From: Nitrososphaera sp.
GTDB taxonomy: Archaea; Thermoproteota; Nitrososphaeria; Nitrososphaerales; Nitrososphaeraceae
Assembly (NCBI GenBank): GCA_029263715.1
Contig: JAJUFP010000009.1
Span: forward strand, 1-64,000
Length of the DNA stretch: 64,000 nt
Reading direction: 5' to 3'
The notes beneath the pieces are model-generated. The model did no database searches. It saw only the letters and a program-made list of their open reading frames with translations, and had not been told where the DNA came from. Below, one piece after another: positions 1 through 64,000 of this stretch; position 1 is the first letter of the stretch; the number at the start of each line of letters is the position of its first letter. A program made the position numbers and the translations under genes.

Positions 1-2
1 CC

Positions 3-203
3 GACGGGCCCGCTCTCACCCTGGATTCGGAAACCGGTATGAAACTCACGATACTTGAAAAGAATCCAAGCGACAAAGCTATTCCTTCAGAAAAGAATGT
101 AATTGAAAACCTTTCACCTAATGATAGCATGCTCCTTATATTTCAGTGTAAATATTGTAACTCGTTGGTTGCTGAATATTGCATTCCACGATTTTTCTAT
201 TGA
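3..203 (+). CDS. C-terminal end of an unidentified protein (5' truncated by window)
   Basis: Frame 3 is open from the window edge to the TGA at 201-203, giving about 66 residues. The stretch is mostly polar, and near its end it carries a CKYC pair followed by another Cys eight residues later. This could be part of a small metal site, but two or three cysteines prove little. The stop lies 7 bases before the next ATG, so the two genes could be cotranscribed. The family was not recognised, and the start is outside the window. Confidence 0.4.
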   Translation, partial: DGPALTLDSETGMKLTILEKNPSDKAIPSEKNVIENLSPNDSMLLIFQCKYCNSLVAEYCIPRFFY

Positions 204-209
204 ACAGAA

Positions 210-2459
210 ATGTTTGAACCTAAAACCCGAGGAAAAGATAGGACGAGGCAAAAAGGGTACCGGCGAACTTTAGGTGACATCACGGCTCATTTCCCAATTG
301 CTATAATTATTTTGGCTTACTTTCTCTCAAGCATTCTCCTTAATGCTCTCTACACCATGCCCCGTGCATACGCTCAAGAATCAGGAGGTGTTGCAGATAG
401 TTTCGGTGAATATAAAAACACGTGCTACGATGTGACGGTTAATTATCCTAAAAATTGGGTTTTGCAATCAGGAGATGATTGTTCAGAAATCACAACTTTC
501 GCCATTTTTGATGAAGCCTTTGAAACAAAAAGAGGAATGTTCGAAATTAAAGTGGTTCCTAGGCCTTACCCCGAAGTAATTGAAGACTTTGACGTATTGC
601 TGTTGTATTCAAATGATAGGATAAGTGAGGTAATTTATGAAGAAGATTTAACTTTTGAGATGCAGTCGACGCAGCTTCAGGAATGGCTTGACGAGCTTGA
701 GGAGGATTCAACTTTGCAGGAGAGAGGGGATTTTGTGGATCCTCTTGTGAACGCAATTTCACTTAAAGAAAGTTCTATGAGTATTTACTATTTTGAAAAT
801 GTTGATTTGGATAAGCGGACCCTTGATGTAGTAATGGAGAGCTTTGTTCTAGAAAACGATTATCTGTATATATTCAAACATTCTGAATTAACGGTCTCTT
901 TTCAAGACATCAAGACTTTGTATGAACGATTTCTTGACTTTTCAAAAGGGTTCTTCTTAAATAATATAGAAATAAGCACCTTCGAATCTGATGTGCCCGA
1001 AAAGATCGACTACAATGCAATAAATATGAAACTAGGCAATACGCCATCTGATATTGCCATTGATAACACTGGTGAGAAGATACTCTATATTGCAAACGAA
1101 ATTTCTAATTCCGTTTCAGTGGTTGATTTACAAACACATAAAGTGTTAGAAGAAATAGAAGTTGGAGAACGCCCCACAGGAATTGCTTTTGATACTTACA
1201 CCAACCGCATCTACGTTACTAATTCAGGATCTGACTCAGTTTCAATAATAGATGGCGTTACAAGAAAAGTGATCAACGATATTGATCTCAATTCAGGAGA
1301 TGTGCCAGTAGATCTAGTTATTGATCAATTAAATTCGTTGGTATTCGTTATCAATGAGGGCTCCGAGTCGGTTGCAGTAATTAAAGACACGAAAGTGCTG
1401 AGATGGGTAAAGGTGGGTGCCTGGCCGACCCAAATTGCGATCAATCCACATGTACACAAAGTCTATGTAACTAACAACGATGACGGCTCGGTCTCCATTA
1501 TTCGGTATAATCCGATATACGAGCCAGATCTTTATTCTAATTCTGATGCTTTAATAGGCGAGATAAAGACCGTAAAGACCGGACCGGATCCAGTTGGCAT
1601 AGCAATTGATCCTTTTAACAATTATGTCTATGTAGCTAATTCTAATTATTCTGATGAGGAATCAAAGGAAGGTTCTATCTCCATTATAGATGGGGTAGGA
1701 GACTATGAACTAGATGAAAAATTAGTAGAAAAGCCTATGTTGATCGCTTTTAATAAGAATACGGAAAGAATCTACTTTTCAACATTTTACGACAATATTT
1801 ACGAGTACGATGTTGGTTACGGGAACGACGTGCCGACTCTAAGTAGTATCACACAAATCAAGAATGAGGCTGGATTTTCTGTTCGGGATATGGTCCTGGA
1901 TCCCTCGGAAAATCGGATCTACATTATTAATGATGGATATCCATATTCTGGCCTTTATGAAATAATTGCAGAGGGCACTTCAATGGAGTATCTGGTGAAC
2001 GTGCATTATCAAGTCAAGATAGGTAATAACGATGTTCCCGCAGACTTGAAGGACATAATCTTGAAGTGTAATGGGGAAAAAATGAATTGGCTCAACAACA
2101 ACATAAATTCTGGAAGCTACATGAAATACAAATACGGAACGCCCATATCCTGCGAAGTCGAGGACTCTTTCATATTTAGCGGCGGAAAGATTTTGATGTT
2201 TGACTCATTCAAGAATGAGAAAGGAGTTACGATATCTGCGGTTGAAGCGACCCAGAACCTTGAAGTCACTGCAAACTTTCAATCTTTACCCGCAGATATT
2301 CTCTCGATTGCTGGAACTGCGATCGCCTCGCTTGCAGGCATTTACAAGTATGTACCTGTTTTCAGGAAGAAAATGCAAGGAATTGGAAAACGAATTCCGG
2401 GTGCTAAAAGTGCAGCGAACAAAATAATGGGTAGAAAACAGAAGGATGCGTCTTCATAG
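210..2459 (+). CDS. Secreted, membrane-anchored YVTN-repeat beta-propeller protein
   Basis: The 749-residue product starts with a basic stretch and one hydrophobic segment (about residues 28-48) ending in AYAQE, which reads as a signal peptide or anchor. A beta-sandwich-like part follows to about residue 260. Residues about 270-560 carry repeats of the YVTN type, with variants such as RIYVTNSGSDSVSIID and KVYVTNNDDGSVSII, as in surface-layer-associated propellers. A second hydrophobic segment near residues 690-710 is followed by a basic tail, so the propeller probably faces outside with the C-terminus inside. Codon use is more AT-rich than in the metabolic genes further on. Ligand and function are unknown. 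Confidence 0.85.
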   Translation: MFEPKTRGKDRTRQKGYRRTLGDITAHFPIAIIILAYFLSSILLNALYTMPRAYAQESGGVADSFGEYKNTCYDVTVNYPKNWVLQSGDDCSEITTFAIFDEAFETKRGMFEIKVVPRPYPEVIEDFDVLLLYSNDRISEVIYEEDLTFEMQSTQLQEWLDELEEDSTLQERGDFVDPLVNAISLKESSMSIYYFENVDLDKRTLDVVMESFVLENDYLYIFKHSELTVSFQDIKTLYERFLDFSKGFFLNNIEISTFESDVPEKIDYNAINMKLGNTPSDIAIDNTGEKILYIANEISNSVSVVDLQTHKVLEEIEVGERPTGIAFDTYTNRIYVTNSGSDSVSIIDGVTRKVINDIDLNSGDVPVDLVIDQLNSLVFVINEGSESVAVIKDTKVLRWVKVGAWPTQIAINPHVHKVYVTNNDDGSVSIIRYNPIYEPDLYSNSDALIGEIKTVKTGPDPVGIAIDPFNNYVYVANSNYSDEESKEGSISIIDGVGDYELDEKLVEKPMLIAFNKNTERIYFSTFYDNIYEYDVGYGNDVPTLSSITQIKNEAGFSVRDMVLDPSENRIYIINDGYPYSGLYEIIAEGTSMEYLVNVHYQVKIGNNDVPADLKDIILKCNGEKMNWLNNNINSGSYMKYKYGTPISCEVEDSFIFSGGKILMFDSFKNEKGVTISAVEATQNLEVTANFQSLPADILSIAGTAIASLAGIYKYVPVFRKKMQGIGKRIPGAKSAANKIMGRKQKDASS

Positions 2460-2618
2460 TTGACACGTAGAACAGGAACCAAAAGACATTCCTGCCTCGT
2501 GCTATGGTAGACTGCTTATATCTTGGTGGACGCTTTGACTGAAAGATTTCCTGAAAATCTAATAGACCTGTAGAACAGTCCCGGAGCAAGCCTTTTCTAT
2601 TTCAAATCTTTACAAACT

Positions 2619-4994
2619 ATGATGGACAGCCCCAGCCGAACAATATTCTACGAAGTAACGGGGACTGATATCAACGAGATAAAATCCACCACCACTTTGC
2701 GTACCTGGGATGTAGTGGTGGCCGGAAATCTTACAGCAACCACGCCGCTTCGGACCTCGGATCTTTTTTTCTATGACGCCGGAAAAGGGGTAATAAGGAT
2801 CTGCAAGATAGACGGCCAGAAGAATATCTATCTGTTAAAGCAGCACAACGTTACCAAGCGATGGGACATCGTTGTTCCCGGAACCTTCCGGGCTGGAGGA
2901 CAAAAGGAGGAGCTTTTGCTGTACGACAAGAACAACGGCGAGGCCAAGTTCGTGGAAATCAGCGCGCAGGGGGACCTTGTTACTTTTGAAAATTACGACT
3001 GGAGCGATGAATGGGACATCATCGTGTCCGGCCAGTTTAGCGGGCTGACATACGACGATCTCTTGTTTTATGACAAGGATACCGGTCATCTTAAAATCTA
3101 TGAGACTGAACTGGGCAAACTGACCAAGAAAAGGGTTGATACAACTGTAGAAAAGGGATGGGATAGCATAGTAACTGGATTTTTCATGACCAGCACGTAC
3201 ACTGACAACATCTTTTTTTACGACAAAGAAGGGAGAGGAAAGCTATTCAAGTACCTGTCCGGCGAACTGCAGCTGATAAAAGAATACTCCGGTCTTCCCG
3301 GGAACTGCGACATCGTAATTCCTGGAAGATTCAAAAGTACTGCCAATCCTGCAAATATTTTGTTTTACAACAGGGACGACGGGCTTGCAAGGCTGTTTGA
3401 ATTCAAGTATCCAACCAATAACCTGGAGAAATTCAAGGAGCACTCCTTTCCAAAATACCTGCATGCCCTGACTCCGGGAAATTTTGCTGGAAATTACTTG
3501 TCGTATACCGACTTGATGGCCTATGGCGTGCACAACAAGGCCGTCTATCTTAACTGGGGCGGATACATAGACACCAACTTTAATTTCTCTGAATTCTTTG
3601 AAAAAGAGCACACCATAATTATCTGGTTCATGCCGCAATTCCTGCATGCTGATTACCAGCCTATCGTTGCTGAAAACGGAGCCGGTAGATACTTTATCGG
3701 AATCGGAAATTACCAAACCGGAAACCTCATACATAACAAAGACCATGGCAAACAATACAACAAAGCCGGCGATCCAGTCCTGTTTCTTGAAATAGGCAAC
3801 CAGAGCAAGACCTATCTGGCAAAAGGCCTGAAAGAAGGTTCATGGCACCAGTTAGCTGTAGTCAAAAGAAATGACGCCTTCAAACTTTATCTGGACGGCC
3901 AGTATCAGCAGCCAGTCATCATTGAAACAGAGCAAGGGATAGACCCCTACGACCCGGGTGTTATTGTAGACAAGGCAAAAGTCGCCTTGCCGGACCAGGA
4001 TATCACCATATCCTCCATTACTTCTGACAAGCCTTCAGGGACGCTCAGGTTTGGCAGACGAACCACGGGCTTTGAAACCACATTGCAGGCCTACGGATTG
4101 ATCGATGAAGTTGCTATCTCCAATAGAGCATTAAATGAAAGCGAATTGCAGGCTATTTACAACGACAAGAGGCTGGAAGGCAACGAAGGCTGGCTGATGG
4201 CATACTGGTCTTTTGATTTTCCAGTCCCAATAAACGAGGGTAAATTCCGGGTCTGGAAATTAAGCATGCGTGGTGCTACTGCGTCTGCCGGTGGAAGTCC
4301 GATCCCCATATGGACCTCGGTCTCTTCAGGAAAGAGCTCCAACAACGATTCAAGGCTCTTTAACGATCCTGATATCATCATGAAGAGCCACGTTATTGTA
4401 GAGCTGCCATTCAAGACCAACGAGCCGTGGCGGGTTCAACAGGGTATGAATGTAGACCTGGGAAGTCATCTGGGCAGTTCAGCGTTCTGCTACGACCTGG
4501 TTCTGGCCGGCGAAAACGACGGAGATTACCCTGATGGGACACCGTACGCCCCGGTCTACGCTCCAAAAAACGGCAAGGTAATAGAATACAGAAAGGATCA
4601 CGAAAGCCAACTTCGGGAGGCCAACAAAGTCACGCTCAAGATCAATGAGAACAGTGTCCTGTCATTCCTTCACCTTGCAAAGAACTCGCTGGCCAGCACA
4701 ATTACCGGTGGAACAGTTGTTGACGAAGACCCGAATAAAGAAGGCGATGAATACTATGTCTTTGCAGACCCGGACGCTCCATTGATGAATGCCGGGGATT
4801 TTGTTGGAAAGGTGGGCCCAAGTGCAGCACACCTGCATTTTGGGGCACGCGCTACCATAGATCCTTATGCAGCTGCTCAGTCTGCCACGGTGCCTCTGGC
4901 ATTTTCAAACTACAAGATACTCGTGGGCGCTGGAAAATGGAAGCACGTTGTAGCCGGCTTTCTCAAGAAAAATGACATAATAATAAAAGGATGA
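2619..4994 (+). CDS. Beta-propeller / LamG / M23-peptidase-like multidomain protein
   Basis: The 791 residues hold three recognisable parts. Residues about 25-290 contain five or more blades, each with a WDxxVxGxF strand and an LLFYD-type loop, resembling FG-GAP/VCBS propellers. Residues about 320-520 are LamG-like (SWHQLAVVKR, YLDGQY, LIDEVAISNRAL). Residues about 610-760 look like an M23/LytM metallopeptidase: H617 and D626 in SHLG...CYDL, then H738 and H740 in HLHFG, would supply the zinc ligands. No signal peptide is visible at the ATG, so either export is unconventional or the protein is intracellular. Archaeal walls lack murein, so the substrate is unknown. Confidence 0.75.
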   Translation: MMDSPSRTIFYEVTGTDINEIKSTTTLRTWDVVVAGNLTATTPLRTSDLFFYDAGKGVIRICKIDGQKNIYLLKQHNVTKRWDIVVPGTFRAGGQKEELLLYDKNNGEAKFVEISAQGDLVTFENYDWSDEWDIIVSGQFSGLTYDDLLFYDKDTGHLKIYETELGKLTKKRVDTTVEKGWDSIVTGFFMTSTYTDNIFFYDKEGRGKLFKYLSGELQLIKEYSGLPGNCDIVIPGRFKSTANPANILFYNRDDGLARLFEFKYPTNNLEKFKEHSFPKYLHALTPGNFAGNYLSYTDLMAYGVHNKAVYLNWGGYIDTNFNFSEFFEKEHTIIIWFMPQFLHADYQPIVAENGAGRYFIGIGNYQTGNLIHNKDHGKQYNKAGDPVLFLEIGNQSKTYLAKGLKEGSWHQLAVVKRNDAFKLYLDGQYQQPVIIETEQGIDPYDPGVIVDKAKVALPDQDITISSITSDKPSGTLRFGRRTTGFETTLQAYGLIDEVAISNRALNESELQAIYNDKRLEGNEGWLMAYWSFDFPVPINEGKFRVWKLSMRGATASAGGSPIPIWTSVSSGKSSNNDSRLFNDPDIIMKSHVIVELPFKTNEPWRVQQGMNVDLGSHLGSSAFCYDLVLAGENDGDYPDGTPYAPVYAPKNGKVIEYRKDHESQLREANKVTLKINENSVLSFLHLAKNSLASTITGGTVVDEDPNKEGDEYYVFADPDAPLMNAGDFVGKVGPSAAHLHFGARATIDPYAAAQSATVPLAFSNYKILVGAGKWKHVVAGFLKKNDIIIKG

Positions 4995-5119
4995 CGGATT
5001 CTGTTATCCTGCAAAAGCTGCTTCCAGTCCCGACGGGCTCACCAAAATGTCAAAAAAGATAGACGTAACGTTCATGATAATCAATACGCCATCGGTTTTA
5101 TACAAAAGTCATCAGAAGG

Positions 5120-5893
5120 CTAACTTACCTCGAGCTTTTGCCCAAGCAAAACATCAGAATATGCAAATTCATTTCTCATGATTGCATCAGCGTATTTCGG
5201 AAATGTACTCTTGTCGATACAAGAACCATGCATTGGAAAGACCATACGCGGCTCCATTTTTACTAGTCGTCGGGTAGTCTGTCTAACAGGACCTTCGCTT
5301 GCAAAAATTCCGGCTGCTTTATAAAGAGCGATCATGCTCTCCGATAGATCATCTGAGACTGTGGGTTTGTTATCGCCCGGTTGAATGAACAGGTCAGACG
5401 TAAACAACGATTTTGTGGTATCCTCAAAAATCATCATACTGTCCCAGTGGTGGACATGCGGCGTCATTATGAATCTCAGCGTTCTTCTTCCTGTTTTGAT
5501 GGTCTCATTATCCCAGAAGGAAATATGATTTACAGGTACATTATTCCATCCAACCAAGTTCAGTTTGGAGCTAAGATCGCTGCATAACAGCTTCACGCCG
5601 GGAGTCTTCAGAAACTCCATTCCACCCCATTCATCACTTTCAAAATGCAGGAATGCCACATACGATAATTTGTCTAGTGAAATTATTTCCCGAACTTTTT
5701 CTTCGACTCTTTCGTACAACCCTATGGGCCCGGTATGGATCAGAGTGGGTTTCTCATCATTGATCAAAAACTGGTTAAAGGTAATTCCAAATTCCTTAAC
5801 AAATCCGGATATCCTGTAAATTCCATCAGTGATCTCGGACACACTGACAGGGGAATCTTTTGCAACGTGATAGTCTCTGCTAACTTCAGGCAT
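5120..5893 (-). CDS. Metallo-beta-lactamase-fold protein of the flavodiiron (ODP/ROO) type
   Basis: The 257-residue single-domain protein has the diiron ligand pattern of rubredoxin:oxygen oxidoreductases: H83-x-E85-x-D87, a histidine cluster at 146-149, D167 in FTSDLF and H222 in FPMHGS. In flavodiiron proteins this domain reduces O2 or NO, with electrons from a fused flavodoxin. Here the flavodoxin domain is absent, so an external flavoprotein partner would be needed, or the domain serves as an oxygen/NO sensor. A TATA-like element at 5917-5924 lies about 27 bases ahead of the ATG, which supports this start and a leaderless message. Confidence 0.8.
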   Translation of the reverse strand: MPEVSRDYHVAKDSPVSVSEITDGIYRISGFVKEFGITFNQFLINDEKPTLIHTGPIGLYERVEEKVREIISLDKLSYVAFLHFESDEWGGMEFLKTPGVKLLCSDLSSKLNLVGWNNVPVNHISFWDNETIKTGRRTLRFIMTPHVHHWDSMMIFEDTTKSLFTSDLFIQPGDNKPTVSDDLSESMIALYKAAGIFASEGPVRQTTRRLVKMEPRMVFPMHGSCIDKSTFPKYADAIMRNEFAYSDVLLGQKLEVS

Positions 5894-5916
5894 AAAGAAA
5901 GTAAATTGAAGCGAGC

Positions 5917-5924
5917 CTTATAAG
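5917..5924 (-). promoter_or_regulatory. TATA box of the ODP-type gene
   Basis: On the minus strand the sequence reads CTTATAAG, centred about 27 bases before the ATG at 5893. This is the spacing expected for a leaderless archaeal gene. Confidence 0.5.
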
Positions 5925-5963
5925 CAGCATGTCCGAGCGGTTTAGGTATTTCCTGCCGGGTCA

Positions 5964-6713
5964 TCACCAGCGTCTAACTATTGCATAGCCGCTGGCTATT
6001 TCAAGGCCTGCACTGTCGTATGCGACCCAGTCAAAACTCTGGATTGGCGGCCCCTTTTGATAAAGCCTGATGGCCGAGTTTTCTCCCGGCTCAATTGGGT
6101 TGCTTAACGTGTAAAAGACAACCCGGTTACCGTTGTCAATCTCTCCTCTCCAGCTCTTTGGCAGTTTAAACAGATCGATGTCTGCATCAGCAAAGACCGC
6201 CAACTCCCAGATGGCGGTTGTGGAATAGTTTGCATTTGAAATGGTTATTACAGTCATGGTAAAATTGCCGGCTAGCCGGTTCTTTGCGCCGACTGTTACA
6301 TCTGCAAATCCAGAAATCGGCTCTCTTAGAAAGAAGCTCTTGGGGCCGTCCCTCTGGTCCTTGTACTCGACATACACGTTGAATATCCCAGATTCCTTCA
6401 GCGATGAAAGGGGCACATAACGCAGAAAATCACACCCCTGCAGTACTGTCTCTCGCTGGTATGCAATCTCGTTGTTCTGGTTGTAGATAAAGATAGTCAC
6501 ACTGCCAAGCTCTTCAGAGCATCCATGCACAGCACCGCCAAGTATCAACGCTTCGTTTCTTTCATACCCGGAAAAATTGTAATCAAGTATCCCCCAATCT
6601 ATGAATTGCTCAACGACGCCATCATTCTGGCCCTCTGCCCTGATGACGGAATGAAGGGGTATCAGCAGGCCCAAGAGCAAAAGGACACCGGCAATCCAAG
6701 CAGAACTCGACAT
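5964..6713 (-). CDS. Secreted or anchored protein of unknown function
   Basis: The chosen ATG (6713) gives 249 residues starting MSSSAWIAG, with a single hydrophobic helix (residues 5-24) ending at RAEG, a probable signal peptide or N-terminal anchor. A TATA-like TCTATAAG about 25 bases upstream supports it over the longer reading from 6788. The rest is rich in beta-strand patterns, with NxT/NxS sites and two cysteines, and looks like one or two Ig-like extracellular domains. It is convergent with nothing and divergent from the nitroreductase gene. The family was not recognised. Confidence 0.7.
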   Translation of the reverse strand: MSSSAWIAGVLLLLGLLIPLHSVIRAEGQNDGVVEQFIDWGILDYNFSGYERNEALILGGAVHGCSEELGSVTIFIYNQNNEIAYQRETVLQGCDFLRYVPLSSLKESGIFNVYVEYKDQRDGPKSFFLREPISGFADVTVGAKNRLAGNFTMTVITISNANYSTTAIWELAVFADADIDLFKLPKSWRGEIDNGNRVVFYTLSNPIEPGENSAIRLYQKGPPIQSFDWVAYDSAGLEIASGYAIVRRW

Positions 6714-6815
6714 CTGCAGTATTTTACAAAATCTTATAGATAAACTTCCGGTCTTGCGTTGAAAAGATTTAAGACATTTGCAAGCCAACTAGGTTGCAGC
6801 CAGAACAAAGGGTGA

Positions 6816-7331
6816 ATGATGGTGGACACCTTTGAATGCATAGCAACCAAACTTGATGTAAGGGATTTTGCACAGAAAGAGGTTCCTTCCGAGATAAAGT
6901 CGAGGATTCTGGAATCTGCCCGGCTGACAGGCACGGGGCTAAACACCCAGCACTGGCGGTTTGTCTTGGTGCAGAACAAAGACAACCTCAAAAAACTGGC
7001 TGAAGACAGTACAAGCGGCGGCTGGGTTTCAGGCGCAAACTTTGCAGTAATCGTGCTTACCAACCCAAAATACCGGTTCCATTTGATCGATGCTGGAAGG
7101 GTGGTACAGGATATGCAGCTGGCCGCATGGAATCATGGCGTGGTTTCATGCGTATTTACAGGCATCAAAGAAGAAAAACTTCGGAATGACTTTGGCATAC
7201 CTGACGAGCTTAGCCCCTCCATAATCGTGGGTTTTGGATACCCTGCCAGAACCATCAAAGGCAGGAAGAATCGCCTTCAGCTTGACGAACTTGTCTTTTA
7301 CGAAAAATATGACTCCTCAAGAACAGCATGA
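6816..7331 (+). CDS. Nitroreductase-family FMN oxidoreductase
   Basis: The 171 residues fit the short nitroreductase fold. RDF near the N-terminus and TGTGLNTQHWRF (about residues 37-48) match the FMN phosphate and isoalloxazine contacts. RVVQDMQLAAWNHGV and the GFGYPAR stretch match the later FMN-binding and dimer segments. Such enzymes move electrons from NAD(P)H to nitro compounds, quinones or flavins, and the real substrate cannot be read from sequence. The protein is somewhat shorter than the usual 180-220 residues. ATG codons exist at 6819 and 6816, and the choice does not affect the domain. Confidence 0.85.
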   Translation: MMVDTFECIATKLDVRDFAQKEVPSEIKSRILESARLTGTGLNTQHWRFVLVQNKDNLKKLAEDSTSGGWVSGANFAVIVLTNPKYRFHLIDAGRVVQDMQLAAWNHGVVSCVFTGIKEEKLRNDFGIPDELSPSIIVGFGYPARTIKGRKNRLQLDELVFYEKYDSSRTA

Positions 7332-7479
7332 TGGTTCAGAGGGCCGTTGCAAGGTATGCTTAACGCAGATGTGGCTCTTTTTGGTCCCAGAGTACAGCGG
7401 GCCTACCAATTATGAAGGCAGGAAGATTGACAGAGATTCTGGAGACCGATGACAGAAATCAACTCTTTTAAAATTTTAC

Positions 7480-8058
7480 GTGCTTTATATTGTACACTCG
7501 AGTTGGTTGTTGTTCATGTTTGCCGCTGTACACAATCTAGCAAGATTCTGGCAAAGGTACGAGAACCTGAACCTGAAGGTAGCGTTCTTTCTGGTATCTT
7601 TGCAGCTGATACACCTCTACTGGCTTACTGCAGATGTTGTCGTCAAGCGGATAACCGGAGAGAGCGCCTTTGTCCTGTCACAGAGCGGACCCGTTTTACT
7701 ACTTTTTGTAGTGATCGACTACATCGAGATTCCTGCCCTGATAACAGGCCTGGCATACTATTCTCTGAGCATATACAATCATCGAAAAGGATCTGCAAAG
7801 AACGCCCTGTTTCTTGCAATGCTTGCTGTGCAGGTCTTTCACATATTCTGGCTCACTGATGAGGTGGTGTACGATGTGTTTAGCGGATCTAGCGCGATTG
7901 AAATTCCATACTATGCTGCATGGATAGCGATTCTTATCGACTATCTGGAGTTGCCAGTCATTGCAGACCTCTTTTACAGGACGTTTATCAAGCGTGAACG
8001 AGAAAATCAAGGAAAACTAGGTGAGTGGAAGTCAAGTCTCTACAAAACGCGTTATTAG
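7480..8058 (+). CDS. Polytopic membrane protein with internal duplication
   Basis: The product has about 192 residues and five or six predicted helices. Two halves of roughly 70 residues repeat one another: an HxxWLTxxVV helix (H45/W48 and H121/W124), then an IDYxExP helix (D80/E83 and D154/E157). Charged and histidine residues at the same places inside both membrane halves suggest a pseudo-symmetric site for a metal, heme or ion. The start is uncertain: GTG at 7480 opens the frame, but a TTTTAAAA box at about 7466-7475 would place transcription nearer the ATG at 7516. It matches no family I can name. Confidence 0.75.
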   Translation: MLYIVHSSWLLFMFAAVHNLARFWQRYENLNLKVAFFLVSLQLIHLYWLTADVVVKRITGESAFVLSQSGPVLLLFVVIDYIEIPALITGLAYYSLSIYNHRKGSAKNALFLAMLAVQVFHIFWLTDEVVYDVFSGSSAIEIPYYAAWIAILIDYLELPVIADLFYRTFIKRERENQGKLGEWKSSLYKTRY

Positions 8059-8251
8059 CAGACCTGCTGAATGGAATACTAAGGGGGTCAATTATTGAGC
8101 TGAGATGTACCAAATTGATTGCTTTCATTGTGGGGCTTTGCAAGCCCAGTTGATGTCCTTAATATCTATACAAGAGAATGGGTATCAAGATAATACTTGA
8201 ACAAGAAGTCCAAACATTATGATAAAGTAATTGGCACTTGTATTCTAGACT

Positions 8252-9322
8252 ATGGGTGCAGAGAGCGGGAAAAGCAAGTCCAGAAATACGGCGATAGTGG
8301 TGGCTATAGTCACAGGCGTATCCATAGCAATTGCTGCAGGAGTCATTATTAATGCCACTTTTCCTAGAAACACCTTTTCGATCGATGTGATAAATCCGCC
8401 CCTGTCTGCCGACATAATTATCCCTGCAGGTGCTAGCGATCCATATGGAAACGCCACCTTCACTCCTAAGGAAGTTACCGTTGTCCTTGGACTCAACAAT
8501 ACCGTTGTTTGGGTCAACCAGAATAACAATCCGGAAACCATCGTAGGCAGGGGAAACTTACCCGGCGACTTTGGCAGGGTGCGAAACTTGATTCAGCCTG
8601 GAGAAAGCTGGGCGTACACCTTCACGGAAGAAGGTACATACAACTACTTTAGCGATATCCATCCGTGGCTTCAGGGAACGGTTGTAGTAAAAAGTGTTCA
8701 AGATCAGGATGTCTTGATTTATAGAGAAAGATTGGCGATGACGATAGCGCTATCACAGCCAGAGGTAGAGAAAGAGCTTTACAACGTACTTACTTATGAT
8801 ATCGACTATGAATGGCGCGATAATAATGTAGATCACGTAACATTAACAACTTACGGCTCCCTAATTGTAGAGCCTCTCTACGGCGATTATGATGATAGCT
8901 TTGATAGGCAATACCAATCTGACACTGTCAGAATCGATGTAAGCGAGCTAAACAATGCCACAGGCTACAAGGAAACTTTTCGTGAAAACAAAGTAATTCA
9001 AGTCGACATCGACAGGAGGACTAACGAGATAATATCAATCCGCGCGCAGCCAGTACCTGACAAGATTGTGACTACCGGCTTTACTGAGGGACAAAAGAAA
9101 GCGCTGTCTATAGCTTTGTCTGACAATGACGTGAGAAATATCGTTAGCAACAACCAGTTCTTCCTGGCATCTATACGCGAGACCGGAGTAGGATTCGCAG
9201 AAGGTTGTGGAGAAAATGAATGTTCACTGGTGGGTCTTGCCTTGGCTTCTTCAGAGCGTCTTGGAATACACACGGCCGTTATACTCAATACAAGAACAGG
9301 AGAAGTAATTGATTTGCGCTGA
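8252..9322 (+). CDS. Membrane-anchored cupredoxin-like protein lacking most copper ligands
   Basis: The 356-residue protein has one N-terminal helix (about residues 13-33) and then a plastocyanin/azurin-like domain (about 60-148). The fold landmarks are clear: FTPKEVTVVLGLNNTVVWVN and GTYNYFSDIHPWLQGTVVV. Of the four usual type-1 copper ligands only H137 remains. The first His is E95, the Cys is S134 and the Met is L140. Copper binding and electron transfer are therefore unlikely in the normal way. The C-terminal 200 residues are not recognised. They resemble PepSY-like alpha/beta segments only loosely and include a CGENEC motif. Confidence 0.8.
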   Translation: MGAESGKSKSRNTAIVVAIVTGVSIAIAAGVIINATFPRNTFSIDVINPPLSADIIIPAGASDPYGNATFTPKEVTVVLGLNNTVVWVNQNNNPETIVGRGNLPGDFGRVRNLIQPGESWAYTFTEEGTYNYFSDIHPWLQGTVVVKSVQDQDVLIYRERLAMTIALSQPEVEKELYNVLTYDIDYEWRDNNVDHVTLTTYGSLIVEPLYGDYDDSFDRQYQSDTVRIDVSELNNATGYKETFRENKVIQVDIDRRTNEIISIRAQPVPDKIVTTGFTEGQKKALSIALSDNDVRNIVSNNQFFLASIRETGVGFAEGCGENECSLVGLALASSERLGIHTAVILNTRTGEVIDLR

Positions 9323-9446
9323 ATTTATGGCAACATCTGGTACCCTGGAATCTATTTTTATAGTACCTCTCTTACAAAACGATGATGGATTTCTTTGCTA
9401 TTGTTCAGACAACGTTTCGGCCTAGTCAAGAATTGGGGGGCGTTTT

Positions 9447-10289
9447 ATGACAAGGGGAATCACGCTTTCGATTGGCCTTAACGCGGTAGACCCAAAAAAA
9501 TACGACGGCTGGTCCGGCGAGCTGAACGCCTGCGAAGCAGATGCGCAGGATATATCAGAGATAGCCAAATCCCAGAACTTTGAACAGGTGATCACGCTCT
9601 TGACAAAGAATGCCACTAGAAGACAGGTAATGAGCAGTATCCGCAAGGCTGCAAAGACCTTGAAGTCCGGCGACATCTTTGTGCTCTATTATTCAGGCCA
9701 CGGCGGGCAGCTCCCAGACATCAACAACGATGAAGAACTAGACGAGGAAGATGAAACCTGGTGCCTGTACGATGGCGAGTTTGTGGATGACGAACTGTAC
9801 TCGCTGCTAAAGCAGTTTGCGCAGGGTGTCCGGGTTCTGGTCATGTCCGACAGCTGCCACAGCGGCACCGTAACCAAGCAGTTATACTATGGTGACAGAG
9901 TCGAGATCCGCAGCACCAACATCGATAGCCGTAAAACAAGATACAAGTTCATGCCATCTGATGTGGCACGCCGCGCCTACCGGGCAAACAAAGAGTTCTA
10001 CGACGGCATACTTGGGGACAAAAGCCTAAGGGAATCCCGGAACAAGGTCAAGGCCTCCGTCCTCCTGATATCCGGCTGCCAGGACAACCAGCTTTCGTCT
10101 GACGGCACGTTTAACAGCAAGTTTACCGCCGAGCTCTTGGGCGTGTGGAACCACAGCAGGTTTAGAGGCGACTACAAAAAGTTCCACAAAAGGATCGTCC
10201 GGCGCATGCCGCCAGACCAGACACCCAACTACTACCTGGTGGGGGAGAAAAACCCGGCCTTTGAAGCGCAAAAGCCGTTCTCCGTCTGA
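9447..10289 (+). CDS. Caspase-like (peptidase C14, metacaspase-type) protease
   Basis: The 280 residues contain the p20-like core of the C14 family. The catalytic dyad is H85 in YYSGHGGQ and C137 in SDSCHSGT. D135 directly before the Cys is typical of metacaspases, which cut after Arg or Lys, unlike caspases. An acidic insertion (about 93-104) follows the histidine loop. No prodomain, transmembrane segment or fused sensor is visible, so activity may be controlled by calcium or by partners. No neighbour suggests a pathway. It stands alone between the cupredoxin and the RPA-like gene. Confidence 0.88.
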   Translation: MTRGITLSIGLNAVDPKKYDGWSGELNACEADAQDISEIAKSQNFEQVITLLTKNATRRQVMSSIRKAAKTLKSGDIFVLYYSGHGGQLPDINNDEELDEEDETWCLYDGEFVDDELYSLLKQFAQGVRVLVMSDSCHSGTVTKQLYYGDRVEIRSTNIDSRKTRYKFMPSDVARRAYRANKEFYDGILGDKSLRESRNKVKASVLLISGCQDNQLSSDGTFNSKFTAELLGVWNHSRFRGDYKKFHKRIVRRMPPDQTPNYYLVGEKNPAFEAQKPFSV

Positions 10290-10460
10290 CTGATAGCCAT
10301 TCCAACCCGAGGAAGGGTAAAGCACCAGCAGGTCAGGTACAAACGGGTGGTGCGCTAACTCAAAGCATGCCTGCTGATTTGGTCCGTTAACAAAGCTGCC
10401 GCCTGGTTTTTGTCAAGATATATAGGCAAGTCCAACAATGATGTCCCTGGCTGAAGGTCT

Positions 10461-11900
10461 TTGTCCCTGAATTTTGCAGACATGGTCAACATAATGCTTA
10501 GGCAAAAACCCGATCTGACGGCAGAGATTATCCGGGACATGATTGATGAAAAAAAGCGCAAGGTTGGTGCCGGCTACCTTACAGATCAGGGGGCGCTCTT
10601 CCTAGTTGCTGCTGACCTGGGGATCTCGTTTGACAGCATACCAAAAACACAGTCTGGCCTAAAAGACATCTACATCGGTGCCAAGGACGTGACCGTCGTC
10701 GGGCGGATCATGAACATCTATCCTGTTTACAAATTTACAAGAAAGGAGACCAACGAGCAGTCCACCACACGGACGCTGGTAGTCTTTGACCGGGGCTCCA
10801 GGGTAAAGGTCAAGCTCTGGGACAAGCAGGTAAACCTCCCAGATGAGATGGGCCTGCAGGCCGGCGACCTGATAAAGATAGTCAAGGGGTACGTGCGGGC
10901 CGGCCTTGACGGCAAGCCTGTTATAAACCTGGGCAGTTACAGCTCCATTGAACTGGCGCAGGACGACCCCTCCATACCAACTATAGACTCGCTGACTGCC
11001 AACGTCGACGGCATCAGCGAAACGCAGGATTCTGCCGTAATTTCCGGGTACGTTAACTCAAATCCGCGGATAACCGACTTTGTCAACCAGCGCGGTGAAC
11101 CAAGCAAGTCGCTGCAGCTGCAGATCTCAAATGAATCCAACACCCGGACCCTGCGCGCCGTCATCTGGAACATAGATGAATCCCGCGTCCCCAAGGTCTT
11201 CAAGACCGGCACCAAGGTGCGACTGGTAGGCGTGCGGGTAAAACAGGGCAATCCGCAGTTTGGCAGCGGCGATTTTGAGATCCACGGCGACGAGGGCACA
11301 GCGCTGGAGTTCTCCGGCTCCCAAGAAGACGTGGACGTGATGCCATTGAGGATAATCTCTGTTGGTGAGGAGACTGGGCGGGGAAGCTTTGTCTGCCTTG
11401 CCGCAGACCGGGCAGGACGGGCCCTGACCATGACTGTGGACAACTCACTTGCAACTGCAAGCCAGCTGGCACCGGGGACGATGGTAGAGTGCGTCCCAAG
11501 CAGAATCTTTGGCAATTCTGTCACCCTGTCCAAGGAGGACTCGTACATCCGCGTCACTGACGATGACTCGTCATTTCCAAACCTGTCCAAGTTTGAGACC
11601 AAGATAAAGGATATTGCAGCCAATTCCGAGCCTGTCGTTGTGGAAGCAATAGTGTTGCAGGCGCCGGACACTGCCGATGTGAGCACGAAAACCGGCGAGG
11701 TTGTTCCGGTAACGTCCACGCTGCTTGGAGACGATACCGGCGAGATCCGCCTTGTAGGATGGCGCGCCCAGAGCTCGTCAGTCAACAAACTAACAGTAGG
11801 TGACAGGATAAGGCTCATCGGCGCAACTGCCGGCCCGGGAAGGGAAGGCAAGCCGGAACTAACGATGCGGCCCTACTCTTCCATACTGCATCTTGGCTAG
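10461..11900 (+). CDS. RPA-like single-stranded DNA-binding protein with several OB folds
   Basis: The 479-residue protein begins with a helical segment (MLRQKPDLTAEIIRDMI) as found ahead of archaeal RPA subunits. It continues with about four OB-fold repeats, recognisable by patterns like VVGRIMNIYPVYKF, VISGYVNSNPRI and RLVGVRVKQGNPQF. RPA proteins coat single-stranded DNA in replication and repair. The C-terminal zinc finger found in some RPAs is not seen. The frame opens with TTG at 10461, and an ATG at 10482 is an alternative with only the first seven residues lost. It is convergent with the Lhr helicase gene, ending just 3' to it with a 4-base overlap. Confidence 0.85.
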   Translation: MSLNFADMVNIMLRQKPDLTAEIIRDMIDEKKRKVGAGYLTDQGALFLVAADLGISFDSIPKTQSGLKDIYIGAKDVTVVGRIMNIYPVYKFTRKETNEQSTTRTLVVFDRGSRVKVKLWDKQVNLPDEMGLQAGDLIKIVKGYVRAGLDGKPVINLGSYSSIELAQDDPSIPTIDSLTANVDGISETQDSAVISGYVNSNPRITDFVNQRGEPSKSLQLQISNESNTRTLRAVIWNIDESRVPKVFKTGTKVRLVGVRVKQGNPQFGSGDFEIHGDEGTALEFSGSQEDVDVMPLRIISVGEETGRGSFVCLAADRAGRALTMTVDNSLATASQLAPGTMVECVPSRIFGNSVTLSKEDSYIRVTDDDSSFPNLSKFETKIKDIAANSEPVVVEAIVLQAPDTADVSTKTGEVVPVTSTLLGDDTGEIRLVGWRAQSSSVNKLTVGDRIRLIGATAGPGREGKPELTMRPYSSILHLG

Positions 11901-14695
11901 TCGTTCCAGAACCCGCGGGTTATCACATACTGCTTTTCTGCCTCGTAGATGCTCCTGTACATCTGCTCGTCGTCGATGTAGTTTCGCAGTATTCTGGCGC
12001 CGGTGTCCGCACCCACGCCGTGGCCGGCCAGCACCACCAGCGCCTTCTTGCCGAAGTTGTTGACCAGCGAAGCCACCTTCCACGCGCGTTCAAAACGGTG
12101 ATCCTCTTCCTCAGACAGCTTGGATCCTGCAAGCCTCCTCTGAATTATCCTGGACAGGTCGTTGTCAGACCAGAAAGTTGCCGTAACAAGCCGTGACCTG
12201 CAGGTGGGGCATACAATGCCTTCTGGAGCCTCCCTTGTTTCCATTACCCGCTCCCATTTGCCGCATCGGATGCATACCAGCCGGTGCTTTGTCTTTTCAA
12301 GCCGCTCCTTTACCAGCTCTATGACTCCCTTCTCGATGCTCTGGGGAGCTGCGGCCGACTTGGCAGAGTGCTCCATTATCGGTCTTGCGAGATCAGAAAA
12401 CTGCGTTACTTCGATCCAGTGGATCTTGATTCTGCCCTGCTTGATGTCCTCAAGAACCCTGCGCGCCTGCTCAATGTCATGCTTGTCATGGACAAGCTCC
12501 CTGATGGATTCGAAGCTCACCGGAGTCTTTGCATACCTGTCGTAGATCATCCTTGCAACCTTTTTGTCGTACAACGCTTCGCGGCTGAGCATCCCAAACC
12601 TTTTGGCCACCATCCAGACCTTCCAGTTCATCTGGTGCGTGCCGGCAAGCGAGGCAATGATGACGGGCTCAAGGTCGTACACGTCGGCAAGGGTGGCCTC
12701 TATGCGGCCCCGGGTCAGCCGCGCACTTGAGGTAAGCATTATCCTGTAAGCGTCTGACCTTGACTCCACGACGTAGCCAAGCTGGGACGAAAGTATGGTT
12801 GAAAGCAGCGACGCCAGCGTGTTGTTGATCTTTGAGCCAAATGCAGAATGAACCACCGCGGTGTTTCGTGCACCCAGACTTTCCACGACAATGTTCTCTG
12901 AATCCGGGATTATTTTTAGTGCAGACAGCGTGTCGTCCATTATGGGCGTTGAGAGCTTGACCTGCTTTTTTGCCGCCTGGTTTCTGATCCTGCCAACTTC
13001 CTCTGCGGTCTTGAAATCCACCGGTATCATCTCGCCAACCCAGTAGGGGATGTTTATGGCAGCCCCGCGCAGGGGCTCTACGTTGACGGTCATCCTTCCC
13101 TCGTCTACTGACAGGATGCGCCACTGCGAGCCCTTGAGGACAAAGACGTTTCCCCTATCTCCGTAGTCGCCGACAAACTGCTGGTCCAAAGTCCCGATCC
13201 TGCGCTTGCTTATGGTATCGACAACCTCGAATTTGAGCACATGCGGTATCATGGACAGGTTTTCAAAATAGTACTTGTACGCCTTTATCCTGCGCACGTA
13301 GGATCTCTTTTCCCTGTCGTACTTGATGATGTTGTGACCTGCCAGTATCTCAAGGCAGTTTTCCACATCGGGTATCCCAATGTTTCTGTACGGGTATGCC
13401 CTGCTGACAAGGTCGAACGCCGCATCGACGCTGATGGGATCTCTAGTCTGCATCGCAAGACCCACCAGCTGATGGGCCATGGCATCCAGCGCACCTTCGT
13501 GCATGTTCTGTTCCTCTATGGAGCCTCTCTTCATCCTGTTTATGATGGCAAAGGCCTCTATCTCGTCGTCCGGGTTGTTTACTACAAGCAGCCCTTTGGC
13601 AAAGGTTCTCTGCTTGTGCCTGCTTCTGCCTATGCGCTGCATCAGCTTGGAAACCTGCCTTGGAGAGCCGTAGTGTACCACCAGATCTACAGAACCGATG
13701 TCAAGACCCAGCTCCAATGAACTGGTGCATACGACTATGCCGGCCTCGCCGGCCCTCAAGGTGTGCTCCGTCTCCTCGCGCATCTCCTTTGACAGCGAGC
13801 CGTGATGAATGTCAACTTTGATCTCCGACTGGTTCTTCATTATGGTGCCAAGGTATTCGGCCTCGTCTCTGGTGTTGGTGAAAAGCAGGACGGATCCTTC
13901 AACCTTGTTGTCCTTGACATACTCGATGATGAAGTGCGCGACGTTGTTAAGCGAGCCCTTGACGTACCTGACGTCTATATCGTAGCCTCTTGACGAGCCG
14001 TCCGTCAGCACGGCATACCGGCGGTCCGTGCCAGAAACAAACCTGGCAGCCTCCTTCAGGTTGCCAACAGTAGCGGAAAGACCTATCCTTGTTACGTGCT
14101 TTTCTGATGCCGCCTGCAGCCGCTCAAGGCTTATTGACAGGTGCGCGCCGCGTTCGCTTGGAACCAGCTCGTGCACCTCGTCGATGATCACAAACTCAAG
14201 ACCCTTCAATGCGGCAAGGATCTTTTCGCTGGTAAGCACAACTGCCAATGATTCTGGCGTTGTTATCAGGATGTCCGGTGGGTCCTCGACTATCTTCTTT
14301 CTGGCCTTTATGGCCGTGTCACCGTGGCGTATCTCGACGCGCAGCCCGTCGGACTGGGCGTAGTGAATAACCCTTCTCAGGACATCGTTGTTAAGCGCCC
14401 TTAATGGGGTAATGTACATGGCCCTTATGCTGCCCTGCAGGGCAGGGTTTTGGGCAAGCATGGTAAACACGGGCATCACCGCAGCTTCTGTCTTGCCAGA
14501 GCCAGTTGGGGCAACCAAAAGACAGTTGATCCGCCTTGAAATCACCGGCAGGGCCTTTTTCTGTATTGTTGTAAGCTGCTGGAATCCTTCCCTGGCGAAT
14601 TTCTCGGATACTAGTCTTTCTAGCAGCTCACTTTCTGTCCTTGTCTGCAGCTCCATGCTGCTGATGCTGCCTGAACTTTGAATCAGATCTTTCAT
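11897..14695 (-). CDS. lhr: Lhr-family DEAD/DEAH-box helicase
   Basis: The 932-residue superfamily 2 helicase has Walker A APTGSGKT at 62-69, DEVH at 172-175, SAT at 207-209, and motif VI as QRIGRSRHK. After the two RecA domains comes the Lhr-specific winged-helix and beta-barrel region (GAAINIPYWVGEMIP). A C-terminal four-Cys zinc ribbon follows (CIRC ... CPTC). Lhr proteins unwind DNA and RNA-DNA hybrids 3' to 5' and are linked to repair. A second ATG at 14656 would also keep all motifs. The gene overlaps a small membrane-protein gene upstream, so the two may be translated together. Confidence 0.92.
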   Translation of the reverse strand: MKDLIQSSGSISSMELQTRTESELLERLVSEKFAREGFQQLTTIQKKALPVISRRINCLLVAPTGSGKTEAAVMPVFTMLAQNPALQGSIRAMYITPLRALNNDVLRRVIHYAQSDGLRVEIRHGDTAIKARKKIVEDPPDILITTPESLAVVLTSEKILAALKGLEFVIIDEVHELVPSERGAHLSISLERLQAASEKHVTRIGLSATVGNLKEAARFVSGTDRRYAVLTDGSSRGYDIDVRYVKGSLNNVAHFIIEYVKDNKVEGSVLLFTNTRDEAEYLGTIMKNQSEIKVDIHHGSLSKEMREETEHTLRAGEAGIVVCTSSLELGLDIGSVDLVVHYGSPRQVSKLMQRIGRSRHKQRTFAKGLLVVNNPDDEIEAFAIINRMKRGSIEEQNMHEGALDAMAHQLVGLAMQTRDPISVDAAFDLVSRAYPYRNIGIPDVENCLEILAGHNIIKYDREKRSYVRRIKAYKYYFENLSMIPHVLKFEVVDTISKRRIGTLDQQFVGDYGDRGNVFVLKGSQWRILSVDEGRMTVNVEPLRGAAINIPYWVGEMIPVDFKTAEEVGRIRNQAAKKQVKLSTPIMDDTLSALKIIPDSENIVVESLGARNTAVVHSAFGSKINNTLASLLSTILSSQLGYVVESRSDAYRIMLTSSARLTRGRIEATLADVYDLEPVIIASLAGTHQMNWKVWMVAKRFGMLSREALYDKKVARMIYDRYAKTPVSFESIRELVHDKHDIEQARRVLEDIKQGRIKIHWIEVTQFSDLARPIMEHSAKSAAAPQSIEKGVIELVKERLEKTKHRLVCIRCGKWERVMETREAPEGIVCPTCRSRLVTATFWSDNDLSRIIQRRLAGSKLSEEEDHRFERAWKVASLVNNFGKKALVVLAGHGVGADTGARILRNYIDDEQMYRSIYEAEKQYVITRGFWND

Positions 14696-14783
14696 AAACC
14701 ATTACTGCAAACAGGCCGACCACAAACAATCCTACAGCGACGATGACATAGGAATCAAAGTTTGCAATCGCTTCGCCTACCAT
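14628..14783 (-). CDS. Small single-helix membrane protein (51 aa)
   Basis: This short frame encodes MVGEAIANFDSY, then a hydrophobic helix (about residues 12-30), then a polar, His- and Gln-rich tail. It is preceded by a clear Shine-Dalgarno-like sequence, AGGAGATCA at 14791-14799 on the minus strand, eight bases before the ATG. That is rare among the leaderless genes here and is the main support for the gene. It overlaps the 5' end of lhr in another frame, so ribosomes may pass from one to the other. Function is unknown. Confidence 0.6.
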   Translation of the reverse strand: MVGEAIANFDSYVIVAVGLFVVGLFAVMVYERSDSKFRQHQQHGAADKDRK

Positions 14784-14790
14784 CCGTAAT

Positions 14791-14799
14791 TGATCTCCT
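14791..14799 (-). promoter_or_regulatory. Shine-Dalgarno sequence deciding the start of the 51-aa membrane protein
   Basis: The minus strand reads AGGAGATCA, complementary in part to the pyrimidine-rich 3' end of archaeal 16S rRNA, seven to eight bases before the ATG at 14783. Confidence 0.5.
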
Positions 14800-14913
14800 G
14801 TTGGACAATAAAAGCATTCGTATGCGCATTCTGGGAATTGTTAGATAAAATTGATATTCTCAGAAATGAGAATTGCATCTTGTTTTAAATTCGGCAGAAA
14901 AAGTGACTTCTCT

Positions 14914-16671
14914 ATGAATCTCTCTGCCAAGATTAGTGCAGTTGCGATTGCTACAATAATAGCTTTTGCACCATTGGTCTTAAATGTAAACACTCCGGCA
15001 TTTGCACAAGAAGAGTCTGATTTTATTACAAATGCGGAGTTCATCAAAGGCCATCTGGAACAGGCAGTCGCAAACAAAGAATCTGGAAATATAGAACTAG
15101 CCATTGCTCACGCAGGTCACCCAATTGAAGAAGTATTTACACTAATGGAAGAGCCGCTGTCTGATGCAAACCCTCAACTTGCGGCAGACTTGAAGGCAAA
15201 ACTCACAGCCCTTCCAAACGCAGCCAATTCAGATACTAGCTTGGCATTTGAACAAAAAGTGACTGAAATAGTCGACCTGATTGACGAGGCGGTTGAGGCC
15301 GTTGCCGGTGAAGATATAGAGGTTGCTACTGTGGTGGTCGTGATCTCAAACCTCCTAGAGACTGCAGAGCATGAATACGAGGAAGGAGTTGAGAACGGGC
15401 AGATCAAGGAGATGATCGAATACCAGGACGCAAGCGCCTTCATAAGCCGGGCAAATGCACTGTTTGAAACCGTCAAGGCCGATATAGACGAGCACGAGGC
15501 CGAAGAAATAGAAGGGTTTCTTGAACAGCTTGTCAACAGTGTCAATGCAAAGGCTGATCCCAGCGATATCGAGACCCTTGTATCCGGCATAATGCATGAG
15601 TTTGAAGAGGCGGTGCCATCCGGCGCCGAAAATGAGAATGTAAAGTTTGCTGCCAACATCGAATTCATCAAGGGACACTTGGCGCAGGCCATGGCAAACA
15701 AACAAGCCGGAAGTGTCGAGCTTGCCATCGCTCACTCCGGTCATCCAATCGAAGAAGTTTTCTCCCTGATTGAAGAAGAACTGGCCGAACACGATGAAGC
15801 GCTGAGTACCCAGCTAAAGAGTTCTCTTACCGCACTGGGAAACCAGGCAAATACCCTTTCTGCTTCAGATTTCCAGAGCAAGGTAGCAGAAATTAATGAA
15901 ATGCTTGACAAAGCCTACACCTCTGTTATAGAACAGGAAGAAAGAAGCGATCCAAAATTCAACGCATTGGTGGTGATCACTTTGCTTGAAACTGCGGAGC
16001 ATGAATATGAAGAAGCTGTTGAAGGCGGCAAGATTGTAGAGATGATAGAGTACCAGGACTCGACGGCGTTCATTGCAAGAGCAGAAGCGGTCTTTGATTC
16101 ATTCAAGGCACAGGTTCCGAGCCATGAGGCCGAGGAGACAGAAGAATTCTTTGAACATCTGAACTCGCTTACCAAAGCCAACGCCGGCCTTGAAGAAGTA
16201 GAGATCGTGATCGGCGGCATAGTGCATGAATTAGAAGAAGCGCTGGGCCTTGAAGAAGAAGAGGAAGAGACCGAACTTGGCGGCTGGGAATACATAGCCC
16301 GGATAAATGATCTTCTGGATGAGGCAGCAGAAGAATACGAAGAAGGTAATGCGCAGAGGGCCAAGGCACTAGCTGTAGAAGCATACCTTGAAAACTACGA
16401 AAACATCGAAAGCGATATCAAAGCAGACGACCCCGAGCTCATGGAAAAGATCGAGATCGACATGCGCGTGAACCTGGTCAAGATGATCGACGACGGAAGG
16501 CCCGTTGACGAGGTCAAGGCTCACATAAGCATGATCAAGACCGATCTTCAGACCGCCAAGGCAGTTGTGACTCCAGAATTTCCGGTAACCATGGCCATAA
16601 TCGTGGTCGTGATGGCCAGCGTCGTTGCCATGGCCCGGTTCAGGGGATCGATATTCCGACCGTCGGTCTGA
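14914..16671 (+). CDS. Secreted acidic protein with duplicated helical module and PEF-type C-terminal anchor
   Basis: The chosen ATG (14914) starts a signal peptide of about 32 residues ending in PAFAQE. A TTTTAAAT box at 14882-14889 fits a leaderless start here. The mature protein (585 residues in all) has two homologous modules of about 200 residues (roughly 39-236 and 242-445). Each carries AEFIKGHL or IEFIKGHL, AHxGHPIEEVF, LLETAEHEYEE and MIEYQD motifs rich in Glu and His. A shorter helical part follows. The end is TPEFPVTMAIIVVVMASV plus a basic tail, resembling the PEFG-CTERM sorting signal of thaumarchaea, so it is probably exported and anchored by an archaeosortase. His/Glu pairs might bind metal. 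Confidence 0.8.
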   Translation: MNLSAKISAVAIATIIAFAPLVLNVNTPAFAQEESDFITNAEFIKGHLEQAVANKESGNIELAIAHAGHPIEEVFTLMEEPLSDANPQLAADLKAKLTALPNAANSDTSLAFEQKVTEIVDLIDEAVEAVAGEDIEVATVVVVISNLLETAEHEYEEGVENGQIKEMIEYQDASAFISRANALFETVKADIDEHEAEEIEGFLEQLVNSVNAKADPSDIETLVSGIMHEFEEAVPSGAENENVKFAANIEFIKGHLAQAMANKQAGSVELAIAHSGHPIEEVFSLIEEELAEHDEALSTQLKSSLTALGNQANTLSASDFQSKVAEINEMLDKAYTSVIEQEERSDPKFNALVVITLLETAEHEYEEAVEGGKIVEMIEYQDSTAFIARAEAVFDSFKAQVPSHEAEETEEFFEHLNSLTKANAGLEEVEIVIGGIVHELEEALGLEEEEEETELGGWEYIARINDLLDEAAEEYEEGNAQRAKALAVEAYLENYENIESDIKADDPELMEKIEIDMRVNLVKMIDDGRPVDEVKAHISMIKTDLQTAKAVVTPEFPVTMAIIVVVMASVVAMARFRGSIFRPSV

Positions 16672-16675
16672 TCCC

Positions 16676-16697
16676 TTCTTTTTCCTCCTTTTTTGTT
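16676..16697 (+). terminator. Pyrimidine/T-rich terminator
   Basis: Two T runs (five and six Ts) separated by a short C-rich stretch begin a few bases after the stop of the duplicated secreted protein. T-rich tracts of this kind end transcription in archaea. Confidence 0.5.
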
Positions 16698-16801
16698 TAC
16701 ATCATTCTAAAAAATAAGACTCGTTCTTTTACAATGACCATGCTTACAAGCGTTATCTCATCAAGAAACATACTCCAACATCAACACATATTCAGATCGT
16801 G

Positions 16802-17170
16802 CTACGATGCAGTGATGTTGTCTATGTTTATCAGTGCAGAGGATATTCTGACATCGTTCTTTTCAAACTGCAGGACGACCTGATCTTTTGTAAGGTTAAA
16901 CTCCATAGATTTGATCTTGCTTCTGTAGTAAAAGACCTTCTTTCCCTTTCCGTCAAGCTCGATTCGTTCTACAAACAGGATTCCAACTTCGTGGAGCTTT
17001 TTGATCTTTTTGTAAGTCGAGCTTAATGGAAGCGAGTTTTCCAAGGAAATCTGAATAGCAGTCTTTGCATCATCGATGGTGGACATGATTATCCTGTACG
17101 ACATGCCGTCCACAAGCTCTTGCAGCAACGGCATAGCAGTTGAGTGATCATCAAATGTCAATACGTTCAT
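16802..17170 (-). CDS. Small winged-helix transcriptional regulator
   Basis: The 122-residue protein has an ArsR/TrmB-like winged helix at about residues 20-85. AIQISLENSLPLSSTYKKIKKL forms the helix-turn-helix, and FVERIELDGKGKKVFYYRSK forms the wing. The C-terminal part is short, with no obvious ligand or metal site (no cysteines). The ATG lies 7 bases from a tandem pair of identical dyads (17177-17204) next to a TATA box, so the regulator very probably controls itself. The nearest genes to its 3' side are on the other strand, so its wider regulon cannot be read here. Confidence 0.75.
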   Translation of the reverse strand: MNVLTFDDHSTAMPLLQELVDGMSYRIIMSTIDDAKTAIQISLENSLPLSSTYKKIKKLHEVGILFVERIELDGKGKKVFYYRSKIKSMEFNLTKDQVVLQFEKNDVRISSALINIDNITAS

Positions 17171-17176
17171 GGTCAG

Positions 17177-17204
17177 TTAGGTGGGCCTAATTAGGTTTGC
17201 CTAA
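17177..17204. promoter_or_regulatory. Tandem operator: two TTAGG-N4-CCTAA dyads
   Basis: Two perfect 5-4-5 inverted repeats sit head to tail without a gap: TTAGGTGGGCCTAA (17177-17190) and TTAGGTTTGCCTAA (17191-17204). They fill the space between the TATA box and the ATG of the regulator at 17170, so a bound dimer pair would block transcription start. The half site resembles those of DtxR-type metal regulators, though the adjacent regulator does not look like that family. Confidence 0.75.
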
Positions 17205-17212
17205 TATTTAAA
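17203..17212 (-). promoter_or_regulatory. TATA box of the winged-helix regulator
   Basis: On the minus strand the sequence reads TTTAAATATT, about 35 bases from the ATG at 17170, and it touches the first dyad of the operator. Confidence 0.5.
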
Positions 17213-17281
17213 CAGTCTTGGATTTGGTCCCGCATAATTAAAGGTCATAGTTTAAGGCGTCAAATGCTAGGTTACAGAAAC

Positions 17282-17863
17282 TCAAATGGGCGGATAAACG
17301 AACAGTTCTTTTACAGATTGATATGCTTCAGCCATTGATTTTAGGGTTCTTTTATCTAAATTATGTCCAATCTTAGGCTCTCCCGTCTGTACGTCAAAAT
17401 CAACAAATGAGCTATCCAATCTCAACCTATGACCTTGTTCGATCAATTCTTTTATTGAAGATTTCAAGTTCCTTAGGCACGGTTCGGATTCTTTGCTCGC
17501 CTGTTTGTTTTCTTCAGGATAGTTGCTAAAGACTACTCCCGTCTTGATTTCGTCTTCGTGCGTTTCCTCCAATAATTGAAGAAAGACTTTCAGCTTAAAC
17601 TCATGATCGTACAAATGATCGCTTTTTGTCAGTGTAATTGTGTTGGCTTGGCTAACTGATTTGATCTTGTCATAAATGATTTTAGCCTTGCCGATCTCCT
17701 CAAATGCAAGTTGCATGAGGACCGGAACGTACTGTAGGCGGTCATTTGCACATAAGAATATAGCATCATTCATGAGTGCCCATGCATTTGATTTGCACAT
17801 ATTGATCGATTTGTAAGCTTGTGATACTGTGATAGTAATTGCTTCTTGGGGTTTCTTTGCCAT
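17282..17863 (-). CDS. AbiV-like HEPN-domain protein
   Basis: From the ATG at 17863 the product has 193 residues. The segment AWALMNDAIFLCANDR followed by VLMQLAFEEIGKAKII (about 27-63), and then a DHEFKLK stretch (86-92), matches the AbiV family of HEPN proteins. In that family EEIGKA and a following H-x-x-K are the conserved core. AbiV of Lactococcus stops phage growth by blocking translation, but chromosomal relatives are widespread and mostly untested. No R-x4-6-H RNase motif is clear. The region is AT-richer than the flanking metabolic DNA. No partner toxin or nuclease is adjacent. Confidence 0.65.
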   Translation of the reverse strand: MAKKPQEAITITVSQAYKSINMCKSNAWALMNDAIFLCANDRLQYVPVLMQLAFEEIGKAKIIYDKIKSVSQANTITLTKSDHLYDHEFKLKVFLQLLEETHEDEIKTGVVFSNYPEENKQASKESEPCLRNLKSSIKELIEQGHRLRLDSSFVDFDVQTGEPKIGHNLDKRTLKSMAEAYQSVKELFVYPPI

Positions 17864-17989
17864 GTTTCTAGTGAACATAAAGACTTACTTTAGCTTGCTG
17901 TCTGGATAGTTGCGTTTTGAATTACAGTTATCCGTTATTTCGACCTTCAATCTTGGTCCCTACTATTTCAATGGTCGTCTGAGGTCCTT

Positions 17990-18358
17990 TTAACAATAAT
18001 ACGCGTCTTCCGAAAGTCTGCCATGGTTGTGATATTTCACTACACCCTTTAACCATTCTAGCGCGTCGTACTCTGTATTTAGCCGCTGTTTTTCAGAAAT
18101 GCTGCGTGCGTTCTTGATTTCAATCCTCTTCCTTTGGATCATGGCCTCTATCTCGGACATGGTTCGCGGCGCCTTTTCGATCATTGATATGTGGTATTGG
18201 ATATGCCTGTTGATCACTGGATTGTTATACTTGCTGATATGCCGGCGCTCCTTTTTCAGGTGCAGCTGGATAAACGATTCGATCTCCATGAATTTCCGGG
18301 CCCTAAAAGCGGATTTAACTGCCAAGGCACGCCGGGGAGAGGGTAGCCTGTGAAACAT
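17990..18358 (-). CDS. Hypothetical helical, basic protein
   Basis: The frame codes for a strongly helical, charged protein with a motif-like region IQYHISMIEKAPRTMSEIEA and a His-rich central part. It ends in SEDAYYC. The start is unclear: ATG at 18358 (122 residues) or 18289 (99 residues), neither with a convincing TATA or ribosome site. The opposite strand also has a hydrophobic frame here, but the amino acid composition of the minus-strand product looks like a real soluble protein. The family was not recognised. Confidence 0.5.
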   Translation of the reverse strand: MFHRLPSPRRALAVKSAFRARKFMEIESFIQLHLKKERRHISKYNNPVINRHIQYHISMIEKAPRTMSEIEAMIQRKRIEIKNARSISEKQRLNTEYDALEWLKGVVKYHNHGRLSEDAYYC

Positions 18359-18435
18359 TAAAGGTAAGATACAACAAAACCATTCTACTCGATTTGAAAC
18401 TGCAAGTCTTCCCAGAATACTGGAGCAGCTAGAAA

Positions 18436-19650
18436 ATGAGCTCTGGCGGTTCTCCAGATGCAAGGGGGCAGGAAAAAGGCATGCGCAACGTTACCGCGCT
18501 GGGCCTTGTCAGCTTTTTTACAGACTTTTCCACAGAAATGGTGCTGGGCATACTCCCGCTCTTCCTGGTCAGCACACTGGGAGCCTCAAGGGCAATTCTT
18601 GGCGCCATCGAGGGCTCGGCCGAGCTAACCAGCTACGCTTTTCGCATGGTATCCGGTTCTCTTTCTGACAAGACCGGTAAGAGGAAGGCCTTTGTCTTGG
18701 CCGGCTACGCCGTTTCTGCCGCAAGCAAACCATTCTTTGCTGCCAGCGCCAGCTGGATGGATGCTTTTCTGGTACGGGCCGGGGACAGAATAGGCAAGGG
18801 TCTGAGAACAGCTCCTCGCGATGCGCTGATAGCCGACTCGGTCTCTGAATCAAAGGCCGGCAGGGCCTTTGGGATGCACCGGACGCTTGACCAGATGGGA
18901 GCCATCGTCGGCCCGGTGGCTGCCTTTGGACTGCTGCAGGTCATGGACATGCGCGGCGTATTTGTCATGTCCCTTTTCCCCGGGGTCGTCGCGCTGCTGG
19001 TGCTGGTTTTCTTTGTCAAGGAGGTTGCGGTAAAAAAGCGTACAGGAACGATACTTTCAAACATCTCCCATCTTGTAAAGACGAACAAGCAGTTTGCCCT
19101 GCTTCTGGTGATCTCCGGAATCTTTGGCCTTGGAGCTTTTAACTTTTCATTCGTCCTGCTCCGGGCATCCGACCTGGGCGTGGCAAAGGAAATGATACCC
19201 CTGGTCTACGCCGTGATAAACGTATTTCATACGGTCATTGGAATTCCTGCAGGCATCCTTGCCGACAGGGTTGGAAAAGAAAGGGTGTTGATCCTCGGCT
19301 ACGCAATCTTTGCGGCTTTCGCGATCCTGATGATCCTGCTGTCTGGAAACTCGCTTTACGCCTACGTTTTTGCCGCAGTCTTTGGGCTGTATGCCGGAGT
19401 CTACGAAACCGTGCAGCGGGCCGTCGTTCCCCGTTTCGTGCCATCAGACCTGCGGGGAACGGCCTTTGGCGTCTTTAACCTGGTGCTGGGCGCCTGCTTT
19501 TTGGTAAGCAATTTTGCCTTTGGATATATCTGGGATAACCTTGGCCTGGAATATGCTGTATACTATAGCCTGACTCCAACCGCGATAGCTGGAATTGCCA
19601 TGTTTATGTTCCAAAGAAAGTATGGTCGGCTAAGCCAAAATGAAACTTAA
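18436..19650 (+). CDS. Major facilitator superfamily transporter
   Basis: The 404 residues contain about twelve hydrophobic helices in two halves. The MFS motif A appears as GSLSDKTGKRK after helix 2 and again in weaker form, GILADRVGKER, in the second half, and RxGDRIGKGLRTAPRDALIA is a strong loop signature. That signature is shared with a group of MFS proteins often annotated as drug or sugar efflux pumps. The substrate cannot be assigned. The gene stands alone, and its 3' end is convergent with the acidic secreted protein gene. Confidence 0.88.
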   Translation: MSSGGSPDARGQEKGMRNVTALGLVSFFTDFSTEMVLGILPLFLVSTLGASRAILGAIEGSAELTSYAFRMVSGSLSDKTGKRKAFVLAGYAVSAASKPFFAASASWMDAFLVRAGDRIGKGLRTAPRDALIADSVSESKAGRAFGMHRTLDQMGAIVGPVAAFGLLQVMDMRGVFVMSLFPGVVALLVLVFFVKEVAVKKRTGTILSNISHLVKTNKQFALLLVISGIFGLGAFNFSFVLLRASDLGVAKEMIPLVYAVINVFHTVIGIPAGILADRVGKERVLILGYAIFAAFAILMILLSGNSLYAYVFAAVFGLYAGVYETVQRAVVPRFVPSDLRGTAFGVFNLVLGACFLVSNFAFGYIWDNLGLEYAVYYSLTPTAIAGIAMFMFQRKYGRLSQNET

Positions 19651-19691
19651 AGAAATTAAAAAAGGTGGCAGGCGGATGCCTGCATTACCTA

Positions 19692-21233
19692 TCATTCGGA
19701 CTTTTGAATTGCCCCGTCAAGGAAAAGCTCCCAGCCGTTCAGTTCGTTCTTGGATGGGCCGCTATTTCCTTCAAACATGAGGTGGAGCGAATCCAGCTCG
19801 TTCTCATCTTCTGGCATTTCGTCATGCATTTCTGCCTGACCGCGGAGCTTGAGCACAAACACATCGCCGGCGTCGTCTACAGCAAATGCTCTGGCTCGCA
19901 GGGTGTCTGAATTCATCGAGAACAGACCGTAGCCGAGGACAATCTCGTAGGTCTTGTCTCCGATCGTTACGTCTCCGCCAAGGATGTCCAAGAAGACCAA
20001 GGCGCTGTTGGATTTCCAGACCGCTGCTTCAAGGTTCAACTCGGCGTCTTCTACAGTGTCGCCGTCTTCAGCTGTTCCAGCTACAGTAAGCGTATACTCT
20101 AGTCCTGGCTCGTAAGGTCCGGGACTTGCCGGCTGGGCTTGGACGTGCCTTTCGTGTATCTCTCTGCCTGTGTTGGTAGAAACGATCTCCTGTTCCCTAT
20201 CGTGCCGGCTCTCTCTGACTTCTTTGTTCAAAACCGTGAAGGGGTGGAATGCTACGACGGTCTCATCGATGGTTACCTTGCAGCCGTTGTATGTACCTTC
20301 TTCAAGGTCGAACTTGGTCTCAAATTCTCCCTCACCATCTTTTACCTCAAAGGCGTCTTCAAACGTTCTGTCTACACTTGGATCCTCGCATGAGAACATG
20401 ACATCATAAAGGCCGTCTGCCAAGCTGAGGCCTTCCATCTCAATCTCGATTTCTACGCCGTCGTGCTCTACGTCAAGCTTTGCCTTTGATTTCTGTTCAC
20501 GGTCCATATCCTGCTCGCGGTCTCTGTCTTCATCGTCTTCTTCCTCCTCATCATCTTCGTCCTCACGTGCAGCCACGGTAAATTCGTCAAATGATGCAGA
20601 TAGGCCGCCAACATTTACCTCACATCCAGAATATGTTGCTTCAGCCAAATCAAGTTCGAACTCTGACTCGCCGTTTCCGTTTGTCACCATGATATCAAAT
20701 GTCTTGTTAACTTCTGGATCCTCGCATGAGAATTGGACATCGTACATGCCGTCGGCAAGGTCTCCGTCCTCAATTTCCACTTCCAGTTCTGTCTCGTCTT
20801 TGATCTTCAGGGACGCCTTGCTGTTCTCGCCTAGCTGCTCTACAAGTTTGTCCTCGGATTTCTCATCCTTGTCATCATTGTGATCTTCCTTTTCACTGTC
20901 ATCATCCTCAGATTCTCTGCTGTCGTCATCTTCTTGGTCATCGTCTTTCTCTTCGTCAGAGTCATCATCCTTCTCATCGTTATTGTCATCATCCTCGGAA
21001 TCTTCCTCGTCTTTACCGCTATTATCATCACGTTCGTCCTCATCATCATCCTTGCTGCTATCGTCGTCCTCCTCATCTTCATTGCTGTTCTGTTTTTCTT
21101 CGTCTTCGTCATCATTGCTGCCATTATCTGCAAAGGCCTTGGTGTTGTTCAGAAAGAAAGGGTCAACACTGCTTACCACAGAGAAGGCCAATGTCAGGGC
21201 GATGATGAAAACAAACAATTTCTTTCCCAACAT
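19692..21233 (-). CDS. Extremely acidic secreted protein with two Cys-paired modules
   Basis: The 513-residue product has a signal peptide (to about residue 35, AFADNG). A low-complexity Asp/Glu/Ser/Lys stretch follows at about 38-128. Two similar modules come next at about 136-222 and 249-335, separated by a second acidic linker. Each has a DGxYDVxFSCEDP motif and a YxGCxV motif, so C170/C204 and C282/C318 may form one disulfide per module. The remainder, to about residue 510, looks beta-rich. The acidic tract could bind calcium or other cations at the cell surface. A TATA-like GGATTTATTC about 30 bases upstream supports the start. The family is unknown. Confidence 0.8.
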   Translation of the reverse strand: MLGKKLFVFIIALTLAFSVVSSVDPFFLNNTKAFADNGSNDDEDEEKQNSNEDEEDDDSSKDDDEDERDDNSGKDEEDSEDDDNNDEKDDDSDEEKDDDQEDDDSRESEDDDSEKEDHNDDKDEKSEDKLVEQLGENSKASLKIKDETELEVEIEDGDLADGMYDVQFSCEDPEVNKTFDIMVTNGNGESEFELDLAEATYSGCEVNVGGLSASFDEFTVAAREDEDDEEEEDDEDRDREQDMDREQKSKAKLDVEHDGVEIEIEMEGLSLADGLYDVMFSCEDPSVDRTFEDAFEVKDGEGEFETKFDLEEGTYNGCKVTIDETVVAFHPFTVLNKEVRESRHDREQEIVSTNTGREIHERHVQAQPASPGPYEPGLEYTLTVAGTAEDGDTVEDAELNLEAAVWKSNSALVFLDILGGDVTIGDKTYEIVLGYGLFSMNSDTLRARAFAVDDAGDVFVLKLRGQAEMHDEMPEDENELDSLHLMFEGNSGPSKNELNGWELFLDGAIQKSE

Positions 21234-21308
21234 TATATTTCCCGAATTTGGTAACTAGAATAAATCCTTTGTGCATGATTTGTTCCACCACAACTGCCAG
21301 AGAAGTGC

Positions 21309-21407
21309 TTACTGACCTGCCAGACTGAAGACTAATTTCACGATGGCAAAAACGATTATCGCAACTCCTCCGATGGCGGCCAGAAGGAACTTCCTCTTGG
21401 GAGTCAT
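21309..21407 (-). CDS. Possible 32-residue single-helix membrane peptide
   Basis: The frame reads MTPKRKFLLAAIGGVAI and continues as one hydrophobic helix ending SLAGQ. A basic N-terminus followed by a helix is typical of small membrane peptides, and the start resembles the N-terminus of the secreted protein encoded at 36606-37307. No ribosome binding site is seen, so this is a weak call. Confidence 0.35.
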   Translation of the reverse strand: MTPKRKFLLAAIGGVAIIVFAIVKLVFSLAGQ

Positions 21408-21491
21408 GCGCGTGCATTGAGGTCAATTCCTTTTATAAATCACTGCACGGCAGCCACCATGTTTATCTAAGATGGTCAAGTCGAGTATCTG

Positions 21492-22856
21492 TTGGAAAAA
21501 TTTGATCTCATTGTGATAGGAAGCGGCTCTGGTCTTGACGTTGCCAACGCAGCTGCACAGCGCGGCCTTAAAGTCGCCATAATTGAGAAGGACAGGATGG
21601 GCGGCACCTGCCTCAACCGGGGCTGCATACCCTCAAAACTGCTCATCCACAGCGCTGACGTGATGGAGATCATCCAAACTGCCAAGGCCTTTGGAATCAA
21701 CGTGGAAAAAGTCACAATTGACTTTGAAAAGATCGTGCAGCGCACAAACGGGATTATAGACACGGACTCTGAGCAGATCAGAAATGCGTTTGGTGAAATA
21801 GAAAATCCGCGCCTGTTTCCACATCAGTGCAGGTTTGTGGATAACAAGGTGATCTCAGTTGGCAACGAAACCATCACCGCGGACAGGATCCTGATAGCCA
21901 CCGGCACACGGCCGGGCATCCCAAAAGTCAGCGGACTGGAGGATGACGTATACATCACCAGCGACGAGGCGTTACGGTTGACCAAGCAGCCAAAGGTGCT
22001 GACCATAATAGGCGGCGGATACATAGCCGCGGAACTGGCCCACTTTTTTGGCTCGCTTGGAACCAAGATAAACATCATCCATCGTAGAAATGTCCTTCTG
22101 CGGGATGAAGACGAGGAGGTTTCTACCAAGTTTACCGAGATATTCTCAAGAAAATATAACGTTTGCCTGGGATACCACGTTGAATCGGTTTCAAAGAAAA
22201 ACGACCAGATAAGCATGAGGGCCAAGAATTCCTCTGGGCAGGTTCTGGAACTGCAGTCAGACCAGCTTCTGGTGGCAGCCGGCAGGATCCCCAATTCCGA
22301 TACGCTTGACTTGGCAAAAACCGGAGTTCAGGTGGACAAGGAAGGCTTTATCGTTGTTGACCAGTACCTGGAAACCAATGTCGAGGGGATCTTTGCCCTT
22401 GGCGACGCCGTTGGCCGGTACCTGTTCAAGCATAGCGCCAACCTTGAAGCCCAGTACGCCTTCAACAACATTGTATTTCCAGAAAGAAAGGTGGCGGTGG
22501 ACTATACGGCCATGCCGCACGCCGTCTTTAGCTGGCCGCAGGTAGCTGGGGCCGGCTACACGGAGCAGGAGCTGAGGGAAAAAGGAATCCACTATACCAA
22601 GTCATCGTACCAGTACAAGGATACAGCCATGGGTCAGGCAATAGAAGATGAGGATGGATTTGTAAAGCTGCTTGTCTCGCCCCACGACAGGAAGATCCTG
22701 GGATGCCACATCCTTGGAAGCCATGCATCTGTGCTCATTCATGAAGTGCTTGTGGCCATGAGGGCAGGATTGAGCGTTGACGGCATTGCAAGGACAGTGC
22801 ACATCCATCCTGCGCTCTCGGAAGTGGTTGCAAGGGCGGCCTATGCACTGGAATGA
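21492..22856 (+). CDS. Dihydrolipoamide dehydrogenase-like flavoprotein
   Basis: The 454-residue class I pyridine nucleotide-disulfide oxidoreductase has the FAD motif VIGSGSG at the N-terminus, the redox disulfide in GGTCLNRGCIPSK, and the NAD-binding GGGYIAAE. Near the C-terminus it has the active-site HIHPALSE with its catalytic His and Glu. The His-Glu pair argues for lipoamide dehydrogenase and against mercuric reductase, which uses extra cysteines. No E1/E2 or glycine cleavage genes are adjacent, so the partner is unknown. The start is TTG at 21492, since the upstream ATG is out of frame. Confidence 0.85.
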   Translation: MEKFDLIVIGSGSGLDVANAAAQRGLKVAIIEKDRMGGTCLNRGCIPSKLLIHSADVMEIIQTAKAFGINVEKVTIDFEKIVQRTNGIIDTDSEQIRNAFGEIENPRLFPHQCRFVDNKVISVGNETITADRILIATGTRPGIPKVSGLEDDVYITSDEALRLTKQPKVLTIIGGGYIAAELAHFFGSLGTKINIIHRRNVLLRDEDEEVSTKFTEIFSRKYNVCLGYHVESVSKKNDQISMRAKNSSGQVLELQSDQLLVAAGRIPNSDTLDLAKTGVQVDKEGFIVVDQYLETNVEGIFALGDAVGRYLFKHSANLEAQYAFNNIVFPERKVAVDYTAMPHAVFSWPQVAGAGYTEQELREKGIHYTKSSYQYKDTAMGQAIEDEDGFVKLLVSPHDRKILGCHILGSHASVLIHEVLVAMRAGLSVDGIARTVHIHPALSEVVARAAYALE

Positions 22857-22862
22857 GTGCTG

Positions 22863-23501
22863 TTACGCCTTGCCCTTTCTGTAATCAAGGACCATCTTGA
22901 GAAAATACTTGTGCATTCTTGCGTCGTCTGCAAGCTCTGGGTGAAACGCAGTGCCGATGATGTTCTTTTGCTTTACAGCGACTATCTTGCTTCCGTGCTT
23001 GGCAATGACCTCGACATCCTTGCCGACCTCGCTTACCGCCGGCGCCCTTATGAAAATCCCCTTAAACTTGCCCTTTCCTACGATGCCGATATCCAGATCT
23101 GCCTCAAAAGAGTCGTTCTGCCTGCCAAAAGCATTTCGTTCAACGACGATGTCCAGGTTGCCTATCATCTTTTGCTTGGTGTCTCCCACCACGCGGTCGT
23201 AGGCTCGTCTGGAAAGCATGATCATGCCGGCACACGTGCCTAGGACTGGCATGCCCTCGGCAATGCGCTTCTTTAGGACAGGCAATGACTGTTGTATGGC
23301 GGCAAGGCTGCTCTGGACCGTGCTTTCTCCCCCCGGCAGGATAAGGCCATCCATCTTCTCCATCTCTTCGGGGTACCGGACAAGCTGCACGGTAGCGCTG
23401 GCCTTCATCTCTTTGGCAGCCTGCTTTACTGCTGCAACGTTTTCCTCGATATCGCCTTGAAATCCAAGGACGCCGATGGCAACAGATGATTTTTTGCTCA
23501 A
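22863..23501 (-). CDS. pdxT: Pyridoxal 5'-phosphate synthase glutaminase subunit
   Basis: The 212-residue class I glutamine amidotransferase has the signatures of Pdx[20 protein letters not shown], the nucleophile Cys in GTCAGM and the His-x-Glu of FHPEL. It hydrolyses glutamine and passes ammonia to PdxS, which builds PLP from ribose 5-phosphate and glyceraldehyde 3-phosphate. The start is TTG overlapping the pdxS stop (TTGA), so the two are translationally coupled. The 3' end is convergent with the flavoprotein gene. Confidence 0.96.
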
Positions 23502-24469
23502 GCCGACTGTCCTCTTTCCTGCATTCTAAGCTCAAGGTTCTTGGTATCAAGACCAAGCAGAGACTTCTTTTCATCCACCATCTTTTGCGCGTCCCTGACC
23601 ACCTTGGGGTCATCGTAAAACGTCGTTGCAAGTACAACGGCCCGGGCCCTCTGCGCGGGGTCTTCAGACTTGAAGATTCCCGAACCGACAAAGACACCGT
23701 CGCAGCCAAGGTTCATCAAAAACGCGGCGTCCGCCGGCGTTGTTATGCCACCGGCCGCAAAATTGACCACCGGTAGCCGGCCGAGTTTTGCCGTCTCTTC
23801 AACGATGGCGTACGAGACCTTCATCTCCCTTGCTGCCTTCATCAATTCCTGCTTGTCGCCGTCCTGGTAATGCGATCTTATTCTGCGGATCTCGTTGTTG
23901 ACCATGCGGATGTGGGTAACGGCCTCAGCAACGTTGCCGGTGCCCGGCTCGCCCTTGGTTCGTATCATGGCCGCGCCTTCCTCTATCCTACGCAGGGCCT
24001 CACCGAGATTTCTGGCGCCGTTTACAAACGGGGTAGTGAAATCCCACTTCCAGATGTGCCGCTCCTCGTCTGCCGGGGTAAGCACTTCGCTTTCATCTAT
24101 CATGTCCACGCCGGTCACCTGTAGTACCCGGGCTTCATCGATGTGGCCGATCCTGCACTTGGCCATTATGGGGATGGTAACCGCATCCATTATCTCTTCG
24201 ATTACCTTGATACTTGCAGTCCGGGCAACGCCGCCAGCCTTGCGGACATCGTAGGGAAGCTTGTCTAGGACCATCACGGCCACCGCGCCGGCTTCTTCAG
24301 CTATCTGGGCCTGCTCGACACTTGTAACGTCCATTACAACGCCGTGCTTTTGCATGTGGGCAAAGCCGCGTTTTAGCAAGGTTGTTCCACGAACCGTCCT
24401 GACGCTCTCGGCGTTCTCTACCTTCACACCCTTGGCATCCGGCTCGCTGGCGACAAGCGATATTGTCAT
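23498..24469 (-). CDS. pdxS: Pyridoxal 5'-phosphate synthase subunit
   Basis: The 323-residue beta/alpha barrel protein is highly conserved. [20 protein letters not shown], the KCRIGH segment, [15 protein letters not shown] and [13 protein letters not shown] are all present, including the lysines that carry the sugar intermediates. It is longer than bacterial PdxS by an N-terminal extension of about 20 residues. A TATATA-like box lies about 25 bases ahead of the ATG. It forms an operon with pdxT. Confidence 0.97.
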
Positions 24470-24505
24470 TACAGGTGCAATGACCTAAAATGCTCTATAT
24501 ATGTT

Positions 24506-25003
24506 TCAGCCGAATTTTGCAATAACGCTGTCAAGTTGCAGCCCCACGTTAGAGATTATGGGGGGAATCGTACCCTCGTACGAAGCCGCGTCAACCCAGT
24601 TGACGGTCTTTTGACTGCCTTCTGCCGTTACTCTGAGGGTGTACTTTGTGAACTCTGAAAGACCTTCTTTTTGCAGGTAGTCCGTCCGGGGTATCTGCAT
24701 AAAACCAGTCTCCAGGATAAGGCCCTTGATCCTGCCAAACTCTTCTCTGCTCAGCTGCATCTGTTTTTCAGGCGACTGTCCCGTCGAGTACGCTGCCAGG
24801 CCGCTGTTATCGATGGTTAGAAGCTCTGCGCTGCTGGCTGCAAGGGAGCCGGCCTCTGACCGGACCAGCCTTTGCTTGCTGTATTCGATTTTAAAGTCGC
24901 TGACCTGGTCGGTATTTGGCTGCTGGTTCAGGTTTGGAAACGCTATCAGCACTCCCATGACGGTTATTATGCCTGCAATTACCGCAGCGAATTTGTAATC
25001 CAA
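24506..25003 (-). CDS. Membrane-anchored protein of unknown function
   Basis: The 165 residues have one N-terminal helix (residues 4-23) and a soluble part outside the membrane. An LTIDNSGLAAYS strand, then a LSREEFGRIKGLILETGFMQIP helix-turn, and finally YTLRVTAEGSQKTVNWVD suggest a small alpha/beta domain seen in several archaeal and bacterial surface proteins of unknown role. It has no cysteines. It lies between pdxS and isocitrate dehydrogenase on the same strand, with no functional link evident. Confidence 0.7.
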   Translation of the reverse strand: MDYKFAAVIAGIITVMGVLIAFPNLNQQPNTDQVSDFKIEYSKQRLVRSEAGSLAASSAELLTIDNSGLAAYSTGQSPEKQMQLSREEFGRIKGLILETGFMQIPRTDYLQKEGLSEFTKYTLRVTAEGSQKTVNWVDAASYEGTIPPIISNVGLQLDSVIAKFG

Positions 25004-25046
25004 ACTGGATCTACAGGGGCTGGCTTTGTATTAAATGATGCCGGAA

Positions 25047-26078
25047 TTATTTGATCTGTTTTTCTGCAATCTGGCATATGGCGTCAGTCATCTGGGTTGT
25101 TGACGCGTTTCCACCGATGTCGGCTGTGACGTATTTTCCTTCGTTTATCACCTGCTCCGTTGCGCGGAATATGGCATCTTTGATGTGAGACTCTCCGAGG
25201 TACTCTGCCATCCATGCGCCGGAAAGTATCGCCGCAGTAGGGTTGACCTTGTTCTGCCGGGCAATCGTTGGGGCGCTTCCATGAGCTGCCTCAAACATGG
25301 CAAACCTGTCTCCCATGTTTGATGAATACACAAGCCCTATGGATCCGATGACGCCGGACGCCAGCTCGGAGACTATATCCATGAAAAGGTTGGTGCTTGC
25401 CAGCACGGTGCCGTTGAACTGCTCCGGGTTGATGACCAGCTGCTGCATCATGTTGTCTATGTATAGTTCTTGAACTTCAATACCGCCGTACCTCTGGGCA
25501 GCGTTTTGCATCTCTTCTAGAAATATGCCGTCGGTTATCTTCAGGATGTTTCGCTTCGTGATTGCAACGACTTTGTTCAGGTTGTATTTCTTGGCCCAGT
25601 CCATCGTTGCATTGGCAAAGCGTCTGCAACCTGACCTGGTTATCTTTCTGATGGCAATTGCCACGTCATCTGTCAGCTGCATTTCAATGCCGGTGTAAAG
25701 CCCCTCTGTTGCTTCCCTGAAGCACACAAAATCCAGGTCATGGTTTGGGGTGACCCTCTTGTACGTCTTGATGGGTCTGATGTTTGAATACAGCTCAAAC
25801 TTTTGTCTAAGCGTGACTGCAACGCTTCTAGGAGCGTTGGGTATCGGCAAGGTAGTTGTCGGCCCCTTGTAGCAAGCGTTGCTTTCCTCAAGCAGCTTCA
25901 TCGTGGCGTCTGGAATGTACGATGGGTCCTTGCGGCCGCTCCTCTCCCATTGCTCGGAGCCGCCCTCGCATAAAATCAATTCAATCTGCGAGTTACAGGT
26001 CTTCAAAACCCTGATCATGGAATCGACAATCTCTGGGCCAACGCCATCTCCCTTGATGATAGCTGCTTTTTTGGTCAT
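25047..26078 (-). CDS. NAD(P)-dependent isocitrate dehydrogenase (isocitrate/isopropylmalate family)
   Basis: From the ATG at 26078 the enzyme has 343 residues. It shows IKGDGVGPEIVDSM at the N-terminus, the substrate arginines and RExTEGLYTG-like segment, and catalytic Tyr and Lys in the middle. D-rich metal-binding motifs and an adenosine-binding EAAHGSAP follow. Isopropylmalate and isocitrate dehydrogenases are hard to separate by motif. The neighbouring divergent aconitase and the 2-oxoacid oxidoreductase downstream of it make isocitrate the likely substrate. A TATA box (CAAATAAATAC on the minus strand) about 27 bases upstream supports this start over the longer frame. Confidence 0.85.
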   Translation of the reverse strand: MTKKAAIIKGDGVGPEIVDSMIRVLKTCNSQIELILCEGGSEQWERSGRKDPSYIPDATMKLLEESNACYKGPTTTLPIPNAPRSVAVTLRQKFELYSNIRPIKTYKRVTPNHDLDFVCFREATEGLYTGIEMQLTDDVAIAIRKITRSGCRRFANATMDWAKKYNLNKVVAITKRNILKITDGIFLEEMQNAAQRYGGIEVQELYIDNMMQQLVINPEQFNGTVLASTNLFMDIVSELASGVIGSIGLVYSSNMGDRFAMFEAAHGSAPTIARQNKVNPTAAILSGAWMAEYLGESHIKDAIFRATEQVINEGKYVTADIGGNASTTQMTDAICQIAEKQIK

Positions 26079-26136
26079 TTGAGCAAGCACTGCTTGGCCG
26101 ATGTATTTATTTGTAGAGAGCCGAGAAGGACTAAAT

Positions 26137-26151
26137 ATGCCGTTTTGGCAT
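26137..26151. promoter_or_regulatory. Candidate operator between isocitrate dehydrogenase and aconitase
   Basis: A perfect 5-5-5 dyad ATGCC-gtttt-GGCAT sits in the 92-base divergent promoter. It follows the likely aconitase TATA element (about 26131-26138) and lies 30 bases above the dehydrogenase TATA box, so one regulator could act on both TCA genes. Confidence 0.45.
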
Positions 26152-26170
26152 TTTTCCATATTCAGGCGAA

Positions 26171-28444
26171 ATGAGTAACCAGATTAAAATCGAGACCACC
26201 GCGGAGCTTGTAAGCCGCGTTTATTCAAAACTTGAAGCCAATGTTTCCAAGTTCAGGAAGCTGGTTGGAAGACCGTTAACACTTTCCGAAAAGATACTGA
26301 TAGGCCATCTTGATGGCGATGTCTACGACCCGGAGCGCGGCAAGAGCTACGTGTTTTTGAACCCGGACAGAGTCGCGCTGCAGGATGTCACAGGCCAGAT
26401 GACGATTCTGCAGTTCATGCAGGCAGGCCTGAAGAGGGCGGCCCTGCCCACCACTGTCCACTGCGATCACCTGATACAGGCCAAGGTTGACAGCGCCACG
26501 GACACCCGGTTTGCAATCATTGAAAACAACGAGGTTTACCAGTTCCTAGAGTCTGCCTCAAGAAAGTACGGTATTGGATTCTGGAAGCCCGGCGCCGGAA
26601 TAATCCACCAGGTTGTGCTGGAAAACTATGCCTTCCCCGGCGGCCTGATGATAGGCACGGACTCGCACACTCCAAACGCCGGCGGCCTTGGAATGCTGGC
26701 AATAGGTGTGGGCGGACTGGATGCGGCAGAAGTGATGGCCGGCATGCCCTGGGAACTGCTGTATCCAAAGCGCATAGGGGTGTACCTCACCGGCAAACTT
26801 GACGGCTGGGCCGCGCCCAAGGACATCATACTCTACGTGGCTTCAAAGCTCACGGTTTCAGGCGGCACAAACGCCATCATCGAGTATTTCGGTCCCGGTG
26901 CCAAGACCATCAGCTGCACCGGCAAGGCCACCATAACCAACATGGGCGCAGAGATCGGCGCCACGTGTTCTGTATTCCCGTACGACGAGCGGATGGAGAC
27001 GTACCTTCGTGCCACCAACCGCGGCGCGATTGCCGATCTTGCCAACCAACACATGGAATTGCTTACCGAGGATCCGGAGGTGCAAAGAGAGCCGGCAAGA
27101 TACTTTGACCAGGTGATCGAGATCGATCTTTCCAAGCTGGAGCCGTACGTAGTCGGCCCGCATACACCGGATCTGGCAAGGCCGATATCCAGGATGTCTG
27201 AGGACGTGAAAAAGAATAACTACCTTGACAGCATCTCTGTTGCACTCATTGGAAGCTGCACCAACTCCTCTTACGAGGACATGTCCCGTGCTGCGGATAT
27301 TGCACAGCAGGCACTGGCCAGGGGGATCAAGACTAGAGTCCCGCTGCAGGTCACACCTGGCTCAGAGATGATACGGGCCACCATCGAGCGGGACGGCCAG
27401 ATGCAGACGCTGCAAAAGATCGGGGCAAACGTGCTGGCAAATGCCTGCGGGCCGTGCATCGGTCAGTGGAGCCGGCCGGAGCTGAAGAAAGGCGAGCCCA
27501 ACACCATCGTAACTTCCTACAACCGGAACTTCCCGGGCCGCAACGACGGCCGGCGCGAGACGATGAACTTTATCGGAAGCCCGGAGCTGGTCATTGCCCT
27601 TGCGCTGGGTGGAAGGCTCTCGTTTAATCCTGTAACCGATGACCTAGTGGCCGCTGACGGCACAAGGTTCAAACTGCAGCCGCCAAAGCCTGCGCCAGAA
27701 GTCCCATCAGAAGGCTTCAAGTACGTCAAGGATGTCTACGTGCCGCCGGCCGAAGACCCAAGCGGCATTGAAGTCATCATAAACAAGGACAGCGACCGGC
27801 TGCAAAAGCTTGCGCCCTTTGCTCCGTGGGATGGAAGGGACTATGAAAAACTGCCAGTCCTGGCCAAGGTCAAGGGCAAGTGCACCACGGACCACATATC
27901 GCCTGCTGGAGCTTGGCTGATGTACCGCGGACATTTGGACAAGATAAGCGACAACCTGCTCCTTGGCGGCGTCAATGCGTACAGCGGCCAGGTTGGAAAC
28001 GGCAAGAATCAGCTTACGGGCAAGACAGAGTCTTTCCCCCACATCGCCCGCCAGTACAGGGCCCAGTCACTGAAATGGATCATAATAGGTGACAACAACT
28101 ATGGCGAGGGAAGCAGCAGGGAGCACGCGGCAATGACTCCCCGCTACCTTGGCTGCGCAGCCGTGATAGCAAGGTCCTTTGCAAGGATTCACGAGACCAA
28201 CCTGAAAAAGCAGGGCGTGCTGGCGCTGACTTTTGCCAACCCGGCTGACTACGACAAGATCCTTGAAGACGACCGGCTGAGCATAGTGGGCTTGAAGGAC
28301 ATGCAGGCCGGCAAGCCACTGAGATGTCTGGTGCACCACAGCGACGGCAGTTCCGAAGAGATAATGCTCAAGCACTCGTACAACGCCTCGCAGATAGAGT
28401 GGTTCAAGGCCGGCTCGGCGTTAAACATCCTGCGTGCGAAATAA
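26171..28444 (+). CDS. acn: Aconitate hydratase
   Basis: The 757-residue enzyme is of the mitochondrial-type length. Cluster ligands are visible in [12 protein letters not shown] and in [11 protein letters not shown], the [4Fe-4S] signature. The swivelling domain has [15 protein letters not shown] and the loop [12 protein letters not shown]. It converts citrate to isocitrate. It is divergently transcribed from isocitrate dehydrogenase and followed by the 2-oxoacid oxidoreductase genes, so this block covers three successive oxidative TCA steps. Confidence 0.97.
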
Positions 28445-28477
28445 AGTATAATAACCAAAACCCCGTGATGAGGGTAG

Positions 28478-28612
28478 ATGACAACCGATGACGTTGTCAT
28501 GTGCGACACCTGCGGCAACCCGCTTGATGCCTGCATGTGCGCCTGCCCTTACTGCGGCAAAAAGGATGACTGCGAGTGCTGCCTCTTTGAGGCTGCGACT
28601 GGCGGCGGCTGA
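28478..28612 (+). CDS. Cysteine-rich 44-residue zinc- or Fe-S-binding protein
   Basis: This short frame, too small for routine gene calls, codes for nine cysteines in 44 residues: CDTC, then CMCAC, CPYC and CECC. The composition is far from random. A GAGG sequence lies a few bases before the ATG. It sits in the 235-base gap between aconitase and the 2-oxoacid:ferredoxin oxidoreductase, in the same direction. It could hold two zinc ions or a cluster, perhaps as a small carrier or regulator, but no known family was recognised. Confidence 0.75.
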   Translation: MTTDDVVMCDTCGNPLDACMCACPYCGKKDDCECCLFEAATGGG

Positions 28613-28679
28613 TCCATAGACTACCGGCTTTTTCTAAAGCATTAAAAAGGCAGAAAAACAAGGATAATTTGTTATCCAA

Positions 28680-30635
28680 ATGCCAGAATTAGTGAATTCT
28701 TTGAATTGGGTCATAGGCGGGGCGCAGGGCAGCGGCGTGGACTCGGCGGCAAACATATTCTCCCGGGCCTGTGCGCTGGCTGGCCTGCACGTTTTCGGCA
28801 AACGTGAGTACTACTCAAATATCAAGGGAGAGCACAGTTACTTCACCGTCCGGGTAGCGGAAACACCGATCCGCTCCCATGTCGACAACATAAACATGCT
28901 GGTATCCTTCGATGCAGAGACGGTCTTTCGTCACTCTAGCGATGTGTCGGAGGGCGGCGGCATAATCTACAATGCCGATATCGCCGAGACCAAGATAGAC
29001 GAGGTGCCCACCATCGACGACCACGCTTCGGCCAGGATCAAAAAAACGCTGGAAAAGGCCGGCCTTGGTTTTTCAGTGCAGGATGCACTTGAGCACGCAA
29101 GGTCCCGGGGAGTCGTGCTTTATCCGATGCCTTACTTCCAGCTCCTAGAAGAATTTGCCAAGAAGGTAAACGATCCGGCCCTCAGCAAGCTGACCAGGAT
29201 GACCAACGTCATGGCCCTTTCTGCCTCGATGGCGCTGACGGACTTTGACAGCGGGTTGCTGGCAAGGGCAATCCAGTTCATATTCAAGGCCAAAAAAAGA
29301 GTAGCGGAAACAAACGTGCAGGCCGCAGATTTTACATACAATTATGCCAAGGCAAAATTTGCAGACCAGAATGGCTTCAGATACAAATTGCAGGCCAAGC
29401 CTGCTGACAAGGATATCATACTGGTGCAGGGAAACCAGTCGTCGGCTATGGGCAAGATGGTCGCAGGCTGCCGGTTTCAGACGTACTACCCCATCACGCC
29501 AGCGTCAGACGATAGCGAGTTTCTTGAATCAAACGATGTGCTGGATCTCTATGATTCTGGCGACAAGGGTTCCACAGTGGTTGTCCAGACCGAAGACGAG
29601 ATTGCCGCCATCGCCATGGCCATAGGCGGCGCGCTGGCCGGCTCAAGGGTTGCAACGGCCACGTCCGGGCCGGGCTTCTCGTTGATGGCAGAGGCGCTTG
29701 GCTGGGCCGGAATCAACGAAGTGCCTGTTGTAGTCTCGCTATACCAGAGAGCAGGGCCCTCCACCGGCCTTCCAACAAGGCACGAGCAGGGAGACCTTAA
29801 TTTCGCCATCAACGCTGGGCACGGCGAGTTTCCAAGGATTGTCTTTGCTTCTGGCGACATCGAGGAAAGTTTCTACGACACCATCAAGGTGTTCAATTTT
29901 GCAGAAAAGTACCAGATGCCCATCATACACATGCTGGACAAGGCCATAGCCAATAGTGTTATGACGTGCCGGGTTTTTGACACCAACAAGACCAGAATAG
30001 ACAGGGGCCTTGTTGCCGACAAGATATCCGACTCAGACAGGGGCGCGGCCGGCAACTATTTGCGTTTCAAGTTGTCTGACAGCCCTCTAAGTCCGAGGAT
30101 CCCGCTTGGAACTGAAAATGCGATATTCTGGAACACCGGCGACGAGCACACGGAGGAGGGCCACATCACCGAGGATCCTGAACTGCGGGTGCAGATGATG
30201 GACAAAAGGATGAGCAAGCTGGACCTTGCGTTAAGGGAAATTGCCGACGAGGACAAGGCCGTGCTGTACGGAAATCCAGACGCTGACATTGTTCTGGTCA
30301 GCTGGGGTTCAACAAAGGGCGCGATACTGGACGCCATCGACAGGCTGCAGAAGGACGGTATCAGCGTCAAATTCATCCAGGTCAGGCTTCTAAACCCGTT
30401 CCCCTCAGACCTTGTCAGGTCGTTGCTGGGCAACTCAAAGACGGTTGTTGATATCGAGATGAACTATTCCGGCCAGCTTGGCTCGCTTGTCAGGCAGCAT
30501 GTCGGAAGGCAGCCCGACTACCTGGTAGTCAAGTACAATGGCAGGCCCATGTCCCTAGACGAGGTTTATAATGCTGTCCGGCGAATATCTTCTGGTAATG
30601 CTCCAAGGAGGCAGGTGTTGAAAAATGGCACTTAA
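28680..30635 (+). CDS. 2-oxoacid:ferredoxin oxidoreductase, fused gamma-alpha subunit
   Basis: The 651-residue subunit has an N-terminal gamma domain ([20 protein letters not shown]). The alpha domain follows, with the YPITPASD motif at about residue 267 that is characteristic of the archaeal two-subunit enzymes. It catalyses oxidative decarboxylation of 2-oxoacids to acyl-CoA with ferredoxin reduction. Enzymes of this type often accept both pyruvate and 2-oxoglutarate, and the TCA neighbours favour 2-oxoglutarate. Its end overlaps the beta gene by 11 bases, so the two are coupled. Confidence 0.93.
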
Positions 30636-31593
30636 GCTGGCAGACTACAAGACCGATGTCCACAACGACTGGTGCCCCGGATGTGGGGATTTTGGAATAC
30701 TCAACGCCATACAGATGGCGCTGGCAGACATGCAGATCCCGCCGCACAGGGCCACGATATTTTCTGGGATCGGCTGCTCCGGCAAGACGCCGCATTACAT
30801 CAAGACCTACGGTATACACACGCTGCATGGAAGGGTGCTTCCCTTTGCACAGGGCGCAAAACTGGCCAATCCGGAACTAGAAGTGATTGCAGTAGGCGGC
30901 GATGGTGACGGCCTTGGCATCGGGGCAGGACATTTCGTCAGCGCTGGCCGACGCAACGTCGACATGGTCTACATCATATTCAACAACGCGGTTTACGGCC
31001 TTACCAAGGGCCAGGCTTCGCCCACACTGAAACTGGGGATGAAGACAAAATCCCTGCCGCAGCCAAACGTCAACAATTCCGTCAACCCCGTAGCCTTGGC
31101 GCTGGTGTCCGGCTTTACCTTCATTGCCCGCGGATACTCGTACGACATAAGGCATCTAAAAGACATCATCAAAAGGGCAGTAGAGCACAAGGGGCTTGCC
31201 TTCATAGATGTCCTGCAGCCATGCCCGACCTACAACGACATAAACACCAAGGAGTGGTTCCAGGGCCTAGACAACATAGACCCGGAGACCAAGAGGGTGA
31301 TGCCCAGAATCTACAAACTTGAAGACACGGGATACAACGGCGTGGTAAACGATCCCTCAGAGCTGAATGAAAAAATGGCAAAGGTGGTTGAAAAGTCAAA
31401 CGAGTGGGGCAGCAAGATTCCAATAGGCGTATTCTTCCAGAACGAACACGTGCCGACGTACCAGGAGCGCCTTTCAGCCAGGATCCAGAATTACATGGAA
31501 TACCCGCCGGCACACCAAAAGATCGCAGATGCAAACGGCCGGCCGATAACAAACATCGAAGGACTGCTCGACGACCTGAGGGTAGACAAGTAG
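30625..31593 (+). CDS. 2-oxoacid:ferredoxin oxidoreductase, beta subunit
   Basis: The 322-residue TPP-binding subunit has WCPGCGDFG with cluster cysteines and GIGCSGK. The thiamine pyrophosphate site is [10 protein letters not shown] followed by [12 protein letters not shown] conserved Cys further on in the CPTYND segment completes the usual ligands for one [4Fe-4S]. It acts with the preceding fused subunit. No separate delta ferredoxin is encoded here, as is usual for this two-subunit type. Confidence 0.95.
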
Positions 31594-31637
31594 ATACAGG
31601 ATATTGTTAATAAGAGCAAACCCGTATGCAGCGTTAA

Positions 31638-32300
31638 ATGAGCTCCCTTGAAGAACTGAAAAGGAAACGGTTTCAATTTCTTCATAAACTTTGGGAGCTT
31701 GCTGGCGGCAATCAAAGCAAGATGGTCAGAGTAGGACATGTTGCCGAGCCGCTGGGTTTTGATGATAATACTGCTGAAGCCATAGTACAGTACCTTAGGG
31801 GCGAAGAATTGGTCGAGGCGACGACATCCGGATTGGTCGCGCCAAGGTACTTTGATGTGGGCCTGCATATCAAACACAAGGGAGTCAAGGAGGTAGAGGC
31901 AGCATTGACAACGCCGCAATCCCCTACAGAGCACTTTCCGGCCAACGTTGTCAATTACATCAGCATAGGCAGCATGATAAACTCCAACATCTCGCAGGCA
32001 AGTCCTGGCTCGTACCAGACCATCATTATAAGTGAAAATAGCAAGCAAGAGTTAAAGGAAATCGTTCTGGCCCTCAAAGAGGTTCTGCGGCAGGCCCAGA
32101 TGAAACAGGAAGAGAAAGAGGAGCTGGCGTCAGAGATACAAACCCTGGAGAGCCAGATGGGATCCCCTAAACCCAAGGCGATCATAATCCGAGAGAGCCT
32201 TTCTTCTGCAAGAAGGATTCTGGAAAGCGCTGGCGGGCCTGTTGGCGCAGCTGCGCCTTTGACAACTAAAATTGCCACATGGCTTAGCGGCGCTGGCTGA
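31638..32300 (+). CDS. Winged-helix protein with a coiled C-terminal module
   Basis: The 220 residues start with a winged helix (about 5-85: KMVRVGHVAEPLGF, IVQYLRGEELVEATT). A linker with the pattern NYISIGSMINSNISQASPG follows. Then come a long helix and a LESQMGSPKPKAIIIRESL region ending in a hydrophobic GAAAPLTTKIATWL tail. From memory, the linker and the SPKPK module recur at the C-termini of many uncharacterised bacterial proteins, some linked to phage defence. This could be oligomerisation. Whether this protein regulates genes is not known. It ends just short of hemD on the other strand, overlapping it by 17 bases. Confidence 0.65.
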   Translation: MSSLEELKRKRFQFLHKLWELAGGNQSKMVRVGHVAEPLGFDDNTAEAIVQYLRGEELVEATTSGLVAPRYFDVGLHIKHKGVKEVEAALTTPQSPTEHFPANVVNYISIGSMINSNISQASPGSYQTIIISENSKQELKEIVLALKEVLRQAQMKQEEKEELASEIQTLESQMGSPKPKAIIIRESLSSARRILESAGGPVGAAAPLTTKIATWLSGAG

Positions 32301-33075
32301 AAATAGCTTTTGCCGTCTCCAGCGTTCCTTTTACTGTGTGCTCGCCGGCTTCTTTGCACCTGACTCCCATAGCATCAAGCTCCTTGGTGGTAAAGGGGCC
32401 TATCGATATCACCTCAGTCAGATCATCCAGCTGGATTCTGTCAGAAGCCAGCTTGCCCAGTATCTCAAAAAAAGACCTTACGTTGGACGCGCTGGTAAAA
32501 ACAATGGCGTCTATCTTTTTCTGTACAAGCAGTTTGTAGAATTCCTGCCAGGCGGCGGTAACCTCTGCAGTCCGGACTGTGTAAAGGAAAACTTGGTCAA
32601 CTGTGATGCCCATCTCTGATAGCGCGTTGGCCGCAAACTCGTTTGAGGCGCCGCTTCTGGGGATTATGATCTTCTTTCCCCTTGGGTTCATTTTGGAGAA
32701 AAACTCCAGCAGGCCGATGGAGGAGTATTTCTCCGGCATCAGGTCGGTGTGAAGTCCGTGCCTTTCCAGCTCCAGCCTGGTCTTTGGGCCGACAGCGATA
32801 ATCGATGTTTTGCCTAGCGCAGAAAGGATCTCATCTTTTTCTGCAAGGCTGAAAAGTACCTTAACTGCCTGCGCACTCATGAAGGCACAGTAATCATGTT
32901 TTTTTTCACACAGCAGGCTGATAAACTCCGTGGCTGCGGAAGTGCCCTTTGACACTACCTCTGTGGTGGGAATCGCGATACCGGTGCCGCCTTCGTTCTT
33001 GACCATCTGCAGGAACTCAGAGGCTTCCTGCTCGCTTCTGGTGATGGCAACGGTTCTGTCAGCCAGGCTTGGCAT
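32284..33075 (-). CDS. hemD: Uroporphyrinogen-III synthase
   Basis: From ATG 33075 the protein has 263 residues with the two-lobed HemD pattern: RTVAITRSEQEASEF at the start, an IAVGPKTRLELERHG region, an IIIPRSGASNEFAANAL segment and VFTSASNVRSFFEILG. It closes and inverts ring D of hydroxymethylbilane to give uroporphyrinogen III. HemD sequences diverge greatly, so the operon context (cobA, hemC, hemL) is important evidence. It overlaps cobA by 17 bases. Confidence 0.9.
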   Translation of the reverse strand: MPSLADRTVAITRSEQEASEFLQMVKNEGGTGIAIPTTEVVSKGTSAATEFISLLCEKKHDYCAFMSAQAVKVLFSLAEKDEILSALGKTSIIAVGPKTRLELERHGLHTDLMPEKYSSIGLLEFFSKMNPRGKKIIIPRSGASNEFAANALSEMGITVDQVFLYTVRTAEVTAAWQEFYKLLVQKKIDAIVFTSASNVRSFFEILGKLASDRIQLDDLTEVISIGPFTTKELDAMGVRCKEAGEHTVKGTLETAKAIFSQRR

Positions 33076-33832
33076 TTTTAACACTTGAAAACCATTCAAG
33101 TTTTTTGTGCAGGGATGCAACCTTGCCTATTATGATGATGGCCGGCGGCTTTATCTGGCTCTTGCCAGTCACCTTGACGATGTTGGCCAGATTCCCGGTC
33201 ACCACACGCTGCTTTGCGGTTGTGCCACTTTCCACTATGGCAAATTTCGTGCTGCCCTTGAGGCCTGCCTTCATCAGGTCACCGGCGATCTGCTCGATCT
33301 GGCCTATTCCCATCAGTACAACAATCGTGTCCACCGCGCCGGGAAGTTTTTTCCAGTTGACGGAAAGCGGGCTTTCTTCTTTTTCCGCACCCTCATGGCC
33401 GGTCACGATGGCTACCGAAGATGAGTAGCGCCGGTGAGTTAAGGGGATCCCTGCATATGCTGGCGATGCTATAGCAGAGGTGATGCCGGGGATTATCTCA
33501 AAACCTATGTCGTGCTTGAGCAGATACTCTGCTTCTTCGGCCCCCCGCCCAAAAATGAACGGGTCGCCGCCTTTGAGTCTTAGGACACTTTTGCCCTTCT
33601 TGGCGTAACTGACCATCAACTCGTTGGTGCGTTTCTGGTGGGTGGTTGGGTCGCCAACCGCCCGGCCGACGTAAACCTTCTCCGTATTTTCCGGAATCTG
33701 GTCGATTATCGCCTGACCTACCAGCCTGTCGTAAAGCACGACATCGCAGCTCTTCAAAAGCTCCATGGCCCGGACCGTCATCAGTTTGGGGTCGCCCGGC
33801 CCGGCGCCGCAGATGTAAACCTTGCCGCTCAT
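33059..33832 (-). CDS. cobA: Uroporphyrinogen-III C-methyltransferase
   Basis: The 257-residue SAM enzyme shows VYICGAGPGDPKLMTVRA, DVVLYDRLV, RLKGGDPFIFGRGAEEAE and the MGIGQIEQI region. These are the family signatures for SAM and uroporphyrinogen binding. It makes precorrin-2, the branch point to siroheme, cobalamin and archaeal heme. The chosen ATG (33832) overlaps the hemC stop by four bases (ATGA), which favours it over the ATG at 33847. Confidence 0.95.
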   Translation of the reverse strand: MSGKVYICGAGPGDPKLMTVRAMELLKSCDVVLYDRLVGQAIIDQIPENTEKVYVGRAVGDPTTHQKRTNELMVSYAKKGKSVLRLKGGDPFIFGRGAEEAEYLLKHDIGFEIIPGITSAIASPAYAGIPLTHRRYSSSVAIVTGHEGAEKEESPLSVNWKKLPGAVDTIVVLMGIGQIEQIAGDLMKAGLKGSTKFAIVESGTTAKQRVVTGNLANIVKVTGKSQIKPPAIIIIGKVASLHKKLEWFSSVKNAKPG

Positions 33833-34773
33833 ATCCTTTTGTTCCACTCCTCTACCGCATCGCGCCAGCCTTCGGCCAGCTTGCCGGCGCCCTGTTTTAG
33901 CAGCGTGTCTGCAACCCTGATGCCGAGCTTTTCTGGCTCTGCCATGCTGCCAGTCTTGCTCACCTTGAGGGATTTGGTTCCGTCGGCAGAAAACACGCTT
34001 GAATACAGCACAATTCTGTCGTCTTTGGCCACGGCCACCGCGCCAAGCGGGAATCTGCAGCCACCTTCCACCTTTTCTATCAGGGCTCTCTCAGCCATGA
34101 TCTCCGCCCTTGACTTGGGGTCTTCGATCTTTTTTAGCATGTCCATCATCTTTTTGTCATCACGTCTGCACACTATGGCAATGGCACCCTGGCCGGGGGC
34201 CGGCATAAAATCCCTTATGCTGAAACGCTGGACAATGACGTCTTTCATCCCCAGCCTTGACAGTCCGGCCTCGGCAAGCACAACGGCGTCGTACTCGCCG
34301 CTTATCACCTTCTTGACGCGAGTCTCGACGTTTCCCCTGATGGGCCTTACTTTAAGGTCGGGCCGCGCCCTTATCAGCTGGACTGCCCTGCGCAGGCTGC
34401 TCGTGCCTACAACCGAACCGGGAGATAGCTCTTTTAACTTCAGGCCCTTCTCGTTGACAAGGACATCGTTGGGGCTGGCCCGCCTGGGTATGCATGCAAC
34501 AACAAGCTCGTCTGAAAGCTCTGAGGGGACATCCTTGAGGCTGTGGACTGCAAAGTCGACCTCGCCCTTTCTGACGGCCTCGTTGACCTCCTTTTCAAAG
34601 ATGCCCTTTTCGTCCATCGTAAACAGCGGCCGCTTGTCAACATCGCCTCTGGTGCTTATGGTGACAACATTGAAGTTTACTCCCAGCCGGGCTTTTTTCA
34701 GGGCGGCAAGCGCTATCTCTGTCTGGGCCAGCGCAAGCCTGCTTCCCCTTGTACCTACGTTGATGGTCTTCAT
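33829..34773 (-). CDS. hemC: Porphobilinogen deaminase (hydroxymethylbilane synthase)
   Basis: The 314 residues begin with INVGTRGSRLALAQT. They include HSLKDVPSE, the arginine-rich RRAVQLIRARPDLKV and GNVETRVKK segments, and the Cys that holds the dipyrromethane cofactor in EGGCRFPLGAVA. It joins four porphobilinogens. It overlaps hemL by four bases (ATGA) and cobA likewise, so the whole operon is translationally coupled. Confidence 0.97.
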   Translation of the reverse strand: MKTINVGTRGSRLALAQTEIALAALKKARLGVNFNVVTISTRGDVDKRPLFTMDEKGIFEKEVNEAVRKGEVDFAVHSLKDVPSELSDELVVACIPRRASPNDVLVNEKGLKLKELSPGSVVGTSSLRRAVQLIRARPDLKVRPIRGNVETRVKKVISGEYDAVVLAEAGLSRLGMKDVIVQRFSIRDFMPAPGQGAIAIVCRRDDKKMMDMLKKIEDPKSRAEIMAERALIEKVEGGCRFPLGAVAVAKDDRIVLYSSVFSADGTKSLKVSKTGSMAEPEKLGIRVADTLLKQGAGKLAEGWRDAVEEWNKRI

Positions 34774-36056
34774 CTCCGCTCTTTTATCTTCCTCAATGCC
34801 TCGCCGTACGCTTCCACGGTCCTGTCAACGTCCTCCTCGTCATGGGCATACGAAACAAAGCATGTCTCAAACTGGGACGGCGGTATGAACACGTCGCGCT
34901 TTAAAAGCTCGTCAAACATCTTCCTGAATTTTGCTGCATCGGCCTTCTTCGCGGCGGCCTCGTCTCTGACCTTTTCCGCGGTAAAGAAGATCTGGTACAT
35001 CGAGCCTATGGAGTTGATAACGCAGTCGATGCCGCCAATGTCTTCCAGCTCTTCTTTGATGCCTTCCACTATGCTGTCGCATGTTCTTGCAAGTTTTGGG
35101 TACAAAGCGTCTCTTGCTTCCATCATGGTTTCAAGGGCTGCAATTGCTGCAGAGACAGAAACCGGGTTTCCAGCAAACGTGCTTGCCTGGTAAACCCTGC
35201 CGGCCGGCGCCAGCTGCTGCATTATCTCCTTTGTGCCGGCTATAGCTGCGATGGGAAAGCCGTTGCCAAGCGCCTTTGCAAATGTTGCTAGATCCGGCTT
35301 GATGCCAAAGAATTCGCTGGCCCCACCAAGGGCCAGACGAAAGCCGGTTACAACTTCATCGAAAATCAGGACGACGTCGTTTTGCTGCGTTATCTTTCTC
35401 ACGTCGTTGAGGTAATTCTTGTCTGGAAGAATCAGGCCAATGTTTGCCAGAACAGGCTCCATGATCACGCAAGCAGTGTCGCGGTTTTTTTCAATGGCTC
35501 GCTCAAGGCTAGCGGCGTCGTTGTATGGCACAACCGTGGTCTGGGCCGATGACTCTTCCAGAACGCCTTCTGACGCCGGAAGGCTTGCAGCACCGGATCC
35601 TGCCTTGACCAGTACATAGTCATGGGCACCATGGTATCCTCCATCAAACTTGATGACGCCTTTCTTTTTTGTAAATGCTCTTGCTAGGCGGATGGCGTTC
35701 ATGGTTGCCTCCGAGCCAGTATTTACGGTCCTGACCATCTCGGCGCACGGAACAACTTTTGATATGGTCTCTGCAAGCTTGATCTCGCGTTCAGTAGGCA
35801 CGCAGTACAGCGTACCTTTGTCCAGCTGCTCCCTTACTGCATCCAGCACGGAGGGGTAGCCGTGGCCCAGAAGCAGTGCGCCGTAGCCCATGCAGTAATC
35901 AATGTACGTTTTGTGATCTGCGGTGACCAGCTTGCTTTCATGCGATGAAACCGCAAAGAAAGGATAAGGATCATAATATCGAACAGGGCTGTTGACTCCA
36001 CCAGGCAAGACCTTTTTTGCCCTGTTGTAGAGCTGCTCTGACCTGATCAACGGCAT
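34770..36056 (-). CDS. hemL: Glutamate-1-semialdehyde 2,1-aminomutase
   Basis: The 428-residue class III PLP aminotransferase carries KVLPGGVNSPVR, MGYGALLLGHGYP, NTGSEATMNAIRLAR, GGYHGAHDYVL and DEVVTGFR. The lysine for PLP is in TFAKALGNGFP. It makes 5-aminolevulinate in the C5 pathway. The ATG at 36056 is preferred to the GTG at 36065, because the TATA-like CTTATTATAG lies about 21 bases before the ATG. It heads the hem operon. hemA and hemB are not in the window. Confidence 0.96.
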   Translation of the reverse strand: MPLIRSEQLYNRAKKVLPGGVNSPVRYYDPYPFFAVSSHESKLVTADHKTYIDYCMGYGALLLGHGYPSVLDAVREQLDKGTLYCVPTEREIKLAETISKVVPCAEMVRTVNTGSEATMNAIRLARAFTKKKGVIKFDGGYHGAHDYVLVKAGSGAASLPASEGVLEESSAQTTVVPYNDAASLERAIEKNRDTACVIMEPVLANIGLILPDKNYLNDVRKITQQNDVVLIFDEVVTGFRLALGGASEFFGIKPDLATFAKALGNGFPIAAIAGTKEIMQQLAPAGRVYQASTFAGNPVSVSAAIAALETMMEARDALYPKLARTCDSIVEGIKEELEDIGGIDCVINSIGSMYQIFFTAEKVRDEAAAKKADAAKFRKMFDELLKRDVFIPPSQFETCFVSYAHDEEDVDRTVEAYGEALRKIKERR

Positions 36057-36111
36057 TCTGTCCACGCAGTTCTATAATAAGTATAGTCACGCTAATTAAT
36101 CCGCAGATTCC

Positions 36112-36609
36112 ATGAGATGGGCGATGGGAACCACTTTCTCGGCGATTATGGATGATTTTCACAAGATAGTTGCCGACAATCGCGAGGCACTGATGGCCAT
36201 CGCCAAAAAGAATCCGCACATGGCCTACAGGAAGGTCAACGAGCTGGCGCTCTTTGTTGGCTCCAGGCACAACGTCGATATGCAACTGCACTTTCCGGTT
36301 CCAGCCAAGGTCTCGGATGTCGACTCGTACGGGAGCGAGAACGTTGGCGTTGTTGTGGACAAATTCCGCAGGACCTTTCCCATCCCAAGGGATGCGATAA
36401 AGCAGAAGGCCGTTGAGATGCTAGGCGATGTCCGGGCCCAGGATGCATACATGTACGAGGGCAAGGAGGGAGTCAAGGTGGTAATGCAAGATGGTGGAAG
36501 GCTGGAAATACTGCCCGGCTCAGTACACCTCTGGTGCCAAATAGACGACAGGGTCAGAAAATACGCCGACTGGCTGATGCAGAACGTGTATTTTGGAAAT
36601 AGTCCTTAG
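36112..36609 (+). CDS. Conserved hypothetical soluble protein
   Basis: The 165-residue protein has a helical N-terminus and a HNVDMQLHFPVPAKVSDVDSY stretch near the middle. A mixed charged C-terminal half follows, ending WLMQNVYFGNSP. It has no transmembrane segment and no metal motif beyond scattered histidines. A TATA-like CTATAATAAG box about 30 bases upstream supports the first ATG. It is divergent from hemL and overlaps the next gene's stop by a few bases on the opposite strand. The family was not recognised. Confidence 0.65.
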   Translation: MRWAMGTTFSAIMDDFHKIVADNREALMAIAKKNPHMAYRKVNELALFVGSRHNVDMQLHFPVPAKVSDVDSYGSENVGVVVDKFRRTFPIPRDAIKQKAVEMLGDVRAQDAYMYEGKEGVKVVMQDGGRLEILPGSVHLWCQIDDRVRKYADWLMQNVYFGNSP

Positions 36610-37307
36610 CCGATGTTGCTGGCCCTGACAAGCTCAAACTCGTATAGGAGCTGGTCGTCTGGATCGTAGACCTCGGCCTTGACGGGAAACGGGACCTGGC
36701 GCGTCATCCATATCTTGCTGTCATTTTCTTTGAGCTTGTAGCCAAGAACATAGGAATCAAAAGAGCCGGCAGCTGTCTGCACGGTCTCTTGGCTTGTTAC
36801 CCTGACGGTGGTAGAAGACGAACCGTAGAATATCGTATCCCAGGGCGCGCCTACCACCAGGTACTTGTCGCGGCCGCCATAGTCCATGTCCCGGATGGCA
36901 AGGATGGACGACTCGACGGGCTCCAAGTACGGCCTGACTAATTCGTCAACCTGGCCTTCATTGGTTAGCTGCTTTGAAAGCATGATGACAAACTCTTTTG
37001 AAGAAGATGTACCGTTGACGACGTTAAACCTGGTATTCCAGCTGTCGTTTGCCTGGTCAAAGTCTATGGAAACCCTCCCATCGACCAGCGATGTCTGCGG
37101 CCCTCTGGCCGTCACGGTGTACTCAAGAGACATGCCGTCCTTGACGTTGGAGCCGACGACAAAAATGTCGCTCTCTGTAGGCGGGTTAAAGATAGAGGGG
37201 CCGCCACCAGAAAATCCGCCGCCAAACGCGATTATTGCTGTACTAACGCCAATACCAAGCGCCGACATTATGCCGACTGCCAGGAAGAACTGCTTTCTTG
37301 GGGTCAA
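36606..37307 (-). CDS. Membrane-anchored protein of unknown function
   Basis: The 233 residues start MTPRKQFFLAVGIMSALGIG, a basic N-terminus followed by one helix. The external part is beta-rich with many NxS/NxT sites. It contains VVGSNVKDGMSLEYTVT, then VVGAPWDTIFYGSSSTTVRVTS, and ends with VKAEVYDPDDQLLYEFELV. The fold looks like a lipocalin- or LolA-like half barrel, but this is a guess. There are no cysteines. It shares its N-terminal style with other small anchored proteins in this window. Confidence 0.65.
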   Translation of the reverse strand: MTPRKQFFLAVGIMSALGIGVSTAIIAFGGGFSGGGPSIFNPPTESDIFVVGSNVKDGMSLEYTVTARGPQTSLVDGRVSIDFDQANDSWNTRFNVVNGTSSSKEFVIMLSKQLTNEGQVDELVRPYLEPVESSILAIRDMDYGGRDKYLVVGAPWDTIFYGSSSTTVRVTSQETVQTAAGSFDSYVLGYKLKENDSKIWMTRQVPFPVKAEVYDPDDQLLYEFELVRASNIG

Positions 37308-37345
37308 CTATGGTGGTTCAGACTCCATCCCTATTTATAGAATTT

Positions 37346-37741
37346 CTAACTTGCCATCCTGATTATCCTGTCCCAAAGCTCATCTGGCACTGGCATGACT
37401 GAAAGCCTCGAGATCCTGACCAGCTCCCAGCTGGAAAACGCTTTGTCAGACTTGATCTGCTCCAGTGTGACAGGCTTGAGTCTGCGGGATGGCGCGACGT
37501 CCACGACTACCATTGATCTGTCCTTTGGGTCTGGATACGGATCGGAAACGATGTCCATGACACCTACGATCTGTTTTTCATCGCCAGTGTGGTAAAACAG
37601 GGCCTTGTCGCCTTTTCTGACGCCGCGCAGGTGCTTCAAGGCAAGGTTGTTAGCCACTCCGTCCCAGACTGTTCGGCCGTCCTTTTCAAGCTGAGAGTAG
37701 CTGTAGCTGGAAGGTTCCTGTTTAAAAAGCCAATACGCCAT
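37346..37741 (-). CDS. EVE-domain (PUA-like) protein
   Basis: From ATG 37741 the protein has 131 residues. It starts MAYWLFKQEPSSYSYSQLE and has WDGVANNLALKHLRGVRKGD and YHTGDEKQIVGVMDIVSDPYPDP, the defining strand pattern of the EVE family. EVE domains resemble YTH and ASCH and bind modified bases in DNA or RNA. A TATA-like AACTTATATG about 25 bases upstream supports this ATG over the one at 37765. It is divergent from truD, another modified-nucleotide enzyme. Confidence 0.9.
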   Translation of the reverse strand: MAYWLFKQEPSSYSYSQLEKDGRTVWDGVANNLALKHLRGVRKGDKALFYHTGDEKQIVGVMDIVSDPYPDPKDRSMVVVDVAPSRRLKPVTLEQIKSDKAFSSWELVRISRLSVMPVPDELWDRIIRMAS

Positions 37742-37805
37742 AACCGTGATTTGGCAACGAACCATATAAGTTACAAAGATAAAACAGGATGCGCAAGCAG
37801 GGTTG

Positions 37806-39056
37806 ATGAACCCTCCAAAGATAGACCGGCTGGCTGGAATTGAATGCTATTGCACAGATTTTGAGGGTATAGGGGGTTCTATAAAGCAGAACAGCGAGGG
37901 ATTCCGGGTCTCTGAACTGGTCGATGATTCGCTTCTCTCAAATGTCTCGCCAGCTTTTAGCGAATCGCACCGCTATCCGCTTTATGTTCTTGAAAAAGAG
38001 GGCATTGATTCGAACCACGCGATTATTGAAATTGAGCGCGAGTTGCACATCCGTCTGAAAGTGATGGGCATCAAGGATGCCAAGGCAGTGACAAGGCAGT
38101 ACGCCAGCACAGAAAGAACGTGGAAGAGCCCGCCGGCTAAATTGAACACCCGGCACACGAGGCTTGCGCTGCAGGGCTTTACAAAAAGGCCTCTTGGCAG
38201 AGAGTCGCTGCTTGGAAACCAGTTTGAGATAGCCATACACGGATACAAAAGATCTGACCTTGAAGACTTTGTGCCGCAGATGGGCAGAATCGGCAATTTC
38301 TACGGCCTGCAGCGGTTTGGAAGCGAAAGGCTGGTTACCCATCTCGTTGGCCGGGAGATAGTCCGGCGGAACTTCAAAAAGGCCGTCGAGATCCTGCTCT
38401 GCTACACAACAGAGTACGACTCGCCGGCAAGCAGGGAAATCCGGGCCAAGTGCCAGGATCCTGCCAACTACAGGCAAGTGCTAAAAGCCCTGCCGCGGGG
38501 CATGGATATAGAGCGCTACCTTTTATCGGCCCTGGTGGCCGGAAAAGACCACGTCTCGGTTCTCCGGGCAGTCCCGATAACGATAAGACGGCTGTTTGTC
38601 CAAGCCTACCAGGCCTACATCTTCAACCGCTGCCTAAGTCAGGTCATAATCAGCGGCCAAGATATCGTCAGTCCTGCTACCGGTGACCTCTGTTTTGAGA
38701 TGGAAGGACCTGCAGTGTTTGGTCGGGTCAGGAAATTCGACCCATCGTCGAATGCTTTGATGGTCCCGGCAGTAAGGATGGCCGGCTACACCTTTCAGGC
38801 CGGAAAAGGGCGTTTTGAAACCCTGACCAAGGAACTCATGGGGCAGGAAGGCGTCGTGGCAAAGGATTTCTACATAAAAGAGATGCAGGAGCTGAGCCAG
38901 CAGGGCGGATTTCGGCAGGCGCCCATATGGTGCAGGGATTTTTCCTACAGAAAGGATCCGCTGACCGTTTCGTTCAAGCTTCCCAAGGGCTCCTATGCAA
39001 CGATCCTGTTAAGAGAACTAATGAAGCCAGAAGACCCGATCGAAGCTGGCTTTTAG
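37806..39056 (+). CDS. truD: tRNA pseudouridine synthase TruD
   Basis: The 416-residue archaeal TruD shows the N-terminal signature GIGGSIKQNSEGFRVSEL, then FTKRPLGRESLLGNQF and the RFGSERLVTHLVGREIV segment. The TruD insertion domain and the conserved YQAYIFNRCLS, AGKDHVSVLRAVP and RDFSY segments follow. The family makes pseudouridine-13 in tRNA. The catalytic Asp lies within the KAVTR/NTRHTRLALQG-type core region but was not placed exactly. TTG at 37803 and ATG at 37806 are adjacent starts. Confidence 0.93.
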   Translation: MNPPKIDRLAGIECYCTDFEGIGGSIKQNSEGFRVSELVDDSLLSNVSPAFSESHRYPLYVLEKEGIDSNHAIIEIERELHIRLKVMGIKDAKAVTRQYASTERTWKSPPAKLNTRHTRLALQGFTKRPLGRESLLGNQFEIAIHGYKRSDLEDFVPQMGRIGNFYGLQRFGSERLVTHLVGREIVRRNFKKAVEILLCYTTEYDSPASREIRAKCQDPANYRQVLKALPRGMDIERYLLSALVAGKDHVSVLRAVPITIRRLFVQAYQAYIFNRCLSQVIISGQDIVSPATGDLCFEMEGPAVFGRVRKFDPSSNALMVPAVRMAGYTFQAGKGRFETLTKELMGQEGVVAKDFYIKEMQELSQQGGFRQAPIWCRDFSYRKDPLTVSFKLPKGSYATILLRELMKPEDPIEAGF

Positions 39057-39067
39057 TGACACGACAC

Positions 39068-39075
39068 AATATATA
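39068..39075 (+). promoter_or_regulatory. TATA box of the RecB/Cas4-like gene
   Basis: AATATATA lies about 27 bases before the ATG at 39099 and just after the truD stop, so the gene can be transcribed without a leader and independently of truD. Confidence 0.5.
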
Positions 39076-39098
39076 CCACCAAGTGGTATCGCGCCAAG

Positions 39099-39755
39099 AT
39101 GCTTGGAGATCGCAACCTGCGGGGGATGATAGAAAAGGCATTTGACAGGCTGTATGATGATCTTAGCATCAAAATAGACAAGACAAACAACGACAGGATC
39201 CATGCCTTGGAAGCCTCACTTTGTACCCGGCTTGCCTACTACGAAAGAAGGGATTCCATAGCACCTGATAACAATTCCAAGATCTCCATACTTTTGGGAA
39301 ACGGCCTACGACACGCCCTGAGCAACATCAAAGGAGAATACAGGGTGGATAACCTGACCCTTGAAGTAAACGCTGACATGATAATAGCCGACGAATTTGT
39401 CGTGCGCTTTGAAGTTGTGTCGCAGCTGCCAGAGATCCCGCACCCGAGGCACCTGCTGTATCTGAACGCCTGCCTGTTTGCCTTCAACAAAAACGATGGC
39501 TTCCTTATCTATATGGATGCCGAGGGCAAGACGGCAGAATTCTCTGTAACCAAAAACAACAGGATGTTTGAAGAAACCATCCGACGAGCAAGGGTGCTGA
39601 GCGCGCTTTTGAAGGAAAACAAGGTCCCCATCGTCGAGCCGTCAGACCTGTGCCTGCGCTGCAAATATTACGAACGATGCTTTGCCCGAGAGAAGATAAA
39701 GAGCTCCAGCGGCGACATACTGGCAGACATTTTCGGAAAATTATCGGGCAAGTGA
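39099..39755 (+). CDS. RecB/Cas4-like Fe-S protein with altered PD-(D/E)XK site
   Basis: The 218-residue protein follows the Cas4 plan. C42 is in SLCTRLAYYERR near the N-terminus, and three cysteines (C185, C188, C194) are in CLRCKYYERC near the C-terminus, together a [4Fe-4S] set. The nuclease core is there in outline: H72 as motif I, D93 in VNADMIIAD, and E105. The ExK lysine position holds V107 (FEVVSQ) and the QhxxY motif is only partly kept (HLLYLNA). It may therefore bind DNA or RNA without cutting. No cas gene or CRISPR array is nearby. Confidence 0.75.
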   Translation: MLGDRNLRGMIEKAFDRLYDDLSIKIDKTNNDRIHALEASLCTRLAYYERRDSIAPDNNSKISILLGNGLRHALSNIKGEYRVDNLTLEVNADMIIADEFVVRFEVVSQLPEIPHPRHLLYLNACLFAFNKNDGFLIYMDAEGKTAEFSVTKNNRMFEETIRRARVLSALLKENKVPIVEPSDLCLRCKYYERCFAREKIKSSSGDILADIFGKLSGK

Positions 39756-39763
39756 GAGGAGAA

Positions 39764-39904
39764 CTACTCCCCGCCGTGGCTGCTCTGGCTTTCGCTTGGA
39801 GTGTACCCGCTGCTGTACCTCCTTGCCCTTGTCCCAAATACTATGCCCGTAAGGATCGCGAACATTCCTATGGTCACACCGAACATGAATAGTTCTTCTG
39901 ACAT
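39764..39904 (-). CDS. Small single-helix membrane protein (46 aa)
   Basis: The frame encodes MSEELFMFGVTIGMFAILTG then a short helix end and a polar Ser/Gln tail, with the basic stretch TRARRYSSGY after the helix. Charge placement fits a protein with its N-terminus outside. Its length and layout are like those of the 51-residue protein at 14628-14783, though no sequence identity is clear. The 3' end is convergent with the RecB/Cas4-like gene, nine bases away. Confidence 0.55.
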   Translation of the reverse strand: MSEELFMFGVTIGMFAILTGIVFGTRARRYSSGYTPSESQSSHGGE

Positions 39905-40191
39905 GCGGTGAACGTTAGCTCAAAAGTTATTATCTTTATCGGTATGGTGCAGCGCACTTGATGATATTATCATAAAATGAAGAGATTCTATGACAATGAT
40001 ATTTTTGATGAAAAGGTTCAAAAACTAATATTTTTTGTGTATTTTGGTCAAGTATTTTAGCATGATCGATTCGGTGGTGTGGCGTTCAAAATCTATCTGT
40101 AAAACGTTGCATATGCAGGCTGTCTAAAAAGAGTCGTGGATTCAAAAAGATCCCATTGGTAAAAAGTTCGAGTCTTCAATTACTAATATAA
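39905..40191. other. AT-rich intergenic region
   Basis: These 287 bases hold no convincing gene. A short imperfect dyad TGATGATATTATCA lies at about 39961-39974, and a T-rich stretch follows at about 40030. The region carries the promoters of the small membrane protein and of the copper oxidase-like gene. Confidence 0.4.
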
Positions 40192-41772
40192 TTGAGGACT
40201 CTACTATTGACATTGAGTTCCACCTGTAGTAAAGAGGATCTTGGCGAATGGGAAATAATTCAACCACACTTCAAACATCTACCAGTACACGTGGCATTAC
40301 TTCATAATGGAAAAGTTTTGGCGTTTGGTGGCTCCGGCAACGACCCATCCAAACTAAGAAGATGGGACAAACCAGAAATCTTTGAACCTGATTATTCCGG
40401 TCAATCAGACGGACAAGTCTATGAAATTTCTGACGACGGAATAGAAGGCGACGTTTTCTGCGTAGGCCATGCTTTTCTACCGGATGGCAAATTGCTTCTT
40501 GCAGGAGGAACATTTCAGTACGACGGAATATTTGGAAGACCGTTTCCTCTGATACCGTTCTCGGGTCTTGAGCATGCCTACGTTTTTGATCCCGAGGACC
40601 TCAGTTGGACTAGACTTAAAAACATGAGATATGGGAGGTGGTACCCAACATGTGTGATGCTTCCAGACGGCCGAATCGCAACCTTTGGAGGGCTCACGAA
40701 ATGGCCTCCGTGGGTGTTCTTGCCTTTCCATGAAGTTTATTCCGACAAAGACAAAGGTTGGCAACGGCTGCGGGGAGGCGACAAGTTCTTTCCACTTTAT
40801 CCACGGATTCACCTGCTGCCAAATGGAGAGTTGTTTTACGCAGGTTCGTACAACACTCACCTCACCTTCCCGTTCTCATTGTGGGGTTTCAGGATAGCTA
40901 CTTTTAACATGGCAGAAAGAAGATGGAAGCCCCTGCCGCATCCAAGGGAGCTGCACAGACAAGAGGGAACCACGGTACTGCTTCCACTCCTTCCTCCTGA
41001 CTACAAGGCTCGTGTTCTCCTAATCGGCGGAGGGGATACTCTGGCAAATCACGCCACAAACACAGTCGAGATGATCGATTTCTCAGAACCAGATCCCCAG
41101 TACAGAACAATTGGTCCGATGAAACATGAACGGTATTATGTGTATCCGGTGTTGCTGCCGGACCAGAACGTACTTGTCTTGGGAGGCAAAGTAGGTCAGC
41201 ATGGCCATAATGACGATACTCATGATTGTGTTGAGGAAGAACCAGGGGAAATAAAACCCGACAAAGACGCGATTCTTGAACCGGAGATCTTTATAACAAA
41301 TGAAGGAAAATGGAAACCTTTAGCTGAGATGAAAATCGCCAGGCTGTATCATTCAAACGCCCTTCTCTTGCCTGATGGAAGGGTGATGGCGGCAGGAAGC
41401 AACCCCATGCGAAAATGCAATGAGCTGCGTATAGAGATATTCAAACCGCCATATCTTTGTAAAGGAAAGGAGCGCCCCGTTGTATCAAGGAGCCCCAAGA
41501 TAATAGACTATGGGCAGACCTTTGAGATCGAAACCGAAAATGCAGATGAAATCAAAGCAGTCGGGCTAATCAGACCTTCATCAACCACACATTGTCTTAA
41601 CACCGAGCAAAGGTACGTTGGTTTAGATTTTAGCTGTAAAAGCACGAACGGTTTGCTGGTCAATGTTCCAACCAACAGGAATCTGTTGCCGCCCGGCTAC
41701 TACATGTTGTTCATAGTAAACTATGATGACATACCATGCGTAGCACCTTTTGTTAGGGTAATTGGATTGTAA
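40192..41772 (+). CDS. Copper radical oxidase-like protein (galactose/glyoxal oxidase family)
   Basis: The 526 residues form a kelch-type propeller with repeats like LHNGKVLAFGG, LPDGKLLLAGG and LPDGRIATFGG. An early-set Ig-like C-terminal domain (DUF1929) follows. The five residues of the glyoxal oxidase copper site are all in place: C90 (VFCVGH) and Y151 (GRWYPTC) for the Cys-Tyr cofactor, Y386-H387 (RLYHSNALLLPDGRV) and H467 (THCLNTEQR). Spacing is close to that of fungal glyoxal oxidase. The family oxidises aldehydes or alcohols to make H2O2. No signal peptide follows the TTG start, and a Cys at residue 12 is not in a lipobox. Confidence 0.82.
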   Translation: MRTLLLTLSSTCSKEDLGEWEIIQPHFKHLPVHVALLHNGKVLAFGGSGNDPSKLRRWDKPEIFEPDYSGQSDGQVYEISDDGIEGDVFCVGHAFLPDGKLLLAGGTFQYDGIFGRPFPLIPFSGLEHAYVFDPEDLSWTRLKNMRYGRWYPTCVMLPDGRIATFGGLTKWPPWVFLPFHEVYSDKDKGWQRLRGGDKFFPLYPRIHLLPNGELFYAGSYNTHLTFPFSLWGFRIATFNMAERRWKPLPHPRELHRQEGTTVLLPLLPPDYKARVLLIGGGDTLANHATNTVEMIDFSEPDPQYRTIGPMKHERYYVYPVLLPDQNVLVLGGKVGQHGHNDDTHDCVEEEPGEIKPDKDAILEPEIFITNEGKWKPLAEMKIARLYHSNALLLPDGRVMAAGSNPMRKCNELRIEIFKPPYLCKGKERPVVSRSPKIIDYGQTFEIETENADEIKAVGLIRPSSTTHCLNTEQRYVGLDFSCKSTNGLLVNVPTNRNLLPPGYYMLFIVNYDDIPCVAPFVRVIGL

Positions 41773-41783
41773 TGTCAAAAATG

Positions 41784-42329
41784 TCAGGGGAACGTCAGTT
41801 GAAATTCCTTTTCCTCTGCTGTCGTCTGAAGGTTTGCGGCAGTCAACCTGTATGAGTAAGTGCCTTCTATGACGTAGCTGGCGTTACCTGAAACCATCTT
41901 GTCCCATGCCGACCCTATCTGGCTGTTCCTGACGGCCGTCTCTGTGTCCCTGACGGTAAGGGTAGTACCAGCAACTATTGGGAAAAGTTCACCCTGCGAA
42001 CTCACGAACCCTTCGGCGCTCTGGCCTACGTCGCCTATCGTCACATGAGATTCATCGACATAGATGTTGTAGTGAATTGTCTCCAGTAAAAGGGTGGCCT
42101 GGTTGGGGTTGTCCAATGTAAATGTGATCTGAACGTTAGCATTCTTGTCATCGAGCTTGGTTACCGTGATGTCCTTTACTGCAATAGGCGGGGCTACAAT
42201 TGCTGTTTCCCGCGGGGCGTTTGGTTGCTGACCTCCGGAGAAAATATTTCCCATGACAAAAAACATCGCCACGGCCACGGCAGCTATGCCTCCGGCGGCA
42301 GCGTAGATAATCTTGGTATTCACGATCAA
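41784..42329 (-). CDS. Anchored LEA-2/WHy-type protein
   Basis: The 181 residues have one N-terminal helix (about residues 8-27) and then a single LEA14/WHy-like beta-sandwich. The pattern is ITVTKLDDKNANVQITFTLDN, LETIHYNIYVD and TLTVRDTET, followed by YVIEGTYSYRLTA. These domains are linked to desiccation and stress tolerance in plants and occur widely in archaea, where their role is unknown. The domain would lie outside the membrane. It is convergent with the copper oxidase-like gene, with 11 bases between the stops. Confidence 0.7.
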   Translation of the reverse strand: MIVNTKIIYAAAGGIAAVAVAMFFVMGNIFSGGQQPNAPRETAIVAPPIAVKDITVTKLDDKNANVQITFTLDNPNQATLLLETIHYNIYVDESHVTIGDVGQSAEGFVSSQGELFPIVAGTTLTVRDTETAVRNSQIGSAWDKMVSGNASYVIEGTYSYRLTAANLQTTAEEKEFQLTFP

Positions 42330-42412
42330 AATTCATTCGGCCAGTCTTCTGTTTAAATCTGTCGTTTGGTGCACAAGGATTATACTTTACTTTCTGTTAG
42401 CAGTCAGCAGAT

Positions 42413-42730
42413 TTGCAGTATCATAAGGCAGCCCATCTAGGCAAGGAAAGGGCGCAAAAAGCCCAGATGAAGCTCTTTGACTATACGGGCTTTGCAATGC
42501 TAACATACACCATAAAGCAGTCTACAGGTGGATTTGAACCGGTGGGAGAAGAAGAGCTGGCGGCCAGGATGACCCGTGGAGACGAAGCCATGCTGTTTAT
42601 CTGTGACAAGGACGGATACGCTAAAGCCCAGTCAAAGCCCATGCCCCTAGACAAGGGCGAAGAAATATTCAAAAAAATGCTGGCCGACGGAATGCAGGAG
42701 TATTCCGGAACCATCAGAACCGTTTCCTAG
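42413..42730 (+). CDS. Hypothetical small soluble protein
   Basis: The 105-residue frame opens with TTG 42413. A TATA-like TTATACTTTA about 30 bases before it supports this over the ATG at 42467. The likely core is YTIKQSTGGFEPVGEEELAAR and MLFICDKDGYAKAQSKPM. No motif was recognised. Its stop overlaps that of pyrH on the other strand by four bases. Confidence 0.55.
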   Translation: MQYHKAAHLGKERAQKAQMKLFDYTGFAMLTYTIKQSTGGFEPVGEEELAARMTRGDEAMLFICDKDGYAKAQSKPMPLDKGEEIFKKMLADGMQEYSGTIRTVS

Positions 42731-43410
42731 ACGATGATGCGCGTTCCTGCAGACGCGCCCTTGATTATGACGTCTTTGATGATGTCCGGCTCGGACCTCA
42801 GCACAGTGGTGGGGATCTTGGACCTTTCAATGACTTTCAGGGCCACGATATCCATCAAATCATAACCGCCGGCCGAAGAATTCTCACTTCCAAGCAATTC
42901 CAAGCACTGCTTGACAGTGATCTCCTTGAATAACTTGGCCTTCTTGTTGGACCGGGGATCAGAATCGTATATGCCATCAACATCGGTGGCATTTACAAAC
43001 CTTGAAGCGCCGATCTTCTCTGCTATCAGGGCCGCCGTGGCGTTGGTGCTCTGGCCGGGGTGCAGGCCGCCGGATACTATTATCCTGCCGCTTTCAATAG
43101 CCTGGGTCACTTCCTCAAGGTCCTTTGGAACAGCAGGGTATGCCTTGCGACCAAGGGCTGCAATTAGCAGTTTGGCGTTCAGCCTTGAAACCTCGATTCC
43201 CATGATGTCAAGGCTTGCCTCGTCCTGACCAAGACTCCTTGCAATATCGATGTAGTGGCGCGCTACCTTGCCACCACCGGCCACCACCACGACTTGGGCC
43301 TTGCTGTCGATATCGGAAAGCATCTTTGCGTATCTCTTCAGTTCATCTCCTGTTTCAGCACTGAAAACCTTGCCGCTAAGCTTGATTACGACGCGCTTTT
43401 TATCGGCCAT
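42727..43410 (-). CDS. pyrH: Uridylate kinase
   Basis: From ATG 43410 the protein has 227 residues of the amino acid kinase fold, of the archaeal UMP kinase type. KLSGKVF at the start, VVVAGGGKVARHYIDIAR, NATAALIAEKIGA, NATDVDGIYDSDPR and the DLMDIVALKVIERS region are all present. It phosphorylates UMP with ATP. The start overlaps the HD protein stop by 11 bases. Upstream of that lies tmk in the same direction, so the three form a nucleotide operon. Confidence 0.95.
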   Translation of the reverse strand: MADKKRVVIKLSGKVFSAETGDELKRYAKMLSDIDSKAQVVVVAGGGKVARHYIDIARSLGQDEASLDIMGIEVSRLNAKLLIAALGRKAYPAVPKDLEEVTQAIESGRIIVSGGLHPGQSTNATAALIAEKIGASRFVNATDVDGIYDSDPRSNKKAKLFKEITVKQCLELLGSENSSAGGYDLMDIVALKVIERSKIPTTVLRSEPDIIKDVIIKGASAGTRIIV

Positions 43411-44665
43411 GCTGCTTCCACACTCCCATGTACAGGGACTCCTGATCGCCAAGCACCTTTTTAACAGATCGTTCCACGGCCTGCCTGTTCTCGGCGGTGG
43501 TGTAGACCCGCAGCATGTCAAAAAAGCCGGAGATGGACTCAACGAGGGGGATCTCTGATACCGGCATCTCGTAGACGCCGGTCTTGTCGCTTACAAGAAC
43601 GGAATACATCTCGTCCTTGCTCGGTGTCAAAGGCATGGAAGGAGCCCGGGAGGCGTCGACAAAAACAAAACTGCTGTCAATGCCTGCATGATCTGCTATC
43701 TCTGATTCAAGCGCCCGCAGGGTCTTCCTGTCCACACGCTTGCGGCGGTCTCGCTTGTGAAGTATCTTTTCATAAACGCATTTGAGCAGCCGCCGGTCTC
43801 TGTAGTCTATGGCAAGCCTGGCTGCAAAATTGCGATCACCAAGCGCACATATGCGTTCAAGCGTGGCCTCGTCGGTAAGGCTGAGATAGTTCTCAAGCGA
43901 GGCATCGGTGAGCTTGAGGTGTTCGTCGGCGGCAATCATGGAATGCAGAAGCATCACCTCTGCCGATCTCACGGTCTTGTGAAAGTACACGGCCTTGAAC
44001 ATCTCGTACCTGGAGATAAGCATGGATTCTAGCGAGTTGAGGGCAGACCTGTCGATGACAAGGCGGTTGTTTGCAACCTCCATCGAGCTGACAAGGCGGT
44101 GATAGTCTATCTTACCATACTCTGCACCAGTGAAAAAAGAGTCGCGCGGCAGGTAATCCATGATGTCTGCAGAAAGGCCGCCGGATATGATCTCGTTAAG
44201 AAAGCCCACCTTGGACTGGCCAAAAGACAGGCTGGATATCAAGTCGGGATTCTGGCCATTCTTTTGCAGGACATCGGCTATCGCACTCTTGGTAATTATC
44301 TTCTTTCCAATCTCCTCGTGGTTTGTGCTGGATTTGGTTTCAAGCACTTCCTCAAACAGATGTGAGAACGGCCCATGACCTATATCGTGCAGCAGGGCGG
44401 CAAGCCTCAGCTCCTGGACCGTATCTGCATTATCGATGTACCCCTTGGACAGCAAGCTTTCCCCCGCAAGGCCGGCGATGTGCATGGCCCCAAGGGAATG
44501 TTCAAAACGCGAGTGCTGGGCGCTTGGATAGACAAGGTGGGCTCCCGCCAGCTGACGTATCCGCCTCAGCCGCTGGAAAGCGGGGTTATCGATGACATCT
44601 TTTTCCACGCCAGAAAAACGAATATACCGATGGACCGGATCGGTTATCTCGCCTGCAAAATCCAT
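43400..44665 (-). CDS. HD-domain phosphohydrolase (SAMHD1/dGTPase-like)
   Basis: The 421-residue protein has FQRLRRIRQLAGAHLVYPSAQHSRFEHSLGA-type entry (H56), the HD pair H93-D94 in ALLHDIGHGPFSH, and later YFHKTVRSAEVMLLH. It resembles the dNTP triphosphohydrolases of the SAMHD1/YpgQ/dGTPase group, which remove triphosphate from dNTPs. The real substrate is inferred from the neighbours, thymidylate kinase and UMP kinase. No SAM or nucleic-acid domain is attached. Confidence 0.88.
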   Translation of the reverse strand: MDFAGEITDPVHRYIRFSGVEKDVIDNPAFQRLRRIRQLAGAHLVYPSAQHSRFEHSLGAMHIAGLAGESLLSKGYIDNADTVQELRLAALLHDIGHGPFSHLFEEVLETKSSTNHEEIGKKIITKSAIADVLQKNGQNPDLISSLSFGQSKVGFLNEIISGGLSADIMDYLPRDSFFTGAEYGKIDYHRLVSSMEVANNRLVIDRSALNSLESMLISRYEMFKAVYFHKTVRSAEVMLLHSMIAADEHLKLTDASLENYLSLTDEATLERICALGDRNFAARLAIDYRDRRLLKCVYEKILHKRDRRKRVDRKTLRALESEIADHAGIDSSFVFVDASRAPSMPLTPSKDEMYSVLVSDKTGVYEMPVSEIPLVESISGFFDMLRVYTTAENRQAVERSVKKVLGDQESLYMGVWKQHGR

Positions 44666-44692
44666 TGATGACGTTAAATGGAAACAGCCAAC

Positions 44693-45307
44693 TTAAATTT
44701 TCAGTGTTTTTTTGACGATCTTTAGGATCTCTTGATGAACCTGTTCCTTACTTTTTGAGCCGTCTATTACCTTCCACTTGAATTGTTTGGAAAACTTGAC
44801 ATAATTTTTGTAGGCCTGTAAAGCCAGCTTTGGATCTGTTTCAAAGGCATCGGGCATTTCGTTCCTGTCTTTTGAGACGCTTGGACTGACAAGCAAGAGC
44901 AATACCAGATCCTCCTTGGGCAGACCCTTGTCAAGCTTGAGGAGCCAGTTTAGATCCATGCCGTTTGCCACGCCGTAGGCAAGATTGGACTGATAGTAGC
45001 GGTTCATTACCACGATGGTGCCGTTCTCAAGCATGCTCTCGATCTCTTTTTTCTTCTCCCATCTGTTGGCCGAAAAGAGCAGGTGCTTGACCTCTACAGG
45101 ATAGTCGCGCTTGCCGTCAAGAAATGCCCTTATCTCCATCCCAATGGGGGTTGTATAGTCCGGAAAGTCCAGAACAACGCAGATCTTGCCCTGCGCCTTG
45201 AGGGATTCCTGCAGCATGCGGGACTGGGTAGTCTTGCCGGCCTTGTCGGTTCCCTCTATTACGATGATCTTGCCCTTTGCCACCGCCTTGGTCAAGGCAT
45301 GCATCAA
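44693..45307 (-). CDS. tmk: Thymidylate kinase
   Basis: The 204-residue P-loop kinase has GTDKAGKTTQSRML (G19-T26), then NRYYQSNLAYGVANG as the substrate-binding segment and a LID-like region LVSPSVSKDRNEMPDAF. The usual DRY motif is NRY here, a small change that may affect the dTMP-contacting Asp. It makes dTDP from dTMP. It lies upstream of the HD protein and pyrH in the same direction. Confidence 0.93.
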   Translation of the reverse strand: MMHALTKAVAKGKIIVIEGTDKAGKTTQSRMLQESLKAQGKICVVLDFPDYTTPIGMEIRAFLDGKRDYPVEVKHLLFSANRWEKKKEIESMLENGTIVVMNRYYQSNLAYGVANGMDLNWLLKLDKGLPKEDLVLLLLVSPSVSKDRNEMPDAFETDPKLALQAYKNYVKFSKQFKWKVIDGSKSKEQVHQEILKIVKKTLKI

Positions 45308-45451
45308 TAAAAAGATGTTGAATAATTTCTACAAAAGCCGGTTTGTGGGATTTTACATTGTTCGATGGCAAAAGATTTTTAGCCGAAAACCAACAAATTA
45401 AAATATTATCTGCCGTGTTAAAAAATGAGGTTCCAGCCAGGGCGATAACAT

Positions 45452-46129
45452 TTGAAAGATAATCACTCCAACATTGCAATATTTGACACGTTCAAGACGC
45501 GCAGGAACAAGTTCACCGGCGAAGCCAAGAGGCAGCGGGGCATCATAGTCCATCTGGCCACCGAACAAAGTCCGGATCTCAGGACCAGAACCTCGATTGC
45601 CCATGCAATAGCTGAAAAGCACGGTATTCTGTGGCAAAACATCTACTCTGGAATCTTTCGTGACCTGGACGAGGTATTGATACCCGCCGGCGTGGTAAAG
45701 GAGGGCGGCCGGCTTCCCCTGCGCAGGGGGCCAAAGGCACTTCAGCTTGAAGGCGTCCCGTTCTACGACCTGACGGATACCGGCCTGCTGGTTGCATCGT
45801 CCATAGAAGAGCTTGGGCCAAAACGCGTAGGTCTGCTCAAATCATACATCTCATCCATCGGCGCCGATGATTCCAGCTGCAAAGCCATGAAAGAGGGCCT
45901 GCTCCTGCTCATTGACCGCGCTCCGCTGTTTGTCTTCAAGATAATCGACGAGTACATCCATGCCTACAGCAGCGGCGCCGTTGATTCCATCACGCCGCTT
46001 GACACAAAGAAGCTCAGGCCGGTGATAGCAAAGCAGATAGCCATAGAAAAGGAGCTGATAGAGGCCTTCATCGGATTTCAGCAAGACCAGAGAGAGCTTG
46101 TCAGGAATTTCTTTAAAGTGATGACGTGA
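45452..46129 (+). CDS. Conserved hypothetical protein, possibly RNA- or nucleotide-related
   Basis: The 225-residue soluble protein starts with TTG at 45452. The ATG further upstream runs into a stop. It has a TFKTRRNKFTGEAKRQRG basic start and a central YDLTDTGLLVASSIEELGPKR stretch. The C-terminal part is helical (KQIAIEKELIEAFIGFQQDQ). No family was recognised. It is divergent from tmk and faces the zinc-ribbon gene end to end. Confidence 0.6.
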   Translation: MKDNHSNIAIFDTFKTRRNKFTGEAKRQRGIIVHLATEQSPDLRTRTSIAHAIAEKHGILWQNIYSGIFRDLDEVLIPAGVVKEGGRLPLRRGPKALQLEGVPFYDLTDTGLLVASSIEELGPKRVGLLKSYISSIGADDSSCKAMKEGLLLLIDRAPLFVFKIIDEYIHAYSSGAVDSITPLDTKKLRPVIAKQIAIEKELIEAFIGFQQDQRELVRNFFKVMT

Positions 46130-46312
46130 TCACTTGCCCTCGTAGCCGCAGGAAGAACAGCGGTACTTTTTGGACTTGCCCTTGCAGCCTTCGCAGCGCC
46201 AAATTCTGGCGTTTTTGCAACTTGGGCAGCTGAAACTTTCGGACAATTCGCCGGGGCGCACTTCCTTGCCGCAGGCGTTGCATCGGGGCATATCATAAGA
46301 ACCGGCGTACAT
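46130..46312 (-). CDS. Small zinc-ribbon protein of the CPxCG type
   Basis: The 60-residue protein has four zinc knuckles: CNAC, CPSC, CEGC and CSSC. Together they make two zinc sites, as in the archaeal small zinc-finger family typified by haloarchaeal HVO_2753 (COG2888), predicted to act with RNA or ribosomes. A TATA-like CTATTTTTA box (minus strand) about 26 bases upstream fits the first ATG at 46312. The ATG at 46291 is the alternative. Confidence 0.85.
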   Translation of the reverse strand: MYAGSYDMPRCNACGKEVRPGELSESFSCPSCKNARIWRCEGCKGKSKKYRCSSCGYEGK

Positions 46313-46390
46313 TACAGGTTGCTATCTTGCCGGCCTATTTTTACTTTTAGGATAAATAAAGGATTTATACCAAACAAACAAAACTAGATC

Positions 46391-46777
46391 ATGAGCATAG
46401 GAAAGTACATGGCCCGAGAGATTGCTAAAGAACTTGACAACCGGTCAAGAGAATTCTATGAGTTTGTCATGCCTGCTATTGATATGGTAGAGGATAACAA
46501 CGAACTGGTCGTTATGATAGACCTTCCCGGCTTTGACAAAAAGGACATTCACCTCAAGATCAAGGGAAACATCCTTTCCATCAGCGCAAAAAGGGTATCC
46601 GAAGTTACAGGTACTGTCTACCAGAGGCACAGGCCCGCCAGGATAGAAAAGAGGGTGGCCCTTCCCATCTCGGTCAAGGAGGACGAGAAAATAGTCGGCA
46701 AGGCGACCTACACCGATGGGGTTGTGGTCCTCAGAATACCTATGGCTGGGACATCTACCAGCATTCCTATAACGTAA
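46391..46777 (+). CDS. Small heat shock protein (Hsp20/alpha-crystallin)
   Basis: The 128-residue chaperone has a short N-terminus and a complete alpha-crystallin domain, with VMIDLPGFDKKDIHLKIKGN and RVALPISVKEDEKIVGKATY-type strands and a DGVVVLRIP strand. The C-terminal SIPIT contains the I-x-I motif used for oligomer assembly. A strong TATA element GATTTATACC lies about 25 bases before the ATG, so the gene is leaderless. It is divergent from the zinc-ribbon gene. Confidence 0.95.
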   Translation: MSIGKYMAREIAKELDNRSREFYEFVMPAIDMVEDNNELVVMIDLPGFDKKDIHLKIKGNILSISAKRVSEVTGTVYQRHRPARIEKRVALPISVKEDEKIVGKATYTDGVVVLRIPMAGTSTSIPIT

Positions 46778-48301
46778 TCACCTTCTTTTTATGTAACCCA
46801 CAATTATTGCAGCGGCCGCAGCTGCAAAGCCAGCGTACGGCAGGATGGAGTTGTACGGCAGCATGACGGCTGAGCCAACGAATAGTGCGGAAGCCAGTAT
46901 GCTTGCCGGAAGCATCGGGCTGCCAGACTTTTCTGTTCTGAACATGGGCTGGTTTTCAAAATATGTCTTGAGCAGAGGAGCAATGTTGACGGACGCTTCG
47001 ATCCCCTTTGCAATGCGCTTGGCAGCGACCTTGACTTCCTCGATGTACGCATCGCGTACAAGACCTTCTTCTTCCAGCAGGTTTGCCAGCACCTTGACGA
47101 ACTGGAACTTGACTTTGTGGTGCAGATAGATCCCTTCCAAGATAGAGGCCATCCTCATGTACAGGGCCAGGTTCTTTGGGAGCCGGAACGGGAACCTGCT
47201 CATGGTCTTGTTGGCAAGGTCCATCAGTGCCTTTACTTCCATCTTGTCTACCTGCCTGCCGTACATCGATTGGATGGAAAGGCCGATCCCCCTTTCAACG
47301 ACGTACCGGTTGACCGTGGGCTCAAGTGTCCCAAGCTCTATCAGCACGTTTACCGTCCTTTCTGGCTCTTTGTCCACCAAGGCAAGGTAGAGCCTGATCA
47401 GCTTTAGCCGCGTCTCGTTGTCAAGCCTGCCTACCATTCCAAAATCGTACAGAATAAGCTTGGCATCTTCGCTGTCATCGACAGAGATGTTGCCTGGATG
47501 CGGGTCTGCATGGAATATGCTGTGCCTAAGAAGCATCTTGAAAAACAGCCTGTGTACCTTGATCACAAGTTTTGTCCTGTCTATGCCCCTTGCATCCAGC
47601 GCTGCAACGTCTGTTATCTTGATCCCCGGGATGTACTCCATCGTCAGTACATGGCGCGTGGTTCTCTCAAGAAAGACATCCGGGATTATTACCGACGGAT
47701 CATCGGCCAGGTTGCGCTTTATCGTCAGCAGGTTCTCCGACTCTATCCTGTAGTCCATCTCTTCGTGGACCGTCTCTATGAACTGGGCAAGCATCCCCTC
47801 GGCTGAGAAACGCAGGTTGGGGTCGATGAACCGGGTTGCAACCGGCAGAATCTTTTTTAGCACATAGATGTCGTTTGCGATTATCTGCTCGATGTTGGGT
47901 CTGCCAACCTTGACTATAACCTGCTTTCCGGCGTACCTGGCAAGATACACCTGCCCAAGGCTTGCACCGGACAGCGGCTGCTCATTGAATTCCTCAAACA
48001 TGTCTTCTATCTTGCCCAACTCGCTCTCAATTATCGGCTTTATCTCGGAGAAGGGTGCCGGCGGCACATCGTCCTGCAATTTGGCCAGAACTTCAAGGTA
48101 TGGCTGCGGCAGGATGTCTGCGCGCGAGGAAAGCCACTGCCCAAGCTTGATAAATGACGGACCAAGGTCAATGAATGTCTTTAAGAGCAGTTCAGCGTGC
48201 TTGCGGTATTTCTCCTCGTTGACGTTTCTGCCCTCCTTTCTGACCCACTCGCGCCGGTCGCGCCTTAGATTCAGGATAACGGGGACCAGCTTGAGCACCA
48301 C
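46778..48301 (-). CDS. ABC1/UbiB-family atypical kinase
   Basis: The 507-residue protein shows FIKLGQWLSSRADILP (the KxGQ motif) and PLSGASLGQVYLARYAGKQ with the Ala-rich loop. It also has FHADPHPGNISVD and YDFGMVGRLD, the metal-binding DFG. The family tunes quinone synthesis or lipid metabolism in bacteria and eukaryotes, with weak kinase but clear ATPase activity. Two hydrophobic helices close the C-terminus. The GTG start at 48301 is uncertain, because the frame is open further upstream without an ATG. Confidence 0.93.
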   Translation of the reverse strand: MVLKLVPVILNLRRDRREWVRKEGRNVNEEKYRKHAELLLKTFIDLGPSFIKLGQWLSSRADILPQPYLEVLAKLQDDVPPAPFSEIKPIIESELGKIEDMFEEFNEQPLSGASLGQVYLARYAGKQVIVKVGRPNIEQIIANDIYVLKKILPVATRFIDPNLRFSAEGMLAQFIETVHEEMDYRIESENLLTIKRNLADDPSVIIPDVFLERTTRHVLTMEYIPGIKITDVAALDARGIDRTKLVIKVHRLFFKMLLRHSIFHADPHPGNISVDDSEDAKLILYDFGMVGRLDNETRLKLIRLYLALVDKEPERTVNVLIELGTLEPTVNRYVVERGIGLSIQSMYGRQVDKMEVKALMDLANKTMSRFPFRLPKNLALYMRMASILEGIYLHHKVKFQFVKVLANLLEEEGLVRDAYIEEVKVAAKRIAKGIEASVNIAPLLKTYFENQPMFRTEKSGSPMLPASILASALFVGSAVMLPYNSILPYAGFAAAAAAIIVGYIKRR

Positions 48302-48411
48302 CTTGACGACGCGTAGTTTTGAAGGCTTTGCATAAACCCTGGCATTATCCTGTGTGGTGGTTTTCAGTTCCTGATCCGCCGGTTTTCCAACGCGGGCTGG
48401 ACTTTCCAGGG

Positions 48412-48834
48412 TCAGTCAACCTGCCCGTTTTTCTTGAGGGATTCAGCAGCTGCGTGAACAATCTTGCCTGTCGACGATCCGGCCACCAACCCGGCGGCTA
48501 CTGCATCCACAAGGGCCCCCTTGGCGTCCTTGCCTTCCTTTCTTTTCTTGCGGTAAACCTCCATTCCTACATGCTTTCCAACCAACACAGCCGCCATTGA
48601 TGCCACTACGTATTCCGGTGCATCCACCAGCAGGTGGCCTATCGGGTTCTGGCGGGGGTCTACCCTGTCAGCATGAACAGTGTAATGACTGTCGTATTCC
48701 CGTATGTGGAGGTTGCCGTACCTGTACTGCTTTCTGGCATTTTTCTTGCTGCCCAGCACGGTCTCGTCGAGATCAATTATCGGCCTGACAGCTTTGGGCA
48801 CAATTATGTTGCCTTCAGCGTCGATGAACTCCAC
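48412..48834 (-). CDS. Hypothetical protein with a Gly/Ala-rich helical tail
   Basis: The 140 residues begin MEFIDAEGNIIVPKAVRPII and have YRYGNLHIREYDSHYTVHAD and DPRQNPIGHLLVDAPEY in the middle. An Ala-rich C-terminal region (KGALVDAVAAGLVAGSSTG) follows that may cross or lie on a membrane. It precedes the ABC1 kinase gene in the same direction, 110 bases upstream, and may be its operon partner. The family was not recognised. Confidence 0.6.
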   Translation of the reverse strand: MEFIDAEGNIIVPKAVRPIIDLDETVLGSKKNARKQYRYGNLHIREYDSHYTVHADRVDPRQNPIGHLLVDAPEYVVASMAAVLVGKHVGMEVYRKKRKEGKDAKGALVDAVAAGLVAGSSTGKIVHAAAESLKKNGQVD

Positions 48835-48882
48835 AGATCCAAAAAGCTCAGGATTGGATATAAAATTACCGAATAACAGGAC

Positions 48883-49122
48883 TCATTCGTTCAGCGATGC
48901 CACTTGGCATACGGCAGGCTGGATACGACTGTCCTGCTTGTAGAACTCCTCATCAAATATGGGCAGGGTGTCAACTATTTCATTTCTGCAGCATTTGCAT
49001 CTTGGAAAATCATCGTCTGCCTTAAGACAGGATGCACACCAGTAGCATAACTGACAGATTACAAAATTGGCTTTTCTTGCCTTGTTTCTATACAATCTGG
49101 CCACGTCTTCAAGGGGCCTCAT
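48883..49122 (-). CDS. Small cysteine-rich zinc protein
   Basis: The 79-residue protein has a CQLCYWCASC run and a CKCC pair, six cysteines in about 30 residues, likely for one or two zinc ions. A basic RNKARKANF stretch precedes them. Its ATG overlaps the stop of the upstream gene by four bases (ATGA), so both are cotranslated. The family was not recognised. Confidence 0.65.
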   Translation of the reverse strand: MRPLEDVARLYRNKARKANFVICQLCYWCASCLKADDDFPRCKCCRNEIVDTLPIFDEEFYKQDSRIQPAVCQVASLNE

Positions 49123-49370
49123 GGCATCAGATCTAGCACCATCCTTAGCTCTGTTATTTCTTTCTCGATAACTTTCCTTTCAGAGTCACTTGTCGCATAC
49201 TTCAAAAGTTTTTCACAAGCCTGTATTTCAGCCTGCAGGAGGTCTTTTTTGTCCATACACAGGCTGTGAAATTCGCCTGAAAGGGCATACGCTACCCTTT
49301 GTTTACCCATCTCTCTACATCCGCAGGTTTTCGCGATTACCACGTCAGATTGCGGAGAGGCGATGTTCAT
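49119..49370 (-). CDS. Hypothetical coiled-coil protein
   Basis: The 83-residue product has CGCREMGKQRVAY near the N-terminus and a helical second half (KKDLLQAEIQACEKLLKYA and ERKVIEKEITELRMVL) that could form a coiled coil. Three cysteines (CGC and LCMD) lie in the first half. It overlaps the zinc protein gene by four bases and the two probably act together. No function can be assigned. Confidence 0.55.
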   Translation of the reverse strand: MNIASPQSDVVIAKTCGCREMGKQRVAYALSGEFHSLCMDKKDLLQAEIQACEKLLKYATSDSERKVIEKEITELRMVLDLMP

Positions 49371-49526
49371 TGTGTTAACGATATTCGATCAAGTATTTAC
49401 GCAGTTGGCCCGCACTGCATGGCAATTAAATGAGAGACAGCCGTTGCAGAGGCATCGTTGAGCGTTTTTCGCTATCTTCTTGCTGTTTTGATGCGTGGCG
49501 GGCTGGATGTGCTGCGGGACATATGA

Positions 49527-49886
49527 CTAATCTACCTCTACCTGCACGTTGTCTCCTTCAACCCTGACGTTGTACTTCTTTACATCCTTGGTCTTGACTA
49601 TCGGCAGATTCATCGACTGGACGTACTGGTCGATCTGCTCGCTATGCTTTGCGACTGCCTTTCCCGTCGTAACATCAAATGTCGCTCCATGAAAAGGGCA
49701 GGTAACATGTTTTCCAGTTAACTTGCCTACTGCCAGCGACATGTTCATGTGGCCGCATCTGTCATCGATGGCATAGAATTTTCCATCAATATTCACTATC
49801 AAAATATCTTTGTCGTCTAATTCTACCCTTTTCTTCTGACCTGCAGGAATATCGCTTGTTTTTGCAACTGAAACATATCGTGCCAT
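49527..49886 (-). CDS. Rieske [2Fe-2S] ferredoxin
   Basis: The 119-residue soluble protein has C44-x-H46 in DDRCGHMN and C63-x-x-H66 in TCPFHGATF, the two-Cys two-His cluster ligands. The spacing matches arene dioxygenase ferredoxins and NirD-like proteins. The cysteines that form a disulfide in membrane bc1 Rieske proteins are absent, so it is probably a soluble electron carrier. A perfect dyad just upstream (49891-49907) may regulate it. The partner oxidoreductase is not in the window. Confidence 0.93.
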   Translation of the reverse strand: MARYVSVAKTSDIPAGQKKRVELDDKDILIVNIDGKFYAIDDRCGHMNMSLAVGKLTGKHVTCPFHGATFDVTTGKAVAKHSEQIDQYVQSMNLPIVKTKDVKKYNVRVEGDNVQVEVD

Positions 49887-49890
49887 ATTC

Positions 49891-49907
49891 CATCTATAAG
49901 ATAGATG
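49891..49907. promoter_or_regulatory. Perfect dyad CATCTAT-N3-ATAGATG at the Rieske gene
   Basis: The 7-3-7 inverted repeat starts five bases from the ATG at 49886, between it and the likely TATA box (about 49912-49922, minus strand). A protein bound there would block the start of transcription. Confidence 0.55.
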
Positions 49908-49948
49908 AATCTGTATTATTTATCGCTGATGGAAGTTCTGCTGCAATA

Positions 49949-49963
49949 ATGACCTGGGGTCAT
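49949..49963. promoter_or_regulatory. Dyad ATGACC-N3-GGTCAT upstream of the YEATS operon
   Basis: A perfect 6-3-6 inverted repeat. A further half site ATGACC lies at 50010-50015, 25 bases before the TATA box of the membrane protein gene. It may serve the Rieske gene, the membrane-YEATS pair, or both. Confidence 0.5.
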
Positions 49964-50034
49964 CATTGTGAAACATCTTTGCTCTATACGCGTCTTCTAT
50001 CATCAGTGAATGACCTCAAATAGAGGAGTTAGAT

Positions 50035-50043
50035 CATAAATAC
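50035..50043 (+). promoter_or_regulatory. TATA box of the membrane protein-YEATS pair
   Basis: CATAAATAC is centred about 26 bases before the ATG at 50065. This decides that start over the TTG at 50044. Confidence 0.5.
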
Positions 50044-50064
50044 TTGGGCTCACATACTTCCTGC

Positions 50065-50484
50065 ATGTCTTCTCAAGGCACGCAGAGAAAAGAAAGAGGA
50101 ATGGTGGAGACCATCACGGCGGTAGATACGCCACTGAGATTCTTTACACTTGCTCTCTTGATTGTCGAATCGATTATTGGCATTCTGTCTGTTCAACTTA
50201 CTCAAGATGCTCCCCGTTTGATCATGGGCTACCTAGGAACATTCATGTTCGTTTTGGTGGTCTTGATGGTGGTTTGGCTGGTATTCAAGAGTCCGGAGAG
50301 CCTGCTGGCCAAAAGAGCTTCGGACTTGAGGGATCGGGCCAAACAATTATCGGAACACACACGCGTAGTGAGGGATAAGGAAGAAGTATTGGACTTTGCT
50401 TTCAAGAACACCGTGTCGATTCTGACGAAAGAACCTGAACCTCTGCCCACATTGGTAAGGGCTAAACCACCGCCCAGGAGATGA
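50065..50484 (+). CDS. Two-helix membrane protein, partner of the YEATS-like protein
   Basis: From ATG 50065 the product has 139 residues. Two hydrophobic helices (FFTLALLIVESIIGILSVQ and then MFVLVVLMVVWLVF) are joined by a short loop. A cytosolic, charged helical tail (SLLAKRASDLRDRAKQLSE) follows. Eight bases separate its stop from the next ATG, so the two genes form one operon. Two-helix proteins next to small ligand- or signal-binding proteins occur in some conflict systems as pore formers, but here this is only a guess. No family was recognised. Confidence 0.7.
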   Translation: MSSQGTQRKERGMVETITAVDTPLRFFTLALLIVESIIGILSVQLTQDAPRLIMGYLGTFMFVLVVLMVVWLVFKSPESLLAKRASDLRDRAKQLSEHTRVVRDKEEVLDFAFKNTVSILTKEPEPLPTLVRAKPPPRR

Positions 50485-50491
50485 ACTGGCC

Positions 50492-50899
50492 TTGATGAAT
50501 TTTGACAAACTCTCAGAGGAGCTTGACGCGTTAGACAACGAGATAAGGTCACTGACAAAGGAGTCCTCCTACGATGGGAGAGTTATATTCAAACACGCTG
50601 TGCTCTCTCAAAGAAAGGATGAGGAAGGCAACACGTGGTATACAGTAAAGCTATTTCTTGAACCCCAACGTGGCTATTCACTTGATAAAGTCGAGAAGGT
50701 GGTCTACGTTCTTCACCGAGAAACGTTTGATCCTAACGTAATCGCAGTGGCAGACAAGAGCACGGGGTTTGCTTTACAGATGGAAGTGTGGGGAGATTTC
50801 CATGTCATGGCAGTAGTCGTATACGATTCCAAGAAACCAGACATTTCATACCTTATCCAATACCTTCCCGTGGGTATTGGGAATGCAAGAGTACAATGA
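50492..50899 (+). CDS. YEATS-like (pYEATS) domain protein
   Basis: The 135 residues have a short coiled coil (about 5-27) and then a single beta-sandwich. WYTVKLFLEP, VEKVVYVLHRETFDP (LHRETF, 74-79) and EVWGDFHVMAVVVYD (WGDF, 100-103) match the YEATS pattern of a strand with VxxVxFxLHxTF followed by WGxF. YEATS domains read acylated lysines in eukaryotes. Prokaryotic versions were proposed to take part in biological conflict. It is the second gene of a two-gene operon with a membrane protein. Confidence 0.68.
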   Translation: MMNFDKLSEELDALDNEIRSLTKESSYDGRVIFKHAVLSQRKDEEGNTWYTVKLFLEPQRGYSLDKVEKVVYVLHRETFDPNVIAVADKSTGFALQMEVWGDFHVMAVVVYDSKKPDISYLIQYLPVGIGNARVQ

Positions 50900-51130
50900 T
50901 TCCATTGTGGAGGGCGAATCATCCTCTGTCTTGCCAGACTCGCCAGAGTTAACCTGCATTGGATGTGCCTTGCGTCCAAAAAGGCATCTGGAGGCCACAA
51001 CAGCATATAGACAACCCAGTTCAGTAGGTTCTGTTAAATAGCAGCTGAACCGATGTATTGTCGACGTATGTACCAGAGAAGCTTCTAATTAACGAATCAG
51101 TAATTAATCCATCTTTCAACTAATGATGCG

Positions 51131-51649
51131 TTGTCAGTCAAGTTAATTGAAAGCAGGAAATTGTACGACGGTACCATATCTATGCGCAAGGACAGATTCC
51201 TCCTCAACAACAGGGAGGTTGAAAAAGAGATAGTTGTGCATCGGCCATCGGTGGGCATCATACCTGTTTTGGATGACAGCGTGATTCTCGTCACGCAGTA
51301 CAGACGCGCTGCCGACAGGACGTTGCTTGAGATCCCGGCCGGCAAGATAGAGGATGGCGAGACGCCAGAGCAGGCAGCTGAAAGAGAGATGGATGAAGAG
51401 ATAGGATACACCGGCGATTTAAGGCCATTTTTAAAGTGGTACCTGGCTCCTGGCTACGACACTGAGCTCATGTACCTCTTCGTGGCAACGAACCTCAAGA
51501 AAATAAAGAGCAAGCGGGAAAGGGACGTTGATGAAAATATCGTTGTCAAGAAGGTAAGGCTTGATAGCGCCGTCAAAAAATGCCTTAACGGCCAGATACA
51601 GGACTGCAAGACCATTGCAGCGTTGCTGGCATACTCAAAGCCAGTCTGA
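51131..51649 (+). CDS. Nudix hydrolase (ADP-ribose pyrophosphatase type)
   Basis: The 172-residue protein carries a complete Nudix box, GKIEDGETPEQAAEREMDEEIG, with the catalytic glutamates. The layout VVHRPSVGIIPVLDDSVILVTQYRR before it and a loop after it match ADP-ribose pyrophosphatases. These clear ADP-ribose and other nucleoside diphosphate derivatives. The start is TTG at 51131, since the ATG codons just upstream run into a stop. Its stop overlaps the end of the next gene on the other strand. Confidence 0.92.
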   Translation: MSVKLIESRKLYDGTISMRKDRFLLNNREVEKEIVVHRPSVGIIPVLDDSVILVTQYRRAADRTLLEIPAGKIEDGETPEQAAEREMDEEIGYTGDLRPFLKWYLAPGYDTELMYLFVATNLKKIKSKRERDVDENIVVKKVRLDSAVKKCLNGQIQDCKTIAALLAYSKPV

Positions 51650-52621
51650 CTGGACTGGCAGGTAGACTTTTTTCCTTGCATCCTCAAGGCTGTTTCGTTC
51701 TATAACAAGACCCTGCCGCTTGAGGTCGTCTACGGCCGCCTGCACCGTCCTTCTTGGCAGGTGGCTTAGGCTCATCAGCTCGCCCTGCTCTACGGGGTGC
51801 TTTGTCTTGATTATGTAATAGATGAACTTGGATGCCGGGCCACCCTCTGGATTTCTGCGGATGTATGAAACGCCAAAAGCTGATTTTGAAAGAAAGCCTC
51901 GCCTTTGGGATTCAACCGATGCTATGGAATCCTGGTGTATCTCTGCAAGGTTCACGCGCTGCCCAAACTCTGCAATGAGGGCGGACTGCTGCGATTCAAG
52001 GGGTGCCTCAAAAATGAACGTTGAAGGAGGGTACTCGTTGGTGATGGCGCCAACAAAACTCCACTTGACAAGGCCCTTCTCGTCGTATATGCCGACGTTT
52101 ATCCCCTCATTTGCCTCAAGGACCACCTTGCTTGAGTTCAATTTGACAGCCTCGCCTATCTTTTGAAGCGTCTTGTCGATGCCAAGCTGGTGCCTTGGAT
52201 CCTTTCTGCCTACCTTCCAGTGAAAGTCCAGGCCTGAGGCCTTGACGGCCTCTACTATCTTTTTTTTCTGCTCCATGGTGAGATCAAGGCTGTTTTCGCC
52301 TATCTCTATGATGTCAAATCCAAGATTGGAAGCTTCATTTACAAACTTTTCAAATGAGTTTTCGATGATGGCAAATTCCGTGATGGTGCTTCCAGTTGAG
52401 ACCTTGATTCCAAAGTCTTGGTAGAATCTGATCTTTTTCTTCAACCCGTCCTCGGATGCCAGAAGCGGAAAGGCCCCGTAGATCTTGACAATGTCAACAA
52501 AGGGTGCAAGTATGGAAAAATTCTCGCGGTCAACGCTCTGCAGCCTGTCTATGGTGCACGTTAGGCCCTCCTTGCGGGGCTTTTTTGAGTCCACCCGGTT
52601 TTTGACAAGGCCGTCCAGCAT
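51635..52621 (-). CDS. ComA (phosphosulfolactate synthase)-like enzyme fused to a winged helix
   Basis: From ATG 52621 the protein has 328 residues. Residues about 17-245 follow methanogen ComA closely: a FVDIVKIYGAFPLL strand, IRFYQDFGIKVSTGSTITEFA, LGFDIIEIGENSLDLT, VGIYDEKG, FEAPLESQQSALIAEFG and SVESQRRGF. ComA makes phosphosulfolactate from PEP and sulfite in coenzyme M synthesis. Residues about 262-325 add a MarR-like winged helix (VEQGELMSLSHLPRRTVQAAVDDL). A TATA box at 52645-52653 lies about 28 bases before this ATG, which argues against the ATG at 52681. Confidence 0.8.
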   Translation of the reverse strand: MLDGLVKNRVDSKKPRKEGLTCTIDRLQSVDRENFSILAPFVDIVKIYGAFPLLASEDGLKKKIRFYQDFGIKVSTGSTITEFAIIENSFEKFVNEASNLGFDIIEIGENSLDLTMEQKKKIVEAVKASGLDFHWKVGRKDPRHQLGIDKTLQKIGEAVKLNSSKVVLEANEGINVGIYDEKGLVKWSFVGAITNEYPPSTFIFEAPLESQQSALIAEFGQRVNLAEIHQDSIASVESQRRGFLSKSAFGVSYIRRNPEGGPASKFIYYIIKTKHPVEQGELMSLSHLPRRTVQAAVDDLKRQGLVIERNSLEDARKKVYLPVQSDWL

Positions 52622-52644
52622 GATTGTGATATGTGCAGAATTTG

Positions 52645-52653
52645 CATATATTT
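52645..52653 (-). promoter_or_regulatory. TATA box fixing the start of the ComA-like gene
   Basis: The minus strand reads AAATATATG here, centred 28 bases before ATG 52621. The longer reading from 52681 would place the TATA box inside the coding region. Confidence 0.5.
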
Positions 52654-52715
52654 CTAGGTTTGTGTCTTCCGTCCTGCACATTTGATCTCAATTATATTGC
52701 TCCCAGATTGCTAGA

Positions 52716-53777
52716 TTGCAGGTGGATTCAAAGGTCAAGCTGGGCATATCAGCCGCGATAGTGATCTTTGTCGTCGGCTCTTCTCTGGCGCTCAGCGACA
52801 AGCCGCTTTTCTCTTCTGACAGGACCGATTCTGGGCCGTCAGACGTCCTTAGGATCGGCTACTTTCCTAACTTTAACCACGCCCAGGCAGTCATCGGGGT
52901 TGGAAACGGTGACTACCAGAGGGAGCTGGGCAACATCCGAGTCGAGCGGCAGGTCTTTAACGCCGGCCCGGCGGCAGTTGAGGCGCTCCTTGCAGGACAG
53001 ATCGATGTTGCGTATGTCGGGCCCAACCCCGCGATAAATGGATACTTGGCGTCGGAAGGGCAGATAAAAGTGATCGGCGGCGTCTCAAGTGGTGGCGCGG
53101 TGTTTGTTGTTAGAAACGATGCTGGCATCGATTCGGCCGATGACCTGGCAGGAAAGAAACTGGCATCGCCTCAGCTTGGAAATACGCAGGATGTATCCTT
53201 GCGGACCTATCTTCATGACAACGGCTACGACGTCCGGCTTCTTGGAGGCGACCCGCAGATAGTTCCGGCAAAGCCTGGAGACATACTGACCCTCATGATC
53301 AAAAAGGAGATCGACGGCGCATGGGTTCCAGAACCGTGGGGCGCAAGGCTGGTGAGGGAGGCCAACTCAAGCATATTCCTCGATGAGCGCCAGCTCTGGC
53401 CGGAAGGAAAATTCTCAACCTCGCTTATCATCTGCCAGGCAGACTACCTGCAAAACAACCCGGATACCATAAAAAAACTACTCTCCGCGCATGTGGAAGA
53501 AACTGCATGGATAAATGCCAACAAAGAAGGGGCCATACGGGCCTTTAGCGTCGAGATTGAAAAAATAATTGGAAGCGAGATCCCATCCGAGGACCTTCTT
53601 GACGCGCTGGGCAGGATGGAGTTCACGTACGACCCGCTTAAAGAGTCTGTAAACAAGGCGGCCAGCGATGCCTTTGAAGTGGGGCTCCTTGGCGATGTGG
53701 AGCCTGACCTTGATGGCATGTTTGACCTGCGGCTGTTAAACCAGGTTCTTGTGGAAAAAGGCCTGCCGCCTCTGTAA
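52716..53777 (+). CDS. ABC transporter substrate-binding protein (SsuA/TauA/NMT1-like)
   Basis: The 353 residues start at TTG 52716. One N-terminal helix (about residues 10-26) serves as an anchor, as is usual in archaea. The periplasmic-type fold shows LRIGYFPNFNHAQAVIG, VFNAGPAAVEALLAGQIDVAYVG, GKKLASPQLGNTQDVSLR and DGAWVPEPWGARL, as in binders of sulfonates, nitrate or riboflavin precursors. The substrate is not readable. The permease follows 111 bases downstream. No ATPase gene is adjacent. Confidence 0.88.
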   Translation: MQVDSKVKLGISAAIVIFVVGSSLALSDKPLFSSDRTDSGPSDVLRIGYFPNFNHAQAVIGVGNGDYQRELGNIRVERQVFNAGPAAVEALLAGQIDVAYVGPNPAINGYLASEGQIKVIGGVSSGGAVFVVRNDAGIDSADDLAGKKLASPQLGNTQDVSLRTYLHDNGYDVRLLGGDPQIVPAKPGDILTLMIKKEIDGAWVPEPWGARLVREANSSIFLDERQLWPEGKFSTSLIICQADYLQNNPDTIKKLLSAHVEETAWINANKEGAIRAFSVEIEKIIGSEIPSEDLLDALGRMEFTYDPLKESVNKAASDAFEVGLLGDVEPDLDGMFDLRLLNQVLVEKGLPPL

Positions 53778-53888
53778 AATGCGCCAAAATTTCGCCAATT
53801 GCTCATACATTGCGCATATGATGCCGGTTATATTGGATCAAATGCAATGGCCTGTAACAACTGGATGCCAAATTAACGGGGATTAAAT

Positions 53889-54701
53889 TTGCAAAAGGCT
53901 GAAGCAGAACTGCAACCAATCAAAAGGGAATCAACGATAAACGATGTTGCCAGCATTGCCCTGTTTCTGGCCGCATTTGGCGGCGTCTGGCAGGTGATCT
54001 ATCTGCTGGGGATCTTCCCACAGGCATCACTGCCGTCGCCGCTGTTTGTGGCAAGATCCTTTGCCGACCTGGTGGTTGGTGGCGAGCTTGGGATTGGAGT
54101 CCTTGTCACCATGGGCAGGCTGTTGGCAGGCTTTACCATCTCCATAATCATTGGCGGCGCCGTCGGGCTTGCCATGGTCCGCTTCAAGGATTTTGGCAAG
54201 ACCATGGGGTCGTTTTCTGTGGGCTTGCAGTCCTTCCCCAGCATTGCATGGGTGCCGTTTACCATCCTGCTCATCGGCTTTAACGACTTTGGCATACTCT
54301 TTGTGCTGGTGATAAGCTCCGTCTTTTCCGTGATGATGTCCACCTACAGCGGGATCCGAAACATCCCGCCGATTTACCTGCGGGCCGCAAGAAACATGGG
54401 GGCAAGTGGCTTTGCACTCTTTCGTCATGTGATGATCCCGGCGGCAACACCGTCTCTGATAATAGGCGTTCGTCAGGCCTGGTCTTTTGCCTGGCACGCG
54501 CTGATAGGAGCAGAGATCCTCATATCCCTTGTCGGTCTGGGCCACATCCTTAGCGTGGGCCGGGAGTTCATAAACATGGGCTGGATAATGGCCACCATGA
54601 TAGTCATCTTTGTCATCGGCATGGCCGTGGACAGGATTCTCTTTTACAAACTTGAAGAGCGCATCAGGTCCAGATGGGGGCTGAACCAGCACTCAGAATA
54701 A
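53889..54701 (+). CDS. ABC transporter permease (SsuC/TauC-like)
   Basis: The 270-residue protein has about six helices. It carries the EAA-type loop LRAARNMGASGFALFRHVMIPAATPSLIIG, which contacts the ATPase subunit, and WHALIGAEILISLVGLGHIL. It matches the sulfonate/nitrate/taurine permease family. The start is TTG at 53889, and the only upstream in-frame context is short. Together with the preceding binding protein it makes half an importer. The ATP-binding subunit must be encoded elsewhere. Confidence 0.9.
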   Translation: MQKAEAELQPIKRESTINDVASIALFLAAFGGVWQVIYLLGIFPQASLPSPLFVARSFADLVVGGELGIGVLVTMGRLLAGFTISIIIGGAVGLAMVRFKDFGKTMGSFSVGLQSFPSIAWVPFTILLIGFNDFGILFVLVISSVFSVMMSTYSGIRNIPPIYLRAARNMGASGFALFRHVMIPAATPSLIIGVRQAWSFAWHALIGAEILISLVGLGHILSVGREFINMGWIMATMIVIFVIGMAVDRILFYKLEERIRSRWGLNQHSE

Positions 54702-55001
54702 CTAGCTGCCGAATATCTCGCTTATCTTTCTTGCCAGCATCACGTCATAGTTGCTTATCTTGTTGCCGATATCGTGGGTAACAAGGTCTATGGAGACTCG
54801 GTTGTAGACGTTGAACCATTCTGGATGGTGGTTCAGCTTTTCGGCCTCGATGGCAACCCGCGTCATAAAGGCAAAGGCCTGGGCAAAGTCTTCAAACTCA
54901 AAAGTCCTGCTGAGCTTGCCGTTGATTACCTTCCAGCCTGCAAGTTCTGAGAGATTTTTGTCCAGCTCTTGCTTTGAAAGTTCCCGGTAATCTTCCTGCA
55001 T
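54702..55001 (-). CDS. phhB: Pterin-4a-carbinolamine dehydratase
   Basis: The 99 residues include the family active-site pattern EKLNHHPEWFNVYNRVSIDL with THDIGNKISNYD after it. The conserved His-His-Pro, aromatic, His and Asp are in order. It recycles 4a-hydroxytetrahydrobiopterin in bacteria with phenylalanine hydroxylase, and in archaea it may serve in molybdopterin or related pterin metabolism. It is convergent with the permease gene, with adjoining stops. Confidence 0.93.
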   Translation of the reverse strand: MQEDYRELSKQELDKNLSELAGWKVINGKLSRTFEFEDFAQAFAFMTRVAIEAEKLNHHPEWFNVYNRVSIDLVTHDIGNKISNYDVMLARKISEIFGS

Positions 55002-55055
55002 AACAAACAGACGGTTTTCGTAACTAATACGCTTTGCCCAAAAAAGTGGGAGGAT

Positions 55056-56453
55056 TTAGGCCCTCTTGGACCTTCTAAGGTAGAAGATGACGGCCATCAT
55101 GCCGAGTGCCGCTGCCATGGAAGCAATGCCCACCGGGAATTCAGGGACCACCTGGATGCTTGACTGGACCGATTCCCCTGAAGCGTTGATCTTCTCTACC
55201 CTGACGGTGAAGGAGCCCTGCGCGTTGAACGTGACATCCTGCGAGGATATGCCTTCGGGGGTTGTTACACCGCCGCTGCGAGAGAGCTCGTTGCCCTGGT
55301 TATCGAGTATGACCAGCTCATAGGTTGCTGCAGATCTGGGCGTACCGTCCTTGTCGGCGATCTTGACACCAAACGGAATTGGCTGATCCGGGAATATGGA
55401 TTCTGGAATGGTCAAAGTGACTTTGTAACTGCTCGAGTCTGCATCAAGCTGCATTATGCTTACCATCTTTTCAGGATCCGGCGGGCTAAGGGTGAAGACC
55501 GCCTGAGACGGGGTTCTGTCTTCCGACCTGATCTGGTTTGCCAGATTCTCAAGGTGCTGCTTTGAGATGGTAAAGTGAACCACGGTCTCGTTCTCGCCAA
55601 AGTTGTCCACAAAGACCGGTGTATCTATGCCGTTGACGGTGCCGCTAAGGGATTCTTTGTCAAATTCAGAGAGTGTCTTTGGAATGAACACCTCTGTGTG
55701 AAGCATGCCAATCCTGCTGACCATGTCTGATTTCCAGTCAAAGGGCATGGAGAACTTGATGGTCTTGGTGGCCTCGTCGTAACTGGAGTTGTCGATGGCG
55801 CCGTAATAGTTTCTGACCTTCACCTGTTGGGTTTGACCATCAACTGGGACATCGATAGTCTGCTCCCTTCCTGGAGTTACCCATACGTCGTATTTTAACA
55901 CTGGCTCAACCTGCGTCCTGGTAGTTCCTACCGTGTGTATCTCTACAAACAGGTTGTAAAGGCCCGGTTCTGTAAAGATGGGGCCACGAACCTCGACAGG
56001 CTGGCCTCGGTTCCATATGCCGCCATACTGGAATTCTGGCTCGCCTTTTGCAACCGCTGCTTCTGTTTTCTCTGGGACTATCTTGATAAGTAAGTTGCCG
56101 TTAGGATCATAAAAGAAGCCCTGTCCGCCATACATTCCACCTTCCGTGGAAATGGGGATCTCCTTGCCATCTTTCATGAAGAATATCCTGTATGTCACTT
56201 CCTTGAAATTTTCATTAGTGTTCTCGTCAAAGAACCTTGCAGTGATAAAGACCGGCTGACTTGCATCGGTCACCACCGGCGGGTCAAGCTTCAGAAAGAG
56301 ACTTGCCTTTTTACCACCAAAATCTGCAGCCGGTGGCTGCATACCGCCGTGCGCAAATGCTCCTGGCAGAGCCGGGACAACGATCAGCATCGATGCAAAA
56401 AATGCGATCGCCAAAACTGGACGTAGGGGAAACCTCTTCGGATCGGAAAACAT
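55056..56453 (-). CDS. Surface protein with beta-sandwich domains and PEF-type C-terminal anchor
   Basis: The 465 residues have a signal peptide (LAIAFFASMLIVVPALPGAFAHGG). A long beta-rich region with Ig-like strands follows, such as FFMKDGKEIPIS, VFVDNFGENETVVHFTI and SYKVTLTIPESIFPDQPIPFGV. The end is VVPEFPVGIASMAAALGMMAV and a basic RRSKRA tail. PEFPVG plus helix plus basic end is the PEFG-CTERM type of sorting signal known from thaumarchaea, so the protein is likely processed by an archaeosortase. A TATA-like element lies about 25 bases upstream. Ligand unknown. Confidence 0.75.
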   Translation of the reverse strand: MFSDPKRFPLRPVLAIAFFASMLIVVPALPGAFAHGGMQPPAADFGGKKASLFLKLDPPVVTDASQPVFITARFFDENTNENFKEVTYRIFFMKDGKEIPISTEGGMYGGQGFFYDPNGNLLIKIVPEKTEAAVAKGEPEFQYGGIWNRGQPVEVRGPIFTEPGLYNLFVEIHTVGTTRTQVEPVLKYDVWVTPGREQTIDVPVDGQTQQVKVRNYYGAIDNSSYDEATKTIKFSMPFDWKSDMVSRIGMLHTEVFIPKTLSEFDKESLSGTVNGIDTPVFVDNFGENETVVHFTISKQHLENLANQIRSEDRTPSQAVFTLSPPDPEKMVSIMQLDADSSSYKVTLTIPESIFPDQPIPFGVKIADKDGTPRSAATYELVILDNQGNELSRSGGVTTPEGISSQDVTFNAQGSFTVRVEKINASGESVQSSIQVVPEFPVGIASMAAALGMMAVIFYLRRSKRA

Positions 56454-56553
56454 CTCAATAGCAATTTTCTTTTGCGGTATATATCTGTAATTTCTGTTTC
56501 CTGAGCTTCAAATACTATTAATATCGAGCTACCAAACTGACCTGCAAACCGTC

Positions 56554-56628
56554 GGAGGGGTTGTCTAGACTGGTTAGGATACCTGCCTTACACGCAGGTG
56601 GTCATGGGTTCAAATCCCATCCCCTCCA
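56554..56628 (+). tRNA. tRNA-Val (anticodon UAC)
   Basis: The acceptor stem GGAGGGG pairs with CCCCTCC (A discriminator at 56628). The D arm is GTCTAGACTGGTTAGGAT, the anticodon stem CCTGC pairs with GCAGG around the loop CTTACAC, and the T arm is ATGGG-TTCAAAT-CCCAT. The anticodon positions read TAC, which reads GUA valine codons. The CCA end is not encoded. No intron is seen. Confidence 0.95.
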
Positions 56629-56837
56629 CTCTAAGTTTATGCAGACAAAAACGAAGAGTGTTGTTTTTAGAATTCTCTTGTAAACAACCAACATTCCGTG
56701 TTTAATGGTGTGATTTGCAATGCGGTATGCTGCGTTGGCCCTTTGGAATGGTTGAGATATGTTAATTGTGTTCTATGTACCGTTCTAATTATCCGCACCA
56801 TTAAGTGATAAATGAACAACATTTTTCCAAATAACAA

Positions 56838-56845
56838 ATATTTTA
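56838..56845 (+). promoter_or_regulatory. TATA box of the mannosyl-3-phosphoglycerate synthase gene
   Basis: ATATTTTA is centred about 28 bases before the ATG at 56869. This favours that start over the ATG at 56812 and makes the message leaderless. Confidence 0.5.
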
Positions 56846-56868
56846 TTTTATTAATGCCTACAATTTGT

Positions 56869-58071
56869 ATGAAGATAGATGTTCCTAGTTATTTTGAAAG
56901 ACTAGGTTCGATCAATATTCATCCTTTGCAGAGGGTTTACGAACTCGACTCCGGCAAGGCAAATGGCTCTCATATTCATCACAAAGCTGTTAGAGAATTT
57001 AGCTACGGTGAAATTTCCAACATCCTAAACGATCTTGCTGTAGTAATTCCAATCAAGAATGGAAATCTAAAGATCTTGGAAGGAGTTCTATCCGGCATTC
57101 CTAACGAATGTCTGGTAGTAATAGTATCAAACAGCAGTAGAATACCCATAGATAAGTATCAAGTAGAGATCAATGCCATCAGGCAGCTTGTAAGATTTAC
57201 CGATAAGCGGATGGTGGTAATACATCAAAGTGATCAAGGGCTCAAACAAGCCTTCAAGAAGGTGGGCTACCGCTCGATTCTTGATTCTCGGGGAAATATC
57301 ATAGACGGAAGAACAGGAGCTTTGATAATTGGGGTGCTCATTGCCAAGATGTTCCACAGGGAATATGTGGGATTCATAGATGGCAGCAACTATCTTCCGG
57401 GGGCAGCAAATGAATATGTCAAGATTTTCGCCGCCGGCTTTGGCATGTCTAACACACCATACACCAACGTCAGAGTCTCTTGGTCCCACAGGCCTATGAT
57501 AAAAGATAACTCCTTGCATTTTGCCAAGTGGGAAAGGGTCTCTAAAGAAGAGAACAGGTATCTAAATACGATCCTCTCATCCATAACTGGATTTGAAACT
57601 GATATTATTGTTACCGCAAGTTCCGGTGACCATGCACTTTCAATGCCCCTTGCAGAATGTCTACACTTTTCCACAGGAATGCCAATAGAACAGTATGAAT
57701 TGATAGATATATTTGAAAAATTCGGCGGACTAGTTGCAGACCGTCCTCAGGCAACACATGAGGTCGAAGTATTTCAGATAGAATCAAGAAATCCGCATTT
57801 TAAGGATGTAGACAAAGACAATGATAACTCGACAGGAATGCTTGAAACTTTTCTCCTGAACCTCTATCGTAGCAAGATCTGTTCTTACTCTTTGAAAAAA
57901 ATACTTGATCAAGTGAGGAAGGGGACATCTGTAGAAAAAAATCCTGACGCGTCAAGAAAATCGATGCTCAAGAGTCGACTATTAGAACCGATAAAGTCCG
58001 TTCAGATTTCAGAATTCAAGAAAGAATTACTTGACAAATCTAAAACGTTTACCAGATTTGGTTCGCTATAA
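56869..58071 (+). CDS. mpgS: Mannosyl-3-phosphoglycerate synthase with altered DxD motif
   Basis: From ATG 56869 the GT55-type enzyme has 400 residues: MKIDVPSYFERLGSINIHPL at the start, VVIPIKNGNLKILEGVL, then the KMFHREYVGFIDGSNYLPGA region. GEISNILND, SGDHALSMPLAECLHFSTG and the later PIEQYELIDIFEKFGGL segment complete the family pattern. It makes the precursor of mannosylglycerate, a compatible solute. The usual DAD triad of the metal site is DGS here (GATGGCAGC), so the second Asp is Ser. The phosphatase MpgP is not adjacent. Confidence 0.85.
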   Translation: MKIDVPSYFERLGSINIHPLQRVYELDSGKANGSHIHHKAVREFSYGEISNILNDLAVVIPIKNGNLKILEGVLSGIPNECLVVIVSNSSRIPIDKYQVEINAIRQLVRFTDKRMVVIHQSDQGLKQAFKKVGYRSILDSRGNIIDGRTGALIIGVLIAKMFHREYVGFIDGSNYLPGAANEYVKIFAAGFGMSNTPYTNVRVSWSHRPMIKDNSLHFAKWERVSKEENRYLNTILSSITGFETDIIVTASSGDHALSMPLAECLHFSTGMPIEQYELIDIFEKFGGLVADRPQATHEVEVFQIESRNPHFKDVDKDNDNSTGMLETFLLNLYRSKICSYSLKKILDQVRKGTSVEKNPDASRKSMLKSRLLEPIKSVQISEFKKELLDKSKTFTRFGSL

Positions 58072-58136
58072 TTGCATATTTGTTATATTCTTGCAGTGCA
58101 TGAAAAATATTTAGCGTACTGCACTCACTATTAAGC

Positions 58137-58661
58137 ATGGGTCAAGGAAGTTCGAATGAAAGCATCACTTTTCGCATAAATTCGAACTACTTGTCAGACC
58201 TGCGTCGGCTCGCTGACGAAGAAAAGATCAGCCTAAACACCCTTGTAAACCAAATCTTGAAAAGCTATGTTGACTGGGAAAGCATTGCTGTAAAGGCGGG
58301 GTTTGCCGTCTTTCAAAAGGAAGTTGTAAAGGAGCTTTTCAACGCTGTGGATCAGAATACCCTGCAGCAGATTGCGATGCGTACGGCAGACAAATCCAGG
58401 GACACACTTCTGCTTATGAAAGGTGCAACAAATCTGGATGCAGCCCTCTCTCTTTTGAATAGTAGGTCTAGAAAGGCAGGCTTTAGTTACAGAGAGTTTC
58501 ACGAACCTGATGGACGACGTATAGTGATTCAGCATGACATGGGCATCAATTACTCGACTTTTTTCAAAACACACAATGAAAGGATGTTCAATAACGCCGG
58601 CTATTCGGTCAAAGTCGATATAACAGAAAGCTCTACAATTATCAAGATACTGGATAAATAA
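58137..58661 (+). CDS. Ribbon-helix-helix DNA-binding protein
   Basis: The 174 residues start with ESITFRINSNYLSDLRRLADEEKISLNTLVN, a ribbon-helix-helix pattern (a strand then two helices). An unrecognised C-terminal half has LLLMKGATNLDAALSLL and then FHEPDGRRIVIQHDMGINYST. The latter may be a ligand-binding or oligomerisation part. A TATA element at about 58103-58112 lies 29 bases upstream. It follows mpgS in the same direction, but 65 bases apart with its own promoter. Targets are unknown. Confidence 0.7.
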   Translation: MGQGSSNESITFRINSNYLSDLRRLADEEKISLNTLVNQILKSYVDWESIAVKAGFAVFQKEVVKELFNAVDQNTLQQIAMRTADKSRDTLLLMKGATNLDAALSLLNSRSRKAGFSYREFHEPDGRRIVIQHDMGINYSTFFKTHNERMFNNAGYSVKVDITESSTIIKILDK

Positions 58662-58707
58662 AGTGACAGAATTCGGTTTTCTTGCAAAATAGTTAACGAT
58701 CCCAAAA

Positions 58708-59019
58708 TTAAGTTATATCCGGGTTCTGACTTCTAAATTGTCTGAAAATCATTCTCCTGATCTTCCCGAACTTGTTGCTGGTGGCATACAGTTTGACAGA
58801 GCCATTGCATTGCGTGCATACTTTTTTCCTTCTAGATATGGTAAGATAGCTAAGGGGATAGGTTTTCGAACAGTCAGAGCACCAGTAATAGGTCAAACCA
58901 CGGATTTGATTGACACCAAGAGAATGAAATTTTATGCCTTCCCTTAAACAAACCTCTCTTGCGATCTCTATTAGGCTATGGTCGCCTTCCGTCTGCGGAC
59001 TCATGTTTGGATTTTGCAT
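58708..59019 (-). CDS. Small zinc-ribbon protein
   Basis: The 103 residues contain YYWCSDCSKTYPLSYLT and RRKKVCTQCNGSVKLY, two CxxC knuckles 22 residues apart that would form one zinc ribbon. A basic tail (KFGKIRRMIFRQFRSQ) could bind nucleic acid. A TATA box (minus strand, 59040-59047) is 25 bases ahead of ATG 59019. Upstream of it are three phased 10-base repeats. No further family assignment is possible. Confidence 0.65.
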   Translation of the reverse strand: MQNPNMSPQTEGDHSLIEIAREVCLREGIKFHSLGVNQIRGLTYYWCSDCSKTYPLSYLTISRRKKVCTQCNGSVKLYATSNKFGKIRRMIFRQFRSQNPDIT

Positions 59020-59060
59020 TAATCGTTGTTAAATCCGATGTATAAAATGCGTATAATGCA

Positions 59061-59090
59061 TGCAAAATCATGCAAAGTCTTGCAAACTAC
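59061..59090. repeat. Three phased 10-base repeats TGCAAANTCN
   Basis: TGCAAAATCA, TGCAAAGTCT and TGCAAACTAC follow each other with a 10-base period, so the same face of the helix is presented. They lie directly upstream of the TATA box (59040-59047) of the zinc-ribbon gene on the minus strand, where a regulator or BRE-associated factor could bind. Confidence 0.5.
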
Positions 59091-59289
59091 ATTGGTAAGA
59101 GAACGGTACCGATTCTTCTCCGAGTTGCCAAAACTTGGAACCGCCATTCATTTGAACTATATCTATTTTGTTTGATGCAAGTTTTACATGCATACACAAC
59201 ATAATCATGAAATAAAGTTATAACTCTGATTGTATAAATCATAATTGTACAGAATATTGCTTAAGTAAAAGAAAATTTAGTATATAGTC

Positions 59290-59625
59290 GTGAAGTGGTT
59301 CTGTTGTCCGAACTGCAACGCCTGCTTTCTTGATATGACGCAGTACGATGAGCACATCATGGCATACCACAGCAAAAGCAGGTCCAAATCGCCCCGGCTG
59401 GTGGAGGCTGCCATCCGCTCTCCATACGACTCTGTAGAACGCCTGCGACTGCTCTTAAAAGATGGGTACTTTATTCATCGGATATCGCACCCGCATACCA
59501 CAAACGGGATAAAATCCACCATGGTTGAGCTGATGAAGGGCATGGGCGTGTGCATGATAACCACCTTCGGTGAAGAGGCCGACGCACTGTCTGAGTTCGT
59601 GGGCATACCAGTGCCAGTGGATTAG
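59290..59625 (+). CDS. C2H2 zinc-finger-like protein
   Basis: The 111-residue protein starts with GTG 59290. Its first 30 residues form a C2H2 finger: CPNC, then DEHIMAYH at the right spacing. The rest is a small mixed region (DGYFIHRISHPHTTNGIKSTM). C2H2 fingers of this kind in archaea bind DNA or RNA. It precedes the sensor-domain gene by 46 bases in the same direction. The family beyond the finger is unknown. Confidence 0.6.
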   Translation: MKWFCCPNCNACFLDMTQYDEHIMAYHSKSRSKSPRLVEAAIRSPYDSVERLRLLLKDGYFIHRISHPHTTNGIKSTMVELMKGMGVCMITTFGEEADALSEFVGIPVPVD

Positions 59626-59671
59626 ACCCAAGAACCTATTTCTAAGGCTCAAATCCAAAAAGGAAAAGAGG

Positions 59672-60121
59672 ATGGAAACCAAACAAACCGTCGTTATCTC
59701 CGGCTCAGACAACATTGTTGCAGCCATCTCAAGATACCAGTCCAACATCCGGAAAACCTGGTGCGCCTGCGTCGATGCCCGGATTCCTGCCTTTTCCATG
59801 AGCGAGGGCGTGAGGCAAGGCTACATCGCCGCAAAGAATCGGGGAGTGCAGATAAGATACATCACCGAGATCAATTCTGAAAATCTTGCCCAGTGCAAGG
59901 AGATCATAAAGTTTGCAGAGTTGCGCCATCTTGCTGGGATAAAAGCCAGTTTCTCGGTAAGCGAAAGCGAGTTTGTTGCCGGCCTGCGCGGCGGAAAATC
60001 CCTAGAAAAACTTGTCTACAGCAACATCCCGGAAATGGTTGTTCACCAGCAGGGAGTCTTTGAGACATTCTGGAACAACGCAACGCCCGCCCTTGACAGG
60101 ATAAAAGAGCTTGAAAGCTGA
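59672..60121 (+). CDS. Sensor-like domain protein of unknown ligand
   Basis: From ATG 59672 (149 residues, with an AGAGG just upstream) the protein has a single domain. It resembles the N-terminal sensor part of thaumarchaeal TrmB-like regulators and histidine kinases: GVRQGYIAAKNRGVQIRYIT, CKEIIKFAELRHLAGIKASF and YSNIPEMVVHQQGVFETFW. It has no DNA-binding or kinase part. It might bind a small molecule or act as a partner of another regulator. The assignment is from memory of similar proteins. Confidence 0.6.
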   Translation: METKQTVVISGSDNIVAAISRYQSNIRKTWCACVDARIPAFSMSEGVRQGYIAAKNRGVQIRYITEINSENLAQCKEIIKFAELRHLAGIKASFSVSESEFVAGLRGGKSLEKLVYSNIPEMVVHQQGVFETFWNNATPALDRIKELES

Positions 60122-60147
60122 TATATCATGCGATTCTTTTGTAAAAC

Positions 60148-60336
60148 ATGCCTGTAATCCAGATAACCATGAGTCAGGGGAGGACCGTCGAGCAAAAACG
60201 CGAACTTGTACAGGTCCTGACAAGGGAGTCGGCGCGCATCTTAAAGACTAAAGAGGAAAGCATCCGGGTTCTGATCTACGAGGTATCAAAGGAAAACTGG
60301 GGCAACGCCGGCGTACTGGGGCTTGACATGAAGTAG
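60148..60336 (+). CDS. 4-oxalocrotonate tautomerase family enzyme
   Basis: The 62-residue protein begins MPVIQITMSQGRTVEQKRE, and Pro2 becomes the N-terminal catalytic proline after Met removal. The length and ESIRVLIYEVSKENWGNAG end match the family. These enzymes tautomerise 2-hydroxy-dienoates or similar compounds. It follows the sensor-domain gene in the same direction. The real substrate is unknown. Confidence 0.9.
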   Translation: MPVIQITMSQGRTVEQKRELVQVLTRESARILKTKEESIRVLIYEVSKENWGNAGVLGLDMK

Positions 60337-60338
60337 CG

Positions 60339-60869
60339 TTATTTCCTTCTGTCGATTACAACGATGACGACGCCAACGATCATAACCATGATCCCTGCGA
60401 TGATCACGCCGACCCCTGCAATGACACCGCCGAATATGTCTGTGTCAACACTTTCTCTTCCTACCCCCGGAATGTGGCCGAAAACCACGTTGACAGACGT
60501 TGGCGAGTCGTCAACATTGGTTATGGTGAGGTTGTAAGGCCCCGCAACGGTGGGCTCTGCACCCGTAGCCAGGTTCTCCGTAAACGTAGAGTTAAGACCT
60601 GTATTTCCGGCAGGATCGATTAAAACTGCGTTGAGCCGGACATCTGAATTGTCAGACGATACCACGACAGACAGTGGCTTTGTGGTGTTTGTTACCTGCA
60701 AAGAAACGGTGGCTGACTTGCCCGGCTCGATAGCGGTGTCCTGCAGCATCGATGTTTCTGCCTGGATCTGCCTAGCTATGGGCAGGGCGTAAACCACGGT
60801 TAATACTATTCCGACTATGAAGACTGCCGCCCCTCCCATCAGAAAATAATACCCGCGTTTCAATGCCAT
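60339..60869 (-). CDS. Two-helix membrane protein with external domain
   Basis: From ATG 60869 the protein has 176 residues: a start MALKRGYYFLMGGAAVFIVG (helix 1), a beta-rich external domain with NTT/NFT-like sites (TKPLSVVVSSDNSDVRLNAV) and a second helix near the C-terminus (GVIAGVGVIIAGIMVMIVGV) before the basic end VIDRRK. It follows the M20 peptidase on the same strand with 20 bases between them, so they may be cotranscribed. The family was not recognised. Confidence 0.65.
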   Translation of the reverse strand: MALKRGYYFLMGGAAVFIVGIVLTVVYALPIARQIQAETSMLQDTAIEPGKSATVSLQVTNTTKPLSVVVSSDNSDVRLNAVLIDPAGNTGLNSTFTENLATGAEPTVAGPYNLTITNVDDSPTSVNVVFGHIPGVGRESVDTDIFGGVIAGVGVIIAGIMVMIVGVVIVVIDRRK

Positions 60870-60889
60870 TGACACACTCTGCTTTGTTA

Positions 60890-62248
60890 TTAATCCTTGG
60901 CAAACTTTTCCATGATTTTTCCGATGCACTTGGTGCACTTGTTCAACAAGTCGATCCTAGCAAACTCGTTCGGCGAGTGGATCCTTGCAAACATGTACGT
61001 GCTGCCTACAGAGATGCACGGGGCCTTTAGCACCTTGACAAAGGAGTACATGGGCCCGGTGCCAGCCGACGATACGCTGATGATGGCATCGCCAAACGTT
61101 TCGCTGGCGGCCTGCTCAACTTGCTTTACAAAGGGATTGCTTATCGGCGTTCTGGCCGCCGCCTCACCGTGGATGAACTTGACTTCGATATCACCAAAGC
61201 CATGCTTTTTCAGGTGCCGCTTCAGACGTTCCAGCTGCCTTTCTGGCATCATGCCGGGAACAAGCCTAAAATCGATCTTGACAGTTGCCTGCGACGGAAG
61301 GACTGTCTTGGCCCCCGGACCGGTGTAGCCTGAATCAAAGCCGGCTATGTTGCAGGTGGGCATGCCAACAAGGGCCTTCTTGACGTTTACTCCGCGGGCG
61401 TTGTTGACAAATTTTTTGATGCCGTACTCCTGCTTGAACTCTTTATCATCAAACGGCTCTCTGGATATCACTGAAAGCTCTTGCTTTGTAAATGGCCGGA
61501 CTTCCTTGTACCAGTCTTTGACAAGTATCCTGCCTGACGGGTCGCGCAGAGTCTTGAGGGCCGAAACAAGCCTCCATGCAGGGTTTTCGATGAGCACCGC
61601 AAGGCTTGAATGAGCGTCTCTGGACGGCCCCCTGGCCATCAGCTCGACGTAAAGCAGCCCCTTCATCCCGAGGCTGATGATGGGCCTGTCCTTTGCATCG
61701 ACGTAACCGAATTCCCAGATAACGCCGTCACAGGCAAGTTTCTCTTTGTATTTCCTGAGGTACTGCTCGACGTGCAGGCTTCCTATCTCCTCCTCGCCTT
61801 CCACCATGAACTTGACGTTGCAGGGCACGTCGCCAGTCTTTTTCAGAAAATACTCTACAGCCTTGATGCGGGTTATCAGCTCGCCCTTGTCGTCGGCTGA
61901 GCCGCGGCCAAAGATCTGGTTTTCCTTTACCTTTCCACTGAAGGGCTCGTCTTCCCACAGATCCAGCGGCTCTTCTGGCTGCACGTCGTAATGGTTGTAA
62001 AACAGAATTGTCTTGCTGGGGTTGGACTTGGATCTGACTTCACCATAAACTATGGGCGGCACTGTCCTGTCGTCAAGGTACAGGACTTCGGAATTGATGC
62101 CTGACTTTTGCATCATGCTGGCCACAAGGTTGGCGCATTCAACAAGGCCGACCTTCTTGGCAGAAACGCTGGGCTGCCGGATCAAAGTCTGCAGGTCTGA
62201 TACAAGTCCATCCATCCCGGAATCAACAAGATCCTCTATGGTCAACAC
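60890..62248 (-). CDS. M20-family metallopeptidase
   Basis: From GTG 62248 the protein has 452 residues. The di-zinc site is visible in FYNHYDVQP and in FGRGSADDKGE, with EGEEEIGS carrying the catalytic Glu and GYVDAKDRPII following. The dimerisation domain holds SRDAHSSLAVLIENPAWRL. The last zinc His is in the C-terminal region. It resembles cytosolic non-specific dipeptidases and ArgE/DapE relatives. The substrate is not readable. A TATA-like element about 24 bases upstream supports the GTG start. Confidence 0.88.
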   Translation of the reverse strand: MLTIEDLVDSGMDGLVSDLQTLIRQPSVSAKKVGLVECANLVASMMQKSGINSEVLYLDDRTVPPIVYGEVRSKSNPSKTILFYNHYDVQPEEPLDLWEDEPFSGKVKENQIFGRGSADDKGELITRIKAVEYFLKKTGDVPCNVKFMVEGEEEIGSLHVEQYLRKYKEKLACDGVIWEFGYVDAKDRPIISLGMKGLLYVELMARGPSRDAHSSLAVLIENPAWRLVSALKTLRDPSGRILVKDWYKEVRPFTKQELSVISREPFDDKEFKQEYGIKKFVNNARGVNVKKALVGMPTCNIAGFDSGYTGPGAKTVLPSQATVKIDFRLVPGMMPERQLERLKRHLKKHGFGDIEVKFIHGEAAARTPISNPFVKQVEQAASETFGDAIISVSSAGTGPMYSFVKVLKAPCISVGSTYMFARIHSPNEFARIDLLNKCTKCIGKIMEKFAKD

Positions 62249-62344
62249 GCAACTTGAAACCGGCTTTGAAAATAAAGGTTGCTTTTGTGCACGTGGCAAG
62301 ATTAATAATTGGTTTTGCATGCAGCCAAGAACGCTGTTTTAGCA

Positions 62345-62824
62345 GTGACATCGCAGAAAGGGGAGACCGGAGAACCAAAGCTAAAGAGATCGGTTATCGT
62401 TATCGCCTTCATCTCCCTTGGCCTAGTTTACACCACCATGCTAGTCGGCGTTTACTTTAGTTCGCTAGAACAGGGTGTTGCATGCACTGAATGGCCCCTC
62501 TGTCCAAACGGTCTGTTTGGGCCGCCGGAAGAAAAGTACCTTGTAGAGTACGCTCATAGGTTAATCGCTGCCATAGCCGCGACCTTTATCTACGCAACTG
62601 CCATCATGGTGCCATCCAGTGTAAGGAGGGCCAAAAAGGCAGCATTAGTGGCAGCCACCCTGGTCTCAGTCCAGCTTGTCTTGGGATTGTTTACCGTGCT
62701 TACCTCGCTTCAGCCACTGGTGGTTGCCAGCCACCTTTCTACTGGGATCACCATATTTGCATTTGCGCTGCTGACGTTTCTCTGGGTGGGGATCTGGCGA
62801 AAGCAGCGGGCAACGGCACAGTGA
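62345..62824 (+). CDS. ctaA: Half-size heme A synthase (CtaA)
   Basis: From GTG 62345 the protein has 159 residues and four helices. CTEWPLC with its two cysteines in the first loop, YAHRLIAAIAATFIYA with one heme His and ASHLSTGITI with the other match the CtaA half found in archaea, where two copies of a four-helix unit replace the eight-helix bacterial form. It oxidises heme O to heme A for terminal oxidases. CtaB and oxidase genes are not in the window. A TTG at 62309 is a longer alternative start. Confidence 0.85.
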   Translation: MTSQKGETGEPKLKRSVIVIAFISLGLVYTTMLVGVYFSSLEQGVACTEWPLCPNGLFGPPEEKYLVEYAHRLIAAIAATFIYATAIMVPSSVRRAKKAALVAATLVSVQLVLGLFTVLTSLQPLVVASHLSTGITIFAFALLTFLWVGIWRKQRATAQ

Positions 62825-62837
62825 TTGCCTGTCTGAA

Positions 62838-62846
62838 TATTTATAA
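62838..62846 (+). promoter_or_regulatory. TATA box of the ADP-forming acyl-CoA synthetase
   Basis: TATTTATAA is centred about 32 bases before ATG 62874, which suits a leaderless or very short-leader message. Confidence 0.55.
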
Positions 62847-62873
62847 TGGTCATAGCGCGACCCCTCTCACAGC

Positions 62874-64000
62874 ATGTCTAACTCTATTTTCTTCTCACCC
62901 AAGTCAATAGCCGTTATCGGCGCATCTGAAAAACCGGGCATTGGCAAGACCATCTTTGCCAATATTGCACAGTACTACAAGGGCAAGATTTACCCCGTAA
63001 CACCGTCAAACCCTACGGTTGGCGGCATCACGGCGTACAAGAGCGTGCTGGATATCCCAGATTCTGTGGACCTGGCAGTCGTAGCCACGCCCAGCAGGTT
63101 TACGCCGGCCGTCATGGAAGAAGTAGGCAAGAAGAACATCAAAGGCGCGATCATTGTTTCTGCCGGATTTAAAGAGGTAGACGAGGTTGGCGCCCAGCTG
63201 GAAAAAGAGGTTGCTGAGATATCCAAAAAGTACGGCATAAGGGTCATTGGTCCAAACTGCCTTGGCATAATGAGCCTTTCACCAAACAACATGATGAACT
63301 CCACCTTCCTCAAGGTAACTCCAAAGCACGGCGGCATCGCGCTGGTCTCGCAGAGCGGGGCCATCTGTGCTGCAACGGTGGAGGATGCCGAGGCCCAGAA
63401 CATCGGGTTCTCCAAAGTCATAAGCATGGGAAACAAGGTGGACCTGGATGAAAGCGATGTCCTTGAGCTTTTGGCCGAGGACGACGACACCCGGGTTATC
63501 GTGATGTACCTTGAAGACATCCGCGATGCCAGGCGCTTTATGGAGATTTCAAAGCACATAACAACTGAAAAGAGAAAACCCATCCTTGTCCTCAAGTCCG
63601 GCAGGACGGAGGAAGGGGCCAAGGCAGCCGCTTCACATACCGGCGCGCTTGGCGGCTCGGATGTGAACTACGAGGCAGCCTTTGCACAGTGCGGCGTGAT
63701 TCGCGTCGACACCATGGGCGAGCTGTTCGACCTGGCCACCGCGTTCTCAAAGCAGCCGCTTCCAGATGGCGGCGTGGTGATAGTTTCTAACGCCGGCGGC
63801 CCGGCCATAATCTCAACGGATGCCTGCTCAAAGTACGGACTAAAGATGGCCGATGTCTCGTCGATACGGGAGGAGATACAGAAGGTCATACCGGCATACG
63901 GCTCGCCGCGAAACCCGGTGGACATTGTTGGTGACGCCGATTTTGGCAGGTTTGAAAAAGTGCTGCAGCTGGTTTTGTCGCAGCCAAACGTGGGCTCGGT
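62874..64000 (+). CDS. ADP-forming acyl-CoA synthetase (partial, cut by window end)
   Basis: The 375 visible residues form the CoA-binding and ligase domains of the NDP-forming acyl-CoA synthetases: VIGASEKPGIGKTIF, IRVIGPNCLGIMSL, VSQSGAICAATVEDA and SGRTEEGAKAAASHTGALGG. H255 in SHTGAL is the phosphorylated histidine. In thaumarchaea, fused enzymes of this family activate 3-hydroxypropionate or 4-hydroxybutyrate in the carbon fixation cycle, so this is a candidate for either. Which one cannot be told from the fragment. The rest (ATP-grasp part) lies outside the window. Confidence 0.9.
   Translation, partial: MSNSIFFSPKSIAVIGASEKPGIGKTIFANIAQYYKGKIYPVTPSNPTVGGITAYKSVLDIPDSVDLAVVATPSRFTPAVMEEVGKKNIKGAIIVSAGFKEVDEVGAQLEKEVAEISKKYGIRVIGPNCLGIMSLSPNNMMNSTFLKVTPKHGGIALVSQSGAICAATVEDAEAQNIGFSKVISMGNKVDLDESDVLELLAEDDDTRVIVMYLEDIRDARRFMEISKHITTEKRKPILVLKSGRTEEGAKAAASHTGALGGSDVNYEAAFAQCGVIRVDTMGELFDLATAFSKQPLPDGGVVIVSNAGGPAIISTDACSKYGLKMADVSSIREEIQKVIPAYGSPRNPVDIVGDADFGRFEKVLQLVLSQPNVGS

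Follow-up and report, generated by a model that had tools for sequence, protein, structure and literature searches.

Results

A predicted oxidase gene between two resident genes

The window, meaning the whole stretch of 64,000 nucleotides of Nitrososphaera sp. DNA analysed here, contains a reading frame at positions 40192–41772 of the forward strand that is open over 526 codons in the window's ORF listing. The gene predicted within this frame lies in a segment that congeneric genomes lack, between two genes that all six congeners compared possess. The main features of the locus are as follows.

39099–39755, + strand: left resident gene, Cas4/DUF83 family (Pfam 4.6e-5); present in 6/6 congeners
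39978–41776, no strand: inserted segment of ~1.8 kb that congeners lack (blastn comparison with L078 and L079; ends accurate to within a few bases)
40183–40192, + strand: TATA-like AT-rich stretch ctaatataat, ~21–30 bp upstream of TTG 40213; read from the sequence
40213–41772, + strand: predicted AA5-type copper radical oxidase gene, 519 amino acids from a conserved TTG (ORF, Pfam, GlxA match, start alignment)
41784–42329, − strand: right resident gene, LEA-2-like, its product hydrophobic over a stretch at the N-terminus (Pfam LEA_2 0.0027, below the curated cut-off); present in 6/6 congeners

Two TTG codons could open the oxidase frame. The longer alternative at 40192 gives a product of 526 amino acids, but the start is probably the TTG at 40213 because it aligns with the only start codon, likewise a TTG, that the orthologues L002 and L003 possess ahead of their first conserved strand. 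Translated from this codon, the protein opens with MSSTCSKEDLGEWEIIQ. The remaining members of clade A, the group of archaeal relatives to which the gene belongs (see below), start with ATG, GTG or TTG at similar depth. AT-rich stretches occur in L002–L004 at a distance upstream (~20–30 bp) similar to that in the window, and the TATA-like stretch, judged by distance alone, would suit a leaderless archaeal transcript. Signs of purifying selection speak for a genuine gene: dN/dS is ~0.10 and 0.12 in the two pairs for which it was computable, where dS already exceeds 1; dS is saturated for the window gene against those of G333 and G117. Residue numbers given as C90, W150, Y151, Y386, H387 and H467 refer to the 526-residue form and correspond to C83, W143, Y144, Y379, H380 and H460 in the 519-residue form.

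Family assignment and active site

Pfam models matching the oxidase are GO-like_E_set (1.3e-23), Glyoxal_oxid_N (8.8e-13) and kelch repeats. A phmmer search of solved structures ranks Streptomyces GlxA first (4unm; 3e-59) and places galactose oxidases and other fungal members after it; the alignment matches the FC, RWYPT, RxYH and TH motifs of GlxA in the window protein. GlxA is also the top NCBIfam model (NF052501, E 7e-88); at 295.5 bits against a curated cut-off of 800, the protein falls short of this equivalog. The candidate active-site residues are located as follows.

40459–40461, + strand: Cys90 (83 of 519), candidate cross-linking Cys, aligned to GlxA FC; 40/41 rows
40639–40644, + strand: Trp150-Tyr151 (143-144), candidate second-sphere Trp and cross-link Tyr, aligned to GlxA RWYPT
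41347–41352, + strand: Tyr386-His387 (379-380), candidate axial Tyr and Cu-ligand His, aligned to GlxA RNYHS; 42/42 rows
41590–41595, + strand: His467 (460), candidate Cu ligand, followed by Cys468 (461); His in 42/43 rows

Among the rows reaching the position, Trp150 is found in 39/41 and Tyr151 in 41/41. All of these counts come from 43 aligned rows, which include the window and two short fragments; the set leaves out L010, L024, duplicates and the partial match G032:C101, and contains G032:C274 as a fragment. An earlier residue-conservation alignment was made without L010 (a 77-amino acid fragment from G035) and six duplicate loci (L013–L016, L018 and L020) and retained L024, whose open stretch stops before the second His.

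The first-pass annotation had proposed that five residues of a glyoxal/galactose oxidase site (C90, Y151, Y386, H387 and H467) are conserved, and both the alignment with GlxA and the 43-row counts confirm this. Within clade A, each active-site residue is present in every row covering its position; relatives lacking Cys90 or Tyr151 were sought and none appeared, both residues being present in all nine clade-A rows that reach them. Losses in the wider family all lie outside clade A and comprise Cys to Ser plus Trp to Phe in G368, His to Leu in L032 and Trp to Tyr in L035. The comparison made there was with the fungal enzyme; among solved structures, bacterial GlxA is closer than the fungal enzymes.

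Two of the variants deserve mention in their own right. The AA5-like protein L032, from a Thermoleophilia MAG, carries a Leu where the second copper His would stand. The G368 protein, in which Ser replaces the cross-link Cys and Phe the Trp, may be a natural variant without the cross-link.

An AlphaFold2 model of the window protein, computed with 17 bacterial relatives, is nearly all beta (pLDDT 85.9, pTM 0.90). Foldseek ranks 1–27 are all AA5 structures (E 1.6e-39 to 1.1e-28), with 4unm at rank 1 (TMq 0.81). The first match outside AA5 is a kelch design (E 2.5e-15), and generic kelch folds follow from there. Two marks of the AA5 superfamily are present: a kelch propeller precedes a galactose-oxidase early-set domain (Pfam kelch and GO-like_E_set, AlphaFold2, Foldseek), and the Cys, cross-link Tyr, axial Tyr and two His all occupy aligned positions. 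We conclude that the frame encodes an AA5-type copper radical oxidase protein, its function being predicted from sequence and model.

Archaeal relatives

A search of other genomes of the class, which the first-pass annotation had suggested, showed that the window protein is not an isolated archaeal member. Counting the window's genome, AA5-like matches occur in 10/70 genomes of its family and AA5-like genes in 23/400 genomes sampled from its class, in four architectures. A sample of the phylum gave matches in 6/398 genomes; five of these belong to the window's order, and the sixth match, from outside that order, is weak (E 1.3e-4). Clade A comprises 10 genomes (the window's, G059, G019, G010, G117, G261, G333, G278, G192 and, as a remnant, G152), and its proteins are 52–58% identical to that of the window. 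Clade B, with Tat signals, comprises nine (G030, G031, G032, G002, G059, G067, G158, G316 and G398); clade C three (G183, G310 and a fragment in G267), the G183 and G310 proteins having no signals; and clade D only G368, a 1006-amino acid fusion to multicopper-oxidase domains. G059 holds both clade A and clade B, and G035 has only a 77-residue fragment. The clade-A orthologue in G010 carries two in-frame stops and the G152 copy is a remnant; therefore, the function appears dispensable in some lineages. A search of 22 genomes (all holders but G035) detected AmoA in 20, with two copies in the window's genome; the misses were in G261 and G278. Most holders, although not all, are therefore ammonia oxidisers.

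A genome-collection scan with short peptide patterns returned 18 loci of bacterial relatives, with 29–37% identity in the best segment. A plasmid collection gave 25 records, and identity was at most 35% among the 20 matches listed. No bacterial clade-A member was seen in that scan or among the plasmid matches listed; because the scan used short peptide patterns, one may exist.

Several other arrangements came to light. In L066:4505–7525 (G368), L033 and L037 (Nitrosomonas communis), an AA5-like domain lies behind an N-terminal part with multicopper-oxidase motifs; the three fusions are without an obvious signal, and Pfam was run on the archaeal one (G368). At L064:7549–10319 and L065:1136–3935 (G183 and G310), a signal-less AA5-like gene directly adjoins a tyrosinase gene, which places two copper oxidases next to each other. 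The incomplete genome G032, of the window's genus, has five AA5-like places on contigs C126, C39, C274, C112 and C101, four of which read with Tat motifs.

Export signals

Signals were assessed by hand on start codons of our choosing, by twin-arginine motif and hydrophobicity. The motif ([ST]RRxF[LIV]) is present in 12/12 clade-B proteins and, in this test, absent from all eight intact clade-A members, which span three families. The most hydrophobic 15-residue stretch within the first 60 residues scores 0.91–1.19 in clade A and begins at residue 20–32, over the first conserved strands. By the same measure clade B scores 1.41–1.92 and the two signal-less clade-C proteins 1.19 and 1.52. Since the clade-C scores overlap the Tat range, it is the motif and not the hydrophobicity score that carries the distinction. 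In the window, L002, L003 and L040, in-frame stops upstream allow at most 12 extra residues. The hand test likewise detected no signal or anchor of the GlxA type in the window oxidase, and the original description of an archaeal copper-radical-oxidase candidate without a signal peptide is thus supported and extends to 8/8 intact members of clade A. With no recognisable export signal, clade A is predicted to be cytoplasmic. A copper enzyme in the cytoplasm is unusual, which counts against this prediction.

Sequence hallmarks of clade A

A Cys immediately follows the second copper His in 10/10 clade-A rows and in 0/33 others; clade B has His, not Cys, at this position in 11/12. His216 (519 numbering) is found in all nine clade-A rows covering it, in 1/2 clade-C rows covering it and in none of the other groups. 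A third hallmark is an insertion.

41191–41268, + strand: inserted loop with His, Asp and Glu (residues ~327–352 of 519), from alignments; model confidence partly low

The insertion follows a GG[KR] motif and contains His, Asp and Glu in most members. By galactose oxidase numbering it would begin beside the Gln406 position, at the rim of the active site, and in the AlphaFold2 model pLDDT falls below 50 at residues 331–336 (519 numbering). In the 75 residues before YH, a span that also takes in some positions outside the loop, there are 4–9 His in 8/9 clade-A rows, 1 in G278 and 0–2 in each of the other 32 rows. The notion of a His-rich loop as a strict hallmark is weakened by the single His of G278 and by the window protein, which has only 4.

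Probable insertion into a conserved locus

In 6/6 congeners, the Cas4-like and LEA-2-like genes are adjacent with no oxidase between them, and ~225–303 bp separate the matched ends. None of the six contains a clade-A gene; G030 has a clade-B gene on another contig. Window positions 39802–39977 and 41777–42500 align to abutting stretches in G042, so that ~1.8 kb is extra in the window. G027 shows the same join, and the join was seen at base level in these two of the six congeners.

Phylogenetic analysis used 41 rows, the fragments of G152 and G267 also being left out, and a midpoint root only. Clade A forms one group (support 100/100), in which the window gene groups with genes of another family (G117, G261 and G333; 100/99), apart from those of its own. 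A constraint uniting the four own-family rows lowered the log-likelihood by 47 units (AU p = 7e-5). The tree program warned of deviating composition in 11 rows, the window's included, and of two long branches (G368_D and L035) that meet. Given the meeting long branches and the midpoint root, the position of the window gene inside clade A is more secure than the branching order among the clades.

The GC3 of the oxidase gene is 0.462 against a window mean of 0.593, the sixth lowest among 50 mechanically listed ORFs of at least 150 amino acids. Base composition by itself was rejected as an argument for transfer, since GC3 is only sixth lowest of the 50 and other low-GC stretches exist; the claim rests on the empty site and the tree. 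Taken together, these comparisons give good support to acquisition of the oxidase gene through its insertion at a conserved site. Repeated loss might also leave congeners without the gene, yet alone would not yield this tree; the composition differences are a reason for caution.

Further ORFs with low GC3 (0.38–0.48) lie at window positions 210–2459 and 56812–58661 and were possibly acquired too. Between the Cas4-like gene and the insertion is a 46-codon ORF with a hydrophobic stretch (39764–39904, − strand). Its DNA aligns at least partly in 4/6 congeners (L076, L078, L079 and L080), and it may encode a small conserved membrane protein.

The first-pass annotation had drawn attention to the adjacent LEA-2 protein. 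The neighbour is indeed there (weak Pfam LEA_2 match), but a functional link is ruled out by the Cas4-like/LEA-2 adjacency without the oxidase in 6/6 congeners. Because the oxidase looks horizontally acquired into a pre-existing gene pair, LEA-2 being the old resident and the oxidase the newcomer, the proximity is incidental. A mobile element was also rejected, as the oxidase is the single long ORF of the inserted stretch, terminal repeats are missing and the repeats found were all short, diverged and two-copy. A scan for sigma-70 signals and terminators gave numbers too near expectation to be informative (5 against 3.2 expected and 3 against 2.5, respectively).

A conserved neighbour as partner was rejected as well, since G117 and G333, both of genus g18, are the only clade-A genomes with neighbours in common; the contigs of G261 (3.2 kb) and G019 (6.3 kb) are too short to tell. 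A GMC oxidoreductase gene adjoins the clade-A gene of G333 (L058:3664–5208), a phosphoesterase-family gene adjoins that of G192 (L063:6213–7283), and no neighbour family was recognised at the G117 locus. As the neighbours differ among these three, genomic context gives no pathway. No glycosyltransferase, the cslA-type partner, was found among the six neighbouring window ORFs scanned with Pfam.

Hydrogen peroxide setting

Mn-catalase was found in 3/12 genomes searched (G059, G019 and G010), all of them clade-A holders, and heme catalase in 1/9 (G059). Searches of the window's genome found neither, and 7/10 clade-A genomes are without a detectable Mn-catalase. The window's genome is 93.6% complete, so that absence is likely, not certain, and the 3/10 clade-A genomes with Mn-catalase speak against a catalase-free setting as a general rule. 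In the part of the published analysis available (PMC7554672), only Nitrososphaerales among ammonia-oxidising archaea are reported to have acquired Mn-catalase, with a loss in N. viennensis, and all ammonia-oxidising archaea are reported to have kept alkyl hydroperoxide reductase. Catalase is described as absent from three of the four orders of the group, and most catalase-free species as depending on or profiting from external H2O2 scavengers (PMC7554672; also PMC6593220, likewise in part). The concern voiced at the outset, that this enzyme would make H2O2 inside the cell, is strengthened by the missing signal (8/8) and by the failure to find a catalase in the window's genome; the intracellular production itself we infer.

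Discussion

The product of the gene is probably a copper radical oxidase of the GlxA/glyoxal-oxidase type that resides in the cytoplasm, a judgement that covers enzyme class and location and not the role in aldehyde oxidation. In such an enzyme, copper would be bound by Tyr386, His387, His467 and a Tyr151 cross-linked to Cys90, and the Cys-Tyr cofactor would form by itself with copper and O2. A small aldehyde (as its hydrate) or an alcohol would then be oxidised by two electrons and O2 reduced to H2O2, the removal of which would be left to an alkyl hydroperoxide reductase. One might guess that the inserted loop and the Cys beside the copper ligand help to obtain scarce copper. Because the Trp adjoins the cross-link Tyr as in GlxA and FgrAldOx, glycolaldehyde- or glyoxal-like substrates are suggested rather than galactose, and by this analogy the substrate would be of the aldehyde type. 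The most likely role would be the removal of reactive C2/C3 aldehydes, of which we are less sure than of class and location.

An alternative concerns the substrate alone: instead of stray aldehydes, the enzyme might oxidise a defined alcohol or sugar of the cell, such as a polyol or a precursor of glycans, and its H2O2 might serve in signalling. This idea overlaps with the explanation above, and we regard it as rather unlikely. It would fit the GMC oxidoreductase and phosphoesterase neighbours in G333 and G192 and the reported tie of GlxA to cell-wall morphogenesis together with cellulose synthase (PMC13094651, in the part available). However, those neighbours are not common to clade-A loci, and the Trp-Tyr order is that of the aldehyde-oxidising members.

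It is unlikely, in our estimate, that the same oxidase works outside the membrane, whether exported by a route that shows no recognisable signal or by means of a signal overlooked because starts were misassigned. We know of no characterised AA5 enzyme that is not secreted or membrane-anchored, the copper and O2 chemistry of these archaea takes place mostly outside the cytoplasm, and archaeal clade B carries Tat signals. Hydrophobicity, moreover, does not separate all groups, with one Tat protein at 1.41 and clade C reaching 1.52. Against export, eight of eight intact members from three families lack a signal in the hand test, and the upstream stops, which leave room for no more than 12 residues in four loci (window, L002, L003 and L040), argue against a missed start. 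Kelch propellers are common binding scaffolds, yet a binding or structural protein that keeps the residues is improbable, because the full catalytic set and the Trp persist in all covering clade-A rows despite drift to 52–58% identity and the residue losses (G368, L032 and L035) lie outside the clade.

Building on the cytoplasmic oxidase, a wider proposal is possible, and we offer it tentatively. Clade A may be a distinct cytoplasmic copper radical oxidase lineage that spread horizontally among ammonia-oxidising archaea and their kin, equipped with a copper-acquiring loop of its own and with Cys next to a copper ligand. Its members, mostly (7/10) in genomes without detectable Mn-catalase, would make intracellular H2O2 on purpose, for aldehyde detoxification or signalling.

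Comparison with known systems

The best match by both sequence and structure is GlxA of Streptomyces lividans (4unm), a membrane or secreted protein with the same first-shell residues, the Trp-Tyr pair in RWYPT and a propeller followed by a C-terminal early-set domain. GlxA has ~110 more residues than the window protein between the Cys and Tyr regions, whereas the inserted loop and the Cys adjoining the copper His are additions of clade A. FgrAldOx (9n3u), a secreted fungal enzyme, stands at Foldseek rank 25 (E 1.3e-31), and its sequence match (1.1e-26) is weaker than that of GlxA. Galactose oxidase (AA5_2, 1gof) has the same fold and the same set of Cys, two Tyr and two His as the window protein; its second-sphere Trp (W290) comes from another sequence position, and no case for galactose binding by the window protein can be made. 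Fungal glyoxal/aldehyde oxidases (AA5_1), of which FgrAldOx is an example, share the copper-site residues and the adjacent Trp-Tyr; the same source, in the part available, places GlxA outside AA5_1 and describes a common Trp arrangement and similar activity profile for GlxA and FgrAldOx (PMC13094651). GlxA is reported to turn over glycolaldehyde, producing H2O2 (PMC4736821), and cslA is reported as its partner gene (PMC3543389), each in the accessible portion of the paper.

Among the archaeal groups, the clade-B proteins have the same active-site residues and come from genomes of the same order. They differ from clade A in the Tat motif (12/12), C-termini that are longer in most, a His after the copper His (11/12) and the absence of the loop. 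In the accessible part of a 2013 phylogeny of GlxA-like proteins, no archaeal orthologues were identified, and the family was argued to have been born in eukaryotes and passed to bacteria (PMC3543389). The four archaeal architectures, mostly in genomes with amoA, place the sampling of that study, and with it the argument on origin, in doubt. Titles and abstract starts searched yielded no description of an archaeal copper radical oxidase among the matches listed, mostly open papers. A word search of AA5 papers from 2024 and 2026 gave no mention of archaea (PMC11267884, PMC13094651), and copper proteins from marine metagenomes include galactose oxidases, with no assignment to archaea in the part of the text available (PMC4585252).

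New here is an archaeal copper radical oxidase lineage without a recognisable export signal and with sequence hallmarks of its own, although automatic annotation in genome databases may already recognise such proteins. Should clade A be active in the cytoplasm, it would be a source of H2O2 in a group largely reported to be without catalase. It might also offer an enzyme of this class whose production does not require secretion.
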